A stretch of 64,000 nucleotides of DNA from Mitsuokella sp. oral taxon 131 str. W9106. Its GTDB lineage: Bacteria; Bacillota; Negativicutes; Selenomonadales; Selenomonadaceae. The translations under genes were made by a program, and so were the position numbers. Of this stretch, positions 1-64,000 are shown one piece after another. The DNA lies in assembly GCF_000469545.1 (NCBI RefSeq), contig NZ_KI273056.1, positions 1-64,000 on the forward strand. Direction: 5' to 3'. Position 1 is the stretch's first letter; each line of letters starts with the position of its first letter. Under the pieces are notes generated by a model. That model worked only from the letters and a program-made list of their open reading frames with translations, had not been told where the DNA came from and did not search any database.

Positions 1-438
1 CGAGGCTTTCCGCCTCTCGCTTCAAGCGACTACGTCAGTATACTCCAGCCGATGCCATCCTGTCAACATCTTTTTCAAAAAAAGTTTTCTTCTTCAGCTT
101 TTTCGCTTCTGCCGCCACTTTTGCTACAAGACGGCATTCCTTCATCGTGATTTCATGCCTCATGTTCTCAACAAATTGATATGCGTAATGATGCATCATA
201 TTTCAGTGTATCCAATGAAAATGATGCGCAAGATTTTATAGTTTTCTTTTCATCGGTGCCGTGCGGAACATGGAATCTCTCTTTTTTTTCATTACTTTGG
301 ACAAAATATTGAAGGATTCTCTCGTGTTCTCGTGCTATAATGAATACGAAGTTAATCAAGAAGGACCATGTATCTACTCAAGAACATACCTACTTGGTGA
401 TGTATCTGTTTCTTCTATTTTAGAAAGGCGGTATCCTG
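1..438. other. Left-edge intergenic region and iolG leader
   Basis: I see no convincing gene in this stretch. It is much more AT-rich than the coding DNA around it. The right half holds the probable promoter and leader of the iolG-like gene. The first 150 bases contain only a short GAGGC/GCCTC dyad near the window edge, and nothing else I can assign. Confidence 0.5.
333..341 (+). promoter_or_regulatory. Extended -10 promoter for the iolG-like gene
   Basis: TGC followed by TATAAT (336-341) forms an extended -10 element about 100 bases before the gene. No good -35 box lies at the usual distance, which fits an extended -10 promoter. Confidence 0.5.
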
Positions 439-1464
439 ATGATCAAAGTTGGTATCATTGGCGCCGGTCGCATCGGCCACGTCCATGGGGAGAGCATTTC
501 GAAGTTCGTCAAGAACGCGACGGTCAAGACGATCGCCGATCCGTTCATGAACGAAAAGACGGAAGCATGGGCGAGATCCCTCGGCGTCGAAAAGACGACG
601 AAAGACTACCATGAAATCCTCAACGACCCCGAAATCGCCGCAGTTCTCATCTGCGCGTCCACGGATCAGCATTCCCCGCTTTCGATCGAAGCGCTGAACG
701 CAGGCAAGCACGTCTTCTGCGAGAAGCCGATCGACCACGATGTGAAAAAGATCCAAGAAGTCCTCGATGTCGTAAAGAAATCCGGCAAAAAGTATCAGGT
801 CGGCTTCAACCGCCGCTTCGACCACAACTTCAAGGCGATCCACGATGCGGTTGCGGCAGGCAAGGTCGGCAAGCAGCAGATCATCAAGATCACGTCGCGT
901 GACCCCGAGCCGCCCTCCATCGACTACGTCAAGATTTCCGGCGGCATCTTCCTCGACATGACCATCCATGATTTCGACATGGTCCGCTACCTTTCGGGCG
1001 CAGAGGTCGAAGAAGTCTATGCAGAGGGCTCGGTCACAGTCGACCCTGCAATCGGCAAGGCCGGCGACATCGACACGGCCGTCATCACGCTGAAGCTCGA
1101 CAACGGCGCAACGGCCGTCATCGACAACTGCCGCGCGGCTTGCTACGGCTACGACCAGCGTGCGGAAGTATTCGGCGACAAGGGCTGCATCGCAATCTCG
1201 AACGACTCCGACTCCAACGCCGTATTCTCCTGCAAGGACGGCGTCATCGCCGAAAAGCCGATGTTCTTCTTCCTGGAGCGCTACATGATGGCGTATGCAA
1301 ACGAGGTTGACCAGTTCGTCGAATCGATTGTCAACGACACGCCGACGCCGGTCAATGCGAACGACGGCCTCCAGCCCGTCCTCATCGGCCTCGCGGCAAA
1401 GAAGTCCGTGGACGAGCACCGCCCCATCAAGATTTCCGAGATCCGCGCGCAGTACGGCCTTTGA
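439..1464 (+). CDS. iolG: Inositol 2-dehydrogenase-like NAD-dependent oxidoreductase
   Basis: This 341-residue protein of the GFO/IDH/MocA family probably oxidises myo-inositol or a related polyol to the 2-keto form with NAD. An N-terminal Rossmann fold opens with GIIGAGRIGHVH. The family EKP motif (FCEKPID, about residues 94-100) and the segment DMTIHDFDMVRYL (about 174-186) supply the expected catalytic Lys, Asp and His. Length is typical for IolG. No other inositol catabolic gene is nearby, so the exact substrate is inferred from family resemblance and another sugar or polyol is possible. The gene stands alone behind its own promoter and converges on the VWA gene through a shared terminator. 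Confidence 0.75.
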   Translation: MIKVGIIGAGRIGHVHGESISKFVKNATVKTIADPFMNEKTEAWARSLGVEKTTKDYHEILNDPEIAAVLICASTDQHSPLSIEALNAGKHVFCEKPIDHDVKKIQEVLDVVKKSGKKYQVGFNRRFDHNFKAIHDAVAAGKVGKQQIIKITSRDPEPPSIDYVKISGGIFLDMTIHDFDMVRYLSGAEVEEVYAEGSVTVDPAIGKAGDIDTAVITLKLDNGATAVIDNCRAACYGYDQRAEVFGDKGCIAISNDSDSNAVFSCKDGVIAEKPMFFFLERYMMAYANEVDQFVESIVNDTPTPVNANDGLQPVLIGLAAKKSVDEHRPIKISEIRAQYGL

Positions 1465-1509
1465 TTTTCCCTTTGCATGCCCTTCATTTGAGGGGGGGCA
1501 CGCAAGCAC

Positions 1510-1548
1510 AAAAAAGCAGCCTTTTGATCGAGGCTGCTTTTTCTTTTC
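1510..1548. terminator. Bidirectional terminator between iolG and the VWA gene
   Basis: AAAAAGCAGCCT at 1511-1522 pairs perfectly with AGGCTGCTTTTT at 1531-1542 around an eight-base loop, with T-runs on both strands. It lies between two convergent genes and should stop both. Confidence 0.85.
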
Positions 1549-1587
1549 CGAAATTCCGAAATGCTTTCCCGTAATCGTTTCCTATGC

Positions 1588-3276
1588 CTAACCGCGAATC
1601 TGCCGTGCCACCAGCGCTCCGACACGGGCGGCGAGCTGCTCAGGCCGATCGATGCGCGTAAAGTCGTGACCGAAGACCATGCGTGCGACGCTGTCCGTCT
1701 CGCCCTCAGGCAGCACGCTTTCCACGATGCCGGCGACGCGAACGCCGCCTGAGCGCAATTCGCGTACGGCGTCCGCCGCATCCTGCACGGCGCGAGCCCC
1801 CGCGTATCCATGCATGAGCATGCCATCCGCGAGCGGCAAGGTATCGGCGGGATGCGCATCGGTGAAGACGATGAGAAGCGGCCTTCCCCTTCCGCCTGCA
1901 AGCAAGGGGCGCACGGCGCGAAGTGCGAGCCCGTCGCGGTTCCACCCGCGTGCTTCATAGCGGAGCACCGCCTTCGCCTCGCCGCCCACAAAAGGCTTCA
2001 GGCGCACGAGCACGGTACATCCCTTGACGCTTGAAAACGCAACGACCTGCACGGGAATCCGTGCGCGCGAAAGCGCTGCAGCAACGAGGTATGCCTGTGC
2101 GGCGATCGCCCCCTGCTGCGCTTTGCGCGAAGCGGACGCATCGAGCAGCAGCGTCACCGAAAAATCGGAAACGGGCGTCTCCTCGCCCGCATGAAAGACA
2201 CGCCCATCGTTTGCATGGAGCGCGCGCCATACGAGCCTCGGCGCGAGCCGGCCGCAGCGCGCGTCGAGCGTCATAGGCGCGCGCGTGACGGCGAGCGTAT
2301 TTTTGAGCTGTGCGGCGAGCTGCCGGATCCCCGTCTCGTAGACGCGCGCGTGCGAAGCAAGATACGCAGCGTTCGCTTCCCGCGCCGTCGAGTGCACGCG
2401 CCCGCGCGTAAAGGCGAGATGTGCCTTTCGATGGGCACCTCGGCAGACCATGCACTCGATCGCGCTGCGTTCGCGCTCGGCGATGAGCGGTGCGCCGAAC
2501 CGCTCCGCAATTTCCGCCGCGAGCCGAGCTGTCCACGGCGCAGCGTCTGCGACCAGGCCGCGGAGCGTCGCGAGCGTTGAGCCGCCCGCCGCTGCCGTTT
2601 CCTTCGCACGTGCGGGGACAATGCCATCCTCGAACCGATGCTCCATCGGCATCGCGCGCCGAATCCATGCGTTCATGCGGCTGCCAAGCGAGATGTGCCA
2701 GGCGTGGCGGTGCAGGACATCGCGAAAGTGAAAGCGGAAGTAATGGTGCAGCACGGCCTGTGCGCGCTGCACGATCGCTTCTGTCGCAAGCGATCCCTCC
2801 CACGCAAGCGCCGCATAAAGCGAGCGTTCCCATGGATTGCGGAGTCCAGCCTTTCCCGTGAGGCATGCGCGGCACCGCGCTGCCCGCAGCGTATGGACGA
2901 GGTCGTCGCGCGCCATGAGCTCTTGCATGGAGAGGTCGGCTTGATCGGCGAGAAAGCGGCGCGCATGCTCCTCGCGGAGGTCGAAAAGCGCGGGGCGCAC
3001 CCCGATCTCACGCTCGTAGACGGCATGCTCCAGCCCCATCCACACGACGTCAAGGAACGTATCGCGCAAAAGAGAATCGTCCAAAGAATGAAAGAACGCG
3101 CCTAGGATCGCCGCATCGTAGTGACGGTGCACGAGCCCAACAATCGTATTGAGGTAGCGATCCGGCGTGCCATCGCGGTAAAACGCCAAGAATTCGGGGG
3201 TGAAATCATACGCTCCAGCTGCCGTCCAAACGATATTTTTCGCGCGGCGCATGCGTTTCTCCCGGCTCATACGCAT
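1588..3276 (-). CDS. VWA-domain protein paired with a MoxR ATPase
   Basis: This is a 562-residue protein whose C-terminal third (about residues 372-545) is a von Willebrand factor A domain with the metal-binding MIDAS motif D379-x-S381-x-S383. The long N-terminal part is Arg- and His-rich, mostly helical in character, and not assignable to a named domain. Arrangement and architecture resemble the CobT/NorD-type partners of MoxR ATPases, which act as substrate adaptors when metal centres or complexes are matured. The ATPase gene lies immediately upstream, with 6 bases between them, so the two are one operon. No target complex (nitric oxide reductase, CO dehydrogenase, cobaltochelatase) is visible nearby, so the client is unknown. 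Confidence 0.75.
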   Translation of the reverse strand: MRMSREKRMRRAKNIVWTAAGAYDFTPEFLAFYRDGTPDRYLNTIVGLVHRHYDAAILGAFFHSLDDSLLRDTFLDVVWMGLEHAVYEREIGVRPALFDLREEHARRFLADQADLSMQELMARDDLVHTLRAARCRACLTGKAGLRNPWERSLYAALAWEGSLATEAIVQRAQAVLHHYFRFHFRDVLHRHAWHISLGSRMNAWIRRAMPMEHRFEDGIVPARAKETAAAGGSTLATLRGLVADAAPWTARLAAEIAERFGAPLIAERERSAIECMVCRGAHRKAHLAFTRGRVHSTAREANAAYLASHARVYETGIRQLAAQLKNTLAVTRAPMTLDARCGRLAPRLVWRALHANDGRVFHAGEETPVSDFSVTLLLDASASRKAQQGAIAAQAYLVAAALSRARIPVQVVAFSSVKGCTVLVRLKPFVGGEAKAVLRYEARGWNRDGLALRAVRPLLAGGRGRPLLIVFTDAHPADTLPLADGMLMHGYAGARAVQDAADAVRELRSGGVRVAGIVESVLPEGETDSVARMVFGHDFTRIDRPEQLAARVGALVARQIRG

Positions 3277-3282
3277 ACCTCC

Positions 3283-4194
3283 TCAGCGCACCTTGCCGCG
3301 TACTGCATACGCCTTCGGCACGCGCAGCGCGACGGTGTCCGCAACGATTTGGCGCTCGTCGGGGTCAAAGCACTGATTCGTGATGCCCATTGCGACAGCA
3401 GAGCGAGGCGCGATGCCTTTCTCCATGAGACGGAGCGCAGCGATGAGCCCGCGCAGGTCAACGGCGTGCGCGGAGATCTCTCCCTGCGCCGCCTTTTCCT
3501 GCAAGTCGGCAAAGAGTGCCGCAAACAGCGCATACGTCTCCTGGCGAAGGTCCGGCACGGCTTTCTCCAGGAGGCGCGCGATGCCCGCCTCGTCGAGCAT
3601 CGGCATTTGGATGACGACAAAGCGCGAGGCGAGCGCCTCATTGAGGTCGCGCGTTCCGGCATAGCCGTAGTTCATCGTCGCGATGAAGCGCGTCGCCGCA
3701 TGCACGCGAAGCTGCCCATAGCCCGGTACATCGAGACGGCGACGGTGATCCAGGAGGGCGTGCAGCACGGCAAGCGCCTCGTTGCGCGCCATGTTGATCT
3801 CATCGAAGATCGCCATGCCACCCGCCTCGGCGCAGGCACATACAGGACCGGGGCGAAAGCGCACGGCGCCCGCCTCGAACGTGTCCGTGCCGATAAGCGA
3901 CGCCGCATCCGTATGGATATGGAATGAAACAGTCCATTCGGGACGCGCGAAAATCGCGGCAAGATGCTCTGCGAGCACGTTCTTGCCCGTCGCCTTCGGC
4001 CCCGCGAGCAGGAGGTTTTCCCCCGCGAGCAATGCGGCAATCGCCGATTCCAGCACCTCTTTCCCGTCGTAGAAATACTGCGGCACGGCAAGCGCCTGCT
4101 CATCCTGCCAGGGATACCTCTCCCGGTAACGGCGCACGCCCACGAGGAGATCTGCATTTACCCCCTGCTGCCGAAGCTGCTCCAATACGTCCAT
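3283..4194 (-). CDS. MoxR-family AAA+ ATPase
   Basis: This 303-residue AAA+ ATPase has Walker A GPKATGKN (65-72), Walker B MAIFDE (127-132) and a sensor-1 stretch FIATMNYGY followed by an Arg-finger-like ASRF. Length and the single AAA+ module match the MoxR branch, whose members remodel protein complexes together with a VWA partner. That partner follows 6 bases downstream. The start is supported by GGAGG about 9 bases before the ATG. The role is inferred from the family. The Walker A second residue is Pro and the fifth Thr, which is normal variation and should still bind nucleotide. Confidence 0.85.
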   Translation of the reverse strand: MDVLEQLRQQGVNADLLVGVRRYRERYPWQDEQALAVPQYFYDGKEVLESAIAALLAGENLLLAGPKATGKNVLAEHLAAIFARPEWTVSFHIHTDAASLIGTDTFEAGAVRFRPGPVCACAEAGGMAIFDEINMARNEALAVLHALLDHRRRLDVPGYGQLRVHAATRFIATMNYGYAGTRDLNEALASRFVVIQMPMLDEAGIARLLEKAVPDLRQETYALFAALFADLQEKAAQGEISAHAVDLRGLIAALRLMEKGIAPRSAVAMGITNQCFDPDERQIVADTVALRVPKAYAVRGKVR

Positions 4195-4305
4195 CGCATT
4201 CTTCCTCCCATTCCAGTCTGTCCTCTGTCCTGCAACTCCCCTAAGAAAACCTTCGCTTTCGGAACGCCAAAATCCTAGGTTGCGGCATCGAAAAATAAAA
4301 AAGTA

Positions 4306-4334
4306 TTGACAACGTATCCTGATCCCGCTATAAT
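4306..4334 (+). promoter_or_regulatory. Perfect consensus promoter of tRNA-Thr
   Basis: TTGACA (4306-4311) and TATAAT (4329-4334) are separated by exactly 17 bases. This is a full match to the housekeeping sigma factor consensus, placed 34 bases before the mature tRNA. Confidence 0.9.
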
Positions 4335-4367
4335 GAGTGCTGTCAGTTGCGGCGACGCAAGGGACAT

Positions 4368-4443
4368 GCTGATTTAGCTCAGTTGGTAGAGCAGCTCATT
4401 CGTAATGAGCAGGTCGTAGGTTCAAGTCCTATAATCAGCTCCA
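4368..4443 (+). tRNA. tRNA-Thr (anticodon CGU)
   Basis: The 76-nt cloverleaf has acceptor GCTGATT pairing with AATCAGC, discriminator T and an encoded CCA. The D-loop contains AGTTGGTAGA and the T-arm contains GGTTCAAGTCC. The anticodon loop TTCGTAA gives CGU, which reads ACG threonine codons. Confidence 0.95.
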
Positions 4444-4452
4444 TCTGAAAGC

Positions 4453-4480
4453 AAAAGGCTTCTGTACGGAAGCCTTTTTT
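4453..4480 (+). terminator. Terminator after tRNA-Thr
   Basis: AAAAGGCTTC at 4453-4462 pairs with GGAAGCCTTTT around a short loop and runs into six T residues. It ends the tRNA transcript just before cheB. Confidence 0.85.
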
Positions 4481-4530
4481 CATACGATTTTATTCCAGCT
4501 TTTATTCTGGATCTGAGGCAGGTGAACAGC

Positions 4531-5667
4531 ATGAGCGGACTGCGTGTGCTCATCGTAGACGGCTCCCCGCTCGAGCGGGACCGTCTTGTGCGGGAGCTCT
4601 CCACGCGCCTTGCGTCGGGCACACTCGTAGAGGCGGCAGCCAGCGTCGACGAGGTGCAGGAGAAGCTGCGCCTTTTTCATCCAACTGTCGTCCTGCTGAG
4701 TTTCGCAAGCGCTGCGACCAGCGTCCATGACGCATGCAGTCTCCCCCGGCTCATCGAGGAAAGCCGCGTGCCGATCATCACGTATGGACGGCTCGAAACG
4801 AGCCGCGAGGCGGCGCTCTCGATGGGCGTATTCGATTACCTGCACAACCCCGGCGACGAGCGGGGACGCGCTTCGTTCTATCGTCTGCTCATCGCCGCAA
4901 TCAAGCGTGCGTCCGAAGCGGAGCACGTTCGCCCGTTCGCGTCGCTGCGCCCGCTCGCACCACCCCGCCCCTTCCCTGCGCCACGCGATGCGGAGCCGGC
5001 GCAGCGGGATGCGGAGCCCTCCCCCCCAAGTCCCGCACCCGTCAGCCCATTCGTCATCCCTGCCGTGCGCCCCGCCATTCCCATGGCAAGCCGCCCGGCA
5101 CATCCGTCGCTCATCGCGATCGGCGCATCGACGGGCGGCCCGGACGCCCTTTCCAGGGTTCTCGTAAAACTCACGACGCCGATGCCGCCGATCGTCATCG
5201 TCCAGCATATCCCCGCGACGTTCTCAGGCCTCTTCGCCAAGCGCCTCAACGGCGAATGCGCGCTCCATATCAAAGAAGCGGAAACGGGCGATATCCTGCG
5301 CCCCGATACCGTCTACATCGCGCCGGGTGGCAAGCACATGACCGTGCAAAAAAAGGGGAATGCCCTCTGTCTCGTCTGTGAGAAAGGCGTGCCGCGCCAC
5401 AATGTCTGCCCCTCCGCCGACGTGCTCTTCGAATCCGTCGCCGAAACGGTCGGCGCAGCGGCGGCAGGCGTCATCCTGACGGGCATGGGGCGCGACGGCG
5501 CAGCGGGCCTTCTCAAAATGCGTCAGGCCGGCGCGCCGACCATCGGCCAGGACGAGGCGTCGAGCGTCGTTTACGGAATGCCACGCGCCGCTTATGAAAT
5601 CGGTGCCGTCGAAAGACAGTGCCCGCTCGAGGAGATCGCCACCGCTATCACGCGCCTCGTGCGATAA
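4531..5667 (+). CDS. cheB: Chemotaxis methylesterase CheB with degenerate receiver
   Basis: CheB removes methyl groups from, and deamidates, chemoreceptor glutamates and glutamines. The C-terminal methylesterase domain (about 190-378) keeps the catalytic triad: S200 in GASTGG, H226 in VQHIP and D322 in GMGRDGA. The N-terminal receiver (1-125) has lost its chemistry. The phosphoacceptor Asp is Ser57 (VVLLSFA), the usual acidic pair is D10-G11, and the Lys before Pro is Asn (LHNPG). A Pro/Ala-rich linker of about 50 residues joins the domains. ATG 4531 is preferred over GTG 4522 because AGGTG sits 6 bases before it. No other chemotaxis gene is in the window. Confidence 0.9.
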   Translation: MSGLRVLIVDGSPLERDRLVRELSTRLASGTLVEAAASVDEVQEKLRLFHPTVVLLSFASAATSVHDACSLPRLIEESRVPIITYGRLETSREAALSMGVFDYLHNPGDERGRASFYRLLIAAIKRASEAEHVRPFASLRPLAPPRPFPAPRDAEPAQRDAEPSPPSPAPVSPFVIPAVRPAIPMASRPAHPSLIAIGASTGGPDALSRVLVKLTTPMPPIVIVQHIPATFSGLFAKRLNGECALHIKEAETGDILRPDTVYIAPGGKHMTVQKKGNALCLVCEKGVPRHNVCPSADVLFESVAETVGAAAAGVILTGMGRDGAAGLLKMRQAGAPTIGQDEASSVVYGMPRAAYEIGAVERQCPLEEIATAITRLVR

Positions 5668-5682
5668 AAAGGCATATACGAG

Positions 5683-5715
5683 AAAGCCGCTCCCCATCAC
5701 GGAGCGGCTTTTTCG
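5683..5715. terminator. Bidirectional terminator between cheB and the permease
   Basis: AAAGCCGCTCC (5683-5693) pairs with GGAGCGGCTTT (5701-5711) around a seven-base loop and is followed by T residues. It separates convergent cheB and the amino-acid permease gene. Confidence 0.85.
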
Positions 5716-5742
5716 CAATAGGTTGCCTTATGCTGCCTTTGA

Positions 5743-7101
5743 TCAAGCCTGCGCCTGCCCGTGCTTCTTGCAGCGATAACCGAGGTAGAGCACGATGAGC
5801 CAAATCGGAAGCACGATGACGGCAGGCAGCATATCCGGGATCTGCGTCATGCAGGCGAGCACGCCTGCGAGAAACGCGAGGCAGAGGTAGTTCGCCGTCG
5901 GGTAAAAGAGCGAGCGGTACCGCAGTGCTTTTCCCGCGCGCTCGCACTTCGCGCGAAATTTCAGATGCGTCACGCAGATCGTCGTCCAGCTTATGACGGC
6001 AGCACACGTCGCGATCGAGAGAAGGAACATGAATACGTGCCCGGGGAAAAAGTAGTTGAGCACGACGCAGACAAGCGTGATGCCCGACGAGACGAAGATG
6101 CCGCGCACGGGCACGCCGCGTCCTGAGAGCACCTGCAGGAACTTCGGCGCATCGTCCGTCGCCGCGAGCCCGTAAAGCATGCGGCTGTTGCTGTAGATCG
6201 CGGAGTTGTAGACGGAGACCGCCGCCATGAGCACGACGACGTTCAGAATATGCGCTGCGGCGGGCACGCCGACATTCGAAAAGATCTGCACGAAGGGACT
6301 TGCCTCCTTGCCGACCTCATTCCACGGCCAAAGCATCATGAGCACCGCCATCGTGCCGACGTAGAAGACGAGGATGCGCCAGACGACCTGCCCGATCGCG
6401 CGCGGGATCGTGCGCGCAGGGTCCTCCGCCTCGCCCGCCGTGATGCCGATCAGCTCGATGCCGCCGAACGAGAACATGACGACGGACAAAGAGAGCGCCA
6501 TGCCGTACCAGCCGTTCGGCAGGAAGCCTCCATTCTCCCAAAGGTTGCTGATGTTCGCGGGAAAGGGCGCGGGACTCGTGACGATGAGAAAAAGCCCGAG
6601 GACGATCATGCCGACAATCGCGAGGATCTTGACGAGCGCCATCCAGAATTCCGTCTCGCCGTACGCACGGACGTTGATGAGGTTGAGCGCCGTGATGACG
6701 ATGAGCACCGCGAGCGCCGCGACCCACTGCGGCAGGTCAGGCAGCCAAAAATTCATATAAATGCCGACGGCGGTCAGCTCCGCCATCGAGACGATGACGT
6801 AGTTGAACCAGTAGTTCCAGCCTGCGAGGAATCCCGGAAACGCGCCCCAGTACTTCGTCGCGTAGTGGCTGAACGAGCCCGACACCGGCTCATCGACCGC
6901 CATCTCGCCGAGCATGCGCATGATGAGGAAGATGACGATGCCGCCGATGAGGTACGAGAGCATGACGGCGGGTCCTGCGAGCGCGATCGTCGACGCCGAG
7001 CCGTAGAAGAGTCCCGTGCCGATCGCGCCGCCGAGCGCGATCATCTGCAAGTGGCGGTTCTTGAGCCCGCGCTTCATGGTTTTATGTTGGATTTCTTCCA
7101 T
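5743..7101 (-). CDS. APC-family amino-acid permease, AroP/PheP-like
   Basis: This 452-residue, about 12-helix transporter is very like the enterobacterial aromatic amino-acid permeases PheP/AroP. Shared stretches include GGAIGTGLFYG near the N-terminus, EPVSGSFSHYA, NYWFNYVIVSMAELTA, VRAYGETEFWMAL, and MFSFGGIELIGITAGEAEDP. It would import aromatic or related amino acids with protons across the inner membrane. The start at 7101 is chosen because GGGAAAG precedes it and the family begins a few residues before LKNRHLQ; 39 in-frame residues further upstream look non-coding. The start overlaps the end of the oxidoreductase gene by 20 bases, so the three genes asparaginase-oxidoreductase-permease are one operon. 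Substrate is inferred. Confidence 0.85.
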   Translation of the reverse strand: MEEIQHKTMKRGLKNRHLQMIALGGAIGTGLFYGSASTIALAGPAVMLSYLIGGIVIFLIMRMLGEMAVDEPVSGSFSHYATKYWGAFPGFLAGWNYWFNYVIVSMAELTAVGIYMNFWLPDLPQWVAALAVLIVITALNLINVRAYGETEFWMALVKILAIVGMIVLGLFLIVTSPAPFPANISNLWENGGFLPNGWYGMALSLSVVMFSFGGIELIGITAGEAEDPARTIPRAIGQVVWRILVFYVGTMAVLMMLWPWNEVGKEASPFVQIFSNVGVPAAAHILNVVVLMAAVSVYNSAIYSNSRMLYGLAATDDAPKFLQVLSGRGVPVRGIFVSSGITLVCVVLNYFFPGHVFMFLLSIATCAAVISWTTICVTHLKFRAKCERAGKALRYRSLFYPTANYLCLAFLAGVLACMTQIPDMLPAVIVLPIWLIVLYLGYRCKKHGQAQA

Positions 7102-9166
7102 ATCCGTCTTTCCCTTCTTTATCCGTCTCCACGTTCTTAGCGAAATCGCCTCTGCCCCACACGCACCGCACCGCCCGTACGTCGACGCAGACGTCGTAGA
7201 ATGTGCTGCCGCCGCCACTATCCGTGAGGCGCTGGGCGGTCAGGCGATTGACATTGCCGCCCTTTGTGAGTGCCTGCCACCAGACGCCCTCCGTGACGAC
7301 GCGCCCGACGGGCACGCGCGGCGTGCATTTCAGCGTGAAGCGCGCCGCGCCGCGCGTATTCCCGCAGACGACTTCCACGCCGTCCGTGAGCGCGAGCCGC
7401 GCGGCATCCGCAGGATGCATCATGAGCACCATCGTACCCTCCCGCGTAAGCTCCTCACGCTCGCAGAACGAGCTGTCGAGGATGCGCATGTCGGGCGCGC
7501 TCACGAGCGCAAACGCCGCCGCATCGCCGTACGGCGCGATGTAGTCGGGCAACGCAGGCTCTACGCGCGGATTTTCGATCTCGATCTTCCCGGACGGCGT
7601 CAAAAAGTCCATCTTGTAGCCGGCGGGAAGCGGAAGCTCGACCGGCTCGCAGGCGGCAAGGCGCGCCTTGTCCACGGGAAGCTCCCATGCGCGGTCCGCG
7701 CTCGCAATGAGCGCTTCGACAAGCGCTTCTGCCGTCTGGTCAAAGAACGCGTCCTTTATGCCCATCGCGTGCGCGAGTGCGCAAAACACCGCCCAGTTGC
7801 TGTGGCTCTCGCCGACGGGTGGAATGACCGCCCGCGCACGCTCCACGGTGTAGTGGCCATACGAATAGTAGAGATCGTCGTGCTCCAGCGATGACGTCGC
7901 GGGCAGGACGATATCAGCATAGCGGGCCGTATCGGTCAAAAACCGCTCGTGCACGACGGTAAAGAGGTCGCCGCACGAGAGCCCCGCGAGCACCCTGTTC
8001 TGGTCGGGCGCCGTGCAGGCGGGATTCGACGCGTAGACGTACAGGCTCCTGACGCGCGGCGCGAGCCTTGCGTCCGTCAGCACATTTCCAAGCGCGCACA
8101 TATTGATGTGGCGCACGCCCTTTTTCGCAAGGTCGGGACGGTGCACGATATCCCGGTCGAATGCCTTGCCGCCCGATATCGAGCTCAAAAATCCGCCGCC
8201 GCGTCTCGCATACGCGCCGACAGCGGCGGGCAGGCACGCGATGAGCCGCGTCGCCGCTGCGCCGCCCGCATAGCGCGAATAGCCGCTGCCCGTGCGGATG
8301 AAGGGGGCGCGCGCCATACCGTAGAGGCGCGCGAACCGCTCGATTTCCGCAGCGGGAACGCCCGTCTCTGCGGCAGCCCGCTCCGGCGTATAGTGCGGAA
8401 GGCGGCGCTCCTTGAGCGCTTCCCAGCCGGTGACGTGCGCTTCGATAAACGCCTCGTCCGTCAACCCCTCGCGCGCGAGCACATGGAGCACGCCGAGCGC
8501 AAACGCGCCGTCCGTCCCCGGCTTCACGCAGAAAAATTCGTCGGCGTACTGCGCCGTCTTCGTCTCGTAGGTGTCGATGCAGAGGACGCGTGCGCCCTTT
8601 TTGCGCGCCGCCTCGACATCGTGGCGGAAATGGATATCCGTCGCGAGCATGCTGCAGCCCCAAAGCACGATGCAGTCGCTCTCCTGCGCCTCCTGCGGCG
8701 CGGCGCATCGCGTATCGCCCATGACCGCCTTGTAGCCCGCGCGCTTTGCAGGCGAGCAGATCGTGCGGTCAAGGCTCGACGCGCCGAGGCGCGCAAAGAA
8801 CGCGTGCCCTGCGCCGTGCTGTACGATGCCCATCGTGCCCGCGTAGGAGTACGGCAGGATCGCTTCCGCGCCGTCTGCGGCGATGATCCGTTTCCAGCGC
8901 GCAGCGATTTCCTCGATCGCCGTATCCCATGAGATCCGCTCGAACTTCCCCTCGCCCTTCTTGCCGATGCGCCGCATGGGGTGCTGGATGCGCCGGTCGT
9001 TATGCACCGTGCGCTCGTAGTGCGCCATCTTGGGACAGAGCGTGCCGCGCGTGAACGGATGCGATGGATCGCCCTCGACGCGGGTCGCGTGCCCGCCTTC
9101 GACATGGACGCGAAGCCCGCAGCAGTCGGGGCAGTCGTAAGGGCAAACCGAATTTCTGATTTCCAT
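7082..9166 (-). CDS. Molybdopterin-dependent oxidoreductase (DMSO reductase family)
   Basis: This 694-residue protein is a catalytic subunit with an N-terminal [4Fe-4S] signature (CPYDCPDCC then LCPKM) followed by the molybdopterin-guanine-dinucleotide binding domains typical of the DMSO reductase family. The segment TICSPAKRAG aligns with the metal-ligand region of formate dehydrogenase, so the Mo/W ligand is probably that Cys (inference). There is no twin-arginine signal, so it should be cytoplasmic, and no electron-transfer or membrane subunit is adjacent. It resembles the BisC/YyaE-type single-subunit enzymes whose substrates are mostly unknown. ATG 9166 follows GGAGGA by 12 bases; a TTG one codon upstream is an alternative. 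It lies between asparaginase and permease in one operon. Confidence 0.85.
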   Translation of the reverse strand: MEIRNSVCPYDCPDCCGLRVHVEGGHATRVEGDPSHPFTRGTLCPKMAHYERTVHNDRRIQHPMRRIGKKGEGKFERISWDTAIEEIAARWKRIIAADGAEAILPYSYAGTMGIVQHGAGHAFFARLGASSLDRTICSPAKRAGYKAVMGDTRCAAPQEAQESDCIVLWGCSMLATDIHFRHDVEAARKKGARVLCIDTYETKTAQYADEFFCVKPGTDGAFALGVLHVLAREGLTDEAFIEAHVTGWEALKERRLPHYTPERAAAETGVPAAEIERFARLYGMARAPFIRTGSGYSRYAGGAAATRLIACLPAAVGAYARRGGGFLSSISGGKAFDRDIVHRPDLAKKGVRHINMCALGNVLTDARLAPRVRSLYVYASNPACTAPDQNRVLAGLSCGDLFTVVHERFLTDTARYADIVLPATSSLEHDDLYYSYGHYTVERARAVIPPVGESHSNWAVFCALAHAMGIKDAFFDQTAEALVEALIASADRAWELPVDKARLAACEPVELPLPAGYKMDFLTPSGKIEIENPRVEPALPDYIAPYGDAAAFALVSAPDMRILDSSFCEREELTREGTMVLMMHPADAARLALTDGVEVVCGNTRGAARFTLKCTPRVPVGRVVTEGVWWQALTKGGNVNRLTAQRLTDSGGGSTFYDVCVDVRAVRCVWGRGDFAKNVETDKEGKDGYGRNPT

Positions 9167-9206
9167 CAAATGAAAGACTCCTCCCAATCCGGCGCGGCGC
9201 ATGGAC

Positions 9207-10175
9207 TCATGCGATTTCGGATGTGCCCGAAAGGCGCACGCAGCCTTGCTCGCCCAGCTCTGCCATCGCCCATGCGTAGAGGTACTCCGTCGTGTGCGCA
9301 CCGCCCGAGACCGCGCCGTGGCGCAGCGCGAGCACGCCGTTCTCGTAGCGCGAGAGATGCACGCCGTCGTAGACGCACTGCGTCGTCGCGATGACGGCGA
9401 CGCCTTGTGACCGCGCGTAGTCGAGCGCAGCGATAAAGCTCTCCTCTGCCGCATCCGTCGGCACGCCGCCCGCGCCGAATCCTTCGAGGATGACGGCGCG
9501 GTAGCCCGTATTGACGAGCGCGCGCAAAAGCTCTGCCGATGCGCCGGGCACGAGCTTCAGCACGGCGACGCGCGTATCGAGCGCATCGCGCAGATGAAAC
9601 GGCTCTTTTGGCACCGCCCATTCCTTCTGCCAATGGAGCCTGCCACCGTGAAACAGCGCCGCCGCAGGCGCGCCGATGCTCGCGAATGCCGCGAACTGCT
9701 CCGTGCAGAGCTTGCGCGCGCGTGCGCCCTCGATGAGCTGCCCGCCGAACGCGACGAAGACGCCTGCCCTGCCGCTCACCGCCGCATGCGCGGCGATTTG
9801 GAGGTTCTGCTGTGCATCGCTTCCCACCTCCTCGACCGAGAGCTGCGAGCCCGTGAGCACGACCGGCACATCGATATGCGCCAGCATGATGGATAGTGCT
9901 GCCGCCGTGTACGCCATCGTGTCCGTGCCGTGCGTGACGATGAACCCGTCGTACGCTTCGCGGCGCGCCGCGACCGCGCGCGCCATCTCCTGCCAGTGAT
10001 GCGGCGCGAGGTTGCTCGAATCGAGCGCGAAAAGCTCCACCGCATCAAATGCTGCCTCATGCATGGCGGGCAAGTGAGCCGCCAGCGCCTGTCCCGCAAT
10101 GCTAGGCCGCATGCCGTCCGCCCCTTTGCGGCAGGCAATCGTTCCGCCCGTCGCGAGCATGCAAATGTTCTTCAT
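9207..10175 (-). CDS. ansA: L-asparaginase
   Basis: This 322-residue asparaginase hydrolyses asparagine to aspartate and ammonia. Both family signatures are present: LATGGTIAC with the catalytic Thr near the N-terminus, and VTHGTDTMAYTA with the second catalytic Thr-Asp pair at about residue 80. There is no signal peptide, pointing to the cytoplasmic (type I-like) enzyme. It is the first gene of the operon that continues, after 40 bases, into the molybdopterin oxidoreductase and the permease. Aspartate made here could feed the reductive fumarate pathway encoded elsewhere in the window (inference). Confidence 0.9.
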   Translation of the reverse strand: MKNICMLATGGTIACRKGADGMRPSIAGQALAAHLPAMHEAAFDAVELFALDSSNLAPHHWQEMARAVAARREAYDGFIVTHGTDTMAYTAAALSIMLAHIDVPVVLTGSQLSVEEVGSDAQQNLQIAAHAAVSGRAGVFVAFGGQLIEGARARKLCTEQFAAFASIGAPAAALFHGGRLHWQKEWAVPKEPFHLRDALDTRVAVLKLVPGASAELLRALVNTGYRAVILEGFGAGGVPTDAAEESFIAALDYARSQGVAVIATTQCVYDGVHLSRYENGVLALRHGAVSGGAHTTEYLYAWAMAELGEQGCVRLSGTSEIA

Positions 10176-10317
10176 GTCGTTTTCCCCCAGCTCTTTGCCG
10201 TGCGTCCATTTTCCCAGTACTCTTATTCTACCAACACTTTCGATAAAATGCTATGCTTTTTGTTTCCGCACAAGCGCCGCATCGAAAACATCGCGCACGA
10301 GACGGGAAATTGAGGGC

Positions 10318-10346
10318 TTGCACTTCGAAAGAAACCATGCTATACT
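10318..10346 (+). promoter_or_regulatory. Promoter of tRNA-Gly
   Basis: TTGCAC (10318-10323) and TATACT (10341-10346) with a 17-base spacer, 38 bases before the tRNA. Confidence 0.8.
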
Positions 10347-10383
10347 AGGCGGGTATCGAGGCGTCAGCGCGTCCCGATGCAAT

Positions 10384-10457
10384 GCGGGCATAGTTCATCG
10401 GTAGAATGAAAGCTTCCCAAGCTTTAGAGGTGGGTTCGATTCCCATTGCCCGCTCCA
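10384..10457 (+). tRNA. tRNA-Gly (anticodon CCC)
   Basis: The 74-nt cloverleaf has acceptor GCGGGCA pairing with TGCCCGC, discriminator T and an encoded CCA. The anticodon loop TTCCCAA gives CCC, reading GGG. The T-arm contains GGTTCGATTCC. Confidence 0.95.
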
Positions 10458-10483
10458 TATAAGAATTTAGAGCCGTCAAATCG

Positions 10484-10535
10484 CCAATACCCCCAAAAGC
10501 CAAACGGAATAAGGTTCGGCTTTTGGGGGTATTGG
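10484..10535. repeat. 18-bp perfect inverted repeat after tRNA-Gly
   Basis: CCAATACCCCCAAAAGCC at 10484-10501 is an exact reverse complement of 10518-10535, with a 16-base loop that itself has partial pairing. It begins 26 bases after the tRNA. There is no T-run on the tRNA strand, so it is an atypical terminator. It could be a repeat element or the edge of the AT-rich pectate lyase region. Confidence 0.8.
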
Positions 10536-10634
10536 CATGTCGAAATGCGGATCAAGCGATGCGATCCATCGCGAGCCCGTGCAGCGGATTGTACCGAAGC
10601 CGGATGGGCAAGTGCCGCCTGCGGCAGGATTCCA

Positions 10635-11912
10635 TTATCTTTCCATTGTATCTTTTGTATCTTTCCATACGCCTGCATGATTTAAAACTTCTTCCTTCAC
10701 CTCATTTACAGCATCGATCCCATCGTATAATTCGGGCGTCCAATCCACTTCTGTCAAGCCATCATCGAATGCAGCGATTTCCCGTCCATTGAAACGATTA
10801 TGGACCGTTGTAAGTTCTTTCCCGCCAAAGACTTTGACAAAATCCTTATAATCTCCACCTTCTATATCGGCAACATTGCTTTCCGCGTATATCTTGGAGC
10901 CTTTTCCAACGCCTAAAGAATAAGAATAACGGTATTCCCCGCTTTTATTGTCCGACCGATAATAATTATTATATAGGTGGACCTTTCCGAACCGTACTCT
11001 TGGCGCCCGCTGCACCAAATCATGGAAGTAATTATGATGCAACGTCACATTCAGTTTTCCTTCATCCTCTAGTTTTGAATCGCTGTTCCCTATCAAAATG
11101 GCCTTATTATGATGCTCAAAAATATTATAGGATAACGTGATGTAATCGGATTGATCCGTTATATCAACCAGCCCGTCCCGGTGCTCGTATTTGCGGTCAA
11201 AATAGGTTTCAGCCGTTTCCGGCCCGTCTCGAAAATGGCAATGATCGATCCATATATGCGTGCCTCCTTTTATGGAAATACAGTCATACTGCGAATTCCA
11301 GTTCCCTTCTTTTCCGTCTTTTGGATCCCATGCCGGGAAATAATCATACGGGGACTCAAACAGGATATTCCGGATGATCACATTATCCGCATCTATGATT
11401 AAATCGATTCCCTTCAATGCCGCATGTTCAATCCCGACGATACTGGTATTGGCAGGGACATGAACCGTGATATTTTCCGCTTGGTTTTTTTGGGATTGTT
11501 TTCTTTTTGCCTCCTGGTCTTCTTTCAAGCGTTCCGGTGCTGAACTTTGGGGAGTCTGTGCTTCTAAATAGTTTTGAAAATCATACCCATCTGCCATATA
11601 ATCTTCCATCTTGAGCGGGTTTCCCTGATCATCGGCATCAAAATCGATTGTCCCATAGAGCATCAAAATCTTAGGCTCCGTATTGTTTCTAGTTCCGAGC
11701 GCCGCAATAAATTCTTTTTTATTGGTAACGTTGACTATATTTTGCCGTACGGCGTCGGCTCCGCCTGTCGTCCCCCTGCCCTCTGAAGCAAATCCGTCAT
11801 GTTCAGGCAGTACTTCCCGAATAAAATCTGCTTTTTCAACAGGATTCCGTGCCGATAGCAGCATTAGGATCAGTCCAACCATTAGGCCAATGACGAAAAT
11901 CCTTTTTTTCAT
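10635..11912 (-). CDS. Secreted pectate lyase (polysaccharide lyase family 1)
   Basis: This 425-residue exported enzyme cleaves polygalacturonate by beta-elimination. An N-terminal signal peptide (MKKRIFVIGLMVGLILMLLS) is followed by the parallel beta-helix. Family motifs are present: WIDHCHFRDG, HRDGLVDITDQSDYITLS, and RAPRVRFGKVHLYNNYY, which contains the catalytic Arg and neighbouring substrate-binding residues. The start at 11912 is supported by GGAGAG 6 bases upstream; in-frame sequence above it is not coding-like. Base composition is clearly more AT-rich than either neighbour, and codon use differs (many A/T third positions), which suggests horizontal acquisition. It is divergent from the sensor kinase gene. 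Confidence 0.88.
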   Translation of the reverse strand: MKKRIFVIGLMVGLILMLLSARNPVEKADFIREVLPEHDGFASEGRGTTGGADAVRQNIVNVTNKKEFIAALGTRNNTEPKILMLYGTIDFDADDQGNPLKMEDYMADGYDFQNYLEAQTPQSSAPERLKEDQEAKRKQSQKNQAENITVHVPANTSIVGIEHAALKGIDLIIDADNVIIRNILFESPYDYFPAWDPKDGKEGNWNSQYDCISIKGGTHIWIDHCHFRDGPETAETYFDRKYEHRDGLVDITDQSDYITLSYNIFEHHNKAILIGNSDSKLEDEGKLNVTLHHNYFHDLVQRAPRVRFGKVHLYNNYYRSDNKSGEYRYSYSLGVGKGSKIYAESNVADIEGGDYKDFVKVFGGKELTTVHNRFNGREIAAFDDGLTEVDWTPELYDGIDAVNEVKEEVLNHAGVWKDTKDTMER

Positions 11913-12265
11913 GTTTCGCTCTCCTTCATGTCCTCCCCCTACGCAACTCCATTCCTTAAAGTCTCGCTGTCCAGGAAAGTCTCGCTGTTTCGATCCTGTT
12001 TCCTGCTCACGCGGCGAGAATCTTGCTGCACCTTGCCGGCGTAAAAACATCGAACCATGTTCCCGCCCGAAATCGGTCGAGCTCCAACACCGGCCGCAGT
12101 GATCCGGATAATCCAAAAGAAACGGTGGCAAAATTGACTGCTTTGCTTTAAAATGATTGGCAGTTGAATTCGTTGGATGTTTCATTGGCACGTAAATCTT
12201 ACCACAAAAAGCAGGCCATTTCACAGCCCCTTTCGGAGCATGCGCAGCAAGCAGGAGGCGATAGG
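11913..12265. promoter_or_regulatory. Divergent intergenic region with 13-bp direct repeats
   Basis: This region separates the pectate lyase gene (leftward) from the sensor kinase gene (rightward). AAAGTCTCGCTGT occurs twice, at 11958-11970 and 11976-11988, a period of 18 bases. The repeat lies about 50 bases upstream of the lyase start and may be a regulator site. No other gene is visible. Confidence 0.45.
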
Positions 12266-13804
12266 ATGCGAATTCGCGATGTTTCCCTCAGGACGCGCCT
12301 TTGGGCGGCAAATTTCCTCATGGTGCTCGTGCCGGTCTGCGCGCTCGCGATTTTGGGCGCGTCGCTCACGGCCTTCCTGCAGGTGTCGGGTGCGAGCCGC
12401 ATGAGTGCGCTTGCCATGCTGTGGCCGGAGAAAGGCCCTTCGCTGTCCGTGCAGTATCTCACCAGCGACCTGCGCGCAAGGGCGGCGCATCGCGGAGCGG
12501 ATGCGGGCGAAAAGAGGCAGAAGCACCCATCCAAAACAATTGCCAAAATGGCGGAGGACTGTGCCCTTTTGGAGCAGCAGGGACTTGCGGTTGCCATTTT
12601 GCAGCGCGGCGAGGTGCGCTACGTGACCGAGGGGCAGGATGTGCACGACTTGATGCGCCGCGTAGAAGACCATATCGGCAGGACGGGATCGGGCGACCGC
12701 TGGGACGAGACCGGGTTTTTCGCCCGATACGAGCCGCGCCCGCACGACATGGCCATTTTCATCGCGGGGCATCCCGCGCGCTACCCGGAAAGCGATGAGA
12801 CGGGGGCCTTGACCCCGAAAGACCTCCTAAAGGCCGCGCTCTGGACGATTCTCGCCCTCTCCATTGCCGTGACCATCCTGCTCGGCAGATGGCTTTCGCG
12901 TATGCTCAGCGAGCAGGTCCTCGCGCCGCTTTCCGCCCTGCGCAGCGCCTCGGCAGCGATCCGGGAGGGCGACCTAAACCATGCGCTTTCCGTCCGTGCG
13001 CAGGACGAGGTCGGCATGGCGTGCGCGGACTTCGAGCGCATGCGGCAGGATCTGAAGCGCGCGAAGGCGGAGGAAATCCGCTACGAGAACAATCGCAAGG
13101 AGCTCATCGCGGGCATCTCGCATGACCTTCGCACACCGCTTACGGCGCTCAAGGGCTACGTCAGCGGACTGCGCGACGGCATCGCGCAGACGCCCGTGAA
13201 ACGGCAGCACTACCTCGATATGATGCACGAGAGCGTCGAAACACTCGAGCATCTCGTCGGAAGCCTCTTCCTCTTCTCGAAGCTCGACCTCGGCAAAGTG
13301 CCGTTCCATTTGGAGCGGCTTCATCTCGCGCCGTATCTGGAACATTTCGTTGCCGAGCAGCGCGCCGCCTTTCGCGCGGACACAGAACTCTCCTTGCGCG
13401 CACCGGCGGCGCGGGATCTTGCCCTAGTGGATCCCATGCAGTTTGCACGCGTCCTGCGCAATCTCCTGGACAACAGCCGGAAATACCGCACGGGCGCAAA
13501 AGCGCGTGTGGAAATCCTGCTGGAACATCATGCGGGCACAATCCAGCTCACATGGCGCGATCACGGGCGCGGCGTCAAGGAGGAGCACCTCGCGAGGCTC
13601 TTTGCGAGCTTTTACCGCACCGACGAGGCACGCAGCAACGTCGCGGACGGGAGCGGGCTCGGGCTTGCCATCGCAAAGGCAATCATCACGGCCATGCAGG
13701 GGAGCATACGGGCAGAGCAGGCGCCCACTGGCGGACTCACCACCATCATCACGCTGCCGTGCGCCCAACCGGAAGCGGCAGAGCAGAAAGGAACATCGGC
13801 ATGA
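12266..13804 (+). CDS. HAMP-domain sensor histidine kinase
   Basis: This 512-residue membrane kinase autophosphorylates on His and passes phosphate to the response regulator that overlaps its 3' end. Order of parts: TM helix 1 (about 15-37), extracytoplasmic sensor region (about 40-185), TM helix 2 (188-207), HAMP linker (to about 262), then HisKA with the phosphoacceptor H286 in GISHDLRTPLTALKG. An HATPase domain follows, with N-box NLLDNSRKY and G-boxes DHGRGV and GSGLGLAIAKAI. ATG 12266 has AGGAGG seven bases upstream. The signal sensed cannot be read from the sequence. Control of the nearby PepSY remnant is suggested by operator repeats at 14738-14755. Confidence 0.9.
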   Translation: MRIRDVSLRTRLWAANFLMVLVPVCALAILGASLTAFLQVSGASRMSALAMLWPEKGPSLSVQYLTSDLRARAAHRGADAGEKRQKHPSKTIAKMAEDCALLEQQGLAVAILQRGEVRYVTEGQDVHDLMRRVEDHIGRTGSGDRWDETGFFARYEPRPHDMAIFIAGHPARYPESDETGALTPKDLLKAALWTILALSIAVTILLGRWLSRMLSEQVLAPLSALRSASAAIREGDLNHALSVRAQDEVGMACADFERMRQDLKRAKAEEIRYENNRKELIAGISHDLRTPLTALKGYVSGLRDGIAQTPVKRQHYLDMMHESVETLEHLVGSLFLFSKLDLGKVPFHLERLHLAPYLEHFVAEQRAAFRADTELSLRAPAARDLALVDPMQFARVLRNLLDNSRKYRTGAKARVEILLEHHAGTIQLTWRDHGRGVKEEHLARLFASFYRTDEARSNVADGSGLGLAIAKAIITAMQGSIRAEQAPTGGLTTIITLPCAQPEAAEQKGTSA

Positions 13805-14487
13805 AACAGCTGCTCCTCATAGAGGACGACCCGAAAATCGCGGAAATCGAGCGCGATTATTTGGAGGCAAACGGCTTTTCCGTGACGCATATCGCAGACG
13901 GCAAGGACGGCCTCGCCCATGCGCTCGAAAAGGACTACGCGCTGATCCTGCTCGACGTCATGCTGCCGAGGCTGGACGGCTTTTCCATCTGCCGCGCGAT
14001 CCGACGGGAAAAGGAAACGCCCATCCTCATGGTGACGGCGCGGCAGGAGGAAATCGACATCCTGCGCGGCCTTGGGATGGGCGCGAACGACTACATCATG
14101 AAGCCGTTCAACCCGAACGAGCTCGTCGCGCGGGTGCGCGCCCATATCGAGCGATACGAGAAGCTGACGGGCAGGGCGGAGGCGGCGCGCGCCATCTGCA
14201 TCGGCGCGCTCAAAATCGAGCCAGATACCTACCGCGTCTTCGTTGCGGGAAAGGAAGTGCGCCTCGCGCGCCGCGCGTTTGAGCTTCTATGTTTTCTCGC
14301 CGAGAACCCAAACCACGTATTTGACCGCGAAACGTTATTTGAAAAAGTCTGGGGATGCGACGCGATGGGCGACAACGCGACGGTCATGGTGCACATCAAC
14401 CGGATTCGCGAAAAAATCGAAAAAGACCCCGCGCACCCAGTCTACATCGAGACAGTGCGCGGGGCGGGCTATCGCTTCCGCAAGTAG
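13801..14487 (+). CDS. OmpR-family response regulator
   Basis: This 228-residue transcription factor has a receiver (1-120, acidic pair E8-D9-D10, phosphoacceptor D52 in LILLDVMLP, switch Lys K101 in MKPF) and a C-terminal winged-helix DNA-binding domain with HINRIREKIEKDP and TVRGAGYRF. Its ATG overlaps the kinase stop codon (ATGA), so it is translationally coupled to its partner. OmpR-type proteins bind direct repeats spaced one helical turn apart; such a repeat (AACCTAA, 11-base period) lies 250 bases downstream, in the promoter of the PepSY remnant. Confidence 0.93.
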   Translation: MKQLLLIEDDPKIAEIERDYLEANGFSVTHIADGKDGLAHALEKDYALILLDVMLPRLDGFSICRAIRREKETPILMVTARQEEIDILRGLGMGANDYIMKPFNPNELVARVRAHIERYEKLTGRAEAARAICIGALKIEPDTYRVFVAGKEVRLARRAFELLCFLAENPNHVFDRETLFEKVWGCDAMGDNATVMVHINRIREKIEKDPAHPVYIETVRGAGYRFRK

Positions 14488-14512
14488 CTTGCAAAAAGGA
14501 ACGTAATCGTTC

Positions 14513-14677
14513 TCAGGCCTTTGCGCTCAGCACCTCTCCGGTCACGGCATCGATGCGGAGCTTGTACTTCGCCTCGCCGACCTTGCAGCTCACACGGTAG
14601 ACGGGGCGGAAATCCGCCTCGTCCGCCATGGGCTTTGCGGGCGATTCGGGCAGTACAGCAGGATTTCCATGATGCAT
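14513..14677 (-). pseudogene. Truncated PepSY-domain gene remnant
   Basis: This 54-codon frame ends in a clear PepSY C-terminus (VYRVSCKVGEAKYKLRID then AVTGEVL). It lacks the usual signal peptide and the first half of the domain. The strong AAGGAGG sits only one base before its ATG (14677); the ATG at ideal distance (14669) opens a different, 26-codon frame. I infer an internal deletion or frameshift that left the promoter and 3' end. PepSY proteins are often targets of neighbouring two-component systems, and the control repeats upstream are still recognisable. It could still encode a short peptide. Confidence 0.5.
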
Positions 14678-14724
14678 TCCTCCTTATTTATACCAATTTA
14701 TACCAAGATTTCTTTGATGGTCTC

Positions 14725-14755
14725 AGTATAGGACGGAAACCTAAACAGAACCTAA
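14725..14755 (-). promoter_or_regulatory. Response-regulator direct repeats and -10 box of the PepSY remnant
   Basis: On the minus strand, two TTAGGTT copies (14749-14755 and 14738-14744, period 11) lie 7 bases upstream of TATACT (14730-14725). This is the classical layout for activation by an OmpR-family regulator, with the repeats replacing the -35 box. A tandem TTTATACCAA (14687-14706) follows in the leader. Confidence 0.65.
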
Positions 14756-14795
14756 CGCGAAAAAAAACCGTCCCTAAATTCTCCCTTTTCCATGC

Positions 14796-14845
14796 AAAAA
14801 AGCTGCTGCATCCTTGCAAGGCGAAGGACGCAGCAGCCTTTTCTT
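14796..14845 (-). terminator. Terminator of the sucrose PTS operon
   Basis: Arms at 14802-14815 and 14824-14837 pair with one mismatch. The minus-strand transcript ends in a T-run just after the GH32 gene. Confidence 0.85.
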
Positions 14846-14852
14846 TTTCCCA

Positions 14853-16304
14853 TCAAGGATCAAACCGTATCGCGTCGAGCTCCCAGACGCATCCCGTCAC
14901 GCTCTCCATCGGTGCATCCGATTCGAGAATGAGCTCCGGGCAAACCTCTTTTTCAGGGAATACGAAGAGAGACGCGGCTTCCTCGCCGTGCTGGAAGAAT
15001 GCCTCGACGGCGGTCTTGTCGACGAAGAGATGGAGGTGCAGCGTGCGGTCGGCGAACAGGCGGAAGCGTCGGATGCCGCGCCCGCCTTTTTTCATGCCCG
15101 TGCGGTCGATGGTCACGGCCTGTTCGTTCCGGTCATACGAAAAGACAAGTTTTTCCTGCCCGTATGTGAGCGTCGCGCTCACATGCCGCGCCTCGCCAAG
15201 CATGACGTTCAGCAGGACTTCCGAGCCAGCAAAGAGTGTCTCACGGACGCTTTTTTCCATCTCGGCGTCGATGCCCTTTGCCGTGCTTTCGATGCGCAGT
15301 GTGCGAAGTTCCTTTACGGGATGCGAATAGATATGCCCTTGCCGAAGCGTGAGGACACGCGGCATCGTCAGCGAGAAGCGCCAGCCTGCTTCCGCCGTCG
15401 GGTATTCCTCGTCCTTGTCCGGCATGCCCATCCAGCCAATCAGGATATGGCGCCCCTCGTGGCATACGACCTGCGGCGCGTAGAAATCAAATCCATGATC
15501 GAGTTCCTGGAACTTCGTATGCTGAAGCAGATCCATGCTGTCAAGCGACATGCGTCCCACGATGTAGCCCGCTTGATAGAGATTTTGCCGGTCGTATTCG
15601 CGCGCAGGAAGTCCCTGCGGGCAGAAGATGAGCACGTCATGGTCGCCGAAGCGCAGGAGATTCGGACATTCCCACATGTAGCCGAAGTCCGCAAGGCGCG
15701 TCTTTAGCTCGCCGCGATTCTTCCAGCCGCCTTTCTGCTCCTCGTAGAGGAGCGCCGTGCCGCGCGGGTGCTCCCCATCCGCCTGCGCGCCGATGATGAA
15801 GTAGCGCTTGCCGTGGCGGTAAAAGAGATACGGGTCGCGGAAATGTTCCGTGATGCCATCGGGCGAATCGGGAACGGCAATCGCATCCTTGCGGACCGTT
15901 CCGTCCGCTTCGAGCGTTCCGAAGCGCTGTGCGCTCGTGCGCACGCCGTCATTCTTTGCATTGCAGGTATAGCATACGCGCACGGCTCCGTCTTCGGCAA
16001 AGCCGCAGCCCGAATAGCAGCCGTCCTTGTCGTGTTCGTCGCTCGGCCACAGGGAAAGTTCCGGCACGCGGTAGTGGACGAAGTCGCGCGTTTTCGTATG
16101 TGCCCAGCATTTATTTTTGTGGACGCAGCCGAGCGGGTTCCACTGGAAAAAGATATGGTACTCGCCGCCTGCGCAGGAAAGCCCGTTCGGATCGTTGATC
16201 AGGCCAAACGGCATTTCGAGGTGGAAGCGGTTGTGCAGGGGGTGCGCGAAGGGAAGCCCTTCCGCCACTTTTTGGTCGATGGCTTTTTTGTCGAAGTGTT
16301 CCAT
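14853..16304 (-). CDS. scrB: Sucrose-6-phosphate hydrolase (GH32)
   Basis: This 483-residue glycoside hydrolase family 32 enzyme would split sucrose-6-phosphate delivered by the adjacent PTS into glucose-6-phosphate and fructose. The three acidic signatures are present: LINDPNG with the nucleophile Asp near residue 38, FRDPYLF, and the acid/base Glu in MWECPNL. A C-terminal beta-sandwich domain follows. There is no signal peptide, so it is cytoplasmic. Start supported by AGGAGG. It lies 171 bases downstream of the PTS gene in the same direction; that gap holds small dyads (16379-16391, 16410-16423), which may tune expression. A second GH32 gene of different type is at 49.2 kb. Confidence 0.9.
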   Translation of the reverse strand: MEHFDKKAIDQKVAEGLPFAHPLHNRFHLEMPFGLINDPNGLSCAGGEYHIFFQWNPLGCVHKNKCWAHTKTRDFVHYRVPELSLWPSDEHDKDGCYSGCGFAEDGAVRVCYTCNAKNDGVRTSAQRFGTLEADGTVRKDAIAVPDSPDGITEHFRDPYLFYRHGKRYFIIGAQADGEHPRGTALLYEEQKGGWKNRGELKTRLADFGYMWECPNLLRFGDHDVLIFCPQGLPAREYDRQNLYQAGYIVGRMSLDSMDLLQHTKFQELDHGFDFYAPQVVCHEGRHILIGWMGMPDKDEEYPTAEAGWRFSLTMPRVLTLRQGHIYSHPVKELRTLRIESTAKGIDAEMEKSVRETLFAGSEVLLNVMLGEARHVSATLTYGQEKLVFSYDRNEQAVTIDRTGMKKGGRGIRRFRLFADRTLHLHLFVDKTAVEAFFQHGEEAASLFVFPEKEVCPELILESDAPMESVTGCVWELDAIRFDP

Positions 16305-16475
16305 GCTTTGCCTCCTTTTTACGTTTCTCCAAAACGATATCTTCGGTATACGATGCGTACTACATTCGCATTTCGCGCCATACTGCGTATGGAGGCGGCA
16401 TCACATCGCGTTACAAACGTAACACGACCAACCCTTCCATTCGTTACAGACCGTTGTCCTTCCAATGGATTTCCC

Positions 16476-18332
16476 TTATTCTTCCGGCTTGTAGAGCGTA
16501 AACGTCAGGCCGAATGCGACGGCGAAGCCGACGGCATTGACGAGGATGTACTGCGGAAGCGCGTTGATGTAGAGGAGCGTGCCCGGGAGGACGGTGATGC
16601 CCATGCCCGTTCCAGCGAGGTGGAATATGCCCGCGAGCGCGCCTGCGCAGGCGCCGCCTGCGAGTGCATAGAGGAAGGGCTTCATGAAGCGCAGGTTGAT
16701 GCCGAAGATGACCGGCTCGGTGATGCCGAGGAAGGCGGGAACGATCGAGGAGATGTAGAGTGCGCGCTTCTTCTTGTTCTGCGTGCGCGCTGCGACGGCT
16801 GCCGCCGCGCCGCCCTGTGCGATGATCGCGCCCGTGATGATCGCGTTGAACGGATCGGCGCCCGTCGTCGCAAGGAGCTGTACTTCAAGGGCATTGAATA
16901 CGTGATGGACACCGAAGACGACGATGACCTGATGGAGACCGCCGACGACGAAGCCGCCGATGCCGTACGGGAGCGCGAGGAAGCTCTCGACCGCGCCGAA
17001 GACCACAAGCTCAATCGTGTGCATGATCGGGCCAACGACGAGCAGCCCGAGGAGCATGGAGATAAAGAGCGTCAAGAACGGCGTCACGATGAGGTCGATG
17101 ACATCGGGCACGAATGTCTTGAGCCACTTTTGCAGCTTCGCGGCGAAGATGCCGAGCACGAGCGCGGGGAGGACCGATCCCTGATAGCCGACGACTGGAA
17201 CGGAAAGCCCGAGGATGTCCATGTAGATGGGCTGCGCCTCGCCTCCCGCGATCGCGTAGGCATTCGGGAGCTGCGGCGCGACGAGCATGAGGCCGAGCAC
17301 GATGCCGATGACGGGCGTGCCGCCGAAACGCTTCGTCGTCGACCAGCAGACGAGTGCCGGCAGGAATGCAAACGCCGTATCGGTGAGGATCTGGCTCATG
17401 CGCAGGATATTGTCGCTGAACGAAAGGCCGAGCGAGAGCGATGCGCCGCGCAGCCCCATAAAGAGGCCGGTCGCGACGAGGACGGGAATGATTGGCACGA
17501 AGACATCGCCGAGCGTGCGGCTGATCTTCTGCACGAGCGTCATCTGCTCGTAAGCCTCCGCCTTATTGTTGCTCGCGCCTGCGAGCTCCGTTCCCGCGAC
17601 AAAAGCGTCGTAGACCTTGTCGACAAAGCCCGTGCCGAGAATGATCTGGTACTGTGCCGCCGCGAAGAACTGCCCCTTGACGCCGTCGATGTTTTCAATC
17701 GCCTTTTCGTCCAGCTTTTCCTTGTCGTTCAGGATGAGGCGCAGGCGCGTCGCGCAGTGCTCGGCGCTCCGCACGTTCCCCTTGCCGCCGACGTATTTCC
17801 AGATGAGCTTTGCGACGCGTTCCTCGTCGGGAAGGTTTGCGTACTCCGCCGCATCGGCATCCGCGCTTTCGCTGCCCGCGTCCGCTTCCTGCTCCGCTTC
17901 CGTGACGATCTCTTTATCGCCGAGTGCGACGGTGACTTTGTCGTAGTCGCAGGCATTCGTCACGAGCACGGGCGTCGTCGTATCGTAGCCCGCCGCGCGG
18001 ATCGCCGCCTCGTCAAACTCCAGGAGGAGGTCGCCTTTCTTGACGCGCGCGCCCTGCTCGACCTTCGCGGTGAAATGCGCACCGCCGAGCTTTACCGTGT
18101 CGAGCCCGACGTGTATGAGGATATCTGCCCCATCGTCTGCGTGAATGCCGATCGCGTGCTTCGTCTCAAAGAGCACCGTGATCTCGCCGTCGACCGGCGA
18201 GACGACTTTCCCCTTTGGATTCCGCACGGCCGCGCCCTTGCCCATCGCGCCGCCCGCAAACGCGGGGTCGCTTACCTTGCTGAGTTCGATGAGCTCGCCG
18301 TCGAGCGGGCTGTCGAGCCGAATCTCCTTCAT
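16476..18332 (-). CDS. scrA: Sucrose-type PTS enzyme II with domain order A-B-C
   Basis: This 618-residue permease imports and phosphorylates a sugar, probably sucrose given the GH32 hydrolase next to it. The IIA domain is N-terminal (about 1-140) with active His74 in ILIHVGLDTV and supporting His59. An acidic linker (about 143-170) leads to IIB with phospho-Cys193 in AEHCATRLRL. The membrane IIC domain fills about 245-615 and includes GITEPVIFG. In the usual glucose/sucrose-family proteins IIA is C-terminal (B-C-A) or separate, so this order is unusual. AAGGAGG precedes the ATG. A LacI-type operator overlaps the start of transcription. Confidence 0.9.
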   Translation of the reverse strand: MKEIRLDSPLDGELIELSKVSDPAFAGGAMGKGAAVRNPKGKVVSPVDGEITVLFETKHAIGIHADDGADILIHVGLDTVKLGGAHFTAKVEQGARVKKGDLLLEFDEAAIRAAGYDTTTPVLVTNACDYDKVTVALGDKEIVTEAEQEADAGSESADADAAEYANLPDEERVAKLIWKYVGGKGNVRSAEHCATRLRLILNDKEKLDEKAIENIDGVKGQFFAAAQYQIILGTGFVDKVYDAFVAGTELAGASNNKAEAYEQMTLVQKISRTLGDVFVPIIPVLVATGLFMGLRGASLSLGLSFSDNILRMSQILTDTAFAFLPALVCWSTTKRFGGTPVIGIVLGLMLVAPQLPNAYAIAGGEAQPIYMDILGLSVPVVGYQGSVLPALVLGIFAAKLQKWLKTFVPDVIDLIVTPFLTLFISMLLGLLVVGPIMHTIELVVFGAVESFLALPYGIGGFVVGGLHQVIVVFGVHHVFNALEVQLLATTGADPFNAIITGAIIAQGGAAAAVAARTQNKKKRALYISSIVPAFLGITEPVIFGINLRFMKPFLYALAGGACAGALAGIFHLAGTGMGITVLPGTLLYINALPQYILVNAVGFAVAFGLTFTLYKPEE

Positions 18333-18370
18333 GTCTTGTCCTCCTTCTCATCGAGTCTTCAGAATAAGAA

Positions 18371-18384
18371 TGAAACCGTTTTCA
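18371..18384 (-). promoter_or_regulatory. LacI-type operator of scrA
   Basis: TGAAAACGGTTTCA (minus strand) is a near-palindrome starting 5 bases downstream of the -10 box, a position where a bound repressor would block the polymerase. A related site, GAACCGGTTC, lies in the same place at the 49.2-kb sucrose locus. Confidence 0.75.
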
Positions 18385-18389
18385 TAAAT

Positions 18390-18418
18390 ATTGTACGCGC
18401 GGAATACGAAGAAGTCAA
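18390..18418 (-). promoter_or_regulatory. Promoter of scrA
   Basis: Minus-strand TTGACT (18418-18413), 17-base spacer, TACAAT (18395-18390). Confidence 0.8.
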
Positions 18419-18424
18419 TTCTGG

Positions 18425-18470
18425 TACAAAAAAAGGCACCTGTTCCAAATGCATGGAAATGTGCCGTTTC
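18425..18470 (-). terminator. Terminator after the repeat-containing exported protein
   Basis: On the minus strand, GGCACATTTCC pairs imperfectly with GGAACAGGTGCC and is followed by seven T residues, directly downstream of the stop at 18484. Confidence 0.75.
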
Positions 18471-18483
18471 TTTTGCGCTATTT

Positions 18484-19224
18484 TTAGTCGGCCACGCCCA
18501 CGCGGTGCCGGCCGCATCCCGCTCGCCCATGGTAGGAAACGCCGAGCGCCTCCGCCACATCCGACCAACTGTTGTCCGGCTTTTTCATTTCGAGCACATC
18601 GCGCACGTCGCGGCCCGATTCCTTTGCGAGGCAAGCCGCGCGCGCGATGTCGCGCGGACGGTATCCCGAAGAGAGGAGGGCGAGCGCATCGGCCTCGGAA
18701 AGCGTATCGCCGTCCGCCAAGCGATGCGCCGTCACTTCGTCCTGTGCCATGCGCCAGCGCTCCGGCGAGATGCCGAGCTGCTCCTCTACGTCGCGCCAAT
18801 CCGCGTTCTTCCGCACCATGTCGAGCACGTCCGCAAAGGACGCGTCGCTCGCCTTGGAGAGCATGGCGACGCGCGCAATCGTGCGGAAACTGTATCCCTC
18901 CCTGATGGCGGTCTCCACTTCGCCCACGTTTACGCCGTACGTTTCGGCAAAGTCCGTCGCAATCGCTGCGATGTCTTCCTCGCGATAGCCGTGCCACATG
19001 CGCGCATCGCCCATCCAGCCGCGGCGCATGTGCCTGCCACCCCAGCCGTGCCTCGGCGTGCCATACCATCCACAGCCCCAGTCTTCCTGCGGCTCATCGC
19101 CGTACCAGCCGCAGACGCCTGCCGCTTCCTCAGCCTGCGCCGAATGAAACGGCGCTGCGCTGCCGGCAGCGAAGAGCGCTCCCGTCAGGATTCCGGCAAG
19201 GAATTTTCTGCTCTTTATATGCAT
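18484..19224 (-). CDS. Exported protein with two 48-residue repeats, function unknown
   Basis: I do not recognise this 246-residue protein. It starts with a signal peptide (about 1-31, cleavage near SAQA-EE). A Trp/Gly/His/Arg-rich segment follows (about 38-80), then two clearly homologous repeats at about 105-152 and 183-230. Each has the pattern GY-x3-DIARxAxLxKxS, DVLxM, W-x-DV-x3-LGxS. The C-terminus again has His, Arg and Cys. The repeats look helical and could be a protein- or ligand-binding module; the first segment could bind metal, but both are guesses. The start at 19224 has GAGG 7 bases upstream. It lies after dnaB, separated by 324 bases, so it probably has its own promoter. Confidence 0.75.
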   Translation of the reverse strand: MHIKSRKFLAGILTGALFAAGSAAPFHSAQAEEAAGVCGWYGDEPQEDWGCGWYGTPRHGWGGRHMRRGWMGDARMWHGYREEDIAAIATDFAETYGVNVGEVETAIREGYSFRTIARVAMLSKASDASFADVLDMVRKNADWRDVEEQLGISPERWRMAQDEVTAHRLADGDTLSEADALALLSSGYRPRDIARAACLAKESGRDVRDVLEMKKPDNSWSDVAEALGVSYHGRAGCGRHRVGVAD

Positions 19225-19548
19225 TTGCTTTCCTCTTTTCTTTTCTCTTTCGTGCGTTCCGTCATGCGCGGCTCGAACCGCAATATGGTTTCCCCTGCTG
19301 CCTCAGCAGGAATTTGCAGGAGTTCTTTCGCTTCACTCGGCATGGCATCCCACGTTTTTTCATTGAAACAGCAGACATCGGCTGCTATTTGGATCATTTT
19401 GGGTGCTTGCGGATGAGGCTGGCATTGGGCAACGGGGTTCAAAGCCAGCCCGTTCAAAGCCCAAATCCAATCCGCCGCAGCCGCTGAATAAGCGGATTAT
19501 TTTCCTGTGCCATACAACGGGCAGTTCTGCCCATTCCTTTCTTCACGT
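19225..19548. other. Intergenic region between dnaB and the exported repeat protein
   Basis: A 10-base direct repeat GTTCAAAGCC occurs twice near 19436-19460, and an AATCCGC/GCGGATT hairpin (19469-19498) could weakly terminate dnaB. An 80-codon minus-strand frame here has no ribosome binding site and I do not call it. Composition is lower in GC than the flanking genes. Confidence 0.4.
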
Positions 19549-20877
19549 TCACTCCTGCAAGAGGTCGCGGAACTTCGTGAACTCCTTCTGAAAGAAGAGG
19601 CTCACACTGTCGACGGGGCCGTTGCGGTGCTTCGCGATGATGACTTCGGTGATGTTCTTGTTCTCGGTGTCCTGGTCGTAGTAGTCCTCGCGGTAGAGGA
19701 ACATGACGATGTCGGCATCCTGCTCCAGGGAACCGGACTCGCGCAGGTCGGAGAGCATCGGGCGCTTGACCTGGCGCGACTCGACGGAGCGCGAGAGCTG
19801 TGAGAGCGCAACGACGGGAACGGAGAGCTCGCGCGCGAGCGCTTTCAGCGAGCGCGATATCTCGGCGATCTCCTGCTGACGGCTCTCGCTGCCCTTGCCG
19901 CCGCGCCCCTGCATGAGCTGCAAGTAGTCGATGACGATGAGGTCGAGCCCGTGCTCCGCCTGTAGGCGGCGCGCCTTCGAGCGCAGCTCCATGACGGTGA
20001 TGCCCGCCGTATCGTCGATGAAGATCGGTGCCTTATTGAGCTTGTCGCTCGTCATGACGAGCTTGTTCCACTCCTCGTCGCCGAGCTGCCCCGTGCGGAG
20101 CTTCTGCGAGTCGATGCCGCCCTCGGCGCAGAGCATGCGCTGCACGAGCTGCTCCTTGCTCATTTCAAGGGAGAAGAACGCGACGCGCGCGCCGCGTATG
20201 CCCGCATACGTCGCGATGTTGAGCGTGAATGCCGTCTTGCCCATCGAAGGGCGTGCAGCGACGAGGATGAGGTCGGAGGGCTGAAGGCCGCTCGTGAGCT
20301 TGTCGAGGTCTCGAAATCCCGTCGCAAGCCCCGTGATGCCGCCCTTCGAGTCGTAGAGCACATTGATCCGTTCGAATGTGCGCAGCAGGATGTTCTTCAT
20401 CGGCTCAAAGCCGTTTCCGCTGCGGCTTCCCGCGATGGAAAGGATGCGCTTTTCGGCGCTGTCCATGATATTCTCGACGGTATCGGCATCCTCGTACGCC
20501 GCGCCCGCGATCTCCGTTGCGGCGTCGATGAGGCCGCGCAGCTCCGCCTTTTCACGGACGATTTTCGCGTGGTAGACGAGGTTCGCCGCCGTCGGCACGC
20601 AGTTCGCCATGGCGGTGACGAACGCGATGCCGCCGACCTTGTCGAGCATGCCCGTCTTCTTAAGCCGCTCGACGAGCGTCACGATGTCGACGGGCTCGCC
20701 CTCCGCGGAGAGTGTCGCCATCGTCTCGAAGACGACGCGGTGCGCCTCGCGATAAAAATCGTCGGGACGCAGGATCTCCTGCGCCTCGACGATGGCTTCC
20801 TTCTTGATGAGCATCGCACCGAGCACGGCTTGCTCCGCTTCGATGTTGTGGGGCGGCATGCGTTCGGGTAGTGCCAT
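19549..20877 (-). CDS. dnaB: Replicative DNA helicase DnaB
   Basis: This 442-residue hexameric helicase unwinds DNA ahead of the replication fork. The N-terminal DnaB domain begins PPHNIEAEQAVLGAM; the RecA-like C-terminal domain has Walker A AARPSMGKTAFTLN and Walker B LIVIDYLQLM. Length is typical. Its ATG is 2 bases after the lonC stop, with GGAGGAGG inside the end of lonC, so it is translationally tied to that gene. It is the last gene of the yybS-gdpP-rplI-lonC-dnaB series, an order common in Firmicutes. Confidence 0.96.
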   Translation of the reverse strand: MALPERMPPHNIEAEQAVLGAMLIKKEAIVEAQEILRPDDFYREAHRVVFETMATLSAEGEPVDIVTLVERLKKTGMLDKVGGIAFVTAMANCVPTAANLVYHAKIVREKAELRGLIDAATEIAGAAYEDADTVENIMDSAEKRILSIAGSRSGNGFEPMKNILLRTFERINVLYDSKGGITGLATGFRDLDKLTSGLQPSDLILVAARPSMGKTAFTLNIATYAGIRGARVAFFSLEMSKEQLVQRMLCAEGGIDSQKLRTGQLGDEEWNKLVMTSDKLNKAPIFIDDTAGITVMELRSKARRLQAEHGLDLIVIDYLQLMQGRGGKGSESRQQEIAEISRSLKALARELSVPVVALSQLSRSVESRQVKRPMLSDLRESGSLEQDADIVMFLYREDYYDQDTENKNITEVIIAKHRNGPVDSVSLFFQKEFTKFRDLLQE

Positions 20878-20879
20878 GA

Positions 20880-22832
20880 TTACGCCTCCTCCGATTTGAT
20901 GGGCGATTCTTCAAAGATCAGGGAAAACGCCTGCTCTGCCGTCTCGACGGGGTGAATATCGAGCCCCAAGAGGTCGTTTGGGATGTCCGTTTCGTTTTCC
21001 TTCGGGATGACGAGCGTCCGGATGCCTGCCTGCCGTGCGCCGTACGCTTTCTCGAAGACGCCGCCGACCGGGCGGATGCGCCCGGCGAGCGAGATCTCGC
21101 CCGTGACGGCGACGTCCTGCCGGATCCTCGCACCCGTAACGGCGCTCGTGATGCAGGCGAGGATCGCCGTGCCTGCGCTCGGTCCGTCGATGTTGCCGCC
21201 GCCGATGGCGTTGATGTGGATGTCGTAGTCGTGCATGTCCTTGCCCGTGAGCCTTCGGAGGACGGAAGCCGCATTGAATACGGAATCCTTCGCCATCGAA
21301 CCCGCCGTCTCGTTGAACCGCACGGTCCCCTTGCCCGCCTCGTGCGCAGGGAAGGCGACCGCCTCGATCTCGATGACCGATCCCAAAAAGCCCGATACGC
21401 CGAGTCCGAAGATGTGCCCTTCCTCCGCGTCCGGTTTCGCCTTCTTCGTAACGAACTGATAGAGACGCGAGACCTGCGCGACCTCGTAGATGGCTTCCTT
21501 CGTGATCCTAAGCCCCTCCGCCTCGCCGCCCGCCGCTTCGAGCGCGAGGCTGTAGGAATCGGCGAGGATGTTGATCGCCTTGCGCCCCTCCGTCGTGTAC
21601 TCGGCGATAAGCTCCGCGATGCCGTCATCGAGCGTGACGCGGAGCTTCCCCGCCGCGTTTTTGACGATCTGCACGATTTGTTTCGGCGTGAGCGGCTCGA
21701 AGTATATCTCGGCGCAGCGCGAGCGGAGCGCGGGATTGATGTGCCCCGCATCGCGCGTCGTCGCGCCGATGAGCACGAAGTCCGCCGGCGCGCCCTTTTC
21801 AAAGAGCTGCCGTATATACGGCGGGATCTTCGTATCGGTCGGATCGTAGTATGCCGACTCGAAGAATGCGCGCTTGTCCTCAAGCACTTTGAGGAGCTTG
21901 TTTTGGAGCGTCTCGTCCATCTCGCCGATCTCGTCGATGAAGAGGATGCCGCCGTGCGCGTCCGTCACGAGGCCGGGCTTCGGCTCGGGGATGCCGCTGT
22001 CGGCGAGCGTCTTCTGCGCCCCCTGATAGATCGGATCGTGCACGGAGCCGAGGAGCGGATTCGTGATGTCGCGCGGATCCCAGCGCAGCGTCGTTCCGTC
22101 CGTCTCGACGAACGGCGCGTCCTCGGCAAAGGGGGACGCTGCTTTTTTCTTCGCCGCCTCGAGGACGAGACGCGCCGCCGTCGTCTTGCCGACGCCCGGC
22201 GGGCCGTAGAGGAGAAGGTGCTGCGGGTACGGCGAACTGAGTTTCGCGAGCAGCGACTTCACGGCGCGCTCCTGCCCGACGATCTCCGAGAAGTCCTGCG
22301 GGCGCAGGAGCTCCATGACGCTCTGTGTCAGATGGACGTTCTCCAGTTTTTCGAGCTTCCTGCGCTTTTCGGCATCCTGCGGCGTCTCGACAGAGTTCTT
22401 CTCTTCCTTGATGACTTGGCGGCGAATGTCCTCGACGTAGTCCTCATGCTCCTTTTCGAGCTTTTCATTGACCTTTCGCTCGATCTTGTCCTCGATGCTT
22501 CGCCGCGCGCGCATATCGGCAATACGCTCGGAAAGGCGCATGAGGATCTCCGGGATCTCCGCCTCAGAGGGCGGCGGCGCGATGAGCGGGTCCTCTTCCA
22601 GGACGCGCTGGAGGGCGAGGACGCGCTCTGCGCGGCGCTCACTGCGCAGGAGTTTCATCGCATCCATGCGCCCTGCGCGAATGACGAGCTCTTCCGTGCC
22701 GATGAGGTCGATGAGCGTTCCGTAAATCGCGTCAATCTCGCGGTCAACCGGCTCGGCCATAGGCGGCTGCCGCATCGCTTCCCCATGCCGCGCCGCTTCC
22801 TTCTTGTTAAAAAACCGTTCAAAAAAAACCAT
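20880..22832 (-). CDS. lonC: Lon-family ATP-dependent protease (LonC type)
   Basis: This 650-residue AAA+ serine protease is in the Lon family but shorter than classical LonA and without its large N-terminal substrate domain. An N-terminal helical, charged region (about 1-150) precedes the AAA+ module with Walker A LLYGPPGVGKTTA and Walker B GGILFIDEIGEM. The C-terminal protease has catalytic Ser in GPSAGTA and Lys in FEKAYGA. It resembles the LonC/sporulation-Lon-like group found in Firmicutes. It lies between rplI and dnaB, where many Firmicutes have rplI-dnaB directly or with a Lon-type gene. Its substrates are unknown. Confidence 0.88.
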   Translation of the reverse strand: MVFFERFFNKKEAARHGEAMRQPPMAEPVDREIDAIYGTLIDLIGTEELVIRAGRMDAMKLLRSERRAERVLALQRVLEEDPLIAPPPSEAEIPEILMRLSERIADMRARRSIEDKIERKVNEKLEKEHEDYVEDIRRQVIKEEKNSVETPQDAEKRRKLEKLENVHLTQSVMELLRPQDFSEIVGQERAVKSLLAKLSSPYPQHLLLYGPPGVGKTTAARLVLEAAKKKAASPFAEDAPFVETDGTTLRWDPRDITNPLLGSVHDPIYQGAQKTLADSGIPEPKPGLVTDAHGGILFIDEIGEMDETLQNKLLKVLEDKRAFFESAYYDPTDTKIPPYIRQLFEKGAPADFVLIGATTRDAGHINPALRSRCAEIYFEPLTPKQIVQIVKNAAGKLRVTLDDGIAELIAEYTTEGRKAINILADSYSLALEAAGGEAEGLRITKEAIYEVAQVSRLYQFVTKKAKPDAEEGHIFGLGVSGFLGSVIEIEAVAFPAHEAGKGTVRFNETAGSMAKDSVFNAASVLRRLTGKDMHDYDIHINAIGGGNIDGPSAGTAILACITSAVTGARIRQDVAVTGEISLAGRIRPVGGVFEKAYGARQAGIRTLVIPKENETDIPNDLLGLDIHPVETAEQAFSLIFEESPIKSEEA

Positions 22833-22891
22833 AGTTCCCCTTCATGCGAAAGCGCCGAAACGGTGCTTTCCATCGCCCGTTCGGGCAGGCC

Positions 22892-23341
22892 TCACTTTGC
22901 GACAACCTTGACCTTGATCCTGCTCGTGACGCTCGGATGGATCCGGATGACGGCCTCGTAGAGGCCCTCGCCCGTCACATCGCCCTGAATCTGGATCCTC
23001 CGCCTGTCGATGTCGATATCCTGCTTCTTGAGCGCGTCCGAGACATCCTTCCCCGTCACGCTGCCGAAGAGCTTGCCGCCCTCGCCGACGCGCACGGGGA
23101 TCGTGACCTCGACGCGCTCAAGCTGCTTTGCCATGAGCCTTGCCTCGTCGGCCGCCTGCGCCTCCCTGCGCGCCTTCGAGCCTGCCTTTGCATGGGCGAC
23201 GTTGAGGTTCGCTGCCGTTGCGAGCGCCGCCGCGCCACGCGGCAGCAGGAAGTTGCGGCCGTAGCCCTCTGCGACCTCTACGATTTCGCCTGCCTTTCCG
23301 AGTTTCTTAACGTCCTGCTTCAAGATCACTTTCATCTTCAT
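22892..23341 (-). CDS. rplI: 50S ribosomal protein L9
   Basis: This 149-residue L9 binds 23S rRNA and limits frame slippage. The N-terminal RNA-binding domain ([16 protein letters not shown], then [11 protein letters not shown]) and the long central helix are intact, and the C-terminal domain has [10 protein letters not shown]. The family usually begins MKVIL, which would be the ATG at 23335; the ATG at 23341 has the better distance to AGGAG, so either start is possible. The start overlaps the end of gdpP by 35 bases. Confidence 0.96.
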
Positions 23342-25316
23342 CGTTCTCCTTCATGTATTCTTCTGCAATGGCGATCGCCTTCGCCTTGATTTTCTCCATA
23401 TCGCCGTCCTTGACCTGCGCGCCGGCGACGTTCTGATGGCCGCCGCCGCCAAATGCCTCCATGATGACCTGCACGTTAACATCGCCCGTCGAGCGTGCGC
23501 TGATGCCGACCGTATCCGCCGTGAGCTGGAAGATGACGATGCTCATGCGCACGTTCTCGACGCGCAGCAGCGAATCCGCCGCCTGTGCCGCGATGATCTG
23601 CCCGTTCGGCGTGACATCGGGGCACGTCGTCACGATGAGCCCGCCCTCGTAATACGCCGCACGCGTCTTCGCCTTCGCGAGCGCGACAGTCGTCTCAAAG
23701 TCCGTACGGAAGAGATAGCGCACGAGGACGGGATCGGCGCCGCTTCGTCTGAGGTATGCCGCCGCGTCAAAGGTGCGCACGCCCGTCTGGACGGCGAAGT
23801 TTTTCGTATCGACAACGATGCCCGAATAGAGTGCCGTCGCATCGAGACGCGAGAGAGATACCTTGTCGGAAAAGTACATCAAAAGCTCCGTGATGAGCTC
23901 GCACGTCGAACTCGACGACGGCTCGATATAGGCGAGCAGCGGATTTTTGACGAAGGACTCGCTGCGCCGATGGTGGTCGATGACGACGACGTTCAGCGTG
24001 CGCTCCAAAAGCGCAGGATCGGCAACGAGATGTGGGATATGCGTATCGACGACGAAAAGCACGGGGTTCTCTGCCGTGAAGTGCATCGCCTCGCCCGCGT
24101 GAACGAAGAGATCTTCGTAGCCTTCCTTGCCCGCGAACAGATCGACAATCTTGTCAATCCCCTCGTTCATCGAGGACAATACGACATGGACCGGCTTCTT
24201 GAGGCTGCGCGCCATCCACGCGACGCCGATCGCCGCGCCGAATGCGTCGAAGTCCTCGTTATGATGCCCCATGATGTAGACGCCGTCCGCGTTCTCCAGG
24301 ATCTCGCGGACCGCATGCGAGACGACGCGCGCCTTGACGCGCGTATGCTTTTCGAGTGCCTTTGTGCGCCCGCCGAAAAACTGCGTCTTGCCATCTCCCT
24401 GCACGGCGACCTGATCGCCGCCGCGGCCGAGCGCGAGGTCGAGCTGCGCCTGCGCCTCGCCGCCGAGCTCTGCCATCGTCTGGTTTTCCGCGACGGAGAC
24501 GCCCATCGAAAGCGTGAGGGGGAGGCGGTTCGCACTGTGAAGCTGGCGTACCTTGTCGAGCACGTCGAACTTTTCCTCGATCGCGCGGTCAAGATTTTCC
24601 CGGTCGAGCACGACGAGGAACCGATCCTGCGAGACGCGGCGCATAAAGCCGTGAAGCGACTTGACCCACGCGCCGATCTGCTGGTTGACGGTGAGGATGA
24701 GCGCCGTCTGCTCCGCATCGCTTTGCCCCTGCACGACTTCATCGAAGTTGTCGACCTGTGCCTCGACGAGGACGGTACGGCTCTTCTGATGGCGTATGCG
24801 AAGGCGCTCGAAGTCCGTGACGTCCGCGACGTAGAACGCCATGAGAGGCGGCTGCCTAAGCGGCACGGGAACAGGACGGCAATGCACTTGATAGTGGCGG
24901 TCCTCATGGGCGAAGATGTACTCGCCGACCGTTCCCCAAACGGGCTCGATGATGATGTTCGGCCATATATCGTGCACATCGGTATTCTGCTCCGGCTTCT
25001 CGCCGACGTAGTCCGCGATGCGCTCGTTGCTCCACTGGATGCGCCCTTCCTTGTCGACGATGAGAATCGCCTGCGGCAGATCCTCAATGGCGTAGTTCAT
25101 CATCTCGTTGAGGTTGCGCACGACCGTACGGCAGTAACGCTCAAAGCGCTTCGTGCGGTCGTTGCAGCGCTCCCACGCAAAAAAGGCAAGGCAGAGCCAT
25201 ACGATAAACCCGACGGCTGCCAAAAAAATATTGTACGACGCGATGAGCCCGATCATCACGAGCATGACGACGAGATGCACCGTCAGATCAATCCACGCCG
25301 AAAGATTGCGCGGCAT
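23307..25316 (-). CDS. gdpP: Cyclic-di-AMP phosphodiesterase GdpP
   Basis: This 669-residue membrane protein degrades the second messenger c-di-AMP, which governs potassium, osmotic and cell-wall homeostasis. Two N-terminal TM helices (about 8-52) are followed by a PAS-like domain and a degenerate GGDEF domain without the GGDEF signature. The DHH domain has [13 protein letters not shown] and [10 protein letters not shown], and the C-terminal DHHA1 domain has [16 protein letters not shown] 25316 is preferred to the ATG two codons earlier because it is 7 bases from GAGG. Neighbours yybS and rplI match the Bacillus yybS-yybT-rplI order. Confidence 0.93.
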
Positions 25317-25374
25317 ATACATACCTCTTTCTATTCAAAGCACGATTCCAAGGGCGCGGCACAGCCGCGCGGAA

Positions 25375-26349
25375 TCACGACCTCTTGTCCGTCCCGTCCT
25401 TTTTGCCGAACCGGCGGCGGTAATCAAACAGCATATCGAACAGCCCCGCAAAGGCCAAAATCTGGGCAAGTGTTCCATTCAATACGACCATCGCATAGAT
25501 GGGCACGCGAATGAGCCGCGACAAACGATACCGATCCATGACGTAGCTCATGAGCGAAAGCCCTTCGATCATCCCTGCGAAGATCGCGAGCATGTTGAGA
25601 TTGAGCGCCGCTTGGTAGAGCATCTTGATATCGCGCGTCGTGCCCCAGTAAAGACCGACAAGCGCAAAGCCAAAGACGTAAAGAAACACCTGCGGCAGGC
25701 GCCACGCGGCAAACGGCGGCAGGGCGGGCGTCTCGTGCCCGAGGCGCCGGAGGACGCGCCCTCCGACAAAATAGCCGATTGCCGTGTCGAGCAGGCCCAT
25801 CATGGCGACGACGAGCGGCAGGAGCATGGAGACGAACTGGAGCCCTTCTCCTATCTGCGCACGGCTCTTGTCGATGGCCTCCCCGGACACGCCCATCCCT
25901 TCGTACATCTGAAACGATGCGTCGAATGTCTGCTGCACCGCCTCAAGCTCCATGTTAAGGGGATTTACCCCCGTGACGGCAAAAAGAAGGCCGAGCGCCG
26001 CAAGCTTCGCGAGGATCGATACGGCAAGCGCGAGCACAAAGACCCGCACGCCGCCCCACCTACGCCGGAACCCTATGCCGAGTGCCAGCCCCGTAGGCGT
26101 GAACGAAATCGCCATACGAAGCGAGACCATCGGCTCGATGAGCGCCGCCATGAGCACGGCAGACGTTGCCGCCGCCATGACAGCCCAGCGCATGCCGTGG
26201 CGCACGACGAGCACGAGGATCGGAAGCGCATAGAGCAGTGCGAGAATGACGCCGACGACGGGCAGGCAGAGCGCACCAAGCGCCATGACGACGGAGAGCG
26301 CGACGAGCATCCCGCTCTCCGTCAGTGGTGTGATACGATGTTGTTCCAT
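25375..26349 (-). CDS. yybS: YybS-family (DUF2232) membrane protein
   Basis: This 324-residue integral membrane protein has about eight hydrophobic helices and a basic C-terminal tail. Position directly before gdpP, length and hydrophobic pattern match the YybS/DUF2232 family, which is conserved beside gdpP and rplI in Firmicutes. The biochemical function is not established. The start has GAGGGAAG just upstream. The 58-base gap to gdpP suggests a shared transcript. Confidence 0.8.
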   Translation of the reverse strand: MEQHRITPLTESGMLVALSVVMALGALCLPVVGVILALLYALPILVLVVRHGMRWAVMAAATSAVLMAALIEPMVSLRMAISFTPTGLALGIGFRRRWGGVRVFVLALAVSILAKLAALGLLFAVTGVNPLNMELEAVQQTFDASFQMYEGMGVSGEAIDKSRAQIGEGLQFVSMLLPLVVAMMGLLDTAIGYFVGGRVLRRLGHETPALPPFAAWRLPQVFLYVFGFALVGLYWGTTRDIKMLYQAALNLNMLAIFAGMIEGLSLMSYVMDRYRLSRLIRVPIYAMVVLNGTLAQILAFAGLFDMLFDYRRRFGKKDGTDKRS

Positions 26350-26364
26350 CTTCCCTCTTGCTGA

Positions 26365-27282
26365 TCACTGCGTCTGGACGCCGTAGAGCGTCGTTTCCGC
26401 TTTCGTCTGGACGTAGACTTCCGTGCCTTCCGGCAGCTCGATGTTCTTGCCATGGACAAACGCACCTGCAATGACGCCGATCGGTCCCAATATGACCATG
26501 CCGGCGAGGCTCGCACCGGCTGCCATCGCGAGATTCTTCATTTCTTCCTTCGCCTCTTCGCCGACGAAGGTATCGACTTCCGTTCCGTCGATCGCCTTCG
26601 TCTGCTTGAAGTCGACCTCGACCTTTGCATTCCGCCCGAAGTTGCGCGCGGGCTTCGCCTTGGTCACGACGCCTTCCCCCGGAAGCCCCTTCGCGAAGAT
26701 GAGCTTGCCGTCGACGATGACATCATCGGCGACCTTGTACTTCACGGTATCGCCTACCTTGATATTCTTCGTGCTGACCGGCGTGACGAGCGCGACCTTT
26801 ATCAGCGTGTTCGCCGGCACGGCAATCGGCGCCATCGGCAGTGTCGCCGTGCCGAACGAGATCTTCGCGAGCGCCGCGATGCGCTTCTTGTACGTGCCCT
26901 CGCTCGTCTGCCCCGCAAGCCGGATCTCCAGATTCGCGACGCGGTTCTCGACCGAGTCCATGCTGACTTCATGCGTCACGTTCCACTCGATCGCGTTGAG
27001 TTCTGCGAGGATCGAGGGATACGTGCTGTTCGTGTAGACCTCGTCGTAGATGGCATTGACACGTGCCATGAGGCTGCCCGTGCGGTTCCCTCCGTCGTAG
27101 TCCTTCTCCAGTTTGATGATTCGGTCGAGCAGCGCGCCCGTCTGCGGCGTTCCGTAGGTATCCTTTTCGATGAGTTCGAGCTTGTCCTGCACGGTATCCG
27201 GCGTCGCCGCAGCGACGATGCCCATCGAGGACACGAGAAAAATCGCGCAGAGAAGCGCAGAAAAGAATTTGCGAAGCGTCAT
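26365..27282 (-). CDS. Exported protein with short helical repeats, function unknown
   Basis: This 305-residue protein starts with a signal peptide (cleavage near VAAA-TP, residue 27). Residues 35-145 contain four or five degenerate 20-residue units, for example LELIEKDTYGTPQTGALLDR and IIKLEKDYDGGNRTGSLMAR, with later copies at about 75-96 and 115-134. The second half (about 150-300) has beta-rich segments and a hydrophobic Gly/Ala stretch, AAGASLAGMVILGPIGVIAG, which may be a membrane hairpin. ATG 27282 is chosen because GGAGG precedes it and a signal peptide follows at once. It is 15 bases upstream of yybS and so heads the yybS-gdpP-rplI-lonC-dnaB transcript. Confidence 0.75.
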   Translation of the reverse strand: MTLRKFFSALLCAIFLVSSMGIVAAATPDTVQDKLELIEKDTYGTPQTGALLDRIIKLEKDYDGGNRTGSLMARVNAIYDEVYTNSTYPSILAELNAIEWNVTHEVSMDSVENRVANLEIRLAGQTSEGTYKKRIAALAKISFGTATLPMAPIAVPANTLIKVALVTPVSTKNIKVGDTVKYKVADDVIVDGKLIFAKGLPGEGVVTKAKPARNFGRNAKVEVDFKQTKAIDGTEVDTFVGEEAKEEMKNLAMAAGASLAGMVILGPIGVIAGAFVHGKNIELPEGTEVYVQTKAETTLYGVQTQ

Positions 27283-27359
27283 GATATGCCTCCATTCGTC
27301 CAAATCATACGCGCATGACGAGCGCCGCCATGCCGCGTTTCTTTATACCGATATTTCGT

Positions 27360-27368
27360 ATTATATCA
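27360..27368 (-). promoter_or_regulatory. Extended -10 promoter of the yybS-gdpP-rplI-dnaB transcript
   Basis: On the minus strand TGA-TATAAT (27368-27360) forms an extended -10; the -35 region is poor. Confidence 0.5.
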
Positions 27369-27437
27369 TATTTCTTCTGCGAATGCGAAAAAGGATTTCC
27401 GCATGCGGACAGCCGTAGTCCCAGTAGTCCCATTATA

Positions 27438-27479
27438 GGGAAACTGCCCCGTCACGTCAATGTGAGGGGCAGTCTCCCT
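27438..27479 (-). terminator. Probable terminator of fumC
   Basis: On the minus strand GACTGCCCCTCAC pairs with GTGACGGGGCAGT around a six-base loop. The T-run is short (TTT), so the hairpin is strong but the terminator signal moderate. Confidence 0.65.
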
Positions 27480-27508
27480 GTCGTTGTCTCTTCGGTTTTG
27501 CTCGACGA

Positions 27509-28873
27509 TCAGACCATCTCTTCCGGGTGGAACACTTCGTCAAACCTCTCCGCCGATAGGAAGCCGAGCGCAACGCACGCTTCCTTGAGCGAAATATTTT
27601 CTGCAAACGCCTTGTGGGCGGTCTTCGCCGCCTTCTCGTATCCGATGTACGGGTTGAGCGCCGTCACGAGCATGAGGGAACGGTGCAGGTTCTCATGCAT
27701 CTTCTCCCGGTTCGCCTTGATCCCCCGCACGCAGCGAAGGTCAAACGAACGGAGCGAGTCGGCGAGCAGCCGGACGGACTGCAGGAAATTGTAGATCGTG
27801 ACGGGCATGAACACGTTCAGCTCAAAATTGCCCTGCGAAGCAGCTATGCCGACGGCCGTATCGTTCGCCATGACCTGCACGGCGACCATCGTGACGGACT
27901 CGCACTGCGTCGGATTGACCTTGCCCGGCATGATCGAGCTGCCCGGCTCATTTGCGGGAATCTGGATCTCGCCGAGGCCGCAGCGCGGGCCACTCGCGAG
28001 CCAGCGCACGTCGTTTGCCATCTTCATCATATTGGCGGCAAGCCCCTTCAGCGCGCCGTGCGCGAAAACCATTTCGTCCTTGCTCGAAAGCGCGTGGAAC
28101 TTGTTCGGTGCCGTGACGAAGTCGAGCCCCGTGAGATCGCTGATCATGCGCGCGACCTCCACATCGAATCCCTTCGGCGCATTGAGTCCCGTGCCGACGG
28201 CCGTCCCGCCGAGTGCAAGCTGCTTCAAAAAGGGAAGCGCCTGCACAATCATCGCACGCGATTCCGTCAGCATCGCGCGCCATCCGCTGATCTCCTGTGA
28301 AAACGCAATGGGAACGGCATCCTGCAAATGCGTCCGCCCCGTCTTGACGATTCCCTCGTTCTCCTCGATGAGGCGTGAAAGCGTTGCCGCGAGCGCGTCG
28401 ATGCTCGGCAGAAGCGTGTCCTCTATCGCAATGGCAGCCGCGATATGCATGGCGGTCGGGAACGTGTCGTTCGAGCTTTGCGACATATTGCAATGGTCAT
28501 TCGGATGCAGGAGCTTTTCTCCCGCGATCTCATTGCCGCGGTTCGCGATGACCTCGTTGACGTTCATGTTCGACTGCGTGCCGCTGCCCGTCTGCCAAAC
28601 GGAAAGCGGGAAATGCCCGTCGAGCTTGCCGTCGAGGATCTCATCGCATACGCTTGCGATCACGGCACGTCTCTTTTCGTCGAGCTTGCCGAGCTTGTGA
28701 TTGGCAAATGCCGCGCCCTTCTTCAGGACGGCAAACGCGCGGATGACCTCGCGTGGGATCGTCTCCGTGCCGATCGGAAAATTCTCGTGGCTGCGCTGCG
28801 TCTGCGCGCCCCAATAGCGATCCGCCGGCACGCGGACCTCGCCGAGCGAGTCGTGTTCTACTTTGTATTCCAT
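27509..28873 (-). CDS. fumC: Class II fumarase
   Basis: This 454-residue iron-independent fumarate hydratase interconverts fumarate and malate. The family signature GSSIMPGKVNPTQCE is intact, with the catalytic Ser in its flexible loop, and SGTQSNMNVNEV and TGRTHLQDAVPI are also present. Length is typical. It coexists with an oxygen-sensitive class I fumarase encoded at 34.6-36.0 kb; such pairs usually give redundancy under oxidative or iron-poor conditions (known from other bacteria). It follows gpmA by 48 bases with no visible terminator between, so both may share a transcript. Confidence 0.95.
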   Translation of the reverse strand: MEYKVEHDSLGEVRVPADRYWGAQTQRSHENFPIGTETIPREVIRAFAVLKKGAAFANHKLGKLDEKRRAVIASVCDEILDGKLDGHFPLSVWQTGSGTQSNMNVNEVIANRGNEIAGEKLLHPNDHCNMSQSSNDTFPTAMHIAAAIAIEDTLLPSIDALAATLSRLIEENEGIVKTGRTHLQDAVPIAFSQEISGWRAMLTESRAMIVQALPFLKQLALGGTAVGTGLNAPKGFDVEVARMISDLTGLDFVTAPNKFHALSSKDEMVFAHGALKGLAANMMKMANDVRWLASGPRCGLGEIQIPANEPGSSIMPGKVNPTQCESVTMVAVQVMANDTAVGIAASQGNFELNVFMPVTIYNFLQSVRLLADSLRSFDLRCVRGIKANREKMHENLHRSLMLVTALNPYIGYEKAAKTAHKAFAENISLKEACVALGFLSAERFDEVFHPEEMV

Positions 28874-28921
28874 AGCGATTTCTCCTTTCCCTACGTGCCC
28901 TTTCCTGCGCGCGGCCCTCCG

Positions 28922-29671
28922 TTACCCCTTGCTCTTTCCCTGATTGGCAACCGCTTCCATCTTCGCCTTCAGCGCCGCCTGGTCGCCGAGGTAGTAGTGG
29001 CGGACGACCTTGAACGCCTCGTCGAACTCGTAGACGAGCGGCACGCCCGTCGGGATGTTGACGGTTACGATCTCCTTCGGCGAAATATCGTCGAGGTACT
29101 TCACGAGCGCGCGCAGCGAGTTCCCGTGTGCGGCGACGAGAACGCGGCGGCCTGCCTTCATGTCCTTCTCAATCGTCTCCTTGTAGTAGGGAACGACGCG
29201 CGCAATCGTCGTCTCAAGGCTCTCGGCAAGCGGCAAGTCCTCCGCTGCAACATTGCGGTAGGCGGGCTGCTTCTGTGGTGCGCGCTCGTCGTCCGGCGTA
29301 AGCGCAGGCGGCTTCACGTCGAACGAGCGCCGCCAGATCTTCACCTGCTCCTCGCCGTACTTCGCTGCCGTCTCCGCCTTGTTCAGCCCCTGAAGCGCGC
29401 CGTAATGGCGCTCGTTGAGCTTCCACGACTTGTGCACAGGCAAGAAGTCGCGGTCCATGACATCGAGGACGTGCCCGAGCGTGTGGATTGCCCGCTTGAG
29501 GTATGACGTGTAGCAGACATCGAAATCAAAGCCCTCATCCTTCAGGAGCTGCCCGCCCTGCCTTGCTTCCGCGCGCCCCTGTTCGCTGAGGTCGACGTCC
29601 GTCCAGCCCGTAAACAAGTTTAACTTATTCCACTCACTTTCGCCATGGCGTAAGAGTACAAGTTGATGCAT
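28922..29671 (-). CDS. gpmA: 2,3-bisphosphoglycerate-dependent phosphoglycerate mutase
   Basis: This 249-residue glycolytic enzyme interconverts 3- and 2-phosphoglycerate. The histidine phosphatase signature [10 protein letters not shown] carries the phosphorylated His, with partner residues in [11 protein letters not shown] and the second His in [11 protein letters not shown]. Length is typical of the cofactor-dependent form. AGGAGGG precedes the ATG. A perfect 14-bp palindrome lies inside its promoter spacer, which suggests direct transcriptional control. Confidence 0.96.
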
Positions 29672-29705
29672 AGCAAACCCTCCTATTCGATTCCCCTATA
29701 CGACA

Positions 29706-29735
29706 AGTATACTCATTATCGTACGATAAAGCAAG
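29706..29735 (-). promoter_or_regulatory. gpmA promoter with a 14-bp palindrome in the spacer
   Basis: On the minus strand TTGCTT and TATACT are 17 bases apart, and the spacer contains TTATCGTACGATAA (29716-29729), a perfect palindrome. A protein bound there would sit between the -35 and -10 boxes. Confidence 0.6.
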
Positions 29736-29761
29736 AAGAACCTGTATCTTTATTCGGATCA

Positions 29762-29798
29762 GCGAAACAGGCGCGAGATTCTTCTCACGCCTGTTTCT
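29762..29798 (-). terminator. Hairpin terminator after the CDF transporter gene
   Basis: GAAACAGGCG (29764-29773) pairs with CGCCTGTTTC (29788-29797). The hairpin lies directly after the stop codon of the transporter gene; the T-run is short. Confidence 0.6.
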
Positions 29799-30718
29799 CA
29801 TAGTCGCCGATGGGATGCCGCATATACGCTTTCCTTCGTCTCGTCTTCATGCGATTCGGCAGGCTCTGGATGAATGATGACGTCGAACGTGCCAAACTCC
29901 GCGCGGATCCTTTTCTCCAGCTCATCACAGATCGCATGCACCCGCGCGAGGGGCATCGTGCCGTCAAAGAGCACGTGGACGTCGAGCAATTTGTAGGAGC
30001 CCGAACGGCGCGTGCGCAGGCAGTGGCAGTCTCGCACCTCCGGCACGCTCTCGATGAGGAACATAATGCGCGCTTCCGTTTCGAGCGGCAGGCTCGCGTC
30101 CGTAAGCTCCATCACCGACGCGCGCACCATGCGCCAGCCCGCGCGGAAGATAATGCCGGCGACGAAAATCGCGATGACGGGGTCAAGCCACGCCCAGCCC
30201 GTCATCCGCATGAGCACGAGGCCCAGAAGCACGCCGACCGACGTCCAAATATCGGATTGGAGGTGCAGTCCGTCGGCTTCGAGCGCCTGTGATCCCGTCC
30301 GCTTTGCGACGGCAATCAGGCGGCGTGAGACAAGGAAATTGACGGCAATCGAGAAGAGCATGATGGCGATGCCGTATTCGAGGAACTCCGGCACGGCCAT
30401 CTCGTCGAATTTGTCCACGGCTTCATAGAGGATGCCGAGCGCCGCCGCGACAATCAGCACGGCCTCAATGGCCGCCGAGAGGTTCTCAAACTTGCCGTGC
30501 CCGTAGTCGTGCTCGAGATCGGGCGGCACGGTGGACTTTCGCACCGCCCAAAAGGCGATGAGCGCAGCGACGAGATCGACGCCTGAGTGCAGCGCCTCCG
30601 AGACGAGACTGACGGCGCCGACGGAAAATCCGACGATGAGTTTCAAGAGGACAAGCACCGTATTCGAGCCGATCGAAAGCCATGCTGTGCGCTTCTTCAG
30701 CACATCGTTTTCCGTCAT
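29798..30718 (-). CDS. Cation diffusion facilitator family metal exporter
   Basis: This 306-residue inner-membrane antiporter exports divalent metal in exchange for protons. Six hydrophobic helices fill about residues 12-205, with the metal-site pairs HSGVD in helix 2 and HLQSD in helix 5. A cytoplasmic ferredoxin-like C-terminal domain (about 210-290) follows. Two HxxxD pairs are the pattern of zinc-type members, so zinc (or cadmium/iron) is likely but not proven. The gene follows a small exported protein by 14 bases, and the two form an operon with a strong promoter at 31209-31237. Confidence 0.88.
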   Translation of the reverse strand: MTENDVLKKRTAWLSIGSNTVLVLLKLIVGFSVGAVSLVSEALHSGVDLVAALIAFWAVRKSTVPPDLEHDYGHGKFENLSAAIEAVLIVAAALGILYEAVDKFDEMAVPEFLEYGIAIMLFSIAVNFLVSRRLIAVAKRTGSQALEADGLHLQSDIWTSVGVLLGLVLMRMTGWAWLDPVIAIFVAGIIFRAGWRMVRASVMELTDASLPLETEARIMFLIESVPEVRDCHCLRTRRSGSYKLLDVHVLFDGTMPLARVHAICDELEKRIRAEFGTFDVIIHPEPAESHEDETKESVYAASHRRL

Positions 30719-30732
30719 GGGAAATCCTCCTT

Positions 30733-31152
30733 TTACGGGCGTTTCGCCTGCATGATGAAGTCGACGATTTCCTTCATCGGCGAGTTCGCCCCATAGCGGC
30801 GGGGCAGCTCGACTGCCGCACTCGTCTCGATGGTTTCCTTCGTGTCGTATGCCTGCACTTCGGACGCCATGATGCGGTACGTCGACTTCGCGGGCTCGAA
30901 TTTCATCGCGTAGAGGTAGCGGCGATTGTCATCGGCGCGCACGACGGCAATGCGCGCGCAGACGTATGTGACAGGCGTATCGCCCTCTTTCGTATTCTCG
31001 TAGGAAATCGAGTCCGTGTCGACGTAGTATCCCGTCGAACCATTCGCGTCGACGAACTGCATGTCCTCCGCAAGACACACCCCCGACATAAAAAACAATG
31101 CCATGGCGACGAGGCAGGCGCCATTTCGAATCACGTTCCATTTCATTTTCAT
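30733..31152 (-). CDS. Small exported protein, possibly surface-adhesin E-like
   Basis: This 139-residue protein has a signal peptide (about 1-29, cleavage near CLA-ED). The mature part reads as an alternating beta-strand protein: GYYVDTDSISYEN, VTYVCARIAVV, RRYLYAMKFEP, YRIMASEVQAYD. This pattern reminds me of the small adhesin E-like proteins common in Negativicutes, but the match is weak and I make no functional claim. ATG 31152 has AGGAG 4 bases upstream; ATG 31146 is an alternative. It is the first gene of the operon with the CDF exporter, so an envelope role in metal handling is conceivable (speculation). Confidence 0.65.
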   Translation of the reverse strand: MKMKWNVIRNGACLVAMALFFMSGVCLAEDMQFVDANGSTGYYVDTDSISYENTKEGDTPVTYVCARIAVVRADDNRRYLYAMKFEPAKSTYRIMASEVQAYDTKETIETSAAVELPRRYGANSPMKEIVDFIMQAKRP

Positions 31153-31208
31153 CCATCTCCTAAAAAACAAGGCAGGCGGAGCCATCCTGCTGCGGCATTT
31201 ATCTAGTT

Positions 31209-31237
31209 ATTATACGTCGCGCGAAGAGGCGCGTCAA
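31209..31237 (-). promoter_or_regulatory. Promoter of the exported protein-CDF operon
   Basis: Minus-strand TTGACG (31237-31232), 17-base spacer, TATAAT (31214-31209). Confidence 0.8.
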
Positions 31238-31255
31238 GGTTCCTCCTCCCATGCA

Positions 31256-31290
31256 AAACGCCGGCCTCCCAAAATGGGAAGCCGGCGTAA
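31256..31290 (-). terminator. Terminator of the fumarase-fumarate reductase operon
   Basis: ACGCCGGCCTCCC (31259-31271) pairs with GGGAAGCCGGCGT (31276-31288) with one wobble. A TTTT run follows on the minus strand, 35 bases beyond the last stop codon. Confidence 0.8.
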
Positions 31291-31322
31291 CATGCCAGCG
31301 AATCGCAGGCCATGGTCAATGG

Positions 31323-32075
31323 TCAATGGTCGAAGATGTTCCTGAGTGCCTGCTTGTTGACATCGCGGTTGAGCTGCGCGAGATACGTCGTGAGCTTGAT
31401 GTTCTTGGGGCAGACCTCGACGCAGTTTTGGCTGTTGCCGCAGCTCGTAATGCCACCCTTTTCCATGAGCGCATTGAGCCGGATCGGCGCATCGTACTTG
31501 CCGAGCGGATGCAGGTTGAAAAGATATGCCTGCACCGTCGGCGCAGGGCCGATGAAGTCGGACTGCGGACCGACGTTCGGGCATGCCTCAAGGCAGCAGC
31601 CGCACGTCATGCAGTGCGAGATCTCGTAAGCCGTCTGCGCCGTGTACGGGTTCTGCCCCGGCGCGTCCTTGCTGTCCCACGACCCATCGACTGCGACCCA
31701 GCCATGGATGCGCTTGAGACTCTCAAACATGACGGAGCGGTCAATGAGGAGATCGCGGATGACGGGGAACGTGCGGGCCGGCGCGAGATGGATCGGCTGG
31801 TCGAGCTTGTCGACGAGCGAGCAGCATGCCTGACGTGCCTTGCCGTTGATGACCATCATGCAGGCGCCGCAGACCTTCTCGAGGCAGTTGCACTCCCAAA
31901 CGACCGGAGCGACGGTCTTGCCGTCGACGGTGACGGGGTTCTTCTGGATTTCCATCAGGGCTGCGACGACGTTCAGCCCCGGACGATAGTCGACATCGAA
32001 TTCCTGCGTGTACGGCTTATCGTTTGGGCCGTCCTGCCGCTCGATGACGAAACGAACTTTCTTCTGTTCTGCCAT
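31323..32075 (-). CDS. sdhB: Fumarate reductase/succinate dehydrogenase iron-sulfur subunit
   Basis: This 250-residue electron-transfer subunit carries the three classical clusters: [2Fe-2S] ligands in CNCLEKVCGACMM and a following Cys, [4Fe-4S] in CMTCGCCLEACP, and the third-cluster cysteines in SCGNSQNCVEVCP. It links the flavoprotein to the membrane cytochrome. In an anaerobe of this type the complex most likely runs as fumarate reductase with menaquinol (inference from context). It is the last gene of the operon, 23 bases after sdhA. Confidence 0.94.
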   Translation of the reverse strand: MAEQKKVRFVIERQDGPNDKPYTQEFDVDYRPGLNVVAALMEIQKNPVTVDGKTVAPVVWECNCLEKVCGACMMVINGKARQACCSLVDKLDQPIHLAPARTFPVIRDLLIDRSVMFESLKRIHGWVAVDGSWDSKDAPGQNPYTAQTAYEISHCMTCGCCLEACPNVGPQSDFIGPAPTVQAYLFNLHPLGKYDAPIRLNALMEKGGITSCGNSQNCVEVCPKNIKLTTYLAQLNRDVNKQALRNIFDH

Positions 32076-32098
32076 TTTCTTATCCTCCCTCTTATCTC

Positions 32099-33922
32099 TT
32101 ATTCTTTCTTCGCTACGGCGTAGTTGCGCAGGCGAGGCTTGATAAGAGAGTGATCAAACTCGCGGTAGGTGACTTCCGGCTCTTCCGTTTCCTTGTTGAA
32201 GGAGACGATGGTGGTCTTCATGAAGCGTGCGTCATCACGCGGCATGAAGACGAGGTCGCCGTTTTCGTCGAGCTTGCGCTCGCCGTTCTCAAGGACGATC
32301 TTCGCATGCGCGCCGCGCGACTCGTCGCGCAGCAGCGCCGCCTTCGTGATCGCCATCGCGTAGATGATCATGTTGCGGAGCTGGCGGACGAACATCGCTT
32401 CCTGGTTCGCCCACGTGCCGTGATCCGTGACACCGATCGAATCCCAGCGCCTCAGGATGCCCTTGAGCTCCTTGAGGCACTCGGCCAGTCCGTTGTTGTC
32501 GCGCTCGACTGAGACGTACTTGTACATGATGTCGCCAAGCTCATGGTGCAGGCGGTGCGCATTTTCCGTGCCGTTCATCGCACGGATGCGGTCGAATTCC
32601 TCGGCGCACTCCTTGCGCGCCGCCTCCATCTCCTCCGGCGTGAGCGCATCGCCGAGCTCGCCGGAACGTGCGAGGCGCAGGCTCTCAGGGCCGGCGACGA
32701 CGCCCGAATACGTTGCCGAAAGCAGCGAGTTCGCGCCGAGGCGGTTTGCGCCGTGGTACTGGTAATCGCACTCGCCGGCTGCCATGAGGCCAGGGATGTT
32801 CGTATGATGCTTCGTATCGACCCAGATGCCGCCCATCGAGTAGTGAATCGACGGAAAGATCTCCATCGGGACCTTGCGCGGATCTTCGCCGACGAAGTCG
32901 TCGTACATCTCCAAGATGCCGCCGAGCTTGCGCTCGAGGTAGTCGGCTGGGATATGCGAGAGATCGAGGTAGACGCGGTTCGGGTTCTTCATGCCGAGCC
33001 CCATGTGGACGACGACCTTGTAGATCGCACGCGATGCGACGTCACGCGGAACGAGGTTGCCGTATGCAGGGTACATATCCTCAAGGAAATACCAGCGCTC
33101 CTTCTCGCCCGTCTGCGGGTTCTTGCGGTAGACCCAGACGCGTCCGCCCTCGCCGCGGCAAGCCTCGCTCATCAGGCGGTTCTTGTCCGAGCCCGGGATA
33201 GCCGTCGGATGGATCTGCAGGAACTCCGGGTTGCCGATCTCAGCGCCCTGCTGGTACGCGGAGCTGACCGCCGAGCCGTTGCAGATCGTCGAGGCCGTGC
33301 AGCGGCCGTAGACCTGGCCGGGGCCGCCCGTCGCGAGAATGACGACGTCCGCGGCAAAAGCCTTGATCTCATTCGAGTTCATGTTCTGCGCGACGATGCC
33401 GCGGCAGATCCCCTGCTTGTTCTTGATGATCTTGATGAATTCCCAAAACTCATATTTTTTGACCGTGCCCTTCGTCTCCCAGCGGCGAACCTGCTCGTCG
33501 AGTGCATAGAGGAGCTGCTGCCCCGTCGTCGAGCCGGCAAATACCGTGCGCTTGTTCTTCTGCCCGCCGAAGTTGCGGAGGTCGAGCGTTCCCTCAGACG
33601 TGCGCGTGAAAGGGACGCCCATGCGGTCAAACATCTTGACGAGCTTCGGCGCCATCTCGACCATGCCTTTGACCGCTCCCTGGTCGGCGAGGAAGTCGCC
33701 GCCGTAAACCGTGTCGTCGAAGTGCTCGTAGATCGAGTCGTGCTCGCCTTTCGTATCCATGCAGGCATTCATGCCGCCCTGTGCGCAAAGCGAATGCGAA
33801 CGCTTGACGGGGCAGTAGGAGAAGAGGTCGACGGAACTGCCGTCCTCACAGATCTTGAGCGTGGCCATGAGGCCTGCGAGACCGCCGCCCACGATAATGA
33901 TTTTTGCTGGTTTTTTAGCCAT
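32099..33922 (-). CDS. sdhA: Fumarate reductase/succinate dehydrogenase flavoprotein subunit
   Basis: This 607-residue catalytic subunit has a covalently bound FAD. The N-terminal dinucleotide fold is IIIVGGGLAGLMATL, the FAD-linking His segment is SHSLCAQGGMN, and the active-site Arg/His region includes HPTAIPG and SEACRGEGGRVW. Length and the order cytochrome-flavoprotein-Fe/S match the Bacillus/Wolinella type B enzyme. It interconverts fumarate and succinate at the inner membrane. It follows the cytochrome gene by 21 bases. Confidence 0.95.
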   Translation of the reverse strand: MAKKPAKIIIVGGGLAGLMATLKICEDGSSVDLFSYCPVKRSHSLCAQGGMNACMDTKGEHDSIYEHFDDTVYGGDFLADQGAVKGMVEMAPKLVKMFDRMGVPFTRTSEGTLDLRNFGGQKNKRTVFAGSTTGQQLLYALDEQVRRWETKGTVKKYEFWEFIKIIKNKQGICRGIVAQNMNSNEIKAFAADVVILATGGPGQVYGRCTASTICNGSAVSSAYQQGAEIGNPEFLQIHPTAIPGSDKNRLMSEACRGEGGRVWVYRKNPQTGEKERWYFLEDMYPAYGNLVPRDVASRAIYKVVVHMGLGMKNPNRVYLDLSHIPADYLERKLGGILEMYDDFVGEDPRKVPMEIFPSIHYSMGGIWVDTKHHTNIPGLMAAGECDYQYHGANRLGANSLLSATYSGVVAGPESLRLARSGELGDALTPEEMEAARKECAEEFDRIRAMNGTENAHRLHHELGDIMYKYVSVERDNNGLAECLKELKGILRRWDSIGVTDHGTWANQEAMFVRQLRNMIIYAMAITKAALLRDESRGAHAKIVLENGERKLDENGDLVFMPRDDARFMKTTIVSFNKETEEPEVTYREFDHSLIKPRLRNYAVAKKE

Positions 33923-33943
33923 TGCTATGCTCCTTTTCTCGCC

Positions 33944-34567
33944 TTAAATGAAGTAGCTGCCCATGAATACGAGCGTCACGAGGCAGAGAACGGCGCAAAG
34001 GCACATGCTCAGCACGTTGATGACGCTTTGAACGCGCGGGCCCTTTGCGATGCCCCACGTCATGCAGAACGTCGTGATGCCGTTCGTGAAGTGGAAGATC
34101 GCGGCGAACATGCCAAGGATGTAGAGCACCGTGAACACGGGATGCGACGTGAAGTACGTCTGCAGGAGCTCATAGGAAATCGGCGTTCCCGTGATGCCCT
34201 TGACGAAGATGCGCAGGTAGAAGACGTGCCAAAGAAGAAATACGACGAGATACCATGCCGTCCAGCGCTGCAGCGCGAACTGCCAGTTGCGGACGTAGCC
34301 GTAATGCGACGGATTGTTCTTCGCCTGAAGCGCGATGTAGATGCCGTAGATGGCATGGAATAGGAGCGGTACGCCGATGCAGGTGACCTCGATCGCGACG
34401 AAGATCGGATGCGGGATCAGCTCCATCATCGCGAGTGCGCCGTTCAGCGCCTTCGGCCCGCCAATGGCCATGGAGTTCGTGAAGATGTGCTCGAAGAGCA
34501 CCAGCCCCAGCGCCAGGAGACCTACGAGGGAATGCAGGCGGCGCAGGTAAAAAGTAGTATGAAACAT
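33944..34567 (-). CDS. sdhC: Cytochrome b558 membrane anchor of fumarate reductase
   Basis: This 207-residue subunit has five hydrophobic helices, the layout of type B succinate:quinone oxidoreductases that bind two haems b in one polypeptide. Likely haem-ligand His residues are in RLHSLVGL, FEHIFTN, LLFHAIYG, LLWHVFYL and IFHFTNGI. No separate SdhD gene follows, as expected for this type. It comes 37 bases after the fumarase beta gene, so malate dehydration and fumarate reduction are transcribed together. Confidence 0.9.
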   Translation of the reverse strand: MFHTTFYLRRLHSLVGLLALGLVLFEHIFTNSMAIGGPKALNGALAMMELIPHPIFVAIEVTCIGVPLLFHAIYGIYIALQAKNNPSHYGYVRNWQFALQRWTAWYLVVFLLWHVFYLRIFVKGITGTPISYELLQTYFTSHPVFTVLYILGMFAAIFHFTNGITTFCMTWGIAKGPRVQSVINVLSMCLCAVLCLVTLVFMGSYFI

Positions 34568-34604
34568 GCTAAACCTCCTATCGGTAAGGTAGATTCTGAA
34601 GGAA

Positions 34605-35171
34605 TCAATATCCCTTCAGCGTGCGATACTTCTTTTGATTCTCCTCGTAGAGATTGCTGCCCTCCGAGTCGATGACGACGATGGCAGGGAAGTCCTCGAC
34701 CGTCAGGCGGGCGACGGCCTCAGGGCCGAGCTCTGGGTAGGCGAGCACCTCGTACTTCTTGACCGACTTCGCGATGAGCGCCGCCGCGCCGCCGACCGCA
34801 GCGAAATACGTGACGCCGTTCTTCTTCATGGATTCGACGACTTCCTTCGAACGTGAGCCCTTTCCGATCATGCCCTTGATGCCCTGCTCCAGCATCGTCG
34901 GCGTGTAGGCGTCCATGCGGCCGGACGTCGTCGGGCCGCAGGAGCCGATCGGGTCGCCGGGCTTTGCGGGCGTCGGGCCGAGATAATAGACCATCTGGTT
35001 GTGCCAGTCGACGGGGAGCTTCTCGCCCTTGGCGAGCGCCTCGCACATGCGCTTGTGCGCTGCGTCGCGCGCCGCGATGATCTCGCCCGAGATAAGGACG
35101 TTGTCGCCGATCCTGAGCTTGCGGCTCATTTCCTCCGTAAAAGGCGTATGGATGCGAATTGGTTCTGCCAT
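34605..35171 (-). CDS. Class I fumarase beta (C-terminal) subunit
   Basis: This 188-residue subunit is equivalent to the C-terminal part of E. coli FumA or to TtdB. Typical segments are GDNVLISGEIIAARDAAH, GPTPAKPG, GSCGPTTSGRMDAYTP and the Lys-rich GKGSRSKEVVESMKK. It pairs with the alpha subunit just upstream to form an oxygen-sensitive [4Fe-4S] hydratase. L(+)-tartrate dehydratase is the main alternative, but the operon with fumarate reductase argues for fumarase. ATG 35171 has GGAGGG 6 bases upstream. Confidence 0.88.
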   Translation of the reverse strand: MAEPIRIHTPFTEEMSRKLRIGDNVLISGEIIAARDAAHKRMCEALAKGEKLPVDWHNQMVYYLGPTPAKPGDPIGSCGPTTSGRMDAYTPTMLEQGIKGMIGKGSRSKEVVESMKKNGVTYFAAVGGAAALIAKSVKKYEVLAYPELGPEAVARLTVEDFPAIVVIDSEGSNLYEENQKKYRTLKGY

Positions 35172-35192
35172 GATATTCCCTCCTACCTGCAA

Positions 35193-36035
35193 TCAAAGTG
35201 TGCGCGTAGCGTGGCGCATCGCATGGCAGCAGATCGTCACGGCAACGGGAAGGCCGGCGATATGCGTCGGCCCCCACTCGATGTTGACGGCGAGCGCGGA
35301 CGTCGTGCCGCCGAGCTGCGGTCCGATGCCCGTCTCATTGATGAGCGTCAAAAGCTCCCCTTCGAGCTTCGCGTACGCAGGCATCGGATTGCGCTCGTCA
35401 ATGGAGCGCGTGAGCGCCTTCTTCGAGAGGAGCGCCGCGCGGTCCATCGTGCCGCCGATGCCGATGCCGACGACCATCGGCGGGCAGGGATTCATGCTCG
35501 CATGGAGGATGATCTCCATGACCGCCTTCTTGACGCCCTCGACGCCGTCCGCCGGGACGAGCATCTTGACGCCCGACTTGTTCTCCGAGCCGAAGCCTTT
35601 CGGCGCAATCGTGATCTTGAGCTTGTCCCCCGGCACGATTTCCGTGTAGATGACGCCCGGCGTGTTGTTCGTCGTATTCACGCGGTTGAAGAGCGGCTCG
35701 CCGACAACGGACTTCCGAAGGTAGCCTTCCGTGTAGCCCTTTGCGATGCCGTCGTTGATGGCATCCTCGAAATTGCCGCCCGTGATGTGGAGGTCCTGCC
35801 CGACCTCGGCAAACACGATCGTCATGCCCGTGTCCTGACAGTATGGACGGTCTTCCGCACGCGCGATCTCCGCGTTCTTGATGATCTGATCGAGAACCGC
35901 CTGCCCGACCGAAGACTTCTCCGTCTCACGGCCGCGCTTCAGAGCGTTGTACACATCCTTCGGCAAGTAGTACGCCGCTTCCTTGCACATCTGCGCTACG
36001 GCTTCCGTGATTTGTTTTGCGTCTAGCTCTCGCAA
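35193..36035 (-). CDS. Class I fumarase alpha (N-terminal) subunit
   Basis: This 280-residue subunit carries the iron-sulfur cluster. Conserved Cys residues lie in YCQDTGM, NPCPPMVVG and near the C-terminus (TICCHAM). GGNFEDAINDGI and NTTNNTPGVIYTEIVPG are also characteristic of the family. It hydrates fumarate or, in the fermentative direction, dehydrates malate. First gene of the five-gene transcript with the beta subunit, cytochrome, flavoprotein and Fe/S subunit of fumarate reductase. Confidence 0.9.
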   Translation of the reverse strand: MRELDAKQITEAVAQMCKEAAYYLPKDVYNALKRGRETEKSSVGQAVLDQIIKNAEIARAEDRPYCQDTGMTIVFAEVGQDLHITGGNFEDAINDGIAKGYTEGYLRKSVVGEPLFNRVNTTNNTPGVIYTEIVPGDKLKITIAPKGFGSENKSGVKMLVPADGVEGVKKAVMEIILHASMNPCPPMVVGIGIGGTMDRAALLSKKALTRSIDERNPMPAYAKLEGELLTLINETGIGPQLGGTTSALAVNIEWGPTHIAGLPVAVTICCHAMRHATRTL

Positions 36036-36080
36036 AATGAATCCCTCCTATAAATTTGACTTATCGTGTGATGTATGCCC

Positions 36081-36109
36081 ATCATAGCATAAAGCGATAC
36101 CGCATTCAA
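36081..36109 (-). promoter_or_regulatory. Promoter of the fumarase-fumarate reductase operon
   Basis: Minus-strand TTGAAT (36109-36104), 17-base spacer, TATGAT (36086-36081), about 45 bases before the first ATG. Confidence 0.75.
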
Positions 36110-36129
36110 GCGCGAAAAGCGACGGACAA

Positions 36130-36146
36130 TTCATAAGAATTATGAA
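36130..36146. promoter_or_regulatory. 17-bp perfect dyad upstream of the fumarase promoter
   Basis: TTCATAA-GAA-TTATGAA has perfect 7-bp arms and lies 20 bases upstream of the -35 box. It is a candidate activator or repressor site. Confidence 0.55.
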
Positions 36147-36186
36147 CCCCGTTCACCTTTTCACAAAGCCAAAAGGCATTTACACG

Positions 36187-36202
36187 TGACCCGAATCACA
36201 CT
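36187..36202. promoter_or_regulatory. Crp-like site upstream of the fumarase operon
   Basis: CGTGA-N6-TCACA differs by one base from the Crp-type palindrome TGTGA-N6-TCACA. It is about 80 bases upstream of the -35 box. A Crp/Fnr-family regulator is encoded at 40.1 kb. Confidence 0.5.
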
Positions 36203-36227
36203 GACTCACTGTATTATTTTGCTGTCC

Positions 36228-36264
36228 AAAAAAAAAATCCTGCTTTTTTACAGGACTTTTTTAA
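36228..36264 (-). terminator. Terminator of the rph-rdgB operon
   Basis: TCCTG and CAGGA enclose an eight-base T-rich loop, and a run of nine T residues follows on the minus strand. It lies 70 bases after the last stop codon of the operon. Confidence 0.75.
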
Positions 36265-36330
36265 TCTTTCTTTGGCTGCGCGAAACCATTTTGCCGGTTC
36301 CACCGATCCATCCATGCATCATCCTATGCA

Positions 36331-36825
36331 TCATCGCGGCTCAAACCGAATGAGCTGAACGCCGGGCGCATTTCCTTCCGTGAGCTCCATCGTCATGAAC
36401 GATCCCTCCATCGCGTCGCGCGGGCGCGCGACGCTGCCAGGGTTCAGGACGAGCACGCCGTCCATCATGCAGTTCTCAGCGCAGTGCGTATGGCCGTAGA
36501 CGGCGATGTCCGCACCCGCCTGCCGCGCCGCCTTCGCGAACCGTTCCCGTCCGTACTGCACGCCGTAGGTATGGCCGTGTGCGAGCAGGATGCGATGCCC
36601 CGCGAGCGCGACGAGTTCCTCGTCCTTCACGCGCGGGCTCGGCCAATCGCCGTTGCCCGCGACGCAGTAGACGGGGACGCCCGCGAGCCTTGCGAGAGCG
36701 TCTGCATCGGGCGCGAAGTCGCCCGCGTGAAGCCAGACCGCTACGCCTTTTGCCGCGGGGTGCGCGAGCATGGCCTCGACCGCGCCCATGCTGCCGTGGC
36801 TGTCGCTTACGATTCCGATTTTCAC
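36331..36825 (-). CDS. YfcE/MJ0936-type metallophosphoesterase
   Basis: This 164-residue calcineurin-like phosphodiesterase has the metal-ligand motifs in order: GIVSDSHGS, LHAGDF, VAGNGDWP, LLAHGHTYG and VYGHTHCAE. Members hydrolyse phosphodiesters in vitro; the cellular substrate is unclear. A GTG start at 36825 is chosen: it overlaps the rdgB stop codon as GTGA and has GGGGGG upstream, and the protein then begins VKIGIVSDSHG as in relatives. Much longer in-frame sequence upstream is inside rdgB and not coding in this frame. Confidence 0.85.
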   Translation of the reverse strand: MKIGIVSDSHGSMGAVEAMLAHPAAKGVAVWLHAGDFAPDADALARLAGVPVYCVAGNGDWPSPRVKDEELVALAGHRILLAHGHTYGVQYGRERFAKAARQAGADIAVYGHTHCAENCMMDGVLVLNPGSVARPRDAMEGSFMTMELTEGNAPGVQLIRFEPR

Positions 36826-37436
36826 AGGCTGATCCCCCCCGCGAGAAACTCCTGCAGTTTCATGACCATGAGGCGGAGCGCCGCGCCGCGATGGCTGATG
36901 CGGATCTTCTCCCCGATGACGAGCTCCGCCATCGAGCGTCCCATGCAGGCGTCCGGATAGAAGTACGGGTCGTAGCCGAAGCCGCCCGTGCCGCGCCTCG
37001 CGCGGCGCACAACGCCCTCGCACGAGCCGAGTGTCTGAAACGCCTCGCCATCCGGCGTGCAGACAGCGAGCGCGCAGCGGTACGCAGCGCGCGACTCGGG
37101 AAGCCCGCGCCGCGCGAGCTCCTCGCAGAGCTTCGCGTTGTTCGCCGCGTCGTCGCCGTGCGCGCCCGCATAGCGCGCCGAGTAGATGCCAGGCGCGCCG
37201 CCGAGTGCCTCGACCTCAAGCCCGCTGTCGTCCGCCATGCAGATGCAGCCCGTCCGCTTTTCGTAAAATGCCGCCTTGGCTTTCGCATTTTCGAGAAACG
37301 TCTTGCCGTCCTCGACCGCGTCCGGCAGATCGCCGAACGCGCGGAGCGAGACGACTTCGACGGGCAGGTGCGAGAGCGCCTCGCGCATCTCGCCGACCTT
37401 GCCCTCGTTCTTCGTTGCGATCACGATCTTTTCCAT
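36822..37436 (-). CDS. rdgB: dITP/XTP pyrophosphatase (RdgB/HAM1)
   Basis: This 204-residue housecleaning enzyme hydrolyses deaminated purine triphosphates (ITP, dITP, XTP) so they are not built into nucleic acid. Motifs: VIATKNEGKVGEM at the N-terminus, ADDSGLEVEALGGAPG, GFGYDPYFYP and KIRISHRGAAL. ATG 37436 follows the rph stop by 2 bases, with GAGG overlapping that stop. The rph-rdgB-yfcE order is a frequent housekeeping set. Confidence 0.93.
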   Translation of the reverse strand: MEKIVIATKNEGKVGEMREALSHLPVEVVSLRAFGDLPDAVEDGKTFLENAKAKAAFYEKRTGCICMADDSGLEVEALGGAPGIYSARYAGAHGDDAANNAKLCEELARRGLPESRAAYRCALAVCTPDGEAFQTLGSCEGVVRRARRGTGGFGYDPYFYPDACMGRSMAELVIGEKIRISHRGAALRLMVMKLQEFLAGGISL

Positions 37437-37438
37437 CC

Positions 37439-38185
37439 TCAGCCCTCTCTTCCCACGAGCCATACGAGCTGCCCGCCGAGCACATCCTTCTGATAGGAAA
37501 TGAGTTCGCGGCAGCCTTTTTCGCCAAGTTCCAAGAGCTTTCCGAGCTCTGCACGCGAGAACGGGCGGCCTTCACCCGTGCCCTGCACTTCGACGAAGCG
37601 GCCGTCGCCTGCCATGACGACGTTCATGTCGACGATCGCCTTTGCGTCTTCCTCGTAGTCGAGATCGAGAATCGCCGTACCGGCCGCCGCAATGCCGACG
37701 CTGATGGCCGAGAGGAAATCCCGGACGGGGAAGACGCCGCCCTTCTTGTAAAATGTCGAGCATGCCTCGACGAGCGCAACAAAGGCCCCTGTGACCGAAG
37801 CCGTGCGCGTGCCGCCGTCCGCTTGGATCACGTCGCAGTCGATGAGAATCGTGCGCTCGCCGAGCGCGCGTAGGTCGACGACGGAGCGCAGGCTGCGTCC
37901 GATGAGGCGCTCGATTTCCTGCGTGCGCCCCGACTGGCGTCCGCGCACGGCTTCGCGTGCCGTGCGCGTGCCCGTCGCGCTCGGGATGAGCGCATACTCC
38001 GCCGCGATCCAGCCCTCACCCGTGCCGCGCAAAAAGTACGGCACGCGCTCCTCGACCGTCGCGGCGCAGATGACCTTCGTGCTGCCCGTCTCAATGAGCA
38101 CCGAGCCGGCGGGACCGTTCTGAAAATGGCGCTGGATCCGGCAAGGACGCTTTGCGTCCTCAGCGCGATGATAGGTTCTCGTCAT
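37439..38185 (-). CDS. rph: Ribonuclease PH
   Basis: This 248-residue phosphorolytic exoribonuclease trims the 3' ends of tRNA precursors. Family segments are [33 protein letters not shown], and the phosphate-binding and catalytic region [13 protein letters not shown] plus [13 protein letters not shown]. Length is typical. The gene lies 7 bases after the CofE-like gene and 2 before rdgB. Confidence 0.95.
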
Positions 38186-38192
38186 TTGAATA

Positions 38193-38861
38193 TTATGCCT
38201 GCTTTTCCTGATACTGGCGATAGTGTTTCAATATGCAGATCGGCGTCTTTTGGCTCGCGTTGCCGAACGGATTGTCGAGGAGGAGCTTTGCCGCGAGCGC
38301 GCCGTCCGTCCCCTCCGTCACGCCGACGACGCGGCTGCGCTTCAAGTCATTGACGTCGGCGATCATCGCGCCGAAGCAGCCAAGGCGTTCGCGGACGCGA
38401 AGGGCGACTTCGTCCGGCTCATCCGGGCCGTAGACGATGCACTTGTCGAACGGTGGCATCGTGCCCGTCACGTCGTCGATGAGCGCCGCCTGCTCGCCGC
38501 CCCACTTGTAGAAGAGCCCGCTCTTCCCGATGAGCTTGCCCAAAAAGCCCGCGGCGAGCGCAAACACGACGCGCCACTTGCCCGCGACGTCCATGAGCGA
38601 CTGCATGCCGTGCGGCGAGGCGAGGCTGCCGTAGTCGGGGATAAAGCGGCAGCAGTACTGCGCAACGCCCGAAATCGCAAGTTCCTCAGGGCGCACATAG
38701 CGCCCCTGCGTGATCGCGACGACGCTCTCTGCGAAGCAGATGAGGTCATCGGGACCGATCTTGCCTTTCGTGTAGTGCTCGATCGCATCGACGATGTCGT
38801 CCTTTTCCGTCAGGATGCGCGTCGGCACGGGAATGCGTTCGATTTCTTTCGTCTCTTCCAT
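38193..38861 (-). CDS. CofE-like (F420-0:gamma-glutamyl ligase family) protein
   Basis: This 222-residue protein belongs to the family of coenzyme F420-0:L-glutamate ligase, which adds gamma-linked glutamate to a cofactor using GTP. Characteristic stretches: [66 protein letters not shown] and [17 protein letters not shown]. Such proteins occur in Firmicutes that do not make F420, where the substrate is unknown; some other gamma-glutamylated cofactor such as folate is a possibility (inference). No other F420 gene is in the window. It lies between a membrane-anchored hypothetical protein and rph in a six-gene operon. Confidence 0.8.
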
Positions 38862-38876
38862 CTTCTGCCCCTCCCC

Positions 38877-39428
38877 TCAGTCTTTTGCCAGCGTGACGCC
38901 CGCGAGCCGCGCAAGTTCGTCCGCCGTGAGCTCGAGCCGCACCTTGCGGTAATGGCACGGCATGCGCCCCGTCTCGAGCCAGATGAAGTCGATGCCGAAA
39001 TCGACGGCATGGGCAACCGCATCTGCAAGCGTGCGTCCGCCGCGCGGACGGAGTTCGATCTTCGCATAGACCGTCAGCTTGTCCTCGTCGTGCGCATCGC
39101 CTTTTTTCTGCACGATGACTGCCTCGAAGTAGTCGTCCTCGCGCGCCTTCCCCTCGCACTCCGCCTTGCCGCGCACGGAAAGCCCCGCATACTGCTCGTA
39201 CGGGAGCTGCGGGCGCACGATGGCGTCCATGAGCGTCGCGCATGACGTGCCTTCGTTATGGAAGAAAAGCGGTTTCGACAGCACGATGTGATCCGCTGTC
39301 TTTTCCTCGACCGTGAACGGCGCATCGATGCCGACGCGCACGTCCTCTTTGCCGCAGAAGTGAAGCAATAGCCTGCCGATGACGAAAACGGCAAGGACAA
39401 TGGCAAGCATGATATGGATGACCGTCAT
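38877..39428 (-). CDS. Membrane-anchored protein of unknown function
   Basis: I do not recognise this 183-residue protein. Residues 2-24 form a single hydrophobic helix without a cleavage site, so it is probably anchored with the rest in the cytoplasm or cell envelope. The soluble part contains FTVEEKTADHIVLSKPLFF, EDDYFEAVIVQKK and a C-terminal LELTADELARLAGV. A strand-rich, ligand-binding-like fold is plausible. It lies 11 bases after the thioesterase and 15 before the CofE-like gene, so it should be co-expressed with both. Confidence 0.65.
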   Translation of the reverse strand: MTVIHIMLAIVLAVFVIGRLLLHFCGKEDVRVGIDAPFTVEEKTADHIVLSKPLFFHNEGTSCATLMDAIVRPQLPYEQYAGLSVRGKAECEGKAREDDYFEAVIVQKKGDAHDEDKLTVYAKIELRPRGGRTLADAVAHAVDFGIDFIWLETGRMPCHYRKVRLELTADELARLAGVTLAKD

Positions 39429-39439
39429 GATAAATCCCC

Positions 39440-39883
39440 CTATTCGTCCGCTTCTGTCTCAAGCCAGTCCGACTCGTCCTCCATGGCGAGCGCGAGCTTC
39501 GTGTAGTATTTCGCCGGCAGGCGGCAGATCTTGCCCGTGTCCCGGTGCGTGAAGACGTTCTGCGTGAAGCCGCGCACCATGAGCGTACCCGTCGCCTTGT
39601 TGAAGACGCGGTAGGTGAACGCCATCTTCGCCTTCGTGAGCTGGCTGCCGCGCGTCTCGATGCAGACCGTGTCATCGAACCGCCCCGGTGCGAGGTAGCG
39701 CGCCCGCACTTCCGTAATCGGGAAGACGTAGCCGTCCTCCATGAGATCTTCGAGCGTGATGCCATACTTGCGGAGATATTCGACGCGCCCTTCCTCAAAC
39801 CAGCGGATGTAATTCGCATGATGGACGACTGCCATCGCGTCCGTATCGTAAAAACTCACATGGTGTTCCGTGATGATGGGCAA
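39440..39883 (-). CDS. Hot-dog fold acyl-CoA thioesterase (YbgC/FadM-like)
   Basis: This 147-residue enzyme hydrolyses short- or medium-chain acyl-CoA thioesters. The family signature is FYDTDAMAVVHHANYIRWFEEGR, given here in part as YDTDAMAVVHHANY; its Asp is the catalytic residue. The start is a TTG at 39883: GGAGG lies 8 bases upstream and the protein then begins PIITEHHVSFYDTD as in relatives. No ATG fits. It is the first gene of the operon thioesterase-hypothetical-CofE-like-rph-rdgB-phosphoesterase, behind a promoter with a perfect dyad at the transcription start. Confidence 0.82.
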   Translation of the reverse strand: MPIITEHHVSFYDTDAMAVVHHANYIRWFEEGRVEYLRKYGITLEDLMEDGYVFPITEVRARYLAPGRFDDTVCIETRGSQLTKAKMAFTYRVFNKATGTLMVRGFTQNVFTHRDTGKICRLPAKYYTKLALAMEDESDWLETEADE

Positions 39884-39906
39884 GAAAAACGCCTCCTTTG
39901 CGTCGA

Positions 39907-39952
39907 TAAGACTCAGCAGTCTTAGCCTAGACCAAAAGAGAGGCAAAGTCAA
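39907..39952 (-). promoter_or_regulatory. Promoter and dyad of the thioesterase-rph operon
   Basis: Minus-strand TTGACT (39952-39947), 17-base spacer and TAGGCT (39929-39924) form the promoter. TAAGACT-CAGC-AGTCTTA (39907-39924), a perfect dyad, begins at the last base of the -10 box and would cover the transcription start. Confidence 0.6.
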
Positions 39953-40022
39953 GCCCGCCCCGTCATCCCTAAGACATTCCGTTTGCAAAAGTTCCGAGGG
40001 AAAGTTCCGCCAAACGGGGCGA

Positions 40023-40073
40023 ACGCCATGATAGCTGTCCCGCCCGAAATGAACGAGGCGGCTATCATGGTGT
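40023..40073. other. Long imperfect hairpin after the Crp/Fnr gene
   Basis: ACGCCATGATAGC (40023-40035) pairs with GCTATCATGGTGT (40061-40073) with one G-T pair, and CGCC/GGCG pair inside. It begins 4 bases after the stop codon of the Crp/Fnr gene. The T-run (TTTT) is on the plus strand, opposite to the gene, so its role as terminator is unclear. Confidence 0.6.
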
Positions 40074-40076
40074 TTT

Positions 40077-40796
40077 CTATAAATACGCCTCGAACCGCGC
40101 CATATCGAGCACCTTGATGCGTTTGCCGCTGACGGCGAGCAAGCCCTCCCGCTGCATGGCGCCGAGCTCGCGCGAGAGCGAGGGGCGCGTGACGGCAAGG
40201 TAGGCAGCGAGGTACTCGCGCGTCGCCATAAGCATGGCCGTACCGTCCGGCTTCATGATCTGAAAAAGGAACCGCACGATCTTCTCGCGCAGCGAGCCGC
40301 TCGCGAGCACCTTGATGCGCCCGTGCATGAAGTACGCCTTCTTCGCAAAGATGCGCATGAGATTGCGCTGGACGAGGAGCGCGCTGCGCGTCATGCCGGC
40401 GTTGTCGATCGTGAAGTAATCGCTCGCGATCATGAGCACATCGCTCGCCTCTACCGCCTCGACGTAAATATCGTACGGCTGTCCGAGGACGTTGTAGACC
40501 TCGCCGAACATATCGCCCGGCTCGCTTACCTCCGAGATGAAGATGCGCCTGCCCGAAACGGTATCCTTGAGGATATGCACTTCGCCCTTCAGGTGGATGT
40601 AAAGGTATTTCGGCATATCGCCGTCGTAAAATAGGATCTCGCCGCGACTGTAGTGCTGCCGATGTACCTTGCTCGACGCGAGCAGCTCCTCGATCTCCTC
40701 GTCCGTCATGCCCGCTGTAAGCATGCTGCACCGCAGGATCTCGCAGGCGGATGCTTCCATCGCTTCAGCGCAGCCGCATGGCTTCCGCTGCGTCAT
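40077..40796 (-). CDS. Crp/Fnr-family transcription regulator
   Basis: This 239-residue regulator has a cyclic-nucleotide-binding-type effector domain (about 35-150; GEILFYDGDMPKYLYIHLKG, GDMFGEVYN) and a C-terminal winged helix (about 165-235) with recognition-helix sequence VTRPSLSRELGAM. The N-terminus holds four Cys: C7, C9, C18 and C23. That recalls the Fe-S sensing N-terminus of FNR but the spacing is different; C23 is at a position often Cys in this family. The ATG overlaps the stop codon of a 47-residue frame (ATGA), which supports this start. A Crp-like site upstream of the fumarase operon is a possible target. Confidence 0.88.
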   Translation of the reverse strand: MTQRKPCGCAEAMEASACEILRCSMLTAGMTDEEIEELLASSKVHRQHYSRGEILFYDGDMPKYLYIHLKGEVHILKDTVSGRRIFISEVSEPGDMFGEVYNVLGQPYDIYVEAVEASDVLMIASDYFTIDNAGMTRSALLVQRNLMRIFAKKAYFMHGRIKVLASGSLREKIVRFLFQIMKPDGTAMLMATREYLAAYLAVTRPSLSRELGAMQREGLLAVSGKRIKVLDMARFEAYL

Positions 40797-40936
40797 GGCC
40801 GTGCCTCGATGACACCGCGCCGCACGAGGCGCTCGTAGATGCCGTCCGCCTCATTTGAAGCCGTGCGCCCCGTCACGCGCTTGTCATCCGCCAAATGGGC
40901 TCCATCCCTATCGGAAAACACAATCCGCACCGCCAT
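40793..40936 (-). CDS. 47-residue small protein coupled to the Crp/Fnr gene
   Basis: This small frame encodes 47 residues, starting MAVRIVFSDRDGAHLADDKR and ending RRGVIEARP. Its stop codon overlaps the start codon of the Crp/Fnr gene (ATGA), and AAGGGAG lies 6 bases before its ATG. Codon choice is like that of the neighbouring genes. I do not recognise the sequence; it is soluble, charged and rich in Asp/Arg. Translational coupling suggests the two products are made in fixed ratio, so it may modulate the regulator or simply be a leader frame that drives its translation. Confidence 0.6.
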   Translation of the reverse strand: MAVRIVFSDRDGAHLADDKRVTGRTASNEADGIYERLVRRGVIEARP

Positions 40937-40956
40937 AACGTGCTCCCTTTCCCAAG

Positions 40957-40991
40957 AAGACGCACCGCCATAGACACAGGCGGTGCGTCTT
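40957..40991 (-). terminator. 13-bp hairpin after the flavin reductase-like gene
   Basis: AAGACGCACCGCC pairs perfectly with GGCGGTGCGTCTT. It lies 4 bases after the stop codon and only 9 bases before the ribosome binding site of the 47-residue gene. The minus-strand T content after the stem is low, so read-through into the regulator genes is likely. Confidence 0.65.
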
Positions 40992-40994
40992 CCG

Positions 40995-41495
40995 TTATCC
41001 TTCTACGCGAATCTTCTCAATCCCGACGACGTACATCGTATGGTAGTCGTCATCATACCACTTCTCGTCGCACGACTTGTCGAGGAAGCAATCGGACTGG
41101 AGCGCCTGTGCGTAGAGCTTCCGGCACTCCATCGTCACGCGTGCCTCGGCAAACGTCGTGTAGCCGTTCTCGTGGCGGACGGTAAGCCCGGATTTTGCAA
41201 GCTTGTCCTCGTCACGCCCCGACACCGTGCCGAAATAGCGCATCATCTTGCGGTGTTCCTCCGTAAACACGGAAAGCGTGAGCTTATCCGCCCGATCGAT
41301 AAACTCCTTCGTGTAGCGCGTCGGACGGATGAAGATAAACGCGACATTCTTGCCCCAGAGCACGCCCATGCCGCCCCAAGACACCGTCATCGCATTCGCC
41401 TTGCCATCCGCCTCCGCCGCGACGAGCATCCACTCCTTGCCGATCACTTTGAACGGGCTTTCCGCAAACGCTTCTGCCGCGATTTCCTTTGCCAT
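40995..41495 (-). CDS. Flavin reductase-like FMN-binding protein
   Basis: This 166-residue protein has the split-barrel flavin-binding pattern, with MTVSWGGMGVLWGKN, IFIRPTRYTKEFID, and GTVSGRDEDKLAKSGL typical of the flavin reductase-like family in anaerobes. It probably binds FMN and may reduce it or pass electrons to partners; the substrate is unknown. AAGGAGG precedes the ATG. It stands before the DnaA-box cluster and is the first of three minus-strand genes leading to the Crp/Fnr regulator. Confidence 0.82.
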   Translation of the reverse strand: MAKEIAAEAFAESPFKVIGKEWMLVAAEADGKANAMTVSWGGMGVLWGKNVAFIFIRPTRYTKEFIDRADKLTLSVFTEEHRKMMRYFGTVSGRDEDKLAKSGLTVRHENGYTTFAEARVTMECRKLYAQALQSDCFLDKSCDEKWYDDDYHTMYVVGIEKIRVEG

Positions 41496-41824
41496 TTTTA
41501 TCCTCCTTTTCTTACGATAAGTTTAGGAAGCACGGATACCTTCCGCCGTGCCATCTTGACGCATCTTTTTGGCCGCACTTCGGCGGAAACCCTACGCCAA
41601 TCCGACGAATTTCATTTGATCCGTGATTCTTTTATTCTGCTATTCTGTCTGCGTGCACACTCCACACGCTTTTGGTGAAAATCGGAAGTTATCCACATTG
41701 TCCACAGTGTTATGCACAGGCTTTTGGGGGAAATCCCCAACAGAGACAAGCGATACGAAAATCCTTGTGGATAATGTCATTTTTTTGCGGTGGATAAACG
41801 CTGGAATTTGGGGATAACCTGCGC
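41496..41824. other. Intergenic region holding a DnaA-box cluster
   Basis: There is no gene in this 329-base gap between the flavin reductase-like gene and sufU. The first 150 bases look featureless and AT-richer than average. The last 140 bases hold six DnaA-box-like 9-mers and an inverted repeat. Confidence 0.6.
41689..41817. other. Cluster of six DnaA-box-like sites
   Basis: TTATCCACA (41689-41697, perfect), TTGTCCACA (41698-41706) and TTATGCACA (41710-41718) point one way. TGTGGATAA (41766-41774, perfect), GGTGGATAA (41789-41797) and TGGGGATAA (41809-41817) point the other way. Four of the six have one mismatch. An AT-rich T-run lies between the reverse boxes and a TTGGGG/CCCCAA dyad (41724-41740) between the two groups. 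This resembles an origin or a DnaA-titration/reactivation locus. Confidence 0.6.
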
Positions 41825-42253
41825 TCATTTCTCCTTGAGTGCGTCGTCAAGCGTATGCCATGCGAGCACGGCGCATTTGACGCGTGCGGGCATATTGGAA
41901 ACGTTCTGCAGGAGGGCAGCGTCCTCGAGCTCCTCGAGCTCCGCCTCGTCCGTGACCTCGCGCTTGATCATGCCGATGAACTTGTGCGCAAGCTCCCGTG
42001 CATGGCCGACGGTCTCGCCGCGCACGAGGTCGATCATGATGTCCGCCGACGCCTGCGAGATCGCGCAGCCGACGCCCGTAAACGCCGCGTCCTTGACGAC
42101 GCCGTCCTCGACTTTGAGCGCGAGCGTGATTTCGTCGCCACAGCTCGGATTATGCCCCTTGAGCGAGCACGTCGCGCCAGGAAGCTCCTTCTTGTTTTCG
42201 GGATTTCGGCTATGCTCGCCGATAAGCTCCGTATAGATATCCTCAAGCGCCAA
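41825..42253 (-). CDS. sufU: Iron-sulfur scaffold/sulfur carrier SufU
   Basis: This 142-residue SufU-type protein receives sulfur from SufS, with a zinc-bound active site, and passes it to SufBCD. Conserved Cys/Asp residues appear as HNPSCGDE, TGVGCAIS and VKCAVLAWHTL. The spacing matches SufU of Firmicutes rather than IscU. Its start overlaps the end of sufS by 11 bases. It is the last gene of sufC-B-D-S-U. Confidence 0.94.
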   Translation of the reverse strand: MALEDIYTELIGEHSRNPENKKELPGATCSLKGHNPSCGDEITLALKVEDGVVKDAAFTGVGCAISQASADIMIDLVRGETVGHARELAHKFIGMIKREVTDEAELEELEDAALLQNVSNMPARVKCAVLAWHTLDDALKEK

Positions 42254-43478
42254 AGCCGAGCACCCCCCTCACCTTTTGGAGCGCCGCAATCCAGCGGTCG
42301 ACATCCGCACGCGTGTTGTAAAAGTAGAAGCTCGCCCGGCAGCTCGCGTTCTGACCGAGGTAGTGATGCAGCGGCTGTGCGCAGTGATGGCCGGCGCGGA
42401 TCGCGACACCGAAGCTGTCGAGGATGCTCGCGACGTCGTGCGGGTGCACGTCACGGACGTTGAACGCGATGATGCCCGTCTTGTTGGGGCGGCGCGAATC
42501 ACATCCGTACAGCTCGATGTAGGGAAGCGCGCGGAGCTTCGGCAGCGCGTAGCCGACGAGATCCTTCTCAATCGCCTCGACGCGGTCAAACGTGAGCGAT
42601 TCGAGGTAATCGATCGCTGCCGTGAGGCCTGCCGCGCCGCCGACATTCTGCGTGCCCGCCTCGAACTTCGCGGGCAGCTCCGCCCACGTCGTATCCTGCT
42701 CCTCGACCGAATCGATCATATCGCCGCCCATGAGGAACGGCGGCATCGCGTCCAAGATATCGTACTTGCCGTAGAGGACGCCAATGCCCATCGGCGAGAG
42801 CATCTTATGCCCCGAGAATGCGAAGAAGTCCGCATCCAGATCCTGCACGTTGACCGCCATGTGCGCGACACTCTGCGAGCCGTCGACGAGTGCAGCCGCA
42901 CCGACGGCATGCGCCTTTTTGACGATGCGGCGGATGTCGTTCTTGAGTCCGAGGACATTCGAAATCTGTGTCACGGCGACGAGCTTCGTGCGCTCCGTGA
43001 TCTTCTTCTCGATGTCCTCCTCCGAGAGGTTGCCGTCGTCTTCCAAATAGATGTAGCGAAGGCGTGCGCCCGTTGCCTTCGCGACATGCTGCCACGGCAC
43101 GAGGTTGCTGTGATGCTCGGCAATCGATATGAGGATCTCATCGCCCTCGTGGACGTTCGTCATGCCGTAGCTGTAAGCGACGAGGTTCAGCGCCTCCGTC
43201 GCGTTCTTCGTGAAGATGATTTCCTCTGGACGTGCAGCGTGGATGAACTGCGCCGTGCGCACGCGTGCCTTCTCGTAGATCTCCGTCGCCTCGACGGAAA
43301 GCGCATACGCGCCGCGGTGCGGGTTCGCGTTGCAGCCGCCGTAGTAGTGGCAGAGTGCCTCGATCATCTGCTCGGGCTTCTGCGTCGTCGCGCCGTTGTC
43401 GAGGTACGTGATCTGTTTCCCGTTCATCTTCTGCCCAAGGAGCGGGAAGTCTTTCAAAAATTCCTGTGCGTCAGCCAT
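42243..43478 (-). CDS. sufS: Cysteine desulfurase SufS
   Basis: This 411-residue PLP enzyme takes sulfur from cysteine as persulfide. The PLP Lys is in AFSGHKMLSPMGIG, the active-site Cys in QNASCRASF near the C-terminus, and ITYLDNGATTQKP marks the N-terminus. ATG 43478 is chosen: the protein then begins at the normal family position and overlaps sufD by 8 bases. Upstream in-frame sequence belongs to sufD. Confidence 0.95.
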   Translation of the reverse strand: MADAQEFLKDFPLLGQKMNGKQITYLDNGATTQKPEQMIEALCHYYGGCNANPHRGAYALSVEATEIYEKARVRTAQFIHAARPEEIIFTKNATEALNLVAYSYGMTNVHEGDEILISIAEHHSNLVPWQHVAKATGARLRYIYLEDDGNLSEEDIEKKITERTKLVAVTQISNVLGLKNDIRRIVKKAHAVGAAALVDGSQSVAHMAVNVQDLDADFFAFSGHKMLSPMGIGVLYGKYDILDAMPPFLMGGDMIDSVEEQDTTWAELPAKFEAGTQNVGGAAGLTAAIDYLESLTFDRVEAIEKDLVGYALPKLRALPYIELYGCDSRRPNKTGIIAFNVRDVHPHDVASILDSFGVAIRAGHHCAQPLHHYLGQNASCRASFYFYNTRADVDRWIAALQKVRGVLGFGA

Positions 43479-44307
43479 TCGTAATCCTCTCCTGCAAAAA
43501 CTGGTCAATCTCCTCGCGCAGCGCCGCATCGGGAATGCGCGAAAGCACGGGCGCGAGCGATGCCTCGACGACGAGTCGCTGCGCTTCCGCGAGGTCTAGC
43601 CCGCGGCTCATGAGGTAAAAGAGGCGATCCTCGTCCATCTTGCCGACGGAAACGGCGTGATGGCCGTCGACATCCGCCTCGTGCGAGAGCATGATCGGCA
43701 CGCTGCGATTGCGCACGCCGTCACTGAGCAGGACGACTTCCTCGTTCTCGCGTCCGACCGAGCCGCTGCTCCCCTCAAGGAAGTCGAGCGTCCCGCGGAA
43801 GATCTTCTCCGCATGCCCCTTGAGCGCGCCGCGCACCTGCATGTTCGCATCCGTATGCGTGCCGCCCTGCCGGATGACATAGTTGAGATCGAGCTTCTGC
43901 TCGCCGTCGCCGAAGTAAAGCCCCCAGACATCCGCCCCGGCGCCCTCCTCTGCGAGATCGACAAAGAGCTCCGCCGCCGCATGGCGGGCGCCGACCTCGG
44001 CGAGCGTCGCCGCGAATTTCGCGTCTGCCGCACAGCGCACGCGCACGCGGCACGTGCAGCTCTCCGCCTGCGGGGCGAGCTGCGCGAGCACGAGGTGGAG
44101 CGCTGCGCCCGCTTCGAGATGCACCTGCACCTCGTAGTTGCCGCCCGTGCGGAAGGCGCGGACGATTTCGTCCCGTTGCCCCTTCTGCACGAGAATCTGT
44201 TCCTTCTTTATCGCATCGTCCAAATCCGCCGGCGCGGGCAGGTCGTTGACGCCAAGCCAGCGCCATGTCCGCATCGGGATCCGGGAAAATGTCTTCGTTT
44301 CACGCAT
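43471..44307 (-). CDS. sufD: FeS assembly protein SufD
   Basis: This 278-residue beta-helix protein pairs with SufB on the SufC ATPase. The C-terminal core has VPIMLSHEADVDGHHAVSVG and LMSRGLDLAEAQRLVVEA, which are conserved in SufB/SufD. It is shorter than E. coli SufD (about 420 residues), with a reduced N-terminal region, as is common in Firmicutes-like Suf systems. Its ATG overlaps the sufB stop (TGATG). Confidence 0.9.
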   Translation of the reverse strand: MRETKTFSRIPMRTWRWLGVNDLPAPADLDDAIKKEQILVQKGQRDEIVRAFRTGGNYEVQVHLEAGAALHLVLAQLAPQAESCTCRVRVRCAADAKFAATLAEVGARHAAAELFVDLAEEGAGADVWGLYFGDGEQKLDLNYVIRQGGTHTDANMQVRGALKGHAEKIFRGTLDFLEGSSGSVGRENEEVVLLSDGVRNRSVPIMLSHEADVDGHHAVSVGKMDEDRLFYLMSRGLDLAEAQRLVVEASLAPVLSRIPDAALREEIDQFLQERITNG

Positions 44308-45725
44308 CAGCCCATCGTCCCTTCCAGCTCCATGTTTACGAGATTGTTCATTTCGACCGCGTATTCGAGCGGCAGCTCCTTCGCGATCGGCTCGACGAAG
44401 CCGCGCACGATCATCGCGCGCGCCTCATCCTCGTCGATGCCGCGGCTCGTGAGGTAGAAGATCGCCTCGTCGCTGATGCGGCCGATCTTCGCCTCATGTC
44501 CGACATCGACCTCGCTCGCTTCGATGTCCATGACAGGAAGCGTGTCACTCCTGGAGGCACTGTCGAGCATGAGCGACTCGCAGTTCACGGAACACTTCGA
44601 GAACGGCGCATGCTTCGTGACCTTGACGGCACTGCGGTACGTCGCCTTGCCGCCCGCCTTCGAAATCGTGCGCGTGTTGATGGTGGACGACGTATGCGGC
44701 GCGGCGTGAATGACGCTCGCGCCCGTGTCAAGGTTCTGCCCCTTCGAGGCGAACGTCACGCCCGTGAACTCGCACCGCGCGCCCTCGCCGCGCAGCACGC
44801 TGCGCGGGTAGAGGCACGAGACGTGCGAGCCGAAAGAACCCGACACCCACTCGATGATGCCGTCTTTCTCGACGAGCGCGCGCTTCGTGTTGAGGTTCAT
44901 CATGTTGCGCGACCAGTTCTCGATCGTCGAGTAGCGCAGGCGCGCGCCTTCCTTGACAAAGAGCTCGACGCAGCCCGCGTGGAGATTCGTCACGTTGTAC
45001 TTCGGCGCGGAGCAGCCCTCGATGAAGTGAAGGCTCGCGCCCTTTTCGACGATGATGAGCGTGTGCTCGAACTGCCCTGCGCCCGCCGCGTTGAGACGGA
45101 AGTACGACTGCAGCGGGATCTTGACCGCGACGCCCTCCGGCACATAGACGAACGAGCCGCCCGACCAGACCGCGCCGTGGAGCGCCGCAAACTTGTGGTC
45201 GTGCGGCGGCACGAGCGTCATGAAGTACGTTTTGACGATGTCCTCATGCTCCGTAAGCGCCGTCTCCATATCCGTGTAGACGACGCCCTCTTTGACGAGA
45301 TCTTCCTGGATGCTGTGGTAGACGACCTCCGAATCGTACTGCGCGCCGACACCCGCGAGACTCTGCTTCTGCTCCGCCTCTGGGATGCCGAGGCGGTCAA
45401 ACGTGTTCTTGATGTCCGTCGGGACTTCCTGCCAGTTGCCCGTCATCTTCGCGTTCGGGCGGACGTACGTGACGATCTCGTCCATGTTGAGTTCGGAGAC
45501 GTCCGGCCCCCACGTCGGAAGCGAGAGCGAATTGTAGGTCGCGAGCGACTTCAAGCGGAAGTCGAGCATCCATGCCGGGTCGTGCTTGCGCGCCGAAATG
45601 TCGCGGATGATCTCCTCCGTGAGCCCCGTTTCCGACTTGTAGCTCGCGTTGTCCGCGTCCCGGATGTCGTAGAGCGTGCGCTCGATGTCCTCGACGTACG
45701 TTTTTTTCTTCTCAGCCACCCTCAT
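44307..45725 (-). CDS. sufB: FeS assembly protein SufB
   Basis: This 472-residue scaffold subunit builds clusters together with SufC and SufD. Recognisable segments are SETGLTEEIIRDISARKHDP, VPPHDHKFAALHGAVWSGGS, FIEGCSAPKY and CLYPRSVLRGEGARCEFTG, and the C-terminal LTSRGIDEDEARAMIVRGF. ATG 45725 overlaps the sufC stop; a GTG one codon earlier is also possible. Length is typical. Confidence 0.95.
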   Translation of the reverse strand: MRVAEKKKTYVEDIERTLYDIRDADNASYKSETGLTEEIIRDISARKHDPAWMLDFRLKSLATYNSLSLPTWGPDVSELNMDEIVTYVRPNAKMTGNWQEVPTDIKNTFDRLGIPEAEQKQSLAGVGAQYDSEVVYHSIQEDLVKEGVVYTDMETALTEHEDIVKTYFMTLVPPHDHKFAALHGAVWSGGSFVYVPEGVAVKIPLQSYFRLNAAGAGQFEHTLIIVEKGASLHFIEGCSAPKYNVTNLHAGCVELFVKEGARLRYSTIENWSRNMMNLNTKRALVEKDGIIEWVSGSFGSHVSCLYPRSVLRGEGARCEFTGVTFASKGQNLDTGASVIHAAPHTSSTINTRTISKAGGKATYRSAVKVTKHAPFSKCSVNCESLMLDSASRSDTLPVMDIEASEVDVGHEAKIGRISDEAIFYLTSRGIDEDEARAMIVRGFVEPIAKELPLEYAVEMNNLVNMELEGTMG

Positions 45726-46480
45726 CACTCCCCTGCCTGCGCGCCCGCGATATGCGTATAGCCGTTGGCGTTGATGTCCGCGACGAGCTCCGCGCCGCCC
45801 TCTTCGACAATGCGCCCGCTTATGAGGACGTGCACGCGGTCGACCGTCAGCTTCTCCAAGATGCGCGTGTTATGCGTGATGATGAGGCAGGCGTTTCCTG
45901 CATGGTGATACTTCGCGACGCCCTCCGAGACGATCTGGACGGCATCGACGTCGAGTCCGGAATCCGTCTCGTCGAGCAGCGCGAGCTTTGGGTCGAGCAT
46001 GAGAAGCTGCAGGATCTCATTGCGCTTCTTCTCGCCGCCGGAAAAGCCGACGTTCATGTAGCGCTCGGCGTACTCCGGCTTTATCCGGAGTTCCTCCATC
46101 ATCGCGCGAAGCTGCTTGCGGAACGGGAGGATCTTCACCCGCTCGCCCGTCACGGCCTGCTTCGCCGTGCGCAGCATGTTCTCGACCGTGATGCCGGGGA
46201 TCTCCTCCGGCGTCTGGAACGACAGGAACAGCCCGCGGCGCGCGCGCTCGAATGTCTTCGCCTTTGCGATGTCCTCGCCTTCAAAGCGGATCGTGCCCGC
46301 CGTCACCGTATACTTCGGATGTCCCATGATGACGTTCATGAGCGTCGACTTGCCTGAGCCGTTCGGCCCTAAAATCACGTGGACCTCGCCGCGCCCGACG
46401 GAAAGCGAAATCCCCTTGAGGATTTCCTTCCCCTCGACTCCCGCGTGGAGATCCTTGAGCTCTAAAAGCGTATTCGACAT
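45725..46480 (-). CDS. sufC: FeS assembly ATPase SufC
   Basis: This 251-residue ABC-type ATPase powers cluster assembly by SufB/SufD in the cytoplasm. Walker A is GPNGSGKSTLMNVI, the signature is GFSGGEKKRNEILQ, and Walker B with catalytic Glu is LALLDETDSGLD. First gene of the operon, preceded by AAGGAGAG and a near-consensus promoter. No SufR/IscR-type regulator gene is adjacent. Confidence 0.96.
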   Translation of the reverse strand: MSNTLLELKDLHAGVEGKEILKGISLSVGRGEVHVILGPNGSGKSTLMNVIMGHPKYTVTAGTIRFEGEDIAKAKTFERARRGLFLSFQTPEEIPGITVENMLRTAKQAVTGERVKILPFRKQLRAMMEELRIKPEYAERYMNVGFSGGEKKRNEILQLLMLDPKLALLDETDSGLDVDAVQIVSEGVAKYHHAGNACLIITHNTRILEKLTVDRVHVLISGRIVEEGGAELVADINANGYTHIAGAQAGE

Positions 46481-46798
46481 GACCTACTCTCCTTGCCATA
46501 CTCTGCTATCGAAAGCGCCGCGTCCGCCGCCTGCTTGCTCCCGGCAGGCTGCAAAGGAAGGGCTCCCCTCCGCTTTGCAAGACGCCGCGCTTCAATCCCT
46601 ATGAAAATACTCGGAATTACCATTTCATTGTATGGCGAAATAAAAAAAATGTCAACAGATAACGGTTATATGATAACTCCTGTCTATTGATATTTCGGAC
46701 GGACTCCTGTGCTGCCCTTGAAAAAAATACGGCAATCGGCGATAATGGTTGGGAAAGAATCATTTTTCGCCAACCGGCAAAGGAGAAAGGAATTTCCC
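46481..46798. promoter_or_regulatory. Divergent sufC/clpX intergenic region
   Basis: The suf promoter (minus strand) is TTGACA (46655-46650), 17-base spacer, TACAAT (46632-46627). The clpX promoter (plus strand) is TTGAAA (46718-46723), 17-base spacer, GATAAT (46741-46746). The roughly 140-base suf leader contains GCCTGC/GCAGGC (near 46529-46549) and GCAAAG/CTTTGC (46551-46579) hairpins that could be regulatory. No gene is visible. Confidence 0.7.
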
Positions 46799-48073
46799 AT
46801 GGCAAAACAGCTTCAGTGCAGCTTCTGCAAGCGTGTCGTCGCAGTCCGCGACCAATACGACATGCCGATATACGACCCGAATACGGGCTTTGCGATATGC
46901 AGCCACTGCATCCGCGAGATCAACCACTTCCTCGACGAACACGAGACGGCAGCAGCCGAGACGAAACAGCGTGACTTCGCCGTGCAGCTTGACGAGATCC
47001 TCGAAAAGAACAAGCCGCATATCATCAAGCAGTATCTCGACGCGTACATCATCAATCAGGACCACGCGAAGAAGATCCTCTCCGTCGCCGTCTACAACCA
47101 CTACAAGCGCATGAAGTACGGCCTCCAAAACGAGGACGGCACGGAAATCGAAAAGTCGAACGTCATCATGCTCGGCCCGTCGGGCTGCGGCAAGACGGCG
47201 CTCCTTTCGCATCTCTCAAAGTTCCTCAACGTACCGTTCGCTGTCACCGATGCCTCCAGCCTCACGGAGGCGGGCTTCGTCGGCGCCGACGTCGAAGTCG
47301 CCGTACGCAACCTTTACTACGCCGCCGACAAGGACACGGAGCGCGCCGAGCACGGCATCATCTACCTCGACGAGTTCGACAAGATCGCCAGGAAGTCGGG
47401 CGCGAACAACTCCATCACCGCCGACCCCGGCCACGAGGGCGTCCAGCAGGCACTGCTCAAAATGCTCGAAGGCAGCGTCGTCGAGTTCACGGCGCGCGGC
47501 CAGCGCAAGCACCCCGAGGCGCCGACCATCAAAGTCGACACGACGAACATCCTCTTCATCGTCGGCGGCGCATTCGTCGGCATCGAGGACGTCATCGGAA
47601 AGCGCGTCAACAAGAACGCCGCCTCGATCGGCTTCGGCGCGGACGCGAAAGGCGCGTCGGAAAAGACGAAATTCGACGAGCTCATCCATCAGGTGCGCCC
47701 AGAAGACCTCATGCAGTACGGCATCATCCCGGAGATCATCGGCCGCCTGCCCGTCATCTGCACGCTCGAAACGCTCGACGAGGACGCGCTGCTGCGCATC
47801 CTGACCGAGCCGAAAAACGCACCCGTGAAGCAGTACGAAAAGCTCCTTGCGATGGACGGCGTCACGCTCGAATTCGAGGAAGCGGCATTGCGCGCCGTCG
47901 CGAAGAAGGCCATCGAGCGCAAGACGGGCGCGCGCAGCCTCAAGGGCATCATCGAGGATACGATGCTCGACATCATGTTCGACATTCCAAAGAGCAGCGA
48001 GCCGCGCAAGGTCATCGTCACGAAGGCGTGCATCGAGGGCACAGAGAAGCCGCGCATCGAACCGCTTTCCTGA
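46799..48073 (+). CDS. clpX: ClpX-type AAA+ unfoldase
   Basis: This 424-residue unfoldase would feed proteins to ClpP. It has an N-terminal four-Cys zinc domain (CSFCKR then CSHCIRE), Walker A LGPSGCGKTALL, Walker B IIYLDEFDKIA, the RKH pore loop (GQRKHPEAP) and the ClpP-binding loop IGFG. Some usually invariant positions differ (GCGKT for GSGKT, GFVGADVE for GYVGEDVE, DPGHEGVQQ), so it may be a diverged paralogue. No clpP or tig is adjacent. ATG 46799 is chosen because the zinc domain starts at once. Its stop overlaps the LacI regulator start (TGATG). Confidence 0.88.
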   Translation: MAKQLQCSFCKRVVAVRDQYDMPIYDPNTGFAICSHCIREINHFLDEHETAAAETKQRDFAVQLDEILEKNKPHIIKQYLDAYIINQDHAKKILSVAVYNHYKRMKYGLQNEDGTEIEKSNVIMLGPSGCGKTALLSHLSKFLNVPFAVTDASSLTEAGFVGADVEVAVRNLYYAADKDTERAEHGIIYLDEFDKIARKSGANNSITADPGHEGVQQALLKMLEGSVVEFTARGQRKHPEAPTIKVDTTNILFIVGGAFVGIEDVIGKRVNKNAASIGFGADAKGASEKTKFDELIHQVRPEDLMQYGIIPEIIGRLPVICTLETLDEDALLRILTEPKNAPVKQYEKLLAMDGVTLEFEEAALRAVAKKAIERKTGARSLKGIIEDTMLDIMFDIPKSSEPRKVIVTKACIEGTEKPRIEPLS

Positions 48074-49047
48074 TGGCGCGGATCAAAGACGTGGCGAGAG
48101 AGGCAGGTGTCGCCGCGAGCACCGTCTCCCTCGTCCTCAACAACAAGGGCTACGTCTCTGCCGCGACGCGCCGAAAAATCGAGGCGGCAATGGAAAAGCT
48201 CCGCTACGTTCCGAGCGAGGTCGCGCGAAATCTCTCGCTAAGCCGGACCAAGACCGTCGGCGTCATCGTCCCCTCCGTCTCCCACCCGTTTTTCAGCGAG
48301 CTTTTGGAATCGCTCGAATCCGCGCTCTACGCGCTCGGCTACAAGACGCTCCTCTGCTGCACGAAGGAAAAGGACAACGCCGAGCGCGCTTTCCTCGATA
48401 TGCTGCGACGAAAGACGATGGACGGCATCATCATGGGCGCGCATACGCTCGACACCGCGCTGTACGCGAACCTTGACCGACCGATCATCGCATTTGACCG
48501 ATTCCTCCGCGAAGACATCCCCATCGTGCACGCGGACCACCAATACGGCGGGCGGCTCGCCGCCGAGGCATTCCTGCGGCGCGGCTGCCGGCACGTCGTC
48601 GCCATCATGGGCTATCAGGGCGTCGCGACCCCTGCCAATGACTACCATCGCGTCTTTGCCGAGACCATGCGCCAGAGCGGCGCCGCGGTGCACCAGATCG
48701 AAATGAAGTGGAACGCCTTCGCCTACCGCGACTTCCTGCAGGCCGCGGACGAACTCTTCGCCCGCTTCCCGGCTGCCGACGGCGTATTCGGCTCCGACCT
48801 CGCGATCGCGAGCTGCCTGCGCGCCGCCGCCGCGCACGGTCGGCGCGTCCCGAACGACGTGAAGCTCCTCGCCTACGACGGCACGAGCCTCACGCGCATC
48901 GGGGCGCAGACCGTCACAGCCGTGCGCCAGCCCATTGAAGGCCTCGCCGCGCTTGCCGCAAAGAAAATCGTCGCCCGTGCCGAGGGCACGGCAGACACGC
49001 TGCCATGGATACTGAAGCCCTCGCTCATCAAAGGAGAAACCTGCTGA
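48073..49047 (+). CDS. LacI-family repressor, probable sucrose regulator
   Basis: This 324-residue regulator has an N-terminal helix-turn-helix and hinge (IKDVAREAGVAASTVSLVLN, then SEVARNLSLSRTKTVGVIVP) and a periplasmic-binding-like effector domain. It lies directly upstream of a GH32 hydrolase and sucrose symporter whose promoter has the palindrome GAACCGGTTC. A related operator is at the sucrose PTS promoter 30 kb away, so it probably represses both sucrose loci (inference). Its ATG overlaps the clpX stop codon. Its own stop codon lies in the loop of a terminator hairpin. Confidence 0.9.
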   Translation: MARIKDVAREAGVAASTVSLVLNNKGYVSAATRRKIEAAMEKLRYVPSEVARNLSLSRTKTVGVIVPSVSHPFFSELLESLESALYALGYKTLLCCTKEKDNAERAFLDMLRRKTMDGIIMGAHTLDTALYANLDRPIIAFDRFLREDIPIVHADHQYGGRLAAEAFLRRGCRHVVAIMGYQGVATPANDYHRVFAETMRQSGAAVHQIEMKWNAFAYRDFLQAADELFARFPAADGVFGSDLAIASCLRAAAAHGRRVPNDVKLLAYDGTSLTRIGAQTVTAVRQPIEGLAALAAKKIVARAEGTADTLPWILKPSLIKGETC

Positions 49048-49064
49048 AGCGGGTTTCTTTTTTT
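49036..49064 (+). terminator. Terminator overlapping the end of the LacI regulator gene
   Basis: GAAACCTGC (49036-49044) pairs with GCGGGTTTC (49049-49057), and seven T residues follow. The TGA stop (49045-49047) falls in the tetraloop TGAA. Confidence 0.85.
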
Positions 49065-49126
49065 GCCTTCTGCCACGTGGTCTTTCGCGAAGCAGGCGAT
49101 TTGGTAAGAATTTTGTCGGAAAGCCA

Positions 49127-49155
49127 TTGACATTTTATTGTTTAATCGCTATGAT
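49127..49155 (+). promoter_or_regulatory. Promoter of the GH32-symporter operon
   Basis: TTGACA (49127-49132), 17-base spacer, TATGAT (49150-49155). Confidence 0.85.
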
Positions 49156-49164
49156 ACCTATATC

Positions 49165-49174
49165 GAACCGGTTC
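49165..49174 (+). promoter_or_regulatory. LacI-type operator GAACCGGTTC
   Basis: This is a perfect 10-bp palindrome 9 bases downstream of the -10 box. It shares centre and position with the operator at scrA (18371-18384). Confidence 0.75.
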
Positions 49175-49227
49175 ACTAAATGGATTTCGTCTGATTTGTT
49201 TTTGGTTTTGACAAAGGAGATGCCTCG

Positions 49228-50628
49228 ATGAAACAAGAGATGCACGTCACGAACCAACGCTACCGTCTCGGCTACCACCTGATGACGAAGGGCGGCTGGA
49301 TGAACGACCCGAACGGCTTTTCCTACTTCAAAGGCTATTATCATATCTTCTACCAGTATTACCCCTATGCCGCCGAGTGGGGGCCGATGCACTGGGGGCA
49401 CGCGAGGAGCACGGACCTCGTGCACTGGGAGACGCTGCCGGCTGCGCTTGCGCCCGGCGACATGGAGTCCGGCTGCTTCTCGGGAAGCGCCGTCCCCCAT
49501 GACGGCAAGCTTTGGCTCATCTACACCGGCCATCACTACATCGACCCGAAAGATCCCGAGGCATTCTACGAGGACCAGAACCTCGCCTACAGCGAGGACG
49601 GCATCCACTTCACGAAATACGAGGGGAATCCCGTGCTGCGCGTGCCGAAGGACAACACGAAGCACTTCCGCGACCCGAAGGTATGGCGCGAGGGGGACAC
49701 CTTCTACATGGTCGTCGGAAGCCAGGGAGCGGACGGCTGCGGCAGGGCGCTCCTCTACCGCTCGCCGGACCTCATCGACTGGACGCGCTGCTCCGTGCTC
49801 GCGAAATCCGAAAACGAGAAGACCGAAGGCTACATGTGGGAATGCCCCGACTTCTTCCCGCTCGGCGACAAGTATGTCCTCCTCATGAGCCCGCAGGGGC
49901 TTGAAGCATCGGGCGACGACTACCGCAACCTCAACCAGACCGGCTACCTCGTCGGCACGCTTGACAAAGAGACGCATGTGCTCGCGCACGGCAAATTCGT
50001 CGAAATCGACCGCGGCCATGACTTCTACGCGACGCAGACGATGGAAACGCCCGATGGCAGGCGCGTCATGATGGCGTGGATGGCGGCGTGGGACTCACCG
50101 ATGCACGAAAAGGAAGACGGCTGGGCGGGCGCGCTCACCATCCCCCGCACGCTTCGCCTCGCAGGCGGAAAGGTGTACCAGTCGCCAATCCGCGAGATGG
50201 AGAGCCTGCGGGAAAAAACGCTGCAAGACGGCGCGTGGGAAGCGGGAAAGGCCTACGCGCTGCCGCGCAAGGCGGAAATCTGCCTCCGCTTTGATGCAGC
50301 GCCCGCCGTCCTGCTCACGCTGACCGACGGCACGCACGGCCTGTCCCTCGCATGGGAGGCGGAGAAAAACCGTCTCGTGCTCACGCGAAAGACGAAAGAC
50401 GGCGTGCGCGCTTGCACGCTTTCCGCCGCGCCGCACGCCGTCCGCGCCTTCCTGGACCAAAGCTCCGTCGAAGTCTTCGTGAATGACGGCGAGACGACGT
50501 TCACCGAGCGCATCTACTTTGCGGGGAACGTGACGCTCACAGCCGCAGCACAAGAGGGCGCGATTTACGCGCTTGAAGCAGAGACAAACACCTACGGCAC
50601 GGACGCCGCCGAGGAGGAAACAAAATGA
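49228..50628 (+). CDS. GH32 sucrose hydrolase (invertase type)
   Basis: This 466-residue cytoplasmic GH32 enzyme has WMNDPNGF with the nucleophile Asp, HFRDPKVW and MWECPDFF with the acid/base Glu, then a C-terminal beta-sandwich. Because it is coupled to a CscB-like proton symporter that delivers unphosphorylated sucrose, it is probably an invertase (sucrose to glucose plus fructose) rather than a sucrose-6-phosphate hydrolase. The two activities cannot be told apart by these motifs. AAAGGAG precedes the ATG. Its end overlaps the symporter start by 4 bases. It is a distinct protein from the GH32 at 14.9 kb. Confidence 0.88.
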   Translation: MKQEMHVTNQRYRLGYHLMTKGGWMNDPNGFSYFKGYYHIFYQYYPYAAEWGPMHWGHARSTDLVHWETLPAALAPGDMESGCFSGSAVPHDGKLWLIYTGHHYIDPKDPEAFYEDQNLAYSEDGIHFTKYEGNPVLRVPKDNTKHFRDPKVWREGDTFYMVVGSQGADGCGRALLYRSPDLIDWTRCSVLAKSENEKTEGYMWECPDFFPLGDKYVLLMSPQGLEASGDDYRNLNQTGYLVGTLDKETHVLAHGKFVEIDRGHDFYATQTMETPDGRRVMMAWMAAWDSPMHEKEDGWAGALTIPRTLRLAGGKVYQSPIREMESLREKTLQDGAWEAGKAYALPRKAEICLRFDAAPAVLLTLTDGTHGLSLAWEAEKNRLVLTRKTKDGVRACTLSAAPHAVRAFLDQSSVEVFVNDGETTFTERIYFAGNVTLTAAAQEGAIYALEAETNTYGTDAAEEETK

Positions 50629-51893
50629 GCACGATGCACACAAAGGCCTTTTCCAATCCATTCTACCGCGCAAGCTCGCTCCAAATCCTTCTGTTCTTCG
50701 CGGGCTGGGGCATCTGGTGGTCGTTCTTCCAGATCTGGCTCACGACGAAGCAGGGCTTTTCTGGCGCCGAGGTCGGCACGATCTACTCCTTCAACTCCGC
50801 CGTCGCGCTCGTCCTCATGTTCGTATACGGCTCGATCCAGGACAAGCTCGGCATGAAAAAGACGCTGCTCGCGTTCTTCGTCGCCTGTGAGATCCTGCTC
50901 GCGCCGTTCTTCACTTGGGTCTACGTCCCCATGCTCGAGGCGAATTTCTTCCTCGGCGCGGCGATCGGCTCCCTCTACCTCTCCGTCGCCTACCTCGCGG
51001 CGTGCCCTGTCCTAGAGGCCATCACGGAGCGCATGAGCCGCCGCTTCCACTTCGAATACGGGCAGGCAAGGGCATGGGGCTCGTTTGGCTACGCCATCTC
51101 CGCGCTCAGCGCAGGCTTCCTCTTCACCGTGAATCCCTACCTCGTCTTTTGGACGGGCAGCATCATTGCTGCCATCCTCGGCGCGACACTCCTTTTCCTA
51201 AAGCCCGAAAGCAATCCTGCGGCGCGCGAAAAATACGAGGACAAGTCCGAGAGCCAAAAGGGCAGCAAGACGCCATCCCTTCGCGAAATTCTCCACGTCT
51301 TCCGCCTCGTCGAAGTTTGGAAAATGATTGTCTTCATCCTAGTGAGCTGGACATTCTACACGGTCTTTGACCAGCAGATGTTCCCCGAATTCTTCACGAA
51401 GTTCTTTGCAACCCCAGCGGACGGGGCGCGCGCCTACGGTGTCCTGAACTCCATCCAAGTCTTCCTTGAATCCCTCATGATGAGCCTCGTGCCGATTCTC
51501 ATGCACAAGATCGGTGTGCGCCGCGCCATCCTGCTCGGCTGCTGCATCATGATCGTGCGCATCGGCCTCTGCGGCCTCGTCACGAACCCCTTTGGCATCG
51601 CGGCAGTGAAGCTCCTGCACGCCCCGGAGACCGCACTCTTCATCCTCGCGATCTTCCGCTACTTCACGCTGCACTTCGACACGCGCATCTCCGCCACTCT
51701 CTACATGGTCGGCTTCCAAATCGCCGCGCAGGTCGGGCAGATCCTCTTCTCCACGCCGCTCGGCGCCCTGCACGACAGCATCGGCTACCAGCATACCTTC
51801 CTCGTCATCTCCGGCATCGTCTGTGCCGCGAGCATCTACGCCTTCTTCGTCCTGCGGCGCGACGACGAGCTGGTAGACGGGCAGCCGCTCTAA
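50625..51893 (+). CDS. cscB: Sucrose:H+ symporter, CscB-like (LacY family)
   Basis: This 422-residue MFS transporter of the oligosaccharide:H+ symporter group closely resembles E. coli CscB. Common stretches are WWSFFQIWLTTKQGFSGAEV, GSIQDKLGMKKTL, FHFEYGQARAWGSFGYAIS, FYTVFDQQMFPEFF and LSTPLGALHDSIGYQ... in shortened form GALHDSIGYQ. Twelve hydrophobic helices are evident. It would import sucrose with a proton. The ATG overlaps the hydrolase stop codon (ATGA), so uptake and hydrolysis are translationally coupled. Substrate is inferred from the resemblance and the GH32 partner. Confidence 0.9.
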   Translation: MSTMHTKAFSNPFYRASSLQILLFFAGWGIWWSFFQIWLTTKQGFSGAEVGTIYSFNSAVALVLMFVYGSIQDKLGMKKTLLAFFVACEILLAPFFTWVYVPMLEANFFLGAAIGSLYLSVAYLAACPVLEAITERMSRRFHFEYGQARAWGSFGYAISALSAGFLFTVNPYLVFWTGSIIAAILGATLLFLKPESNPAAREKYEDKSESQKGSKTPSLREILHVFRLVEVWKMIVFILVSWTFYTVFDQQMFPEFFTKFFATPADGARAYGVLNSIQVFLESLMMSLVPILMHKIGVRRAILLGCCIMIVRIGLCGLVTNPFGIAAVKLLHAPETALFILAIFRYFTLHFDTRISATLYMVGFQIAAQVGQILFSTPLGALHDSIGYQHTFLVISGIVCAASIYAFFVLRRDDELVDGQPL

Positions 51894-51920
51894 AGAGCAT
51901 TCCATCGCAGCATATCCCAC

Positions 51921-51957
51921 AAACCATCCCACCCTTTCGTATGGGATGGTTTTTCTT
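51921..51957 (+). terminator. Terminator of the sucrose symporter operon
   Basis: AACCATCCCA (51922-51931) pairs with TGGGATGGTT (51942-51951), followed by a T-run. Confidence 0.85.
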
Positions 51958-51967
51958 TGCAGACACA

Positions 51968-51996
51968 TTGCACCAAATAAAAAAGCCGTGTAGAAT
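51968..51996 (+). promoter_or_regulatory. Promoter of the restriction-modification operon
   Basis: TTGCAC (51968-51973), 17-base spacer, TAGAAT (51991-51996), 35 bases before the methyltransferase start. Confidence 0.65.
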
Positions 51997-52031
51997 GAAA
52001 TTGGATTGGTACATGACATTAGGAGGATTTC

Positions 52032-53051
52032 ATGAGACATCGGAACATAGCGCGTCGCGGCGTTTCTCGTTTTGCCTTCATCGACTTATTTGCGGGAATC
52101 GGTGGAATGCGAATGGCCTTTGAGCATGCCGGTGGGACCTGCCTTTACTCCAGCGAATGGAACAAGTACAGCCAGCAAACCTATCGCGCCAACTTTGGCG
52201 AAACCCCCGATGGCGACATCACGAAAGCGGACGAGAATGCGCTTCCCGACCACGACATACTCGTCGCCGGATTTCCATGCCAGCCGTTTTCCATTGCCGG
52301 CGTGTCCAAAAAGAACAGCTTGGGCAAGGCGACAGGCTTTCAGGACAAAACGCAGGGCACGCTTTTTTTCGACGTATGTCGCATCCTGAAAGCAAAGCGC
52401 CCCAAAGCCTTTCTTCTCGAAAATGTGAAAAACCTAAAGAGCCACGACCACGGCAACACATACCGCATCATCATGGAATCCTTGCATGAGCTGGGCTACG
52501 ATGTCCATGCGGAAGTCTTGGACGGACAGGCCTATGTGCCGCAGCACAGGGAGCGCATCCTTCTCGTCGGCTTTGACCGCTCCCGTTACGAATCGCTTCC
52601 CTTCTCGTTTGCCCTTCCGCCTTGCAGGGAAAAACCCGTCATGCGCACGATTTTGGAGCGAAACGTCCCCGACAAGTACACGCTTTCGGACAAGCTATGG
52701 ACGTATCTCCAAAACTATGCCGCCAAACACAAAGCTGCGGGGCACGGATTCGGCTACGGCATCGCGCCATTCGACGGAATATCCCGCACGCTCAGCGCAA
52801 GATACTACAAGGATGGCTCGGAAATCCTCATCGCGCAGGAAGGAAAAAACCCGCGTCGGCTTACACCTCGCGAATGTGCACGCCTGCAAGGATTCCCCGA
52901 CACCTTCAAGATTGTCGTTTCCGACACGCAGGCTTACAGGCAGTTCGGCAATTCCGTCGTCGTTCCCCTGATGGAGCGCATCGCAGAGCGCATCATCGGC
53001 ACACTCGAAACGGCTGCGGATGCCGCCTCGGAAAGGCGATGCGCAATATGA
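52032..53051 (+). CDS. DNA (cytosine-5) methyltransferase, Dcm/EcoRII type
   Basis: This 339-residue methyltransferase protects host DNA from the endonuclease encoded next to it. Motif I is FIDLFAGIGGM, motif IV GFPCQPFS with catalytic Cys83, motif VI LLENVKNL, motif VIII QHRERILLVG, motif IX RLTPRECARLQGFP and motif X YRQFGNSV. The partner is EcoRII-like, so the target is probably CCWGG (inference). AGGAGG lies 5 bases before the ATG. GC content is lower than in neighbouring genes, as expected for a mobile defence cassette. Confidence 0.93.
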   Translation: MRHRNIARRGVSRFAFIDLFAGIGGMRMAFEHAGGTCLYSSEWNKYSQQTYRANFGETPDGDITKADENALPDHDILVAGFPCQPFSIAGVSKKNSLGKATGFQDKTQGTLFFDVCRILKAKRPKAFLLENVKNLKSHDHGNTYRIIMESLHELGYDVHAEVLDGQAYVPQHRERILLVGFDRSRYESLPFSFALPPCREKPVMRTILERNVPDKYTLSDKLWTYLQNYAAKHKAAGHGFGYGIAPFDGISRTLSARYYKDGSEILIAQEGKNPRRLTPRECARLQGFPDTFKIVVSDTQAYRQFGNSVVVPLMERIAERIIGTLETAADAASERRCAI

Positions 53052-54217
53052 CGGAAGCCGCTTTGACGCAGAAGGCAATCACGGTCACTAGGCAAGCCGA
53101 ATCCGCCTTTTGCAAATTCCTTTCCGCAAATGACAGCGGTGAGACCGGCGGGCATCAAGTTGGCATTCTGATTTCAAGATCAGCAGGAAGAATGTTCTTT
53201 TGCGAACGCGAACTTCGCGATAATCACATCCTGAAAAAGCCGGTGCGCGTAAAATGGCAGGATGATTTTTTTACAGACAGTTGTCTGACATGGTATGCGA
53301 GCAAGAAAGAATTGCGCTTAACACGATTTGGCAGGAGCTTTTCCTTGCTTCAAGCGAAATACACGGGTGCCCTGTTCGTTTTGGCAAAAGAAAGCGATGT
53401 GGACTACGCAGCATTTCTATTCGATACCGAAGATGCGATCCAGCAATACCTCGATGCCTTTGGGCTGACACCCGCCGAGACGAATTGCCTCGTCCAGTCC
53501 AACGCCGCTTCCTTGGAATTGCAAGAAGATGCCGCCATCGCGCAATTCATCTCACATCTTACAATGGATTTCCCTTCTTCCTATGAAATGGCACGTGCCG
53601 CACGGGAAATCATTGCACAAAATCAACCCTTTCACGTAACCAAAAATCCGGATCAATCCCTATTGGACTGGATTCAAATGGAATATCGTCTGTTTCGCAC
53701 CATCGAGCACGATCGCTATGGAGGGATTGTGACGGCAGGCTTTTCCACAGTGGACGATTTTCTGACACTTGCAAATAAGATTCTGAACCGTCGGAAAAGC
53801 CGGGCAGGAAAAAGCCTGGAACATCATCTTGCGGCTCTCTTTGATGCGTATTCCATAGTCTACACGGCACAGGGCATCACGGAAGGAAAGAAAAAGCCGG
53901 ACTTTCTTTTTCCTTCCGCAGAGAAGTACCACGACATTTCGTTTCCGACCGAAAAACTCTGCACACTTGCTGCAAAAACCACCTGCAAAGACCGCTGGCG
54001 GCAAGTGCTCAATGAGGCCAACCGCCTTCGCAGCAAGCCGAAATACCTCTGCACACTCCAGCAAGGCATTTCGTCCGCACAAATGGATGAAATGCAGGAG
54101 GAATGCGTCGTGCTTGTCGTGCCGAAACCGTATATCAAGACGTTTCCACGAACCAGGCAGAATCGAATATGGACCATCCATAAATTCGTTTCTTACATAA
54201 AGGAACTACAATCCTAG
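53048..54217 (+). CDS. EcoRII-type type II restriction endonuclease
   Basis: This 389-residue endonuclease is near EcoRII in length (about 400). The N-terminal half (about 1-175) corresponds to the effector-binding domain. The C-terminal half is a PD-(D/E)XK nuclease with KKPDFLFPS and, after a gap, LAAKTTCKDRWRQVLNEANR, the conserved core of the EcoRII-C family. It would cut near CCWGG sites lacking methylation. ATG 53048 overlaps the methyltransferase stop (ATGA); ATG 53039 is an alternative three codons earlier. Translating the methylase first is a common safety arrangement. Confidence 0.88.
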   Translation: MTEAALTQKAITVTRQAESAFCKFLSANDSGETGGHQVGILISRSAGRMFFCERELRDNHILKKPVRVKWQDDFFTDSCLTWYASKKELRLTRFGRSFSLLQAKYTGALFVLAKESDVDYAAFLFDTEDAIQQYLDAFGLTPAETNCLVQSNAASLELQEDAAIAQFISHLTMDFPSSYEMARAAREIIAQNQPFHVTKNPDQSLLDWIQMEYRLFRTIEHDRYGGIVTAGFSTVDDFLTLANKILNRRKSRAGKSLEHHLAALFDAYSIVYTAQGITEGKKKPDFLFPSAEKYHDISFPTEKLCTLAAKTTCKDRWRQVLNEANRLRSKPKYLCTLQQGISSAQMDEMQEECVVLVVPKPYIKTFPRTRQNRIWTIHKFVSYIKELQS

Positions 54218-54238
54218 CACAGGAAAGGAGCCTGCATT

Positions 54239-55102
54239 ATGACTACTACCATCGGCCTCGTCGGCGTCGGCGTCATGGGCGGCGGCATGGGGCGCAATCT
54301 CATGAAGGCGGGGTTCCCGCTCACCGTCTACACGCGCACGAAGGCGAAGGCAAAGTCCCTGCTCCAAGAGGGTGCCCATTGGACGGACTCGCCGAAGGAG
54401 CTTGCCGCAGCGTCGGATCTCGTCATCACGATGGTCGGCTATCCGAAAGACGTCGAGGAAGTCTACTGCGGCGAAAACGGCATCTTTGCCGGAAAGCACG
54501 GCGGCATCGTCATCGACATGACGACGTCCAGCCCGCGGCTCGCCAAGAAGCTCTACGCGACCGCGAAGGAGCACGGCATCGACTCGCTCGACGCGCCCGT
54601 ATCGGGCGGCGACCTCGGCGCGAAGGGTGGCACGCTCGCCATCATGGTCGGCGGCGACAAGGCAGCGTTTGACGCGGCAATGCCTGTCTTTTCCGCGATG
54701 GGCAAGACGATCCGCTACTTCGGCGCAGCGGGAAGCGGGCAGTACGCGAAGATGTGCAACCAGATCGCCATCGCCGCAGGCATGCTCGGCGTCGCAGAAT
54801 CCATGGCGTACGCGAAGGCGAGCGGGCTTGATCCCGTCGCCGTGCAGGAGACGATCGAAACGGGAGCGGCAGGCTCGTGGTCGCTCTCAAACCTCGCACC
54901 GCGCATGCTCAAGGGCGACATGAGTCCCGGCTTCTACATCAAGCATTTCATCAAGGACATGCGCATCGCCATCGAGTCCGCCGAAGAAATGCATCTCGAC
55001 CTGCCTGGGCTAAAGCTCGCGAAGAAGCTCTACGACGAGCTCGCCGCGCAAGGAAAAGAAAACTGCGGAACGCAGGCGATATACACGTGGTACACGAAAT
55101 AG
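54239..55102 (+). CDS. 3-hydroxyisobutyrate/tartronate semialdehyde-type reductase
   Basis: This 287-residue NAD(P)-dependent dehydrogenase belongs to the beta-hydroxyacid dehydrogenase family. The N-terminal Rossmann motif is IGLVGVGVMGGGMGRNLMK, the substrate-binding segment is DAPVSGGDLGAKGGTL, and the catalytic Lys is in YAKMCNQI (about residue 172). Members reduce tartronate semialdehyde, succinate semialdehyde or methylmalonate semialdehyde. No glycerate or glucarate pathway gene is nearby, so the substrate cannot be named. It starts 21 bases after the endonuclease gene and is of normal high GC, so it belongs to the chromosome rather than the cassette. Confidence 0.85.
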   Translation: MTTTIGLVGVGVMGGGMGRNLMKAGFPLTVYTRTKAKAKSLLQEGAHWTDSPKELAAASDLVITMVGYPKDVEEVYCGENGIFAGKHGGIVIDMTTSSPRLAKKLYATAKEHGIDSLDAPVSGGDLGAKGGTLAIMVGGDKAAFDAAMPVFSAMGKTIRYFGAAGSGQYAKMCNQIAIAAGMLGVAESMAYAKASGLDPVAVQETIETGAAGSWSLSNLAPRMLKGDMSPGFYIKHFIKDMRIAIESAEEMHLDLPGLKLAKKLYDELAAQGKENCGTQAIYTWYTK

Positions 55103-55112
55103 ACGGAACGCA

Positions 55113-55156
55113 ACAAGCGCCCTGCACGAGGGAGTTCCCCGTGCAGGGCGCTTTTG
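55113..55156. terminator. Bidirectional terminator between the reductase gene and purA
   Basis: AAGCGCCCTGCACG (55115-55128) pairs perfectly with CGTGCAGGGCGCTT (55140-55153), a 14-bp stem between convergent genes. Confidence 0.88.
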
Positions 55157-55189
55157 GTCTGCCTTCGTTTTGCCCGGCTTCAGCGCGGC

Positions 55190-56476
55190 TCAGAAAATAT
55201 CCTTGGCAAGGACAATCGTCTCATCGCGGTTCGGCCCGACGGAAACGATGCCGAGCGCGATGCCCGTGACCTCCGCCATGCGCGTCAGATACTGCTTTGC
55301 TTTCTCCGGCAGGTCATCGTAGCTGCGTACCTTCCGGATGCTCGTCTTCCAGCCCGCAAACGTCTCGTAGACGGGCTCGACTTTGGCGAGGACTTTGAGG
55401 CTCGCGGGAATCTCGTTCAGGATCTCGCCCTTGTACTTGTAGGCGACGCACATCTTGATTTCATCGAAGTCGTCGAGGATATCGAGACGCGTGACCGCCA
55501 TGTAGTCGATGCCCGAGAGCAGCCCCGCGTAGCGGACGACGCAGGCATCGAGCCAGCCCGTGCGGCGCGGGCGCCCCGTGACGACGCCGAACTCGTGCCC
55601 ATCCGTACGGATCTTCTCACCGATGGCGTTGAGCTGCTCCGTCGGGAACGGTCCCTCGCCGACGCGCGTGCAGTACGCCTTGACGATGCCGACGACCTTG
55701 TCGATCCGATTCGGCGCGACGCCTGCGCCGACGCCGACGCCGCCCGAAATCGGATGCGATGCCGTGACGTAGGGATACGTGCCGTAGTCGATGTCGAGCA
55801 TCGTCGCCTGTGCGCCCTCGAAGAGGATCTTGCTGCCCGCCTTGATTTCCTCGTTCAGGAGGGCAATCGTATCGCATACGTAGGGGCGCAGCCGCTCCGC
55901 GTAGCCGAGGTATTCGGCGAGGACGGCATCGTAGTCGAGCGGCTCATGGCCGTATAGCGCCTGGAGTTCCTTGTTCTTGCGTGCCATGTTTTCCTTGAGC
56001 CGCTTCGCCAGCTCGTCTTTATCCATGAGATCGCAGACGCGGATGCCGATGCGGTTGTCGCGATCCATGTAGCAGGGACCGATGCCGCGCTTCGTCGTGC
56101 CGATCTTCTCCTTGCCGCGCGCCTCGTCGCCGACGCCGTCCATGATGCGATGATAGGGAAGGACGACGTGCGCGCGATTCGAAATGCGGATGCCCGAGAG
56201 GTCAATGCCGCGTTTTTTCAAGGCGTCCATCTCTTCGAGCATGATCATCGGATCGAATGCGACGCCGTTTCCTACGACGCAGAGCGATCCCTTGTACAAG
56301 ATGCCCGACGGCATGAGGCGCAGCTTGTACGCCTCGCCGCCTACGACGACCGTATGGCCGGCATTGCTGCCGCCTTGGAAGCGTACGACGACGTTTGCCT
56401 GCTGCGCGAGATAGTCGACGATCTTGCCCTTGCCTTCATCGCCCCACTGCGTGCCTGTCACGACTACACAAGACAT
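55190..56476 (-). CDS. purA: Adenylosuccinate synthetase
   Basis: This 428-residue GTP-dependent enzyme joins IMP and aspartate to adenylosuccinate. The N-terminal signature GTQWGDEGKGKIVDYL, the IMP-binding GSNAGHTVVV and TTKRGIGPCYMDR, and the GTP-binding stretch near LDIDYGTYPYVTASHP are present. It follows purB by 27 bases, so the two steps from IMP to AMP are co-transcribed. Confidence 0.96.
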   Translation of the reverse strand: MSCVVVTGTQWGDEGKGKIVDYLAQQANVVVRFQGGSNAGHTVVVGGEAYKLRLMPSGILYKGSLCVVGNGVAFDPMIMLEEMDALKKRGIDLSGIRISNRAHVVLPYHRIMDGVGDEARGKEKIGTTKRGIGPCYMDRDNRIGIRVCDLMDKDELAKRLKENMARKNKELQALYGHEPLDYDAVLAEYLGYAERLRPYVCDTIALLNEEIKAGSKILFEGAQATMLDIDYGTYPYVTASHPISGGVGVGAGVAPNRIDKVVGIVKAYCTRVGEGPFPTEQLNAIGEKIRTDGHEFGVVTGRPRRTGWLDACVVRYAGLLSGIDYMAVTRLDILDDFDEIKMCVAYKYKGEILNEIPASLKVLAKVEPVYETFAGWKTSIRKVRSYDDLPEKAKQYLTRMAEVTGIALGIVSVGPNRDETIVLAKDIF

Positions 56477-56503
56477 GAAAACCCCTCCTACTAGATTCCC
56501 GGC

Positions 56504-57796
56504 TTACAGGCCGAAACGCTCAAAAATCATATCGACATGGCGCAGGAAGTACTTATAGTCGAAGCAGTCATCGATCTCTTCCTTCGTCAGATATTTCGTG
56601 ATGTCGGGATCGTTCTCGACACTCGTTCGGAAATCCTGTCCTTCCATCCAGCGCTTCATCGCGTTGCGCTGCACCCACTTGTACGCGTCCTCGCGCAGGA
56701 CGCCCTTCCCTACGACCGTCAACATAATGCGCTGGCTGTAGATAAGCCCGCCCGTGCGCTCCATGTCGTGCAGCATCTTGTCGGGGTAGACGAGAAGCTT
56801 GTCGATGATGTCCGTGAGCTTCTTCGTGCAGTAGTCCACATTGATCGTGCTGTCCGGCAGGATGACGCGCTCAACGGACGAATGGGAGATGTCGCGCTCG
56901 TGCCAAAGCGTGATATCCTCAAGCGCCGCGACGGCATTGCCGCGCACGAGACGCGCCATGCCCGAAATGCGCTCGCAGTTGATCGGATTGCGCTTGTGCG
57001 GCATCGCGGACGAGCCCTTCTGCCCCGGAGAGAAATACTCCTCCGCCTCGCGGATGTCCGTGCGCTGGAGGTTGCGCACCTCCGTCGCGATCTTTTCGAG
57101 CGTCGAGGCGACAATCGCGAGCGTCGTCATGTACTCGGCATGGCGGTCGCGCTGGATGACCTGCGTCGCGAGGCGAACCGGCGTGAGCCCGAGCGCCTTT
57201 CCGACCATCTCCTCGATCCTCGGATCGATATTCGAGTACGTGCCAACCGCGCCCGAAAGCTTGCAGACGGAGACCCTTTTCTTCGCGCGCTCGACGCGCT
57301 CGATATCGCGCTCGATCTCCGCGCTCCAAAGCACGAGCTTTAGACCAAACGTCATCGGCTCGGCGTGGATGCCGTGCGTGCGTCCGATGCACGGCGTGTG
57401 CTTGAATTCTTTCGCGCGGCGGCGCAGCACCTCGCGGAACTGTCGCAGGTCTCCGAGGATGATGTCCGCCGAATCGCGCATCATCATGCAGATCGCCGTA
57501 TCCTTTACGTCAGACGACGTGAGCCCCTTGTGGATGTACTTCGAGTCCTCGCCCACGTGCTCTGCGACGTTCGTCAGAAACGCGATGATATCGTGGTGTG
57601 TGACCGACTCGATCTCGCGGATGCGCGGCACCTCAAACTTCGCCCTCGCGCGGATGTTCTTCGCGGCTTCCTTCGGGATCTCGCCGAGCTCCGCCATCGC
57701 GTCGCATGCCGCCATCTCGACGTTTAGGATCTGCTGCCATTCGTTTTCAATCGACCAAAGGTGTCCCATTTCCGGTCGGGTGTAGCGTTCGATCAT
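56504..57796 (-). CDS. purB: Adenylosuccinate lyase
   Basis: This 430-residue lyase splits adenylosuccinate to AMP (and SAICAR to AICAR) with release of fumarate. The superfamily signature is GSSAMPHKRNPINCE with the catalytic Ser, and GRTHGIHAEPMTFGL and THHDIIAFLT contain the conserved His residues. ATG 57796 follows GGAGGAG, and the protein then begins MIERYTRPEMGHLW as in Firmicutes relatives. Confidence 0.96.
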   Translation of the reverse strand: MIERYTRPEMGHLWSIENEWQQILNVEMAACDAMAELGEIPKEAAKNIRARAKFEVPRIREIESVTHHDIIAFLTNVAEHVGEDSKYIHKGLTSSDVKDTAICMMMRDSADIILGDLRQFREVLRRRAKEFKHTPCIGRTHGIHAEPMTFGLKLVLWSAEIERDIERVERAKKRVSVCKLSGAVGTYSNIDPRIEEMVGKALGLTPVRLATQVIQRDRHAEYMTTLAIVASTLEKIATEVRNLQRTDIREAEEYFSPGQKGSSAMPHKRNPINCERISGMARLVRGNAVAALEDITLWHERDISHSSVERVILPDSTINVDYCTKKLTDIIDKLLVYPDKMLHDMERTGGLIYSQRIMLTVVGKGVLREDAYKWVQRNAMKRWMEGQDFRTSVENDPDITKYLTKEEIDDCFDYKYFLRHVDMIFERFGL

Positions 57797-58083
57797 ATCG
57801 CTCCTCCTCATAAAACTGCATGTAGCAAGCGGACGACTCCGCGCCTTTATCCAGCTTTGTCCAAGCACCAAGAAACAGCCCAATTGGGCGGGCTTGCATC
57901 CGCGTGCTGCCGGCCTCGTTTTGAGTTTGGAGAACTTGTCCTGATTCCCTCGTCCATCATAGCATTTCTTATAGGGCGGTGTCAATTCGCGGCGCAGTCC
58001 AAACCCCAAGCCGTTGCGGGACAATTCCTGCCGTCTCTGTACGAGCCGTATCTTCTTTTGCCCGAACCGCGCACAGCACAATG
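57797..58083 (-). promoter_or_regulatory. purB promoter and long leader
   Basis: Minus-strand TTGACA (57985-57980), 18-base spacer and TATGAT (57961-57956) form the promoter. The leader that follows is about 150 bases and holds short self-complementary stretches (for example GCGGAC/GTCCGC near 57830). I could not match it to a known riboswitch class. Confidence 0.65.
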
Positions 58084-58127
58084 AAAACGCCCTCCGCTGC
58101 GCATTGCTCCGCAACAGAGGACGTTTC
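58084..58127 (-). terminator. Terminator of the sugar ABC transporter operon
   Basis: AAACGCCCTC (58085-58094) pairs with GAGGACGTTT (58117-58126) with one mismatch and has further pairing inside. It lies 10 bases after the last stop codon of the operon, in the direction of transcription. Confidence 0.7.
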
Positions 58128-58136
58128 CCTTCGATT

Positions 58137-59168
58137 TTACGGTTTTTCGGGCGGGCCTGCTGCCTCGTTCCCTTCCATCGAGCTTTCGGAAGATAACTTG
58201 CCCTTTTGCTCTGTAATGAATGCCTGCATGATAATGAAGACGCAGAGAAGCGCTCCTACAACAATCTTTGTCCACCATGCGGAAAGTGTTCCTTGAAAGC
58301 TAATAAAGGTCAAAATGACACCTTGGATCAGAACCCCGACAAGTGCGCCCGGAATGAAGCCAACGCCTCCCGTCAGCAGCGTTCCTCCGATAACGGAAGA
58401 CGCGATGGCGTCCATTTCCATGCCAAGCCCATGCAAGTTGTAACCAGTCAACATGGTGAGACTGTAGGCAAGGCCGCCGAGCGAGGAGCAAAAGCCCGCC
58501 ACCGTATAGACAAGCACCTTCGAACGAAAGACGGGAAGCCCCATCAGTGCAGCCGAGGACTCACTGCCGCCAATGGCAAAAAGCGTGCGCCCAAAGCGCG
58601 TGAAGCCGAGCAGGGCGGCAGATACGACGATCGTAAGCAGTGCGACAATCGCCCCGACCGAGAGGAATCCAATACCGAGATCGATGCGATAGCTCGCAAT
58701 GGCGACCCACGTCGGATTGGTGATGATAATCGTATCGCGCGAGATGACCGCCGTGAGCCCGCGGCAGAAGAACATGCCAGCCAAGGTGATGATAAACGGC
58801 TGCAAGTCGAACTTCGTGATAATAAAGCCCTGCACTGCGCCGAAGGCCGTCCCCATGAAAAGCACGAGCCCGACGGCGACGGGAAGGGGCATGCCCGTAT
58901 TCTCAAGCAGCCAAGCGAGCACCATGCAGACCAGTGCGAGCACAGCGCCGACCGAGAGGTCAATCCCTGCGATAATCAACGTGAAGGTAATGCCGACCGT
59001 GACAATGATAAGCGCCGCATTGTCAATAAAGAGATTAAAAAACACCTGCGGGCGCATGAATCCCTTGTACATGGCCATGCCCACGCCGTAGAGCGCAAGG
59101 AACAAAAGGACTGTGACAAAGAATGAAAAATACGGCGAGGCAATCAGCCGGTTCAGATATCGTTTCAT
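58137..59168 (-). CDS. yjfF: Sugar ABC transporter permease YjfF
   Basis: This 343-residue inner-membrane permease of the ribose/galactofuranose class has about nine hydrophobic helices. The conserved GIDLSVGAVLALV and IGGTLLTGGVGF segments are typical. As the second permease of a YtfQRT-YjfF-type system it would pair with YtfT; in E. coli that system imports galactofuranose (known there, inferred here). The ATG overlaps the ytfT stop (ATGA). A charged tail of about 20 residues ends the protein. Confidence 0.85.
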   Translation of the reverse strand: MKRYLNRLIASPYFSFFVTVLLFLALYGVGMAMYKGFMRPQVFFNLFIDNAALIIVTVGITFTLIIAGIDLSVGAVLALVCMVLAWLLENTGMPLPVAVGLVLFMGTAFGAVQGFIITKFDLQPFIITLAGMFFCRGLTAVISRDTIIITNPTWVAIASYRIDLGIGFLSVGAIVALLTIVVSAALLGFTRFGRTLFAIGGSESSAALMGLPVFRSKVLVYTVAGFCSSLGGLAYSLTMLTGYNLHGLGMEMDAIASSVIGGTLLTGGVGFIPGALVGVLIQGVILTFISFQGTLSAWWTKIVVGALLCVFIIMQAFITEQKGKLSSESSMEGNEAAGPPEKP

Positions 59169-60223
59169 AGCGCATCCACCGCCTTTCCGCCCGCATGCTT
59201 TTTCGCGCGCCGTGCCTTGAACCGATCAAACATGTCCTGCGCCTTTTTCGACTGAATCAGGCAAATCACGACGACGGCGATCGCCTTGACGACCGGAAGC
59301 TGATCCGCTGAAACACCGAGCGCATACATCGTCGTCGTAAGCGTTTGGATCGTGACAGCGCCGATGACCGAGCCGCCAACATAAAACTTTCCGCCCGAAA
59401 GCAGCGTGCCGCCGAGCGCGACGGCAAGAATCGCATCCATCTCCATGTTGAGCCCTGCGTTGTTCGCATCCGCCGCACGAATCAACGAGCTTTCGATGAG
59501 TCCCGAAACGCCTGCGCAAAAGCCGGAAAACGCATAGACAAGGAACAGGACGAGTGTGACGTTGATGCCAGCAAACCGCGCCGCCGTCGGATTGATGCCA
59601 ACCGACTGGACAAACAATCCGATGCTCGTCCGCTTCATCAGGAATACGACGAGCAGCACCATCAAAAGTGCGATAAAGAGATTTGTCGGAAGCGGCATCC
59701 CAGGAAGCACACCGGAAATATACGCAAACGGCTTGTAGTAGACTGTGATAATCTGTCCTTCCGTCAGAAGCTGGGCGACGCCTCGCCCCGCCGTCATCAA
59801 GATCAGTGTTGCGACGACCGCCTGAATCTTGAACTTCGCGACGAGAAGCCCGTTCCATGCGCCGCATAGAATGCCCACGCAGACCGACGCAAGCATCGCG
59901 AGTGCCATTGGTGTCTCCGCCACGCCGTCGCCGCGCCCGCCGATCAGCATACAGACGACAGCCGCCGAAATCGCGACAACCGCGCCGACCGAAATATCGA
60001 TGCCGCTCGTCGCAATGACGAACGTCATGCCAAGCGCCAAAATGATGAGCGAGCTGGAACGGGTCAGAATGTCGATAAGGCGCCCGTAGAGCCTGCCGTC
60101 CTCGGTGACCTGAAGGGAGAGAAACCCATCCACAAAGCATGCGTTGAAAAGGAGCAGGACGAGCAGGCTGACGACGGGCAGGAAAAGCGAACTGCCTGCA
60201 AACCTTTTTAAGCTCTTCATCAC
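59165..60223 (-). CDS. ytfT: Sugar ABC transporter permease YtfT
   Basis: This 352-residue permease partner of YjfF contains GIDISVGAVVAISAAVVC and LGGTLLSGGKFYVGGSVIGA, matching the YtfT branch. Helices and length are normal. Start and stop overlap both neighbours by 4 bases, so ytfR, ytfT and yjfF are tightly coupled. Confidence 0.87.
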   Translation of the reverse strand: MMKSLKRFAGSSLFLPVVSLLVLLLFNACFVDGFLSLQVTEDGRLYGRLIDILTRSSSLIILALGMTFVIATSGIDISVGAVVAISAAVVCMLIGGRGDGVAETPMALAMLASVCVGILCGAWNGLLVAKFKIQAVVATLILMTAGRGVAQLLTEGQIITVYYKPFAYISGVLPGMPLPTNLFIALLMVLLVVFLMKRTSIGLFVQSVGINPTAARFAGINVTLVLFLVYAFSGFCAGVSGLIESSLIRAADANNAGLNMEMDAILAVALGGTLLSGGKFYVGGSVIGAVTIQTLTTTMYALGVSADQLPVVKAIAVVVICLIQSKKAQDMFDRFKARRAKKHAGGKAVDAL

Positions 60224-61728
60224 GCCGCACCTCCCGCAATCGCTTTCATTAATGCGTCCGTGCTCACCGCATCGCCTGCCAGCTCCGCCACTTTGCGCCG
60301 ATCGCGCAGAACGATGAGCTTCGTGCAGGTGCGCACCATCTCATCCATCTCCGATGAAATGAACACGACCGACATGCCGCGCTTCTTCGCAAGCGCAATC
60401 GCCATTTTCTGGATCTCCGCCTTCGTGCCGACGTCAATGCCACGGGTCGGCTCATCGAGAATCAGCAGATCGGGCTGCGTCGCGAGCCAGCGCGCAATAA
60501 TGACTTTCTGCTGGTTTCCGCCCGACAAATTCTTGATGAGTTGGTCACGCCCCGACACCTTGATTTTGAGCAGCTTGATGCAGTCATCCGCTATGCGTGC
60601 CTGCTCCGCATACGGGATATGGCGCAGGATGCCCTCCTTCGCCTGCATCGCGAGAATAATGTTCTCGCGTACGGTCAGATCCCCGATGATGCCTGCTGCT
60701 TTGCGGTCTTCCGGGCAAAAGCCAATCTTCTGCCGCATTGCCGCCATCGGTCCATCTGGATGCCACGGTTTTCCTTTGACAAAAAGGGAGCCCCTGTCTA
60801 TCGCATGGATGCCAAACAGGAGTTCTGCTGTCTCCGTGCGTCCCGAACCCAAAAGCCCTGCGATGCCAATGACCTCGCCCTTGTGTATCTTCATATCGAC
60901 CGTTTCGAGTACGCCTGTAGCGCCGATTGCCTTTGCTTCTAAGAAGACCTCTTCCTTCGGCTCACTCTTTTCTCCCGCCTCGCCCATCGTGCGAACATCG
61001 CCAACCTCTTTGCCGACCATTTTCGCGATAAGCTCCAAGCGCGGCAGCCTTGCTGTCTCATAGGCGCCGACCAGCTCGCCATTTCGCAAAATCGTCACAT
61101 GATCGCAAAGCGTGTAAACCTGCTCTAAAAAATGCGAAATGAAAATAATGCCCATGCCCTCTTTTTGGAGGTGACGGATGATTTTGAACAGCCGTTCTGT
61201 CTCCTGCTCATCGAGCGAGGATGTCGGCTCGTCAAGAATTAAGATTTTCGCCTCGATATCGACTGCGCGGGCAATGGCAATCATCTGCTGCAAGGCGACC
61301 GAATAATGATCGAGCGTCCGCGTCACATCAATCCGCACGTCCAAGCGCTCAAGAAGTGCCTGCGCGCGCGCGTTCACCGCCCGCCAGTCGATCCATCCAT
61401 ATCGTTTCGGCTCGCGCCCAATAAAGATATTCTCTGCAACCGTCAGGTTTGGGCATAGATTGACTTCCTGATAAACGGTCGAGATGCCGCACTCCTGCGC
61501 TTCCTTTGGCGTGCGCGGTGCGATTTCCCTGCCGTTCATGCGAATCGTGCCGCCATCCTTCTGATAGACCCCCGTAAGAACCTTGACGAGCGTGGACTTG
61601 CCTGCGCCGTTCTCTCCCATCAAAGAATGGATCTCGCCAGCGTTCAGCGTGAAATCGACGCCAGAAAGCGCACGGACGCCTGGGAACTCCTTTTCAATCT
61701 GCCGCATTTCCAGCAGCGCTCCTGTCAT
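60220..61728 (-). CDS. ytfR: Sugar ABC transporter ATPase YtfR (two ABC domains)
   Basis: This 502-residue ATPase carries two fused nucleotide-binding domains, as in monosaccharide importers of the RbsA type. Domain 1 has Walker A MGENGAGKSTLVK and Walker B AKILILDEPTSSLD. Domain 2 has the usual degenerate GLLGSGRTE and a full signature LSGGNQQKV plus LLILDEPTRGID. ATG 61728 follows GGAGG; earlier in-frame codons overlap a hairpin and are not used. Confidence 0.92.
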   Translation of the reverse strand: MTGALLEMRQIEKEFPGVRALSGVDFTLNAGEIHSLMGENGAGKSTLVKVLTGVYQKDGGTIRMNGREIAPRTPKEAQECGISTVYQEVNLCPNLTVAENIFIGREPKRYGWIDWRAVNARAQALLERLDVRIDVTRTLDHYSVALQQMIAIARAVDIEAKILILDEPTSSLDEQETERLFKIIRHLQKEGMGIIFISHFLEQVYTLCDHVTILRNGELVGAYETARLPRLELIAKMVGKEVGDVRTMGEAGEKSEPKEEVFLEAKAIGATGVLETVDMKIHKGEVIGIAGLLGSGRTETAELLFGIHAIDRGSLFVKGKPWHPDGPMAAMRQKIGFCPEDRKAAGIIGDLTVRENIILAMQAKEGILRHIPYAEQARIADDCIKLLKIKVSGRDQLIKNLSGGNQQKVIIARWLATQPDLLILDEPTRGIDVGTKAEIQKMAIALAKKRGMSVVFISSEMDEMVRTCTKLIVLRDRRKVAELAGDAVSTDALMKAIAGGAA

Positions 61729-61765
61729 GCCGCTCCTCCCCTTTCCACACACAGCGTGCAAAGAT

Positions 61766-61810
61766 GCAAAAATGCCGCCCCTTGCATCCATCTAGGCGCG
61801 GCATTTTTCT
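61766..61810 (-). terminator. Attenuating hairpin between ytfQ and ytfR
   Basis: AAAAATGCCGC (61768-61778) pairs perfectly with GCGGCATTTTT (61798-61808), with a T-run on the transcribed strand. Partial termination here would leave more mRNA for the binding protein than for the membrane subunits, a common feature of ABC operons. Confidence 0.8.
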
Positions 61811-61847
61811 GCCGTTTCCGATTGCCCGCACGCGACAGGCGAAATTC

Positions 61848-62867
61848 TTAGTATTTGCGCTCCGGCAATGTCTTTTCCGCTACATCGGCAGGGAATATTC
61901 CTTCATCGACATAGACGAGCTTCTCGACCTTCTCTCCGGCCAAAACCTTCTTTGCCGTCTCCATGAGCAGATCGCCTTGGAGCGGATTGCACTCAATCGT
62001 ACAATTTGCCTTGCCCTCGATCATGGCTTGGAAAATGCCCTTGACTCCATCGACCGACACGATGGTGATATCCTTGCCAGGCCGGAGGCCTGCAGCCTCA
62101 ATCGCTTGGATTGCGCCGAGTGCCATATCATCGTTGTGCGCAAAGAGAATGTCAATCTTGTCGCGGTTCGATTTCAAGAAGGACTCCATGACCTCTTGCC
62201 CTTTCTGGCGCGTGAACTCGCCCGTCTGGGAGGCAAGGATGTTGTACTTGGAAGCATTCTGTGAGGCTTCCATCTCCGTCTTGAATCCTTCCTGGCGACG
62301 AATGGCAACCGACGAACCGACCGTTCCTTCCAAAATAACAATATTGAACTGGCTTCCGCCATCGCGCGGCTTCTTGTTTTCCTTCGTCATGTACGAGTCG
62401 ATCCAGTCAAAGACTTTCTTGCCCTCGGAAAGAGAATCCGTTCCGAGCTTCGCAGCATAAAGCGAATCGTCGCTGAGCTTGACATCGCGATCCACGACTA
62501 TCACGGGAATCTTCGCATCCTTCGCTTCTTTCAGCACGGTGTCCCATCCCGTCTCCACGATTGGCACAAAGGCGATAATGTCCACCCCCTGCGCAATGAA
62601 GGAGCGAATTGCCTTGATTTGATTCTCCTGCTTCTGCTGCGCATCTGAGAATTGAAGGTTGATACCTGCCGCCTCGGCTGCTTTCTTGATGGATTCCGTG
62701 TTCGCCGTACGCCACTCGGACTCCGCGCCGATCTGCGAAAATCCCATCGTAATCTGCTTGCCCCCCGATCCGGACCCAGACCCGGAGGACTTTGTCGCTC
62801 CGCCGCCACAGCCGGCAGCAACCGTCATCATCATAACGGTCAGTACTAAAGCAAGAATCTTTTTCAT
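61848..62867 (-). CDS. ytfQ: Sugar-binding lipoprotein YtfQ
   Basis: This 339-residue periplasmic-type binding protein has a lipoprotein signal ending TVAAGC with lipid-bearing Cys20, then a Ser/Gly-rich linker (about 21-36). The mature part contains ITMGFSQIGAESEWRTANT, GVDIIAFVPIVETGWD and DILFAHNDDMALGAIQA, close to YtfQ, which in E. coli binds galactofuranose. Residues contacting sugar cannot be judged without alignment, so a related pentose or hexose is possible. ATG 62867 has AAGGGTG upstream. First gene of the four-gene operon. Confidence 0.88.
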   Translation of the reverse strand: MKKILALVLTVMMMTVAAGCGGGATKSSGSGSGSGGKQITMGFSQIGAESEWRTANTESIKKAAEAAGINLQFSDAQQKQENQIKAIRSFIAQGVDIIAFVPIVETGWDTVLKEAKDAKIPVIVVDRDVKLSDDSLYAAKLGTDSLSEGKKVFDWIDSYMTKENKKPRDGGSQFNIVILEGTVGSSVAIRRQEGFKTEMEASQNASKYNILASQTGEFTRQKGQEVMESFLKSNRDKIDILFAHNDDMALGAIQAIEAAGLRPGKDITIVSVDGVKGIFQAMIEGKANCTIECNPLQGDLLMETAKKVLAGEKVEKLVYVDEGIFPADVAEKTLPERKY

Positions 62868-63017
62868 CGTTTTGCACCCTTTCCTCTTCCCATGATTCCC
62901 ACCTCGTCCGACATCCATTCCCTTAAAATATGCTCGTACACAATTAAGGATTCTTAATGCGATGCCGTTTCCAAAGAAAGAAAATGGATTAAATTTTTTC
63001 TTTCTTATTTTATCGCT

Positions 63018-63046
63018 ATAATATATCATTTTAATTGTCTTGTCAA
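63018..63046 (-). promoter_or_regulatory. Promoter of the ytfQ operon
   Basis: Minus-strand TTGACA (63046-63041), 17-base spacer, TATTAT (63023-63018). The leader is about 145 bases. Confidence 0.85.
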
Positions 63047-63162
63047 TTCTTATTTCGATATTTCACAATATTTTATCTACATGAAGTGCTCGAGCACACT
63101 TTTTGAGTTTGTGAGAAGAAGGATAGGAACCCCGGCAAATTGAGAATTGGGTGGGTGCCACG

Positions 63163-63190
63163 TTGACAAAAAGGCGCGCCATGGTATAAT
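63163..63190 (+). promoter_or_regulatory. Promoter of rubrerythrin
   Basis: TTGACA (63163-63168), 16-base spacer, TATAAT (63185-63190). Confidence 0.88.
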
Positions 63191-63225
63191 AAAGAAGTAT
63201 TATTAATTATGGAATCAAGGATAAC

Positions 63226-63300
63226 ATGAAGTCGCCTGGATCGGTACGGATACGCTGCATCTGTTTGGGAGGCCAGCTTATCCGTGCTTCCTTGGAATGA
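63226..63300 (+). CDS. Possible 24-residue leader peptide before rubrerythrin
   Basis: This short frame begins 4 bases after AAGGA and encodes [16 protein letters not shown] plus eight residues, ending just before the rubrerythrin ribosome binding site. It includes a Cys-Ile-Cys. Its position between promoter and gene, and its stop codon 2 bases before AGGAGGG, suggest a leader that could couple translation to cysteine or redox supply. Coding status is uncertain because the frame is short. Confidence 0.35.
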
Positions 63301-63314
63301 CAGGAGGGCTTACC

Positions 63315-63863
63315 ATGGCAGAAAAAAAGACCGCTTACGCGGGAACGCAGACGGAGAAGAACCTGCTTGCCGCATTTGCGGGCGAGAGCATGGCAACGAA
63401 CAAGTATACGTACTTCGCATCGCAGGCGCAGAAGGACGGCTATGAGCAGATAGCTGCCATCTTTCTGAAGACCGCCGGAAACGAGCGCTACCACGCGAAG
63501 ATGTGGCTGCGCGAGCTCGCGGGGATCAACGATACGCTGTCAAATCTAAACGATGCCGCAGACGGCGAAAACCACGAGTGGACGGACATGTACGAAGGCT
63601 TCGCGAAGACGGCAGAGGAGGAGGGCTTCAAGGCGCTCGCCCGGAAGTTCCGTCTCGTCGGCGCGATCGAGAAGCACCATGAGGAGCGCTACCGCGCACT
63701 CATCAAAAACATCGAGACGGCGCAAGTCTTTGAAAAGAGCGAGGTCAAGATTTGGGAGTGCCGCAACTGCGGGCACATCATCGTCGGCAAGAAGGCACCG
63801 GAAATCTGTCCGACATGCGGGCATCCGAAGAGCTTCTTTGAGATTTCGGCAGATAACTTCTAA
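63315..63863 (+). CDS. rbr: Rubrerythrin
   Basis: This 182-residue peroxide-reducing protein of anaerobes has an N-terminal ferritin-like four-helix domain (about 1-140) with diiron ligands in [26 protein letters not shown] and [10 protein letters not shown]-terminal rubredoxin-like iron site follows ([22 protein letters not shown]). It reduces hydrogen peroxide with electrons from rubredoxin or NADH systems. AGGAGGG lies 6 bases before ATG 63315. Confidence 0.95.
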
Positions 63864-63887
63864 GGATCTGCGGACAAGCGGATAAAA

Positions 63888-63934
63888 GGAAAGCGGCGGG
63901 CGCATTCCGCCATCGGAATGCGGCCGCTTTTTCT
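63888..63934 (+). terminator. Terminator of rubrerythrin
   Basis: AAAGCGGC and GCCGCTTT form the outer stem and GCATTCCG/CGGAATGC the inner stem, followed by T residues. Confidence 0.85.
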
Positions 63935-63935
63935 A

Positions 63936-63964
63936 TTGACATTCTGCCTGCAAAAAAATACAAT
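63936..63964 (+). promoter_or_regulatory. Promoter reading out of the right edge
   Basis: TTGACA (63936-63941), 17-base spacer, TACAAT (63959-63964). The gene it drives lies outside the window. Confidence 0.75.
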
Positions 63965-64000
63965 GGCTTTGTAACCTACTTCGTTTATATGGTATAAAGG

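Follow-up and report, generated by a model that had tools for sequence, protein, structure and literature searches.

What is a dense cluster of DnaA boxes doing in the gap between a suf cluster and a flavin-reductase gene, on a contig other than that of dnaA? The stretch that was analysed (the window, C7:1-64000, 64,000 nucleotides) belongs to a draft genome of 2.31 Mb in 25 contigs. With TTATCCACA as the reference and at most one mismatch allowed, six boxes were found at 41689-41817. On the plus strand lay a perfect TTATCCACA (41689-41697) and two boxes with one mismatch each, TTGTCCACA (41698-41706) and TTATGCACA (41710-41718). The minus strand carried a second perfect TTATCCACA (41766-41774), followed by TTATCCACC (41789-41797) and TTATCCCCA (41809-41817), both with one mismatch. 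A short inverted repeat, TTGGGG..CCCCAA, was located among the boxes at 41724-41740; it was not scored as an intrinsic terminator in a scan of the gap, and an Rfam search of the gap for an RNA element gave no match up to an E-value of 1. Pfam matches identified the upstream neighbour as sufU, the last gene of the suf cluster (41825-42253, NifU_N), the downstream neighbour as flavR, encoding a flavin-reductase-like protein (40995-41495, Flavin_Reduct), and the next gene past flavR as a Crp-family regulator (40077-40796, cNMP_binding and HTH_Crp_2), all three on the minus strand. The best named matches of flavR were from Selenomonas, with Schwartzia and Anaerovibrio lower down, and the genome was accordingly assigned to the Selenomonadaceae. 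The suf cluster was also adjoined by a gene for a ClpX-like AAA+ protease subunit (46709-48073, plus strand), after which came a LacI-family regulator (48028-49047) and a gene whose sequence resembled that of a beta-fructosidase (49228-50628).

The preliminary description of this DNA had reported the six boxes with their orientations, the inverted repeat, the two flanking genes and a density beyond chance, and all of these points were borne out. Six boxes were observed in 129 bp, compared with a highest count of three in any stretch of that length when the 64 kb window was simulated 300 times with a first-order Markov model. With a total of 329 such 9-mers over 2.31 Mb, the Poisson chance of six or more boxes at a given place was about 4e-14. 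The outcomes named in advance as refuting included many equally dense clusters in the genome and a lack of conservation in relatives. Neither was observed. A survey of the genome places with a perfect box revealed comparable density only at both flanks of dnaA and at C11:68832-69071, and the cluster was found to be a member of an element conserved across genera, as described below.

The same description had left open whether the locus was a DnaA-titration site or an origin separated from dnaA, and had proposed to map dnaA. The gene was found on another contig, at C11:101.8-103.6 kb, with the DnaA ATPase domain encoded at C11:102513-102998 and an intact DNA-binding domain (Bac_DnaA_C, E 1e-33). 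It was flanked on both sides by box clusters, which placed the origin there; these clusters consisted of the same 9-mer as the boxes of the window. The GC skew on C11 was -0.06 at 62-76 kb, +0.01 at 96-101.7 kb and approximately +0.04 past dnaA, so that the sign changed near dnaA, in the interval from 76 to 96 kb. On C7, the skew was negative in every 8-kb block from 1 to 120 kb, and no sign change was found around the cluster. C7 and C11 were not joined, and the synteny between C7 and G012:C4 was rearranged. The single skew sign across C7:1-120 kb, together with the location of dnaA on C11, indicated that the cluster was inside one chromosome arm and not at the origin. Dense boxes and AT-rich stretches nearby would be expected of an origin separated from dnaA, but this reading is extremely unlikely in view of the skew on both contigs, the clusters at dnaA itself and the relatives, which carried the element besides the boxes at dnaA. 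Membership in oriC was rejected on the same grounds. Of the two possibilities, a DnaA-binding regulatory or titration locus was the better supported, since the boxes matched those at dnaA and the element was conserved across genera, its presence in relatives going with nearness to dnaA and not with the neighbouring gene.

An orthologous element was present in seven genera of the Selenomonadaceae, mostly in the same sufU-flavR gap. Of 24 flavR upstream regions from six genera, 23 contained a forward box with a reverse box at a distance of exactly 36 bp (at most one mismatch in each box; the spacing was not selected for). In the remaining region (G109), the 36-bp pair was beside sufU, and a HAD-family gene was inserted ahead of flavR. 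The array consisted of one forward box followed by reverse boxes at +15/16, +36 and +56/57. Nineteen elements from the seven genera, chosen for the 36-bp pair, were searched for further boxes with up to two mismatches and the fifth base free; 18 of them had a reverse box at +15/16, and 17 had one at +56/57. The +36 box was the best kept reverse box, and a box at +27 was missing in most genera. The flanks of the element were 28% identical between genera, which is the background level. The reverse boxes were spaced by 20-21 bp, or two helical turns, and could align bound DnaA along one side of the helix. One genome, G006, used the box variant TTATCAACA, and both forms were present in its dnaA region.

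The copy in the window deviated from this arrangement. In the orientation of flavR, boxes occurred at 0 (+), 15 (-), 27 (-) and 36 (-) in the other two species of this genus, the one at 27 being weak in G002. The window retained the last three reverse boxes, at 41710, 41698 and 41689, which were the counterparts of the conserved +15/16 box, of the +27 box in these two species and of the conserved +36 box, respectively. At position 0, the site of the forward box of the relatives, comparison with G001 and G002 revealed a decayed facing box with three mismatches, TTTCCCCCA (41725-41733, minus strand), which was spanned by the inverted repeat; the facing box was lost. Three extra forward boxes were located 41, 64 and 84 bp further out, at 41766, 41789 and 41809. 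With three reverse boxes kept, the facing box decayed and three forward boxes added, the cluster is therefore a diverged copy of the conserved element, in which the outer boxes may stand in for the decayed facing box.

In relatives, the presence of the element was associated with nearness to dnaA rather than with a neighbouring gene. The element lay with suf and flavR in the genus of the window, in Selenomonas and in the genus of G012, with flavR but no suf beside it in Anaerovibrio and G023, and with suf and the Crp-family gene but without flavR in G005. A 36-bp-spaced pair beside M18 peptidase and MFS genes in G103, without flavR, is likely the same element. The Crp-family gene stayed beside the element in several genera, including where flavR was lost. 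Eleven flavR genes of the family (eight and three) had no boxes upstream, and in G016 and others suf was near dnaA without the cluster. Where the cluster was present and could be placed relative to dnaA, it was 22 (G070), 28 (G116), 48 (G136), 77 (G012), 82 (G102) or 120 kb (G126) from dnaA. Where it was absent, flavR was 460 (G047), 606 (G075) or 634 kb (G010) from dnaA, or at least 310 kb away as judged from contig ends (G129 and G079); as the genomes with and those without the cluster were of different genera, distance and ancestry are confounded here. In six complete genomes (G126, G124, G010, G047, G075, and G091), all perfect pairs outside oriC were within 406 kb of dnaA, the farthest point of these chromosomes being 1.0-1.4 Mb from it. 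A genome of the same class but another family had boxes clustered downstream of flavR with a different spacing, 72 kb from dnaA (G040:C1:2606575-2606691, L020:2153-2269); this cluster may be of independent origin.

One genus of the Selenomonadaceae, g13 (G014, G064, G081, G101, G114, G120, and others), appeared to be a possible natural negative control. No Bac_DnaA_C match was found in 26 of its 31 genomes, including all 6 of high quality, and the members with a match were G092, G147, G148, G149, and G166. This looks like patchy loss of DnaA within one genus, which could partly be due to assembly gaps or misplaced contigs. Paired boxes were absent from g13, but approximately 20 single boxes per genome were left in the best genomes, and G092, which has DnaA, was also without pairs. 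The genus therefore proves nothing and was rejected as a control.

The window cluster was one of about five DnaA-box clusters outside oriC in this genome. Eighteen of the 24 perfect boxes were concentrated at six places: around dnaA, at C11:68.8 kb, C17:26.5 kb, C25:4.1 kb and C9:126.3 kb, and in the window, all but the first being clusters or close pairs outside oriC. For each of these five, another species or genus carried a corresponding site next to the same gene. For the four outside the window, orthology was judged by common neighbouring genes and not by full synteny, and the genes were CYTH and LytR-CpsA-Psr for C11, cobT for C17, mscS for C9 and, for C25, an unnamed gene on the mnmG/rsmG side. 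The cluster at C11:68832-69071 (L001:6833-7072), 33 kb from dnaA, contained eight boxes within 240 bp, none with more than one mismatch. It was located between the convergent azlD and CYTH genes and overlapped the end of one of them with its final two boxes. The pfkA/rsmG-side cluster of G103 and G022 was also between convergent genes, and promoter control is unlikely at both clusters because of this position. In several genomes, boxes upstream of dnaA shared the spacing of the first three boxes of the C11 cluster (0+, 12+, 23-), and counterparts of this cluster were present in G001, G002, G124, and G126. A second element, nearly palindromic and with facing boxes 35 bp apart, was found at C17:26487-26530 and C25:4069-4112. 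Its clearest form was TTATCCACA-TTATGCACA-N8-TGTGGAAAC-TGTGGATAA; counterparts occurred in G126, G109, G012, and G076, and it was beside cobT in C17, in G001 and probably in G012. In two genera, DnaA boxes were also present near genes that, judged by their sequence, are nrdG-like and encode the anaerobic ribonucleotide reductase activase (C9:126258-126412, L005; G103:C4:133676-133755, L236). The nrdAB genes of E. coli are regulated by DnaA.

The distribution of the element and of the other clusters bears on what the boxes may do. The cluster could be an operator through which DnaA controls the transcription of flavR and of the adjoining Crp-family gene, so that both would respond to the state of replication. 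The boxes were upstream of flavR and within 350 bp of its start in the window and most relatives, and DnaA of B. subtilis is a transcription factor at some chromosomal sites (PMC4447404). The element was, however, kept without flavR in G005 and split from it by the inserted gene in G109, and conservation without flavR means that control of flavR by DnaA does not explain it. The eleven flavR genes without upstream boxes, the position of other clusters of the same kind between convergent genes and the result of a crude scan of the gap, in which no sigma-70-like promoter was found on the flavR strand, also argued against such control, which is doubtful as the function of the cluster and a weaker rival of titration, though possible in the genome of the window. 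It is very unlikely that the 9-mers are bound by a protein other than DnaA, such as the nearby Crp-family regulator. The persistence of the Crp-family gene beside the element, also without flavR, would agree with such a reading, but the same 9-mer formed the clusters flanking dnaA and those beside unrelated genes, and the element existed without a Crp gene beside it in Anaerovibrio and G103.

Another rival is that the array, like DARS or datA of E. coli, changes the nucleotide state or oligomer form of DnaA and is not a passive sink. Like DARS1 and DARS2, the arrays were non-coding, with one box facing tandem opposite boxes at a spacing fixed across genera (PMC5742627), a likeness that concerns arrangement only. 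In the other two species of this genus, the first three boxes (0, 15, 27) were also near the E. coli values (0, 14, 26). The core spacing measured in both DARS1 and DARS2 of E. coli MG1655 was 0(+), 14(-), 26(-), whereas that of the Selenomonadaceae element was 0/15-16/36/56-57. The DARS core was thus not reproduced: the +36 box had no counterpart in it, the +27 box was missing in most genera and the copy in the window had no facing box. The datA locus is likewise a non-coding intergenic locus with several DnaA boxes and lowers DnaA activity; it acts with IHF, promoting the hydrolysis of DnaA-bound ATP (PMC5742627). An action of the DARS or datA kind is quite improbable for the array. A broader proposal is that the Selenomonadaceae use the array, with its one box facing reverse boxes at +15/16, +36 and +56/57, specifically for remodelling DnaA. 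It would control DnaA oligomers or their nucleotide state as a counterpart of DARS or datA, in a lineage for which no such element was found in the open-access literature; this proposal is rather improbable.

The likely reading is that the cluster is a conserved DnaA-box cluster outside oriC of the B. subtilis type, which would restrain initiation by holding DnaA. Reviews describe six DnaA-box clusters outside oriC in B. subtilis, the joint deletion of which leads to early initiation (PMC5295017, PMC13220808). The locus in the window was of this kind: away from oriC, it had more boxes close together than chance would give. The B. subtilis clusters are described as oriC-proximal and number several per chromosome, six there compared with about five here. 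They differ in lineage and in neighbouring genes, and the Selenomonadaceae element has a fixed 36-bp architecture across genera. DnaA would most likely bind the array cooperatively. The clusters, which in relatives would be copied soon after initiation, would then hold DnaA, leaving less of it free for oriC, and re-initiation would be restrained by this titration. The cluster would probably help to set the time at which chromosome replication starts.

No report of DnaA-box clusters in Selenomonas or the Negativicutes was found in the open-access literature. To our knowledge, how loci on the chromosome govern the amount of active DnaA is poorly known outside E. coli and B. subtilis. Even for B. 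subtilis, a 2026 review considers it unknown whether regulators balancing DnaA-ADP and DnaA-ATP exist (PMC13220808). The whole family Selenomonadaceae seems to share a few such loci, whose architecture can be read and whose position follows a trend. Their exact sequences and spacings, together with the natural comparisons of genomes with and without them, would allow DnaA titration to be tested against DnaA remodelling in the control of initiation.
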